In this document: positions 1 through 16,788 of the stretch, in pieces
How positions within the stretch are numbered: the stretch's first letter is position 1
How the letters are laid out: each line of letters begins with the position of its first letter
Assembly: GCA_030754715.1 (NCBI GenBank)
Contig: JASLZV010000008.1
Span: 1-16,788 of the forward strand
Length of the DNA: 16,788 bases
Reading direction: 5' to 3'
DNA from: Phycisphaerae bacterium
GTDB taxonomy: Bacteria > Planctomycetota > Phycisphaerae > SM23-33
The notes under the pieces: generated by a model
Told to the model about the DNA's origin: nothing
Databases searched by the model: none
The model's input: the letters and a program-made list of their open reading frames with translations, nothing else
Program-made: the position numbers and the translations under genes

Positions 1-834
1 AACCTCTTCGACGGGCATATCGAAGACGGTGACCCCATCACCCTGTATCACGGTGGCCCTGTTGACCTGAGAAACGTTGAGGAATACGAAGTCGGTCGTC
101 ATGACTCGGGCCAGTGGGGGCCGGGTATTTACACGACTGCCAGCGCGTTCCCAGCAATCAAAGGATGGGCTAACCCCTGGGAACGCGACTGGGTCGATGG
201 AGAGCCAGGCCCCATGAGGACCGTTCCCAAGTATTTGCATACGACGAGGTGGAAGGGCGAAAATCCGCCTCGAATACTGGACGTTGAGGACCCGCTTCCG
301 GACGATGTTCTTGATGAGGTTGTTCTCCCCACACTCGACATGCTGGGGAAAGAGGTCGCAAGTGCCATGCTCGCCGGGGACTGGAACCCGGAGTATGCCT
401 GGACTGCGGAAGAACTGGACGAACTTGTTGAAGAGATTGCCCGCAAGCGCGATGGTCTTGGGGGAGGCAGGGATGCTTTGACCGGCAGAGAGACCCTGCT
501 GTGGATACAAACATTCCTGCAAACACATGAAGCAGGGGAAGAGCAGGGAGGAAAAGGATGGAACGACGGAGGCTTCCTTCCCTCAGACCGGGTAAAACAT
601 ATCCGCAACCAGATCAATACTGCTATCAAAGACCTCGGCTATGACGTAATCAAATCAGCCGAACCGGGCATCAAGGAATACTCTCGCACCGACTACATGT
701 TCTTGGATCCGGACATGGTCGAGTTCGTAGACGTTGCAACAACTCACAGTCTGGGCGGTTTCGGCAATGCGGCTCAAGGCGAGATGGCCGAAACTGTCCG
801 GCGACGCGTCAAAGCCAGAAAAGAGGCGGCATGA
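1..834 (+). CDS. ADP-ribosyltransferase-like domain protein, 5' end outside window
   Basis: The frame is open from the first base, so the gene starts upstream; 277 residues are visible. In window numbering LYHGG lies at residues 15-19 and GPGIYTT at 40-46. A His in a YHG strand followed by a Tyr in a GIY(F/T) strand is the signature of H-Y-E type ADP-ribosyltransferases (diphtheria toxin/PARP-like), here H17 and Y44. The C-terminal part (GYDVIKS about 212-218, then YMFLDPDMVEF) resembles the closing strands of such domains. I could not assign the third catalytic residue. In phages these domains are often fused to head morphogenesis (MuF-like) or other large virion proteins, and the place just upstream of the capsid gene fits that; this is inference because the N-terminus is missing. 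It could modify host proteins after injection. The stop overlaps the next start (ATGA). Confidence 0.6.
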   Translation, partial: NLFDGHIEDGDPITLYHGGPVDLRNVEEYEVGRHDSGQWGPGIYTTASAFPAIKGWANPWERDWVDGEPGPMRTVPKYLHTTRWKGENPPRILDVEDPLPDDVLDEVVLPTLDMLGKEVASAMLAGDWNPEYAWTAEELDELVEEIARKRDGLGGGRDALTGRETLLWIQTFLQTHEAGEEQGGKGWNDGGFLPSDRVKHIRNQINTAIKDLGYDVIKSAEPGIKEYSRTDYMFLDPDMVEFVDVATTHSLGGFGNAAQGEMAETVRRRVKARKEAA

Positions 835-971
835 AAGAAATCGAAGAAATAGAAGCGTATATCAAGAAGACCAAACAGTACGCAGACAAGATTGAAAAAG
901 CCAGGAAAGTCAAACCCCGCTTTCCGGAGACAGTCAACGAAATCGGTTCGCGATACCCCAAATCGCAGTAG
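831..971 (+). CDS. Small charged helical protein (46 aa) between ART-like gene and capsid gene
   Basis: The start overlaps the upstream stop as ATGA, a usual sign of translational coupling in phage operons. The product is 46 residues. Its first 28 are rich in Lys and Glu with a heptad-like pattern (KEIEEIEAYIKKTKQYADKI), which predicts one amphipathic helix, followed by a short basic tail. No family was recognised. Its position directly before the major capsid gene would suit a small head-assembly or scaffold-type helper, but nothing in the sequence proves that. Confidence 0.6.
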   Translation: MKEIEEIEAYIKKTKQYADKIEKARKVKPRFPETVNEIGSRYPKSQ

Positions 972-994
972 TTGCACTGCTAGCAGGAGAAGCC

Positions 995-1076
995 TAGTAA
1001 TCTATTTACTAATGGGACAGGTGCTTACCTAGACCCTGCATAGCAACTATCCAAACTTTTTACTCACAAGAGGTGA
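995..1076 (+). promoter_or_regulatory. Capsid gene leader: A/T-rich inverted repeat and strong ribosome binding site
   Basis: The 109-base gap before the capsid gene holds a 6-bp inverted repeat (TAGTAA 995-1000, TTACTA 1006-1011, five-base loop) and, just before the ATG, the purine-rich AAGAGGTGAG at 1068-1077, a strong Shine-Dalgarno sequence four to five bases from the start codon. I see no convincing -35/-10 pair. The strong site fits a highly translated virion protein. Confidence 0.6.
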
Positions 1077-1080
1077 GCAT

Positions 1081-2421
1081 ATGTCAGAAGACGCTTCCCG
1101 TCTCGGCGAACTGCAGACCGCACTTCGCACGAAGATGGACGAGAATCAGACCATTGCTGACTCCTTCAAGGTGGAAGACGATGTTCTAATCGTCGATCAA
1201 GAGCGCAAGAGCGCTTTCGACAAGAACATGGTTGACATCAAGGAGTTGCAGGGTCTTATCAAGGGCATTCAGGACCTTGATGAAATCAACCAGTGGGGCG
1301 CAACCCCCGCTCCGCCTGAGGTCGAAGTCGAATCGGTTTCTGGTGCTGTCGCTGCTAGCGCTGCTTTTGCAGACGCCCAGCCACAGTTCAAGACCCTCGG
1401 CCAGGCTTTCTGCGACTCGGAGGAGTTCAAGTCACTCTCCAACGGTCGCAATGGCGCCAACATGCCGAACCCTTGGCAGTATGAGGGTTCACTGACCACA
1501 AAGAGTGCCTACGAGTACAACGTCAAGGATGTTTACAACACCTTGCCGACAGGTACTCCGGGTCAGTTCGGTTCCATCCAGCGTGATCCGATCGTCATTC
1601 CGCCACAGCGGACGAAGCGAGTTCGGGAACTCTTCCCGACACGGACCACCAACGCGGCTATCGTCGAGTACTTCCGGATGACCGGATTTACCAACAACGC
1701 TCAGGCAGTTGGGGAGCGCTCAAACGACGGCACCGTCTTCGTGGAGAAGCCACAGTCAACGTTCACATTCGTTGGCGAACAGGCTCCTGTGCGGACACTC
1801 GCTCACTGGGAGGCTGCTCACCGCAACGTCCTGGCCGACGAGCCGCAGTTGCGGTCGATCATCGACAACGAGTTGATGTACGGCCTGAGGCTGCAGGAAG
1901 ACGCTCAGATTCTCAACGGTGCTGGCACCGGCGAAAACCTGACAGGCGTTCTCCAGACCACAGGTATCCAGACCTACTCATGGTCAGCAGGTGCAACTGC
2001 ACCAGTTGCAGACACCAAGGCTGACGCCATTCGGCGCGCGGCTACCTTGTCGTTCCTCGCATACTACGAGCCCACGGGCGTCGTGATGCACCCGAACGAC
2101 TGGGAAGACATTGAGTTGACCAAGGCAACGGACGGCCAGTACCTGGTCGCCATTTCCGTGGCACTCGGTGGCGAGCCTCGCGTGTGGCGGATCCCGGTTG
2201 TTGAGACTCCGGCTATTGCTGAGGGCACCGCTTTGGTGGGCGCTTTCGGTACTGGCGCGCAGTTGTACGACCGCGAGCAGGCCAACATCCGCGTGTCGGA
2301 GCAGCATTCAGACTTCTTCGTGCGCAACGCAATCGTGATCCTGGCCGAGCAGCGTCTCGCCCTGGCAGTGAAGCGCCCTGAGGCCTTCACTAAGATCACC
2401 TTCGATGCGGCTCCTTCCTAA
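1081..2421 (+). CDS. Major capsid protein, HK97 fold
   Basis: The product is 446 residues. The first ~110 residues are hydrophilic and partly helical (DASRLGELQTALRTKMDENQ and onward), like the delta or scaffold-like N-terminal arm of HK97-type capsid proteins, and a linker rich in Ala and Val follows. The rest has the family pattern: IVEYFRMTGFTNNA near the E-loop, TFTFVGEQAPVRTLAHW, a helix ending LRLQEDAQILNGAGTGENLTGVL, and the A-domain DAIRRAATLSFLAYYEPTGVVMHPNDWEDIE. The C-terminus carries the usual 'RVSEQHSDFFVRNAIVILAEQRLALAVKRPEAF' style P-domain ending in shortened form here. It assembles the icosahedral shell. No separate prohead protease is visible in the window; it may lie upstream. 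The start is fixed by the strong Shine-Dalgarno site, and two hairpins follow the stop. Confidence 0.93.
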   Translation: MSEDASRLGELQTALRTKMDENQTIADSFKVEDDVLIVDQERKSAFDKNMVDIKELQGLIKGIQDLDEINQWGATPAPPEVEVESVSGAVAASAAFADAQPQFKTLGQAFCDSEEFKSLSNGRNGANMPNPWQYEGSLTTKSAYEYNVKDVYNTLPTGTPGQFGSIQRDPIVIPPQRTKRVRELFPTRTTNAAIVEYFRMTGFTNNAQAVGERSNDGTVFVEKPQSTFTFVGEQAPVRTLAHWEAAHRNVLADEPQLRSIIDNELMYGLRLQEDAQILNGAGTGENLTGVLQTTGIQTYSWSAGATAPVADTKADAIRRAATLSFLAYYEPTGVVMHPNDWEDIELTKATDGQYLVAISVALGGEPRVWRIPVVETPAIAEGTALVGAFGTGAQLYDREQANIRVSEQHSDFFVRNAIVILAEQRLALAVKRPEAFTKITFDAAPS

Positions 2422-2436
2422 GCCGTAACGGATAAC

Positions 2437-2455
2437 GGGGGCGACTAGCGCCTCC
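2437..2455 (+). other. First hairpin after the capsid gene
   Basis: GGGGGCG (2437-2443) and CGCCTCC (2449-2455) form a 7-bp stem with one G-T wobble around the loop ACTAG, 15 bases after the capsid stop. It has no T-run. It probably protects the 3' end of the capsid mRNA or acts together with the terminator that follows. Confidence 0.5.
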
Positions 2456-2465
2456 AAGTAACTAG

Positions 2466-2510
2466 AAGCCCCCGGCCCCCGCCACCATGGTGGGCAAGCC
2501 GGGGGCTTTT
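2466..2510 (+). terminator. Rho-independent terminator after the capsid gene
   Basis: AAGCCCCCGGC (2466-2476) pairs perfectly with GCCGGGGGCTT (2498-2508) over 11 bp and the right arm runs into TTTT. The loop itself contains a perfect 12-bp palindrome, CCACCATGGTGG (2482-2493), so the RNA can form a forked structure. It closes the head-gene transcript. Confidence 0.88.
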
Positions 2511-2547
2511 AGTTGTTCAAAAACGATTCTGAAAGTAGTAGTGTGCG

Positions 2548-2688
2548 ATGCAATATCCAGGACCGGACGATGAGTTGTACTGGCGCGAAGAGGCATTTGG
2601 AGAACATCCTATTCTCAGCCCCTGGGGCGACCTCCATCATCCTCCGCGAAAAGAAGAAGAAGCAGAGGAATGCTCGATAAGTTCCTAA
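2548..2688 (+). CDS. Small acidic protein (46 aa), unknown
   Basis: An ATG-started frame of 46 residues beginning MQYPGPDDELYWREEAF and ending in an acidic tail (RKEEEAEECSISS). Its 3' end overlaps the next small gene by 19 bases. There is no clear Shine-Dalgarno sequence. A second open frame of similar size overlaps it completely from a GTG at 2543, so coding is not certain; I prefer this frame because its composition (acidic, aromatic, Pro-rich) is more protein-like and because it leads into the overlap with the following gene. Function unknown. Confidence 0.4.
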   Translation: MQYPGPDDELYWREEAFGEHPILSPWGDLHHPPRKEEEAEECSISS

Positions 2689-2774
2689 TAACAGTACTGA
2701 TGATGATTTTATATTTGTCTATTGGATTGACGGTATGGGCATTGGGGCGGGCTGCACAATGGTTATTCGGATAG
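2670..2774 (+). CDS. Single-pass membrane micro-protein (34 aa)
   Basis: The 34-residue product starts MLDKFLITVLMMILYLSIGL and is one long hydrophobic helix (about residues 4-28) followed by AAQWLFG. An AGAGG purine run sits 5 bases before the ATG at 2670. It overlaps the preceding small gene. Peptides of this size and type in phages include holin-like, anti-holin and superinfection-exclusion proteins, but neither a lysin nor a paired holin lies next to it, so only membrane insertion is supported. Confidence 0.5.
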   Translation: MLDKFLITVLMMILYLSIGLTVWALGRAAQWLFG

Positions 2775-2797
2775 ACCCCAATAGCGACTAATATGTA

Positions 2798-2992
2798 GTG
2801 GTGCCTAAGAACTCATCCGACAGCGAAATCTGGGACGAGTGGGAACGCTTGGCCACTGGCTTTAAGGGTTCGGTTGAAGAACTCGAAGAGTTGATGGACG
2901 AGGAATTGGCCGATGACTCCAAAAAGTCATGGCGGCGTAAGCGACTTCGACAAGAGAACCGAGATGTCAGATTCCGACCACACGAAGATTGA
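2798..2992 (+). CDS. Small charged protein (64 aa), unknown
   Basis: Two GTG codons stand in tandem at 2798 and 2801. TAATAT at 2789-2794 lies exactly six bases before the second one, which is the spacing of a leaderless actinobacterial transcript, so translation may start at 2801. The product is acidic in the middle (GSVEELEELMDEELADD) and very basic at the end (KKSWRRKRLRQENRDVRF), a pattern that would suit binding to a nucleic acid or a partner protein. It overlaps the nuclease gene by 29 bases, so the two are likely co-expressed. No family was recognised. Confidence 0.55.
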   Translation: MVPKNSSDSEIWDEWERLATGFKGSVEELEELMDEELADDSKKSWRRKRLRQENRDVRFRPHED

Positions 2993-3350
2993 ACGTTTTT
3001 GCTACAACGCAAAGGTTCTTAGAGTCGTCGATGGGGACACCATCGACCTGATGGTTGATCTTGGATTCTCCATTCATCATAAGGTTCGCGTGCGTCTCTA
3101 TGGAATCAACACGCCAGAAAGTCGAACCAGAGATCTTGAAGAAAAGGCTTTGGGCCTCAAGGCAAAAGACTATGCAGTGGACTGGTTGGACGGACACCCG
3201 ACAATCGTGCTCCAAACCAGCAAAGACAAGGCCGGCAAGTTCGGACGCATCCTCGCCACCATCTGGTCAGACGGCGAGATGACTGCCTGCCTCAATAAAG
3301 ATCTCCTCGACAGTGGAAATGCCGTGGAGTACTTCGGCGGAAAACGTTAG
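2964..3350 (+). CDS. Staphylococcal-nuclease-like (thermonuclease family) nuclease
   Basis: The 128-residue product is an SNase-fold nuclease. VVDGDTID (21-28) gives the metal-binding Asp23 and Asp25, RLYGINTPE (44-52) gives catalytic Arg44 and Glu52, and GKFGRILA (91-98) gives Arg95, so the equivalents of Arg35, Glu43 and Arg87 of staphylococcal nuclease are all present. Members cut DNA and RNA with calcium; phage copies may degrade host DNA or act in DNA processing. There is no signal peptide from this start, so it should act in the cytoplasm. A longer reading from 2913 is open, but the ATG at 2964 precedes the conserved region with a short leader and shortens the overlap with the upstream gene. 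The stop overlaps the Shine-Dalgarno site of the next gene. Confidence 0.85.
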   Translation: MSDSDHTKIERFCYNAKVLRVVDGDTIDLMVDLGFSIHHKVRVRLYGINTPESRTRDLEEKALGLKAKDYAVDWLDGHPTIVLQTSKDKAGKFGRILATIWSDGEMTACLNKDLLDSGNAVEYFGGKR

Positions 3351-3359
3351 GAGCGTGTA

Positions 3360-4253
3360 GTGAGTATTCTTGTACATGAAGAATTCGAGGACGGCTGGGA
3401 AGATTCTTGGAGCGGAAAAATCCATAACGCTTACATGAGCGGAGACAACCTGCGATTGATGTTTCGAGAGGGCAACCATTACGGGTGCGCCCTTTACAAG
3501 GAAGTACCTCCTACTCGCCATGTGAAGGTGTCCTACATGGTTCGAACGTTATCCAACTGGAACTCCCACAGTACCGGAAAGACAATCGGGTTTGCTGACC
3601 TTCGTTGGAAAGATGAAAAGGGGCGATCCTATGGACACGGCAACCGACAACCTGCTCCTGACGGGTTCTCGTTCCGCACATGGTTTGGCAAAACCAAAGA
3701 CGGCTACATGCCCATCGGTCTGTATTTCTACCATTTGGGACAGAAGCCCAAGTGGGGGGACTCCATCAAAGTTGGACAACTCAAGGTAGGTGCTCCTGCG
3801 GTGCTGTTTGAGTGTGAGGCCGACTTCGATGAAGGCTACATCCGAGGCCGTGTGGACGGAGGCGAGTGGGTTCGCCATAATCTTGTTGTTACTGACAAGA
3901 CCGCTGTTACATGGGCATGGTTGGATGCTTATTATGGTGGGCCGGCTGTGGCTCCTGAAAACATGGCGTGGGATATCTCTGATTACAAGTTGGAGAACCT
4001 TGGCCCTGACCCATTGGACCCAAGCATTGACTGGGATGCTGTTGCTCGGATGATTGCCGACAAGGAAGAGGCCGCGAAGGAAACAGCAGAATCCGAAGCA
4101 GTTGAGCCACTTGATCCCCCTCCTGAAGCACGGGACGAGACAACCGTCCTGGCAGCAGAACTCAGGGTTTTAGCAGAGGCGGTGGATGCCTTCACGCTGA
4201 AGATGACACAGAATCAACTCAGAAATCTGGCAGAGAAGATCGAATCTCTTTAG
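3360..4253 (+). CDS. Jelly-roll, polysaccharide-lyase-like protein with C-terminal helical region
   Basis: The start is GTG with TAGGAG (3348-3353) as ribosome site. The product is 297 residues. Residues 1-215 look like one beta-jelly-roll of the concanavalin A-like class: a first strand EEFEDGW, 'KVSYMVRTLSNWN' followed by a Lys/Gly stretch, RTWFGKTKDGYMPIGLYFYH, and 'EGYIRGRVDGGEWVRHN', the strand-turn in which polysaccharide lyase family 14/heparin-lyase-like proteins and related lectins hold sugar. Residues 220-297 are acidic and helical, perhaps a coiled coil for oligomerisation. It may be a virion-associated glycan-binding or glycan-cutting protein; enzymatic activity cannot be judged from the sequence alone. 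It ends two bases from the stop of the convergent reductase gene. Confidence 0.5.
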   Translation: MSILVHEEFEDGWEDSWSGKIHNAYMSGDNLRLMFREGNHYGCALYKEVPPTRHVKVSYMVRTLSNWNSHSTGKTIGFADLRWKDEKGRSYGHGNRQPAPDGFSFRTWFGKTKDGYMPIGLYFYHLGQKPKWGDSIKVGQLKVGAPAVLFECEADFDEGYIRGRVDGGEWVRHNLVVTDKTAVTWAWLDAYYGGPAVAPENMAWDISDYKLENLGPDPLDPSIDWDAVARMIADKEEAAKETAESEAVEPLDPPPEARDETTVLAAELRVLAEAVDAFTLKMTQNQLRNLAEKIESL

Positions 4254-4255
4254 CC

Positions 4256-6178
4256 CTACCTAATAGGACATGCACCAGAGTTGCAATCATCAAACTCAAC
4301 AGAGTCAGAGCCCACTGCCACCAGTGGAACTGAAAGATCGATACTCGCAACTGACTTCTCATACTCTGCCTCTGTTATTTCTTCATATGGGGGCAGAGGG
4401 AAATTGTGGTCGGTGTGTAACAAGAATGACACGCTTTTAATCGAATTCTTGTAGTTCTTCTTTAACCACTCCTGAATCTCGGACAATTCGTTCGGCCGAT
4501 AGTAAACTGTTACCGACACCGCGTTATCTGCCCATTCAGTCTGCATGCGCTTGATCCACTCAAGTTGATCGACCGCTGACATCTCGCTGGCCAAAATAGC
4601 GTTTTCTGGAGACTCACAAGGAAACTCAACGACCAGACTGGTGCGATCCTTCTGCCCATCTAAGCCCATGTCCCATTGGACCTTGTAACCGCGACTACGG
4701 CATGCTTCCACTAGTGGATCCGTTGAGCGAAACCTGACCCTGCGAATGTAGTAGCGGGCGAACGCAGGATGCACCCCGGGAGTAACCCCCGGCAGTAGAG
4801 ACAGCGTCCCTGAGGGTTGAACCGTGGTCAAGCGAACCGACTTGGGCAGGTTGTGCTGCGCTGAATACTCCTCATCCAGCCCTGACAGATACTCGTAAAT
4901 CTGCGGCATCCAGTTCAACTGCTTGTCAGACGCCTGCAACACTCCCGTCACAGACTGACCCAGTCTCGAATTCTTGGCAACGATCTTGGTCGTCTTCTCG
5001 TAGGGATATTCAAGTCGCGTGACCTGCTTCTGAGCCAGATAAAGCAAGCGGGAAATCTCCCGCATCTGCTTCAGCGACTCGATATTCGGGAGAAAAATCG
5101 TCGCCAGGTTGCACGACTCCCCGTCCCCGAGCGCGATCTCAGCGCAGGGGTTGAACCCCTCAATGCTGTTATCTGTCTTCGTCTCTCCGAGCCTTCCAGC
5201 CCGGCGAGCCAACTTACGATTAACGAGTCCATACGGTTCTCCATTGCCGTTATACCCCTTCCACAACTCCGGCAGAATCTCGTCGTAGGTGTCGGCATAA
5301 ATGCTGTTGTTGCTGTGCGATCTCCAGGCGGGGACAGTTCCCGTCGCCCAGTTCTTGGCCCGGAGGAAGAGAACGTCGTCGGGGTCGCCGATGGCGATCT
5401 CAGCGGAACGTCGTGCCGAGCCAGACACCACTACCCGTCCAATTATGTTACATATATCTAGAACATCTACAGACCGTAACTTTTTGCCCTCTCGACCTTG
5501 CATCACCGTACAAATGTCAGCAATTCCGTCGATCAGGGCACCCGGGCCTGAAGCCGTGCCACCAAAAGTCTTCAATTCTGCACCCGACTCCCGAATCAGA
5601 ATCGTGGAGTAGGAGAATGACTTGCCCGTATCAAAGAATGACTTGAGGGTGGAGTGCAGCAAGCGGCTCCACCCTTGACGCGAATCAGGCACGATGATGT
5701 CGGCGTCGTTTGTGCGTTCGTGGGTGACGGCCACGTTCGACTTCACCTTGGGAAGTTCATGGATCTTGGCTCGCTCCACGGAAAATCCCACGCCCCCGCC
5801 AAGCATCAGCATGTCGAAGATGAACTCGAAGTCCTCAACCGTTTCAACGTTGACGAAGTAGCAGTTATTGAGGCTCGCACCGCCCATGTTCTGGACGAGG
5901 GGCGTACCCAACTGCCATAGCCCGCGGCCGGCAAATGAGCAACGAAGGTGAAACATGTGGTCGAACAGACGTTCAGCCTCAGCCTGCGTGTACGGAACGC
6001 CAATCTCGATGGCGCCGTTGATTACCCGCTGAATCGTTTCCGGCCACAGTTCGGTTTGGTCGCCGCCGTTCTTGCGGCTGTAAGTCCTGAGGAAGACTAT
6101 TTCCCCCAACCCTCCAAAGCCCCAAGGTGCCGTTTGTGTTCTGTATGTGTCGACGAAGGAGTCTGAGATTTGGGGCAT
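4256..6178 (-). CDS. nrdJ: Adenosylcobalamin-dependent (class II) ribonucleoside-triphosphate reductase, monomeric type
   Basis: The 640-residue enzyme reduces ribonucleotides to deoxyribonucleotides for phage DNA synthesis, using vitamin B12 to make a thiyl radical. The N-terminal GFGGLGEIVFLRTYSR (20-35) is typical of the Lactobacillus leichmannii-type monomeric enzyme. Cys106 (NNCYFVN) and Cys356 (ESCNLAT) are the redox pair, and NPCAEIAL (343-350) gives Asn343, thiyl Cys345 and Glu347; the 11-residue step from Cys345 to Cys356 equals that of the reference enzyme (408 to 419). The tail Cys632-x4-Cys637 is the shuttle pair. Thus all catalytic Cys are present although the protein is about 100 residues shorter than the ~739-residue reference. 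It is last in the leftward operon and also has its own promoter. The ATG has only a weak AGG three bases upstream. Confidence 0.93.
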   Translation of the reverse strand: MPQISDSFVDTYRTQTAPWGFGGLGEIVFLRTYSRKNGGDQTELWPETIQRVINGAIEIGVPYTQAEAERLFDHMFHLRCSFAGRGLWQLGTPLVQNMGGASLNNCYFVNVETVEDFEFIFDMLMLGGGVGFSVERAKIHELPKVKSNVAVTHERTNDADIIVPDSRQGWSRLLHSTLKSFFDTGKSFSYSTILIRESGAELKTFGGTASGPGALIDGIADICTVMQGREGKKLRSVDVLDICNIIGRVVVSGSARRSAEIAIGDPDDVLFLRAKNWATGTVPAWRSHSNNSIYADTYDEILPELWKGYNGNGEPYGLVNRKLARRAGRLGETKTDNSIEGFNPCAEIALGDGESCNLATIFLPNIESLKQMREISRLLYLAQKQVTRLEYPYEKTTKIVAKNSRLGQSVTGVLQASDKQLNWMPQIYEYLSGLDEEYSAQHNLPKSVRLTTVQPSGTLSLLPGVTPGVHPAFARYYIRRVRFRSTDPLVEACRSRGYKVQWDMGLDGQKDRTSLVVEFPCESPENAILASEMSAVDQLEWIKRMQTEWADNAVSVTVYYRPNELSEIQEWLKKNYKNSIKSVSFLLHTDHNFPLPPYEEITEAEYEKSVASIDLSVPLVAVGSDSVEFDDCNSGACPIR

Positions 6179-6221
6179 TGACCTGCGATTTTCGATTCGG
6201 TAGGGCGGGGATGAACGACTA

Positions 6222-6234
6222 CTACCGATTGTAG
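6222..6234. repeat. 13-bp inverted-repeat motif CTAC-CGATT-GTAG, copy 1
   Basis: CTAC and GTAG arms surround CGATT. It touches the -10 element and start region of the nrdJ promoter. A near-identical copy (12 of 13 bases) occurs at 6594-6606 before the upstream gene. The placement of both copies at gene starts suggests an operator. Confidence 0.5.
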
Positions 6235-6261
6235 ACTACAGGGAAATACTGAAACTGTCAA
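6233..6261 (-). promoter_or_regulatory. Promoter for nrdJ
   Basis: Read on the minus strand: a perfect TTGACA (6261-6256), a 17-base spacer and TAGTCT (6238-6233), which satisfies the TAnnnT rule of actinobacterial -10 elements. The -35 overlaps the stop codon of the upstream gene. The predicted start of transcription leaves a leader of roughly 50 bases that includes the 13-bp motif at 6222-6234. Confidence 0.7.
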
Positions 6262-6593
6262 ACCAAGCCGAGTTTTTTGGCTTCGTCGAAGGGAATCGAT
6301 GACCCGGCCCGATGTTTGAGGATCTTGGTTGTGCGGCCCGGCGTGATCTGCCTTTCCTCCCAAATATCCTCTTCCACATAGATCATCTGGACATGCCTCA
6401 TTCCGTCCGGGCTGTCAGACCAGCCGACAAGAGAGTCGGGGGATTCCGATTCTCCCGGACAGTCACCGGTTGGATGGCCGCAGATCGGGCATGGTTCACG
6501 GTTGGCATGGACGATGTAGCCATCAGCAAAACCAATTCCCGCCAAAGAGGAACGCGACTGAAACCCGCCGTCAGGTGTGGGAGTAATGTTCAC
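6258..6593 (-). CDS. Small Cys-motif (zinc-ribbon-like) protein (111 aa), unknown
   Basis: The start is GTG at 6593. The 111-residue product has CPICGHPTGDC at 35-45 (Cys35, Cys38, Cys45), which could be a small zinc site, although the usual fourth ligand is unclear (His40 is a candidate). The rest is mixed polar with SLVGWSDSPDGMRHVQMIYVEEDIWEE in the middle. TACAAT (6605-6600) lies six bases before the GTG, which fits a leaderless transcript; there is only a weak Shine-Dalgarno alternative (CAGTAG). It sits between a 67-aa gene and nrdJ in the same operon. I do not recognise the family. Confidence 0.65.
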   Translation of the reverse strand: MNITPTPDGGFQSRSSLAGIGFADGYIVHANREPCPICGHPTGDCPGESESPDSLVGWSDSPDGMRHVQMIYVEEDIWEERQITPGRTTKILKHRAGSSIPFDEAKKLGLV

Positions 6594-6606
6594 CTACTGA
6601 TTGTAG
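6594..6606. repeat. 13-bp inverted-repeat motif CTAC-TGATT-GTAG, copy 2
   Basis: Second copy of the motif at 6222-6234, with one difference in the centre. It lies directly against the GTG start of the 111-aa gene and contains the candidate -10 element TACAAT on the minus strand, so a bound protein would block either transcription start or the start codon. Confidence 0.5.
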
Positions 6607-6607
6607 G

Positions 6608-6811
6608 CTATTCATCGTCCTGTTTGGGAACAGGTGTTATTGGTGGGGCACCGGTGCCACCATTAAGATAGTTCACTCGGGCTGCTGCTGCCCATTCGTT
6701 TGCCCATCTCGTTTCGCTCATGAACTGGTTGTAGGGCGTTCCATCATGACTGTACTTCGTGAGATAGAAACCCGCCTCCCAGACATCTCCGATTTTAATG
6801 TAAACGTACAT
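6608..6811 (-). CDS. Small protein (67 aa), unknown
   Basis: The product begins MYVYIKIGDVWEAGFYLTKY and ends in a Pro/Gly and acidic tail (GGTGAPPITPVPKQDDE). The N-terminal half reads as a short beta-hairpin or sheet (alternating aromatic and polar residues) and the middle as a helix (RWANEWAAAARVNYLNG). The start overlaps the end of the WhiB gene by 17 bases, with GTGGGA as ribosome site, so the two are coupled. No family was recognised. Confidence 0.6.
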   Translation of the reverse strand: MYVYIKIGDVWEAGFYLTKYSHDGTPYNQFMSETRWANEWAAAARVNYLNGGTGAPPITPVPKQDDE

Positions 6812-7028
6812 TTTCCCACTTTCTCATTCGCAATCGATCTTTGTGGGTAGTACCACCCCAAATACCAAACACCCTGGTACTCGTCATCGCTTCGTTAAGA
6901 CACAGATCGCTGACAAGACACTTACTGCAGTATCTTTTGACAGTATTAACCTTAGCAGCGGTACTGGAAAAGAACGTGTTTATGTCTACACCCTTGCAGG
7001 CTGCATGTTCTCTCCAACTCTCGGTCAC
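6795..7028 (-). CDS. WhiB-family iron-sulfur transcriptional regulator
   Basis: The 77-residue product has the WhiB layout: WREHAACKG near the N-terminus (Cys11), then Cys34-x2-Cys37-x5-Cys43 for the 4Fe-4S cluster, the turn GIWGG (55-59), and a basic C-terminus (KDRLRMRKWENVR) that contacts DNA. WhiB proteins bind region 4 of the primary sigma factor in actinobacteria; phage copies are known to reprogram host transcription and affect superinfection. I chose the GTG at 7028 because it lies just after the tandem stops of the DUF932 gene and begins one step before the conserved TESWREHAAC; a frame open to an ATG at 7088 would add a non-conserved tail and overlap DUF932 by 55 bases. It has no good Shine-Dalgarno sequence, so coupling is likely. 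Confidence 0.88.
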   Translation of the reverse strand: MTESWREHAACKGVDINTFFSSTAAKVNTVKRYCSKCLVSDLCLNEAMTSTRVFGIWGGTTHKDRLRMRKWENVRLH

Positions 7029-7033
7029 GGCTA

Positions 7034-8068
7034 TTACGCCATCGACAGGATGGTCTGCTGGACCTTCTGCTTGTTCTTTGACACCCATGAAGTGTGATTC
7101 ATCGACGATGCCGCTTTGGCATCAGCATCACCCTCGCGCTTGTGATCAAAGTATTCAGCAAAAGCGTTGTAGGTGGACCATCCGTTGTATCCATAACCAG
7201 CAGCGTTCTTCGGGGAGGCGTACAGCCCGCGCATGGTTATCTGAACCTCATCGCGATGATCGCGCTGTCGGTCGGTAAAGGAACTCGAATCCGGGAACAC
7301 CGTATTGAATACGGAGTCGAACTGTCGAGAACCGGCCGGAACGGGAATTCGCAACAACTTCTCAGCCATCTCCTGAAAGCCTTGAGCCCATGCCACCGAG
7401 ATATTGAGTACGTCTCGTGCCGCTTCCACGGCTTTGTCGGCATTGCGGGTGTGCTTGGCTCGGAAGATGCTCTTGGCCTTTCGCAAGCCAAAGACGACCG
7501 TGTTCTTGCAGACTGCGCGGATGGGGGTGTTAGCGAATGTAATCGGAGTACGTCCGTCATGACCGTTCTGAACGAGCAGGTAGCGGTCAATCGTGTCATT
7601 GATTCCGTTGGGGTCGATTACCAATGAACCCAGGTCCAGACAGGCGAAGAACTCTCGGCCACCACGAAGAACCCCTACGGTGTCGACAACTGCGTCGCCC
7701 TTGGAAGCCCCCACGATGTCCAAAGCGCGCAGCAGGCAGTCCTTGTTCTGCTCAACGACAAATCGGGTGCCGACCGTGGCGAGCCCATCAAATGATCCGT
7801 CTGGGTTCACTCGGATTGTGGCTCGACTGTTGTCGATCTTGACCGGCTCCGCACCCAGACCCTCACCGTTGTAGAGAACGTTCCCGTTTCCGTCGACTGC
7901 GGCTACGTCGGCAAGCACAACGTCGAAGTCGGCCTGCGCAGCAGTAAGCATCGCTTCGGCGGTTTGCAGGCCGGCCATAGGTGTTCCCAGCCGATGCCAT
8001 GGGATCTCTCGATCGGCATAGGCCATACGGACCACACCATCGTCGTTAATTTCGAGTTCGTGACTCAT
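7034..8068 (-). CDS. DUF932 phage/plasmid-like protein
   Basis: The 344-residue product matches the DUF932 (TIGR03299, 'phage/plasmid-like protein') pattern: the N-terminal PWHRLGTPM (residues 24-32), repeated beta-rich segments such as DGSFDGLATVGTRFVVEQN, 'GVLRGGREFFACLDLG', RYLLVQNGHDGRTPITFANTPIRAVCKNT and a Lys/Arg-rich KHTRNADKAVEAARD helix. The family is widespread on phages and plasmids and its molecular function is not established; roles near DNA replication or protection have been proposed from context. The start overlaps the upstream stop (ATGA) and has AAGGGGGA as ribosome site. The C-terminal residues are Lys/Gln-rich (VSKNKQKVQQTILSMA). Confidence 0.88.
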   Translation of the reverse strand: MSHELEINDDGVVRMAYADREIPWHRLGTPMAGLQTAEAMLTAAQADFDVVLADVAAVDGNGNVLYNGEGLGAEPVKIDNSRATIRVNPDGSFDGLATVGTRFVVEQNKDCLLRALDIVGASKGDAVVDTVGVLRGGREFFACLDLGSLVIDPNGINDTIDRYLLVQNGHDGRTPITFANTPIRAVCKNTVVFGLRKAKSIFRAKHTRNADKAVEAARDVLNISVAWAQGFQEMAEKLLRIPVPAGSRQFDSVFNTVFPDSSSFTDRQRDHRDEVQITMRGLYASPKNAAGYGYNGWSTYNAFAEYFDHKREGDADAKAASSMNHTSWVSKNKQKVQQTILSMA

Positions 8069-8262
8069 TCCTGTTCCCCCTTAAAGGTCCGGACGTTCTC
8101 GGGCACACCCGTAGCCTCGTCCTGTTCAGTCCAAACGGACTTCACGTTTGCGGCCCAGCCGATCAGATGCTCGGAGAAGGCTGCGCCAAGATTGTCGATC
8201 GCCTCGACAGCAGATTCCTCTGAGTCGGAGTCGAAGATTACGCTCATCTCAAATGTTGTCAT
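8065..8262 (-). CDS. Small acidic protein (65 aa), leaderless, co-expressed with DUF932
   Basis: The product begins MTTFEMSVIFDSDSEESAVEAIDNL: a beta strand followed by an acidic stretch and a helix, and later a second strand (ANVKSVWTEQDE), which suggests a small alpha/beta fold. I start it at 8262 rather than the ATG at 8268 because the promoter's -10 (TAGAAT) ends at 8269, six bases before 8262, exactly the spacing of a leaderless mRNA. Its stop overlaps the DUF932 start by four bases. Such pairs of a small gene followed by DUF932 suggest a joint role, but none is known to me. Confidence 0.65.
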   Translation of the reverse strand: MTTFEMSVIFDSDSEESAVEAIDNLGAAFSEHLIGWAANVKSVWTEQDEATGVPENVRTFKGEQE

Positions 8263-8268
8263 AATCAT

Positions 8269-8298
8269 ATTCTAGATGAAACAAACCAGAGTTGTCAA
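8269..8298 (-). promoter_or_regulatory. Strong promoter for the small gene-DUF932-whiB-nrdJ block
   Basis: On the minus strand TTGACA (8298-8293), an 18-base spacer and TAGAAT (8274-8269). Both elements are near or at consensus. Transcription should start at about 8262, at the A of the ATG, giving a leaderless message. Confidence 0.75.
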
Positions 8299-8376
8299 CC
8301 CGAGTTCCAAATGTCGTCCAAGGCGCAAGGCGGGTCTTCATTGGATACCGGGTCTGATGTGGCCTGCGTCGTGGTT

Positions 8377-8424
8377 GGCGGGGTCGGACCCGAGGTGGTT
8401 GTCGCCCCTTGATTGGACCCCGCC
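8377..8424. other. Palindrome-rich spacer, long hairpin
   Basis: In the 183-base gap between the secreted-protein gene and the next promoter, GGCGGGGTC (8377-8385) pairs perfectly with GACCCCGCC (8416-8424). Inside and overlapping it is GGGTC-G-GACCC (8381-8391), so the strand can fold in two exclusive ways. It follows the stop of the leftward secreted-protein gene and may end or protect that transcript; there is no T-run. Confidence 0.45.
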
Positions 8425-8445
8425 GGATCTATTCCACTGCGTGGC

Positions 8446-9141
8446 TCATCCCGACCCCCACAGGAAGTCGAGACCGCCGACCATGCCGCCCTGTCGGAGG
8501 AACTCGACGGCGGCTGAAAGGCGAAAATGGAACCGGTCGGGTGTGCCCGGCGGGTAGCGGTCCTCTAGGAGGATGATCGTCTCCTGAAAAGGCCAGCCGT
8601 CGTACTCGGCGGCGAACAGGTCGTAGCCGTCCGGCAGTCCGATCCCGTCTCCGAGGTCTGTGGCCAGGGCAACCGTCGTCGTGGTCGGCGTTATCGGCAC
8701 CGTCGTCGTCGCGGGCACCGTCGTCGTCGCGGGAACTGTCGTCGTCGCGGGAACTGTCGTCGTCGTGGCAGGAGGCTCAGTCGTCGTAGTCGGCACCGTT
8801 GTTGTAGTCGGAGGTGCCGTCGTCGTCGGAGGTCGAGTTTCAACCGTATGGGTCGGCGGGTGGGGCAGCGGCAGGATCGGCGCAGCCTGCCAGACCCCAG
8901 CGGTACCTAATGCACACTGATGACCCCAGTTTGTATAAGCCCCAACACGTTCAGACCACCACGGGTCGTCAAAGCGAAGCGCCTCGCCGGATTGGTAGTC
9001 GAGATACCAGACTCGTTCGTAAAGCGGCCTCGGATCTTCCGGGTCACACGGCGCGTACACCATGTCGTGGTCAGCGTTGGCCTGCGTAGCGGCAAGCACG
9101 GTGCCAAAGACGGCTACGGCTACTAATAATTTCAACATCAT
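8446..9141 (-). CDS. Secreted protein with Thr/Pro-rich repeat linker
   Basis: The 231-residue product starts with a signal peptide (MMLKLLVAVAVFGTVLAAT..., likely cleavage after ANA at 23). A short N-terminal domain with Cys32 and Cys76, which could form a disulfide, spans 24-95 and is rich in Trp and Tyr. Residues 101-157 are a Thr/Pro/Val linker with VPATTT repeats. A C-terminal domain (160-231) contains DGYDLFAAEYDGWPFQETIILLEDRYPPGT, whose spaced aromatic residues and final RLSAAVEFLRQGG suggest a small folded unit, perhaps lysozyme- or binding-like; I cannot name it. Linkers of this kind join exported cell-wall proteins of actinobacteria. The start has AAGGGG at 9152-9147. A phage-borne exported protein may alter the host surface. 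Confidence 0.75.
   Translation of the reverse strand: MMLKLLVAVAVFGTVLAATQANADHDMVYAPCDPEDPRPLYERVWYLDYQSGEALRFDDPWWSERVGAYTNWGHQCALGTAGVWQAAPILPLPHPPTHTVETRPPTTTAPPTTTTVPTTTTEPPATTTTVPATTTVPATTTVPATTTVPITPTTTTVALATDLGDGIGLPDGYDLFAAEYDGWPFQETIILLEDRYPPGTPDRFHFRLSAAVEFLRQGGMVGGLDFLWGSG
8698..8769 (-). repeat. Four tandem 18-bp repeats coding for VPATTT
   Basis: Four consecutive 18-base units (8698-8715, 8716-8733, 8734-8751, 8752-8769), the first two identical, encode the linker of the secreted protein. The array can expand or shrink in steps of six residues without a frameshift. Confidence 0.8.
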
Positions 9142-9197
9142 CTAAACCCCTTCATATAGAAAGTCTAGGGCGACATCCATCTGGTCGTCGTTTCTGG

Positions 9198-9401
9198 CAT
9201 GGCCCTAGAGAATGACCCGGCGGGGCGGGGTGTGGGTATCGCGGCTCATGTGGCCGGGTTAAGAAAGTGGGGACGCATGTGGAATGGGTGTCGGGTCTCG
9301 CATGGCCCCTGAGAAATACCCGGCGGCAGCCCTATGGGTAACGGCGAGAAGGTGGCCGGGTGAGAAAGTGGGGGCGCAACAACGATGGGTACTCGCACAT
9401 G
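9198..9401. repeat. Two-copy imperfect tandem repeat of about 103 bp with conserved nested inverted repeats
   Basis: Copy A is 9198-9300 and copy B 9301-9401; both begin CATGGCCC and share the blocks GAGAA-T, ACCCGGCGG, GTGGCCGGGT and AGAAAGTGGGG-CGCA in the same order, while the segments between differ. In both, ACCCGGC pairs with GCCGGGT (7 bp), and the flanking GCCC and GGGG can form an outer stem, leaving loops TGAGAAAT and GAGAAAGT on the + strand. The loops are purine-rich only on the + strand, which favours + strand RNA, antisense to both neighbours. The whole 262-base gap (9142-9403) is otherwise non-coding apart from the ribosome site of the secreted-protein gene. Candidate structured RNA or protein-binding array; no known motif recognised. 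Confidence 0.7.
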
Positions 9402-9403
9402 CA

Positions 9404-9613
9404 TTAGCCCCCGAAAACCTTGGCCCGCTCACGGACGACACCAATGTGATCGATGTCCTCCTTGGCGCAGGCGAGGACCTGCCACACCGGATCGCCGACG
9501 ACATCAGCGTTCTTACGCTGCTCGTCGGTCGGATCCGGCAGGGCCAGGATTGAATCGACCAGTCGATCAATGTCGGCCTGATACGACTCACAGAGTTCGT
9601 TGTAGCGACCCAT
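9404..9613 (-). CDS. Small protein (69 aa), unknown, coupled to IS110-like gene
   Basis: The ATG at 9613 shares one base with the upstream stop (TAATG). The product begins MGRYNELCESYQADIDRLVDSILALPDPTDEQRKNADVVGD and is mostly helical, with a predicted helix-turn-helix-like succession of helices (2-23, 27-38, 42-50). A longer reading from 9667 would overlap the upstream gene. The tight coupling suggests it works with the IS110-like protein. Family not recognised. Confidence 0.65.
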   Translation of the reverse strand: MGRYNELCESYQADIDRLVDSILALPDPTDEQRKNADVVGDPVWQVLACAKEDIDHIGVVRERAKVFGG

Positions 9614-10545
9614 TAGGCAGCCTTGTCGATGGCCACCACTCCCAAGTCGGAGCGAGCGGCAACCCACAGATCCCTAAGCATTGTCTTCATCACCTTGCGG
9701 ACAGCCATGTTGTGACGATGGATGGGACGGCAAGGCTCGCCCTTGCACTTCTCGCAAGGCTGTCCCTCGCGAAGGTCGTAGTGCGCACGAGCATCGTCGT
9801 AAGTGTTCTTGTAGGGGGAGCGAGCCTTGACGACACCGTTCTTGTCAGGGTCGCCCGTCCTCTTGAGGCAGGGTTGTGCGAGATTCCACACTAAAGACTT
9901 GGTGAACTTCGACCCGGCAGCCAGCGCCTCTTCCTGCGTCTCGCCCTTGCGATGCTTGCGAGTCGGGTCGCCCAAGCCGCAGTAGGACCACAACTGGCTG
10001 ACCATACGCTCGAAGAAGATTTCGCCGTCAGGCTGAACGGTCGGAACGAGGAACTTTTTGTCCTCCTTGCCACCCTCAACGTAGTTGTCGTTTTCCTCCC
10101 AGTGCATCGGGAATGCAATCACCGGATGGCCAATCTCGCCGAGAAGGCGGGCGACCGTTGGCGCGCCGACGCCGGGAATAGCGAGCCACTCGGTCATCGC
10201 TGGCCCTGAGCAACAACGCAGCATCTGCGCAGTTGTGTCTTTCGCTGCTGCCGTTTCAGCAGAGCAGAGCAGGCCGTAAACGCCCATTGCTTTCATGGAT
10301 TTGCGGATGCGCTTGCGCTCGTCCTCATCTTCGTGATCGAAATCGATCAGGGAAAGAGCGATCGTGTCGTCGTAGTGCAACTCTTCCAAATAGTCTGGAT
10401 GCGTCTTGCCCAAGGGCTCGTCCAGACCAAAACACACATCCGCATAGATGCGGTTCTCGTGTCGGATTCGAGTGTCCTTGAGGTCGGTGAGTTGTCGGGC
10501 GTAAAGCCGAAGTTCACGGAAATTCTTTTGCAATTGCTCGTACAT
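9613..10545 (-). CDS. IS110/IS116-type transposase-like protein (Transposase_20-like C-terminal half)
   Basis: The 310-residue product carries the features of the C-terminal domain of IS110-family transposases: a helix-hairpin-helix IPGVGAPTVARLLGEIG (123-139), the YCGLGDP turn (188-194) that corresponds to YAGL-P, a basic KHRKG, and a helical tail HRHNMAVRKVMKTML (276-290). A Cys cluster CEKCKGEPC (264-272) is inserted before it. The N-terminal ~115 residues are helical and acidic and show no DEDD RuvC-like motif, unlike true IS110 enzymes. It is inside a phage operon with coupling to its neighbours and no inverted repeats, so it looks like a domesticated DNA-binding or recombination protein rather than an active insertion sequence. 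The start has AAGGGG seven bases upstream. Confidence 0.6.
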   Translation of the reverse strand: MYEQLQKNFRELRLYARQLTDLKDTRIRHENRIYADVCFGLDEPLGKTHPDYLEELHYDDTIALSLIDFDHEDEDERKRIRKSMKAMGVYGLLCSAETAAAKDTTAQMLRCCSGPAMTEWLAIPGVGAPTVARLLGEIGHPVIAFPMHWEENDNYVEGGKEDKKFLVPTVQPDGEIFFERMVSQLWSYCGLGDPTRKHRKGETQEEALAAGSKFTKSLVWNLAQPCLKRTGDPDKNGVVKARSPYKNTYDDARAHYDLREGQPCEKCKGEPCRPIHRHNMAVRKVMKTMLRDLWVAARSDLGVVAIDKAA

Positions 10546-10600
10546 ATTTATGCCCCTTTCGGGCTAGGTATCGCTGATATATAAGTAGGTATTGCTTCTA

Positions 10601-10612
10601 GGGCCGAAGCCC
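10601..10612 (-). other. Stable UUCG tetraloop hairpin between two genes of the leftward operon
   Basis: On the minus strand GGGC-TTCG-GCCC forms a 4-bp stem closed by a C(UUCG)G tetraloop, six bases after the stop of the 175-aa gene. A second small stem, GCCC-GAAAG-GGGC, overlaps the ribosome site of the next gene (about 10553-10566). No T-run follows, so the first is more likely an mRNA-processing or stability element than a terminator. Confidence 0.5.
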
Positions 10613-10617
10613 AAGAT

Positions 10618-11145
10618 CTAGGCTGCCTTCTGAGAAACCGTCACCTTTCGTGCGGCCTCTTCCAAGGTGTCGGCGTTGAGGGCGTCCAACGCATCCAAGC
10701 CCACTTCATAGGAGGCCCGACGCGCGATGTTGCCGGCGATGTTCTTGTTGATTTCGTCGATCTTGTTCAGGAAGTCAGCACGGGTCATGTGCTTGAAGAA
10801 AACGAAGCGACCGTTACAGCGGACTCGCTTGTCCATGACTATCGGGTCAAACAGGTGAGCGTAGGAACCCTCCACGACCTTGCCGTCGTCAATGCGGACG
10901 ATCTCGTCGTAGCGGGCTTCATCCGCCTTGCGATCGACGATGGCGTTTGTGGCCCGCGACCCCGCCCAGAGAGCCTTGTCAGTGAACAGCGGGTGGAGCC
11001 ACGCGATCAGCGCGTCAGCACCGACGTTGTTTGTGATCAGCGCTCGAAACTCCGCGACAAGAGTGTCGTAGATGTCATCTTGCTCTGCGCCTTCCTTGAT
11101 CAGGCGGCTGGCTGTAGAAGAAGCGGTGGAAACTTCGGCAGTCAT
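10618..11145 (-). CDS. Conserved-looking phage protein (175 aa), unknown
   Basis: First gene of the leftward block, about 30 bases after the predicted transcription start. The product has an N-terminal Ala/Ser/Thr-rich helix, a helical segment (DDIYDTLVAEFRALITNN), then a mixed core with KRVRCNGRFVFFKHMTRADFLNKIDEIN, and ends in a long helix. First position in an early-type operon ahead of an IS110-like gene is compatible with a DNA-metabolism or regulatory role, but no family or catalytic motif is visible. Confidence 0.65.
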   Translation of the reverse strand: MTAEVSTASSTASRLIKEGAEQDDIYDTLVAEFRALITNNVGADALIAWLHPLFTDKALWAGSRATNAIVDRKADEARYDEIVRIDDGKVVEGSYAHLFDPIVMDKRVRCNGRFVFFKHMTRADFLNKIDEINKNIAGNIARRASYEVGLDALDALNADTLEEAARKVTVSQKAA

Positions 11146-11181
11146 GGAGACGATCGCTTTCGGTAGTTGCTAGGAATGACC

Positions 11182-11220
11182 ACACTACAGACAGCCTCGC
11201 TGGGCGTCAACCTTTTTTTT
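11182..11220 (-). promoter_or_regulatory. Promoter of the leftward operon with A-tract
   Basis: On the minus strand TTGACG (11210-11205), 17-base spacer, TAGTGT (11187-11182). Eight consecutive A residues (11220-11213) stand directly upstream of the -35, like an UP element. This is the strongest-looking promoter of the window and fits early expression of the block. Confidence 0.75.
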
Positions 11221-11301
11221 GCTCCCTCGGGGTCCCTTATGCCCAAAACCGCCAGTGACCAGGGGTTATGGTAAATAAAAAAGTTTGTCAGAAATCAGGT
11301 C

Positions 11302-11330
11302 TTGCGCTCTTGAACTGGCCTGAGTATGAT
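11302..11330 (+). promoter_or_regulatory. Promoter, rightward, leaderless type
   Basis: TTGCGC (11302-11307), 17-base spacer, TATGAT (11325-11330). The next ATG (11337) comes six bases after the -10, so transcription should begin at or next to the start codon. It is divergent from the leftward promoter at 11182-11210. Confidence 0.6.
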
Positions 11331-11336
11331 TGGGGC

Positions 11337-11609
11337 ATGCCTTCCAAGAACGACGCACGCCTCGCCATCCTCCGCCACATCACGCACTGGTTCATGGAAT
11401 TTACGGATACCTTTGAACTGGAAGAGGCCGACGTGGACGCTCTCATCGAAGAGGCCGGCGAACAAGCAGCCCTACTGATGGACAGTATGAGTCTCGAAAT
11501 CCAAGAGATCCACAACGACACGATCACCGTCAGCCTGCAACTGCTCGACATCGTTCCGTTCCTCGAAGAGAAACTGAGCGAGGCTTTCGTCGACGATGTA
11601 TCCCTGTAA
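11337..11609 (+). CDS. Acidic helical protein (90 aa), unknown
   Basis: The frame is open further upstream (to 11268), but the ATG at 11337 is placed exactly six bases after the -10 TATGAT and the preceding residues would lie inside the promoter. The 90-residue product begins MPSKNDARLAILRHITHWFMEF and is acidic with alternating helices (EEADVDALIEEAGEQAALL, LEIQEIHNDTITVSLQLLDIV). The first 20 residues have the look of a small nucleic-acid or protein-binding helix pair. It precedes the secreted hydrolase with an 11-base gap. Function unknown; an anti-sigma, Gam- or MazG-like role cannot be supported. Confidence 0.65.
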   Translation: MPSKNDARLAILRHITHWFMEFTDTFELEEADVDALIEEAGEQAALLMDSMSLEIQEIHNDTITVSLQLLDIVPFLEEKLSEAFVDDVSL

Positions 11610-11620
11610 ACTGTTGTCCT

Positions 11621-12511
11621 ATGACCGTCACCCTGCAACTCCGCGTACTCTCTGGCGTCCTCTTGTCCTTTATATGGATCGGAGCGAACTTAGCCGTCGG
11701 CTCTAACGCCACAGCAGACAACGCATCCACTTTCTCCGAGGCTTTTCGGGCCGTACCGGGAACGATACCCACCGATCTTCCGCCCGATACTCTGCCCCCG
11801 CCGGTTACAACTTCCCCCTCTGCGTCGCCGGCGGGGGTAGTCACTATTCTGGCCACAGCAGAACCAACCCCCAACCTCGAAACGCCGAAATTGCCTCGCA
11901 AACAAATACTCAGTCAAATGGTTGAGTCTCCCGATTTCCTCCAGAAGGAATACCGGTATTACGAACGATCCCAAGATGTCACCGCGCTCCAGATAGAACT
12001 CGGAATTCACTCTGTCGACGGCATCTACGGACCAGTCACACGCCGCGCCCACATCGAGGCGCTCGGCGGTCCACACAACGCCGTCATCATCTTCTATCCG
12101 GAACTCTTCGAGACGCCGACACCGTGTTCACATGGATGTCTGCCGGGCGACAGCCATTACGAACTCCCAACCCTCGGGGAACTCATCCGCCAATACTTCA
12201 AGCCGGAACATCACGAACTAGCCCACAAGATTGCGTTCTGCGAGTCCAGCGCGCAAAGTTGGCATATCGGGTCTGAGGTGGTTTCACACGCCTTCGCCAT
12301 CGGATGGTTCCAACATCTCGCCAAATACTGGCCGGAGCGTTCCGAGAAAGCCGGATGGGGCGAGTACCACCCATTCCACGCCGAAGCCAATGTCGCTGTC
12401 GCTGCGTGGCTCTTCTACGGCAGTGGAATTCATCACTGGAACCCATCACGAGCCTGCTGGGGTGCTACCAATCAGCCCCCACCCACGACCTCGTCTCTCC
12501 CGCCGGCATAG
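11621..12511 (+). CDS. Secreted peptidoglycan hydrolase with peptidoglycan-binding-like repeat and lysozyme-like/SLT domain
   Basis: The 296-residue product begins with a signal peptide (about 1-32), then a Pro/Thr/Ser linker (45-90). Residues 117-150 hold SVDGIYGPVTRRA (131-143), the core of the PG_binding_1 repeat. The C-terminal domain (195-282) is lysozyme-like: KIAFCESS (204-210) with candidate catalytic Glu208, AFAIGWFQHL (225-234), NVAVAAWLFYGSGIHHWNPSRACW; Cys207 and Cys279 may form a disulfide, as in actinobacterial transglycosylase-like proteins. It cleaves peptidoglycan outside the membrane, either for exported lysis or virion entry. There is no Shine-Dalgarno sequence, but TAAACT lies eight bases before the ATG. 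It is followed by a hairpin terminator. It may equally be a secreted lysin or a wall-remodelling enzyme. Confidence 0.85.
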   Translation: MTVTLQLRVLSGVLLSFIWIGANLAVGSNATADNASTFSEAFRAVPGTIPTDLPPDTLPPPVTTSPSASPAGVVTILATAEPTPNLETPKLPRKQILSQMVESPDFLQKEYRYYERSQDVTALQIELGIHSVDGIYGPVTRRAHIEALGGPHNAVIIFYPELFETPTPCSHGCLPGDSHYELPTLGELIRQYFKPEHHELAHKIAFCESSAQSWHIGSEVVSHAFAIGWFQHLAKYWPERSEKAGWGEYHPFHAEANVAVAAWLFYGSGIHHWNPSRACWGATNQPPPTTSSLPPA

Positions 12512-12521
12512 AAAAGAGAAA

Positions 12522-12539
12522 GCCCCCCGTGAGGGGGGC
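12522..12539. terminator. Bidirectional hairpin terminator
   Basis: GCCCCCC (12522-12528), loop GTGA, GGGGGGC (12533-12539): a perfect 7-bp GC stem 10 bases after the hydrolase stop. On the minus strand it runs into TTTCTCTTTTC, so it also ends the ssb transcript coming from the right. The + strand tail (ATTCCC) is weaker. Confidence 0.75.
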
Positions 12540-12636
12540 ATTCCCTGTGGTCGGTCGTCGTTTATTCCGCGTTTTGGACTGACCGCCAAATGGTGCAACT
12601 CCGAGAAGTTGACCGATTCGCCGTACTACAAGAGTA

Positions 12637-13077
12637 CTAGAAAGGGTCTGGTCCGAGTGCAGGCTCTGCCTGCTTGGCGCGAGGTGACGCCGTAGTCGCC
12701 TGACCCTCGCCCCCCTGTCCCCGCCGCTTGCGGGTGAAGTCCTCGATGCTCCGAGTCAGAACGCCGATGTGGTCGGCGATCAGTTCAACCTTCGAACGCT
12801 TGGTCCCGTCGTCGGCTTCCCATGACCGCTGCTCCAGACGGCCCTGAACGATCACGCCCACGCCCTTCTCCAACACGCTCGCGGAATCCTCGGCCAGGTA
12901 GCGCCAAGCCGTGACATCGAAGAAAGAGGTCTTCTCCTGCTTCTCGTCGTTCTTGTCACGGTAGTAGTGGTTCGATGCGATGCCGAACTTCAGCAGCGCC
13001 GCCCCACCGTCGGTGTACGTCAGTTTGGGATCTGCAGTCAGATTCCCAATGATTATTGCGGGTGAAAATGCAACCAT
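12637..13077 (-). CDS. ssb: Single-stranded DNA-binding protein
   Basis: The 146-residue product has the OB fold of bacterial SSB: GNLTADPKLTYTDGGAALLKFGIASN near the start, SFFDVTAWRYLAEDSASVLEKGVGVIVQGRLEQRSW in the middle and RSKVELIADHIGVLTRS (94-110). A basic/Gln-rich linker ends in GPDPF; the last two residues match the PF of the canonical acidic tip (DDDIPF), but the acidic run is reduced to a single Asp. It coats single strands in phage replication. The start is the ATG at 13077 because it starts directly before the OB fold and AGGAG stands 11 bases upstream; a longer frame to 13461 would code through the promoter and the divergent gene. Promoter and inverted repeat lie upstream. Confidence 0.93.
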   Translation of the reverse strand: MVAFSPAIIIGNLTADPKLTYTDGGAALLKFGIASNHYYRDKNDEKQEKTSFFDVTAWRYLAEDSASVLEKGVGVIVQGRLEQRSWEADDGTKRSKVELIADHIGVLTRSIEDFTRKRRGQGGEGQATTASPRAKQAEPALGPDPF

Positions 13078-13100
13078 ATTCTCTGTGTCTCCTGTGTTGT

Positions 13101-13114
13101 GCGGGCACGCCCGC
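13101..13114. promoter_or_regulatory. Inverted repeat GCGGGC-AC-GCCCGC in the ssb leader
   Basis: Perfect 6-bp arms around a two-base centre, between the ssb -10 (ending 13127) and its ribosome site. As DNA it looks like an operator for a dimeric regulator; as RNA it can form a GC stem that blocks or spaces the ribosome site. Confidence 0.45.
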
Positions 13115-13126
13115 GTCGAAGTCTCC

Positions 13127-13155
13127 AAGGTAGCACGGGGACGGACCTCTGTCGG
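13127..13155 (-). promoter_or_regulatory. Promoter for ssb
   Basis: On the minus strand CCGACA (13155-13150), 17-base spacer and TACCTT (13132-13127) preceded by TGC, an extended -10 (TGnTAnnnT). The -35 is moderate. Leader of about 45 bases. Confidence 0.55.
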
Positions 13156-13186
13156 GCATAATGTAGGAAGACCCCGGGAGATTCTT

Positions 13187-13651
13187 ATGTCAGAAGTCGA
13201 CGATTCCGACGAACCCACAGATCTCGACCATCCCGAACCCACTCGGGAGGACCTCGTCAACTTCATTAGCGAGTTCATGACAACGTCCATGAATGTCAAC
13301 CAGGTGTACCGGTCCAACCTCGTGGAAACGATCGCTGGCCGGGTGTTCCACGAGTTCGGTGAAGAAGGCTTGTGCGACCTGATGCTCAAAATCGACGAGT
13401 CGGCAAACTGGATCTCAGACATCGTCCTCGACGGGCCGGACCTAGACGAAATGATGTTCAAACGTCACGGCACGTTCGACGCGGATCTGGTGACCAAGGC
13501 CCGAGCAACCGAAGGGCTCATAGAACTGAACCGAAAGATCTGGCGGCTCCGCAAGAAATACTCCCGGATCATCGTGGACGAGATCTTCACCAACGAAAAC
13601 GAAGCATCGGCACCCCAGCCGGCAGAACCAGATCCTGACGGAATCTATTGA
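13187..13651 (+). CDS. Acidic protein (154 aa), unknown
   Basis: GGGAG stands six bases before the ATG at 13187, which fixes the start; the frame is open upstream but codes through the ssb regulatory region there. The product begins with a very acidic segment (SEVDDSDEPTDLDHPEPTREDL) and continues as helices (VNFISEFMTTSMNVNQVYRSNLVETIAGRVFHEFGEEGL), then GLIELNRKIWRLRKKYSRIIVDEIF and an acidic tail. It is divergent from ssb and overlaps the following gene (TTGA). No family is recognised; helical with an acidic N-terminus, it may be a replication-associated phage protein. Confidence 0.7.
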   Translation: MSEVDDSDEPTDLDHPEPTREDLVNFISEFMTTSMNVNQVYRSNLVETIAGRVFHEFGEEGLCDLMLKIDESANWISDIVLDGPDLDEMMFKRHGTFDADLVTKARATEGLIELNRKIWRLRKKYSRIIVDEIFTNENEASAPQPAEPDPDGIY

Positions 13652-13908
13652 ACTTGACTGGTGTAAAGAGCCGGTTCTGGGAGAAGATCGCGTACTTCTC
13701 GCCCCCCTTCACCGGACCCGAAGAAGAAGCACGTCACAACAGAGCCAGTCACACTTGGCAAACCGTCCATCTCTACCAGAGATACCCAGAGGCATCAGAA
13801 GACTGGACCCCGGTTGATGAATGCAACAAGTGCGGCGTTCTGAGCAAATCGGAACGGTCCCGCTATGCCTGCGGTGCGGCTCCAGAGGCGGAAAAGTTCA
13901 GAGAGTAG
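13648..13908 (+). CDS. Small Cys-motif protein (86 aa), unknown
   Basis: The start is probably TTG at 13648, overlapping the upstream stop as TTGA; a second TTG at 13654 is also possible, so the start is uncertain. The product has CNKC (59-62) and Cys75 in a C-terminal segment (VDECNKCGVLSKSERSRYACGA), a likely zinc-binding knuckle, after a Trp/Tyr-rich N-terminal half. The gene overlaps the convergent gene by 11 bases. Function unknown. Confidence 0.6.
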   Translation: MNLTGVKSRFWEKIAYFSPPFTGPEEEARHNRASHTWQTVHLYQRYPEASEDWTPVDECNKCGVLSKSERSRYACGAAPEAEKFRE

Positions 13909-14545
13909 ATGCCGGGGGCTCGAATTCCTGCACGCTGATCCCGTTAGAGAACAGGTGTCCAACGACCTGCTCCTGTTCATCCTGATCCATCCGCTCACGG
14001 TCCTCCTGTAAGCCCAACATCACGGCGTTGAGAACAGGGGCGTCCTGAAACACTTTCCCGAACCCTTGAGAAAAAGCGGACTGATCGCCCCAAAGCACAT
14101 GCTTCCCCAGCATCGTGTTGTAGGGCGTGGACATCAGCATGACTTCGGGGTTGCCGTGACGATTCATTGAAATATGACTCGACGTGATGCATTCGGCGAC
14201 CTTGGCGTCCTGAGCAACGAAGGCTTCCGTCAACTCCTTGCCCTTGAGTTCCCATGGCGCTTTCGACATGTACCCCTCGGCAATGAAAGTGATTGAATCA
14301 ACCCAGTAAACCCCTCTCAACACTTCAGACACCATTGCCACCTTGGGGACCCGTTGGGCGACAGGCATTTTCATGTCAGCACGACAGAACACCATCATCA
14401 CTGATAATCGGTCACCTCTCCATCCCATGAACATGAATGGGAGGTCTTCACCTATGCCGAACTCCTGGACTGCGTTTTGTTTCGCCAGTTGGGTACTGGT
14501 TATGGCTAGCGCAAGTTTCGCGTACACGTCGGGATAGGAGTCCAC
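13898..14545 (-). CDS. Protein of 215 aa, unknown
   Basis: The start is GTG at 14545. The product starts MDSYPDVYAKLALAITSTQLAKQ and shows an alpha/beta pattern with strong hydrophobic strands (DLPFMFMGWRGDRLSVMMVFC; SITFIAEGYMS; PEVMLMSTP), ending in an acidic Asp/Glu/Gln-rich helix (DRERMDQDEQEQVVGHLF). No signal peptide or membrane segment. It stands alone on the minus strand between two + strand gene groups. TAATCT (14559-14554) is eight bases before the GTG with no ribosome site, so it could be leaderless. Its 3' end overlaps the opposite gene by 11 bases. Family unrecognised. Confidence 0.7.
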   Translation of the reverse strand: MDSYPDVYAKLALAITSTQLAKQNAVQEFGIGEDLPFMFMGWRGDRLSVMMVFCRADMKMPVAQRVPKVAMVSEVLRGVYWVDSITFIAEGYMSKAPWELKGKELTEAFVAQDAKVAECITSSHISMNRHGNPEVMLMSTPYNTMLGKHVLWGDQSAFSQGFGKVFQDAPVLNAVMLGLQEDRERMDQDEQEQVVGHLFSNGISVQEFEPPASTL

Positions 14546-14553
14546 CGAAGTTG

Positions 14554-14598
14554 AGATTAGTGCAAGTAACCCTCAGCGGAGAGCAGCCCGACTAACAT
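14554..14598. promoter_or_regulatory. Divergent -10 elements between the 215-aa and Lys-rich genes
   Basis: In the 59-base gap, TAATCT on the minus strand (14559-14554) and TAACAT on the + strand (14593-14598) match TAnnnT; the + strand one is exactly six bases before the ATG at 14605. Neither has a good -35. Together they suggest back-to-back leaderless promoters. Confidence 0.4.
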
Positions 14599-14604
14599 GG
14601 GAAC

Positions 14605-15063
14605 ATGGCACAAAAAAAACCAGCCGCTAAAAAGAAGAGCGGCGCAAAAAAGCCGGCCGCAAAACGGGCACGGAACAAGGACGGAACGTACAAGGGCGAC
14701 GACAAGTCGACCCCTGACGTAAACGAGGCTTACGAAAAGCCGAAGCCGGGCACCAAGGCGACAACCAAGCCTCGTAACCCTGTGGCCAAGCAACGAGAAG
14801 CCAGCACCACTAAAAAGCCCGCAGCCAAAAAGGCGCCAGCGAAAAAGCCGGTAGCGAAAAAGCCGGTAGCCAAAAAGCCAGCCCAGAAACAGCGCAATAC
14901 CTATGCTCCCAAAGTTGTGGCCAAGGATACGGTCAGCCGAGAAGTCGACACACAGCCCACACCCCGTAGTTCCCCCAAACCACCCCCACTGAGTCGCCAC
15001 GAGCCACCAGCCAAAAAGAAGTCGCGAGCAGCGCGAATCTGGGTCTGGTTCGTCGGACAATAA
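14605..15063 (+). CDS. Lys/Ala/Pro-rich basic protein with a conserved phage GDD-STPDVNEAY motif
   Basis: The 152-residue product is highly basic. Residues 1-22 and 57-95 are Lys-Ala-Pro repeats (KKPVAKKPVAKKPAQ) like the C-terminal tails of bacterial histone H1-like and HU-tail proteins, which neutralise and condense DNA. Between them lies NKDGTYKGDDKSTPDVNEAY (24-43), a motif that I recall from several phage structural or DNA-packaging-related proteins. The C-terminus is Pro/Lys-rich and ends IWVWFVGQ. It may compact DNA, act as a decoration protein or reach into a binding partner. Tandem 15-base repeats encode the KKPVA units. The stop shares one base with the next start. Confidence 0.7.
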   Translation: MAQKKPAAKKKSGAKKPAAKRARNKDGTYKGDDKSTPDVNEAYEKPKPGTKATTKPRNPVAKQREASTTKKPAAKKAPAKKPVAKKPVAKKPAQKQRNTYAPKVVAKDTVSREVDTQPTPRSSPKPPPLSRHEPPAKKKSRAARIWVWFVGQ

Positions 15064-15308
15064 TGGGTGGTCGCGGCTTCCAGTCCCGCCGTGAGAGCCC
15101 TGCCGGGGGTTGGCGATTCGGCCCCAGACCAGGTCGTCGACGTGCTGGCCGAGAAGGCCTTGAAAGCATCATCCTCAAGGCAGCAGAACTCCTCGGCGTC
15201 GAACCCGACACCCTCGACGAAGTCGAAGCACGCAAAATTCTCATGCGTACCGAAAACCCGAGAATGCGCAAAGCCCGGGACGACGTGATAAAAAAACAGA
15301 CTTCCTAA
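15063..15308 (+). CDS. Small basic protein (81 aa), unknown
   Basis: ATG at 15063 shares one base with the upstream stop (TAATG). The N-terminal 30 residues are Arg/Gly-rich (GGRGFQSRRESPAGGWRFGPRPGRRRAG), probably disordered and able to bind nucleic acid; the rest is helical (LESIILKAAELLGVEPDTLDEVEARKIL and a basic C-terminal helix). The position right behind the Lys-rich protein suggests joint DNA or RNA binding. An overlapping frame at 15067 is less plausible. Family unrecognised. Confidence 0.65.
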   Translation: MGGRGFQSRRESPAGGWRFGPRPGRRRAGREGLESIILKAAELLGVEPDTLDEVEARKILMRTENPRMRKARDDVIKKQTS

Positions 15309-15313
15309 TCTAT

Positions 15314-15334
15314 ACTGGATACAACCCTTCCAGT
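15314..15334 (+). other. Hairpin after the small basic gene
   Basis: ACTGGA (15314-15319) and TCCAGT (15329-15334) with a nine-base loop, followed by TTAAATAAA. It is a weak terminator candidate or a leader structure for the next gene. TATACT at 15311-15316 overlaps it and could be a -10 element, without a clear -35. Confidence 0.4.
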
Positions 15335-15375
15335 TTAAATAAACGGGCACCCCTCCAGCCGCCAAGGAAAACCAC

Positions 15376-15684
15376 ATGGCCACCACAGCCAACCTCCTAG
15401 AGTCCTACATCATGGACCTCACACACGCCTCCGAAGAAGACGGCGACGACCACCTCACCCCCACCGACCAAGTAATAGCCACCTGCATAGAAATCCTCCT
15501 CATCTCCGAGGACGACCCCTACGCCGAAAACGGACTCATAATCGACGGCGACGAAATCACCAAAATGGTCGGCCGCCGCTCAAATCAATTACTTCAACGA
15601 AAACTCCGAACCCACAACCTCATATGGCTAGGAATCTGCATAACAATCGCCATATGGGCACTCACGCTAGGACTATCACTATGA
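15376..15684 (+). CDS. Small tail-anchored membrane protein (102 aa)
   Basis: AAGGA stands 9 bases before the ATG. The N-terminal ~75 residues are acidic and soluble (LTHASEEDGDDHLTPTDQ, SEDDPYAENGLIIDGDEI), and the last 22 form one transmembrane helix (LIWLGICITIAIWALTLGLSL), so the body should stay in the cytoplasm. Its stop overlaps the next start (ATGA). The coding strand is markedly rich in A and C here, with codons ending in C or A, unlike genes in the left part of the window. Function unknown. Confidence 0.65.
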   Translation: MATTANLLESYIMDLTHASEEDGDDHLTPTDQVIATCIEILLISEDDPYAENGLIIDGDEITKMVGRRSNQLLQRKLRTHNLIWLGICITIAIWALTLGLSL

Positions 15685-15947
15685 ACGCAACCCCCATCTC
15701 AGCCAACATAACCACAAGAGCAATAAGAGGAACAGAAACATTCGAAGCCGAATACAACGGAATCAACAGCATCAGCCTATACAAAATAGAAATCATAAAT
15801 GACGGACTACAAGAACTACGCACCTACGTCATCGGAGACAAAGTCAGACAACACACCATCCAAGGATGGGCAGGACTCACCGAAAAAATGGAAGAACTAA
15901 TCGACTACTACATGAGCCCACTATTCAAAGACCTCAAAACCACATGA
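15681..15947 (+). CDS. Small protein (88 aa), unknown, coupled to neighbours
   Basis: ATG overlaps the preceding stop (ATGA), and its own stop overlaps the next ATG in the same way. The product begins MNATPISANITTRAIRGTETFEAEY and reads as a beta-rich domain (NSISLYKIEIINDGLQELRTYVIGDK) followed by a helix (LTEKMEELIDYYMSPLFKDL). Together with the membrane protein before it and the LysM membrane protein after it, it forms a tight three-gene unit that probably acts at the envelope. The earlier in-frame start at 15624 would lie inside the upstream gene. Confidence 0.65.
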   Translation: MNATPISANITTRAIRGTETFEAEYNGINSISLYKIEIINDGLQELRTYVIGDKVRQHTIQGWAGLTEKMEELIDYYMSPLFKDLKTT

Positions 15948-16693
15948 ACCACCTCAAACACCTCTTCTGGGGAATGGGTTTAAACAAACCAGGAAACGGT
16001 AAGGTAAATCCGTCGCTCGTGTGCCCCCAGGACAGCCACCTCGTCCCCGAAAGCCCCGGAGCCAAGATTCATCCTTCAATAACGCTGACCCAAACCGCCG
16101 ACCCCCCCTCCTCCTTACGGGTCTACGCGTATTCTCCCAAGCCCATCTACATCGAAGCCAACATCGAAGTCATCGCCCAAGCCATCGCCCAAGCCAACAC
16201 CACACCGCCCCCCCCTCTCACTTCCCCTCAGACCTTCACACAGCCATCCTCAGCCCCTTCACATACAAACACCACTCATACACACACATATACACATACG
16301 TCTCGCTTCGCCTACTACCGCAGATGGTGTGCTGCCTTTGTCGCTGGCCATCACCCTCCCAAACGACCCCCTCATACACACACGCCCACACATATATATA
16401 GAGCATGCCGTTGGCTATGGCGAAAGGTCGGCCTCATGGGCCTATGCGTATGCGTATGCGTGGGTGGGATGGGTGCGCTGGTGGGTGTGGCCATGGCCAT
16501 CGAGGACAACTACTCGTGTGTTGGTGGTGAGCACACAGCACAGCGAGGCGACACGGTGTGGGGCGTGGTGGCTGGTCGGTGCAGTGGCAACAGGCAGCAT
16601 GCCTACGACGACGTGGTCGCAGCCCACCCACACATCGAGGCGTGGGGCATGGCACAGGGTGAGGTCATCGTCATCCCCCACAGTGGGGGGTAG
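15944..16693 (+). CDS. Membrane-anchored LysM-domain protein
   Basis: ATG overlaps the preceding stop. The 249-residue product has a Pro/Thr/His-rich, probably disordered cytoplasmic part (about 85-150, including HTNTTHTHTYTHT), a basic segment (YRACRWLWRK), one transmembrane helix (162-186, with GLCVCVCVGG) and, outside, a C-terminal LysM domain (197-245: HTAQRGDTVWGVVAG, then DDVVAAHPHIEAWGMAQGEVIVIP), which binds the sugar backbone of peptidoglycan. Such type II proteins can tether to or change the wall. The nucleotide composition switches inside this gene from A/C-rich to G/T-rich at about 16400. Cys residues in the helix are encoded by repeated TGCGTA units. Confidence 0.7.
   Translation: MNHLKHLFWGMGLNKPGNGKVNPSLVCPQDSHLVPESPGAKIHPSITLTQTADPPSSLRVYAYSPKPIYIEANIEVIAQAIAQANTTPPPPLTSPQTFTQPSSAPSHTNTTHTHTYTHTSRFAYYRRWCAAFVAGHHPPKRPPHTHTPTHIYRACRWLWRKVGLMGLCVCVCVGGMGALVGVAMAIEDNYSCVGGEHTAQRGDTVWGVVAGRCSGNRQHAYDDVVAAHPHIEAWGMAQGEVIVIPHSGG
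16275..16402 (+). repeat. CA-rich low-complexity tracts inside the LysM gene
   Basis: Two tracts with the direct repeat CTCATACACACAC (16275-16287 and 16371-16383) followed by CA/TA runs (CACACATATACACATAC; CCCACACATATATATAG) encode the His/Thr/Pro-rich linker. The TA run at 16391-16399 is the easiest place of the region to melt. Slippage at these tracts could shift the frame ahead of the membrane and LysM segments. Confidence 0.6.
16675..16690 (+). other. Hairpin at the end of the LysM gene
   Basis: CCCCCAC (16675-16681) and GTGGGGG (16683-16689) form a perfect inverted repeat around one A, immediately before the stop codon. There is no T-run after it; it may slow translation or stabilise the mRNA end. 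Confidence 0.4.
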
Positions 16694-16714
16694 GGAGTAG
16701 GTGCCTAGAGATCC

Positions 16715-16788
16715 ATGTCCTCCACGGGTAACCACTTACCCAAAGGACAGGACATTGAAGGTATCCGTACCTTGATCGGCATGATGCA
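16715..16788 (+). CDS. Start of an unknown gene, 3' end outside window
   Basis: From the ATG at 16715 a frame stays open to the window edge, 24 codons: MSSTGNHLPKGQDIEGIRTLIG and onward. It continues the rightward gene direction after the LysM gene with a 21-base gap. There is no clear ribosome site. Too short to assign a function. Confidence 0.45.
   Translation, partial: MSSTGNHLPKGQDIEGIRTLIGMM

Follow-up and report, generated by a model that had tools for sequence, protein, structure and literature searches.

The tandem hairpins on the minus strand of the window, by which we mean the whole stretch of 16,788 nucleotides analysed here, are almost certainly a TIGR-TasA stem-loop array, and the best explanation of the locus as a whole is very probably a phage TIGR-TasA system with its guide array of stem-loops. 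TIGR-Tas systems are recently described RNA-guided DNA-binding systems in whose stem-loop arrays two 9-nt spacers per hairpin guide the Tas protein to DNA, according to the accessible text of PMC12045711 (Faure et al. 2025). Three features place the window among them: a gene for a Nop-domain Tas protein beside the array, stems that are palindromic and vary in sequence, and a CCA before each spacer. Counting against this reading are a family score of the protein below the curated cut-off, CG in place of UG at box D, array stretches with no Tas ORF, an ordinary minus-strand folding energy and the lack of a target in the searches described below. The system might use its guides to block rival phages, plasmids or host genes, a role to which we give somewhat less than an even chance. 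Among the relatives are cultured phages of Gordonia and Mycobacterium that have laboratory hosts, and near-identical phages that carry different spacers in the same hairpins offer natural before-and-after pairs for the study of spacer turnover and targets.

The hairpin array on the window

Five hairpins of ~51 nt follow one another in tandem at 9164-9412 on the minus strand, which is the strand of both flanking genes, and a second minus-strand group of two more occupies 8328-8424. In the unit plan, a stem of 5-8 bp closes a loop of 30-31 nt that reads CA-N9-CGATACCCA-N9-C; the core is sometimes near-CGATACCCA, and the U1 loop starts with TA. Each hairpin holds two variable spacers of ~9 nt, with CCA in the place of box C and CG in that of box D. 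Stems of the array alternate between ACCCGGC/GCCGGGT and G-rich/C-rich arms, and the hairpins are separated by pyrimidine-rich linkers (CTTTCT and alike). The features of the locus are as follows.

10618..11145, minus: partner gene, 175 aa, immediately upstream of tas; weak link to a family related to phrog_4604
9613..10545, minus: tas-like gene, 310 aa, Nop-domain, no recognised nuclease domain (TasA type)
9404..9613, minus: small ORF between tas and the array; its start overlaps the tas stop; found in L003, L219, L005 and partly in L176
9370..9412, minus: hairpin U1, stem GGGGGC/GCCCCC, 31-nt loop; the most divergent loop; 5′ arm overlaps the small ORF upstream at its end
9318..9361, minus: hairpin U2, stem ACCCGGC/GCCGGGT; spacers ~CCTTCTCGC and TAGGGCTGC
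9270..9309, minus: hairpin U3, stem GGGGC/GTCCC (one G-U); spacers TGCGAGACC and TTCCACATG
9215..9259, minus: hairpin U4, stem ACCCGGC/GCCGGGT; spacers unlike among the window, L003, L219 and L176; stem kept or altered on both sides
9164..9209, minus: hairpin U5, stem TCTAGGGC/GCCCTAGA; spacers identical in the window, L003, L219 and L176
8377..8424, minus: second array, hairpin 1, stem GGCGGGGTC/GACCCCGCC
8328..8365, minus: second array, hairpin 2, inner stem AGGC/GCCT, weak or imperfect in the window and 7 bp in L219

A sequence-only reading of this DNA had described a 103-bp repeat in two copies at 9198..9401. Blocks of direct repeat do occur at a spacing of 101-103 nt (42 nt at 79% and 21 nt at 86%), because the alternating stems make two hairpins one repeat; the true unit is the single hairpin, and the array runs beyond both ends of that interval, with the second group in addition. 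The pairing of ACCCGGC with GCCGGGT holds in both copies, and the finding that stems are kept and the stretches between them differ was confirmed. An outer GCCC/GGGG pairing turned out to join arms of neighbouring hairpins, and purine-rich runs of the plus strand, taken as a sign of RNA, are the complement of the minus-strand pyrimidine linkers. The 262-base gap (9142-9403) does lie between two minus-strand ORFs; the array, described as antisense to them, most likely has the minus strand as its sense strand and reads with its neighbours, since 48 of 48 arrays on 28 tas-bearing sources share the strand of the gene.

When a unit finder with fixed thresholds was run on the window, it returned 5 units, four on the minus strand in both array regions and one solitary on the plus strand; 200 dinucleotide-shuffled versions of the window averaged 0.12 units, with no more than 1 in any. 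Its thresholds exclude U1, U3 and the weak unit at 8328-8365. The solitary hairpin (11746-11787, plus strand; TCGGGC, CG-N9-CGATACCCA-N9-C, GCCCGA) sits inside the plus-strand ORF 11621-12511, and chance alone would give ~0.12 such units per window. Folding of both strands, as had been proposed, lent little support: single-sequence z values were -0.31, -0.62 and -0.95 for the minus strand and -2.54, -0.83 and -0.63 for the plus strand, which folds better here. On the minus strand the window array has an unremarkable folding energy, and its structural support is comparative. The proposed Rfam search matched no family, with no gathering-score match to the Rfam 15 covariance models in the window and none at E values up to 10 for the arrays of nine sources, including L001, a piece of the window. 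Likewise, we found no stretch similar to the 262-base gap among annotated phages, and a promoter and terminator scan gave roughly no more than shuffles do. A promoter-like pair TTGACA/TAGAAT with 18-nt spacing and 11 of 12 letters, in itself a weak type of evidence, follows the second hairpin group at 8298-8269 (minus strand). The gene after the array (8446-9141, minus strand) contains a Thr/Pro/Val-rich low-complexity stretch with GTCGTC-type repeats and has no family match. A resemblance of GATACCC to the 790 loop of 16S rRNA was considered and dropped.

Spacers in near-identical phages and their possible targets

Over the aligned bases of the array region, three phages are nearly identical to the window (L003, 652/670; L219, 644/668; L176, 418/438). 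The U4 spacers are different in all four, and the spacers of U3 and U5 are kept. L176 has two extra units. The two U4 arms of L219 are altered together, to ACCCGCC/GGCGGGT, and still pair. Comparison of 27 matched unit pairs in this group, a few of which may be mismatched as U2 and U4 share a stem and window U3 is below threshold, showed that all 18 spacer letters were equal in 12 pairs, 10 or fewer in another 12 and an intermediate number in 3; across the same pairs, stems were 97% and cores 89% equal. A similar comparison was made with five mycobacteriophages, EnzoK and four filed as Fromanvirus, which we take to be cluster A1. Their tas part is 94-98% identical and their array part 67-84%; at most 9 of the 18 spacer letters were equal in 11 of 13 unit pairs and 17 or 18 in the other 2, with stems 97% equal. 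The pattern of differing spacers in kept stems looks like whole-spacer replacement rather than slow drift. Also, spacer A is reused with different spacers B in three of six units at L222:2817-3165 (minus strand) and in two of five at L176:514-762 (minus strand), as if the halves A and B were renewed separately.

We then looked for targets among the available sequences. A scan with general geometry, covering 306 spacer pairs and 2.41 Mb of collected DNA, gave 4480 near-matches, compared with 4460 for the control. With the published geometry, 334 pairs gave 0, 5, 162 and 2377 matches at 0, 1, 2 and 3 mismatches in the same 2.41 Mb, and re-dealt pairs gave 1, 8, 156 and 2245. Two spacer pairs from cultured phages found no match in 50,697 phage records by BLAST, run without a positive control for 18-mers, and two window pairs had 0 matches in 60 genomes (the bin and 59 relatives). 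Three window pairs searched in viral contigs gave 1, 0 and 1 single matches that were judged to be chance; the two matched stretches, with GC contents of 42% and 48%, contain no unit. No target was thus seen among the sequences searched, which is a weak test as regards natural hosts and rival phages.

The lack of a target in these searches, together with the divergent U1 and the imperfect stem at 8328-8365, would suit a decayed TIGR array that this phage no longer uses. We consider this very unlikely, given that the tas ORF is intact, with 98-99% identity in L003 and L219, and that the arms of U4 in L219 changed jointly with pairing preserved.

The Tas-like protein and known systems

The best PDB matches of the 9613-10545 product are TasH and TasR, and its 310-aa model aligns throughout with both, from residue 65 of TasH and residue 110 of TasR onward. 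A match to the designed protein 7uek (E 3.1e-5) was disregarded. No nuclease family (HNH or RuvC) was matched in the 310-aa protein. Against the NCBIfam equivalog NF052498 (TIGR_Tas_endo) the window protein scored 85.7 bits, and relatives in L239 and L254 scored 194.4 and 206.5 bits; since the window score falls short of the cut-off of 100, which these relatives pass, and the family name also claims an endonuclease, we did not file the window protein under this family. It is the only Tas match in the bin of the window. The same contig codes for a WhiB-like protein, a hint of an actinobacterial host for the phage.

A remnant of an IS110-type transposase with bridge-RNA-like hairpins, serving DNA mobility, is a highly improbable account of the pair. 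The protein scores 12.3 bits in NCBIfam against a cut-off of 140, the 310-residue model starts at the coiled coil and leaves no room for a DEDD domain, and TasH and TasR match better in both sequence and fold. The DEDD domain and the one RNA with two loops that characterize IS110 and IS621 with their bridge RNA are both unseen here, where there are many hairpins of a single loop. A bridge-RNA idea had been entertained and was dropped for TIGR-Tas on the TasH and TasR matches and the IS110 score. The match to box C/D snoRNP proteins (Nop5, Nop56/58) and Prp31, which act on RNA, is weak and within the range that helical proteins may reach by chance.

The closest known counterpart is the TIGR-TasA stem-loop form in the accessible text of PMC12045711, with which the window shares a nuclease-less Nop protein beside hairpins, spacer pairs framed by motifs at the box C and D positions, palindromic stems of free sequence and subarrays around the gene. 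In that text, spacers are 8-12 nt long and each preceded by box C (CCA), the box D of TasR arrays is UG and motifs can diverge. The stretch between the spacers is here the conserved 9-mer CGATACCCA, one of the two options given there. What may set the window apart from that form is the CG at the box D position and a second conserved gene upstream; the conserved CG follows spacer A with C in 96% and G in 99%, and spacer B with C in 92% and G in 76%, compared with the UG of TasR. TIGR-TasH, as in Salicola phage CGphi29 (one of the three main systems in the part of PMC12045711 available), and TIGR-TasR have a homologous Nop domain and 8-9-nt spacer pairs framed by CCA; unlike the window, their arrays are built of edge and loop repeats with a period of ~36 nt and no long stems, and their proteins carry HNH or RuvC.

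By analogy with the systems described in that text, the array would be transcribed together with the neighbouring genes and cut between hairpins into single stem-loop RNAs, which would be loaded onto a Tas dimer. Spacers A and B pair with opposite DNA strands in the published systems (PMC12045711, accessible text), and here the two would pair with opposite strands of one target of ~18 bp. Because a nuclease is lacking, Tas would likely bind, bend and block its target instead of cutting it; guided binding without cutting is the most likely action to judge from the family. According to the accessible text of PMC12045711, it is still open what these systems naturally target, where their spacers come from and what nuclease-less TasA does, partly because most systems lie on metagenomic contigs.

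Related arrays, covariation and the partner gene

A second contig of the same bin (G000:C441; L002 and L268) carries 12 such units over ~770 bases, at ~3910-4690 (plus strand) of the 9.1-kb contig in L268, where stems and linkers are the same as in the window. Both contigs may be pieces of one phage in which the array is served in trans. Pattern scans of viral contigs gave 11, 77 and at least 120 stretches, many of them false, that is, coding or other simple repeats (for example L045, L046, L055, L068, L072, L075, L081, L085 and L089). The unit finder identified at least 67 arrays of two or more units on at least 47 sources, counting the window, its piece L001, duplicates and a few doubtful cases, and some of the two-unit arrays may be chance. 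Among 53 stretches of genome contigs the finder saw an array only in L111, and this repeats most units of L002. In the 248 stretches L003-L250, a Tas ORF was present in 27 of 44 with an array and in 1 of 204 without (Fisher p 1.9e-23). The exception, L029, contains four core motifs spaced 46-50 nt apart, which the stem threshold missed. The 17 array stretches in which a Tas ORF was absent include some that end near the array and others with kilobases on both sides (e.g. L071, L073, L088 and L183).

The loop is kept, and the arms, which bear no resemblance from one phage to another and in some phages from one hairpin to the next, are still complementary. We measured this at 319 distinct sites from 46 array sources, chosen by loop letters only and leaving out six duplicate or doubtful sources (L001, L021, L053, L054, L111 and L244). 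Watson-Crick pairing at the five innermost positions was 90, 84, 83, 82 and 82%, and all six innermost pairs were formed, G-U allowed, at 215 of the 319 sites. Sliding the 3′ arm by 1-3 bases lowered pairing to 2-61%, and 350 control sites from 213 sources gave 40, 19, 37, 28 and 20% at the same positions. The sources, though not the sites, were partly picked by their stems; the pairing of the arrays does not come from the stem filter alone. The controls include a few hairpin-bearing phage stretches (L256-L259, L261 and L262), so that the contrast is weakened, not inflated.

This covariation across many phages bears out the structured RNA of the sequence-only reading, which had named missing covariation and missing homologs outside this genome as grounds against it; covariation and such homologs were both found. 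Its three suggestions for function, a plain binding array among them, were not supported. An antisense RNA does not agree with an array that reads with its neighbours. A cis-acting leader (tandem riboswitch or attenuator) of the gene at 8446-9141 has in its favour that the array lies just upstream and on the same strand, but is hardly credible, as the Rfam searches gave no match in the window at gathering score or for L001 at E up to 10, relatives have their arrays on either side of tas and within coding frames, beside varying neighbours, and the letters of a ligand-binding loop would have to differ between near-identical phages. An array of sites acting as DNA (operator, replication or partition sites) and palindromic by accident is equally hard to credit despite the regular spacing of the conserved 9-mer and the ParB-like gene beside some TasA loci in PMC12045711 (accessible text): unrelated yet complementary arms (152 distinct 5′ arm 6-mers among the 319 sites) and the one fixed orientation of the 9-mer on the tas strand argue for a folded single strand.

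Relatives also occur among cultured phages. A tblastn search of 50,697 phage records with gp42 of Gordonia phage Morrissey matched 86 records, 76 of Mycobacterium, 5 of Gordonia, 2 of Salicola and 1 each of Rhodococcus, Arthrobacter and Microcystis. This search with the protein of a relative independently recovered Salicola phage CGphi29. Hairpin units were present at tas in 10 of 12 phages examined (Morrissey, LonelyBoi, Rich, prophiFSAT01-1, Froghopper, EnzoK, Corvo, BENtherdunthat, Euphoria and Pari); the other two are Talia1610, with palindromes upstream of the gene as judged by eye, and a Salicola phage with the dual-repeat form. Streptomyces phage TurkishDelight gave a weak Tas match (E 1e-4), and no array was found there. 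In the records examined, these tas genes go by the names transposase, hypothetical protein or DNA binding domain protein, which conceals the systems in present annotation.

The gene directly upstream of tas recurs with it. A profile seeded with LonelyBoi gp45 (phrog_4604) matched 25 of the sources collected, all with arrays and 23 also with a Tas ORF, and the gene adjoins tas upstream in 21 of these 23 and downstream in L019 and L220. It was present in all 11 cultured actinophages tested and absent from the one Salicola gene tested. The window copy joined at E 9.5e-5, in a profile that may already have contained it, through L220, and has no phrog_4604 match of its own. The partner protein has no confident Pfam or NCBIfam family, and the structure model of the window copy is weak (pTM 0.49) and has no fold match in PDB. 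A ParB-like partner accompanies TasA loci with dual-repeat arrays in the accessible text of PMC12045711; no ParB family matched here.

In 19 of 31 Tas frames, hairpin units lie inside the tas frame itself, as they do in the deposited tas CDS of LonelyBoi, BENtherdunthat, Rich and Morrissey. These in-frame units sit upstream of the Nop domain and in some cases between its conserved motifs. Among units in arrays, the cores fall in codon phases 2, 1 and 0 in 74, 36 and 3 cases inside the tas frame, compared with 48, 29 and 34 outside. Over the 2139 codons of in-frame array, stops number 24 and 48 in the other two frames, 41 in shuffles and, by construction, 0 in the tas frame. In the lineage of the window the main array lies between genes and only its first arm overlaps the small ORF. 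The spacer differences, the second gene and the in-frame guides of a sister lineage go beyond the accessible text of PMC12045711 and the literature searched. Tentatively, and with more doubt than for the blocking role, spacer pairs might be swapped fast within a fixed frame, with no known CRISPR-type adaptation genes in the neighbourhoods listed, and the partner might act in guide renewal or Tas function; in the sister lineage the guides would double as tas coding sequence, so that their excision would destroy the tas message and limit the protein.

L189:7791-8207 (minus strand) has hairpins at a strict 45-nt period, and its 15-nt stretch between loops can pair to either side, so that neighbouring hairpins compete for arms. 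L040 alternates GAGCGAACCA, CGATACCCA and GAGTGAGCCA repeats with no clear stems, and L263, upstream of gp255 of Arthrobacter phage Talia1610, has palindromes with other loop cores; these two are further forms of the array.
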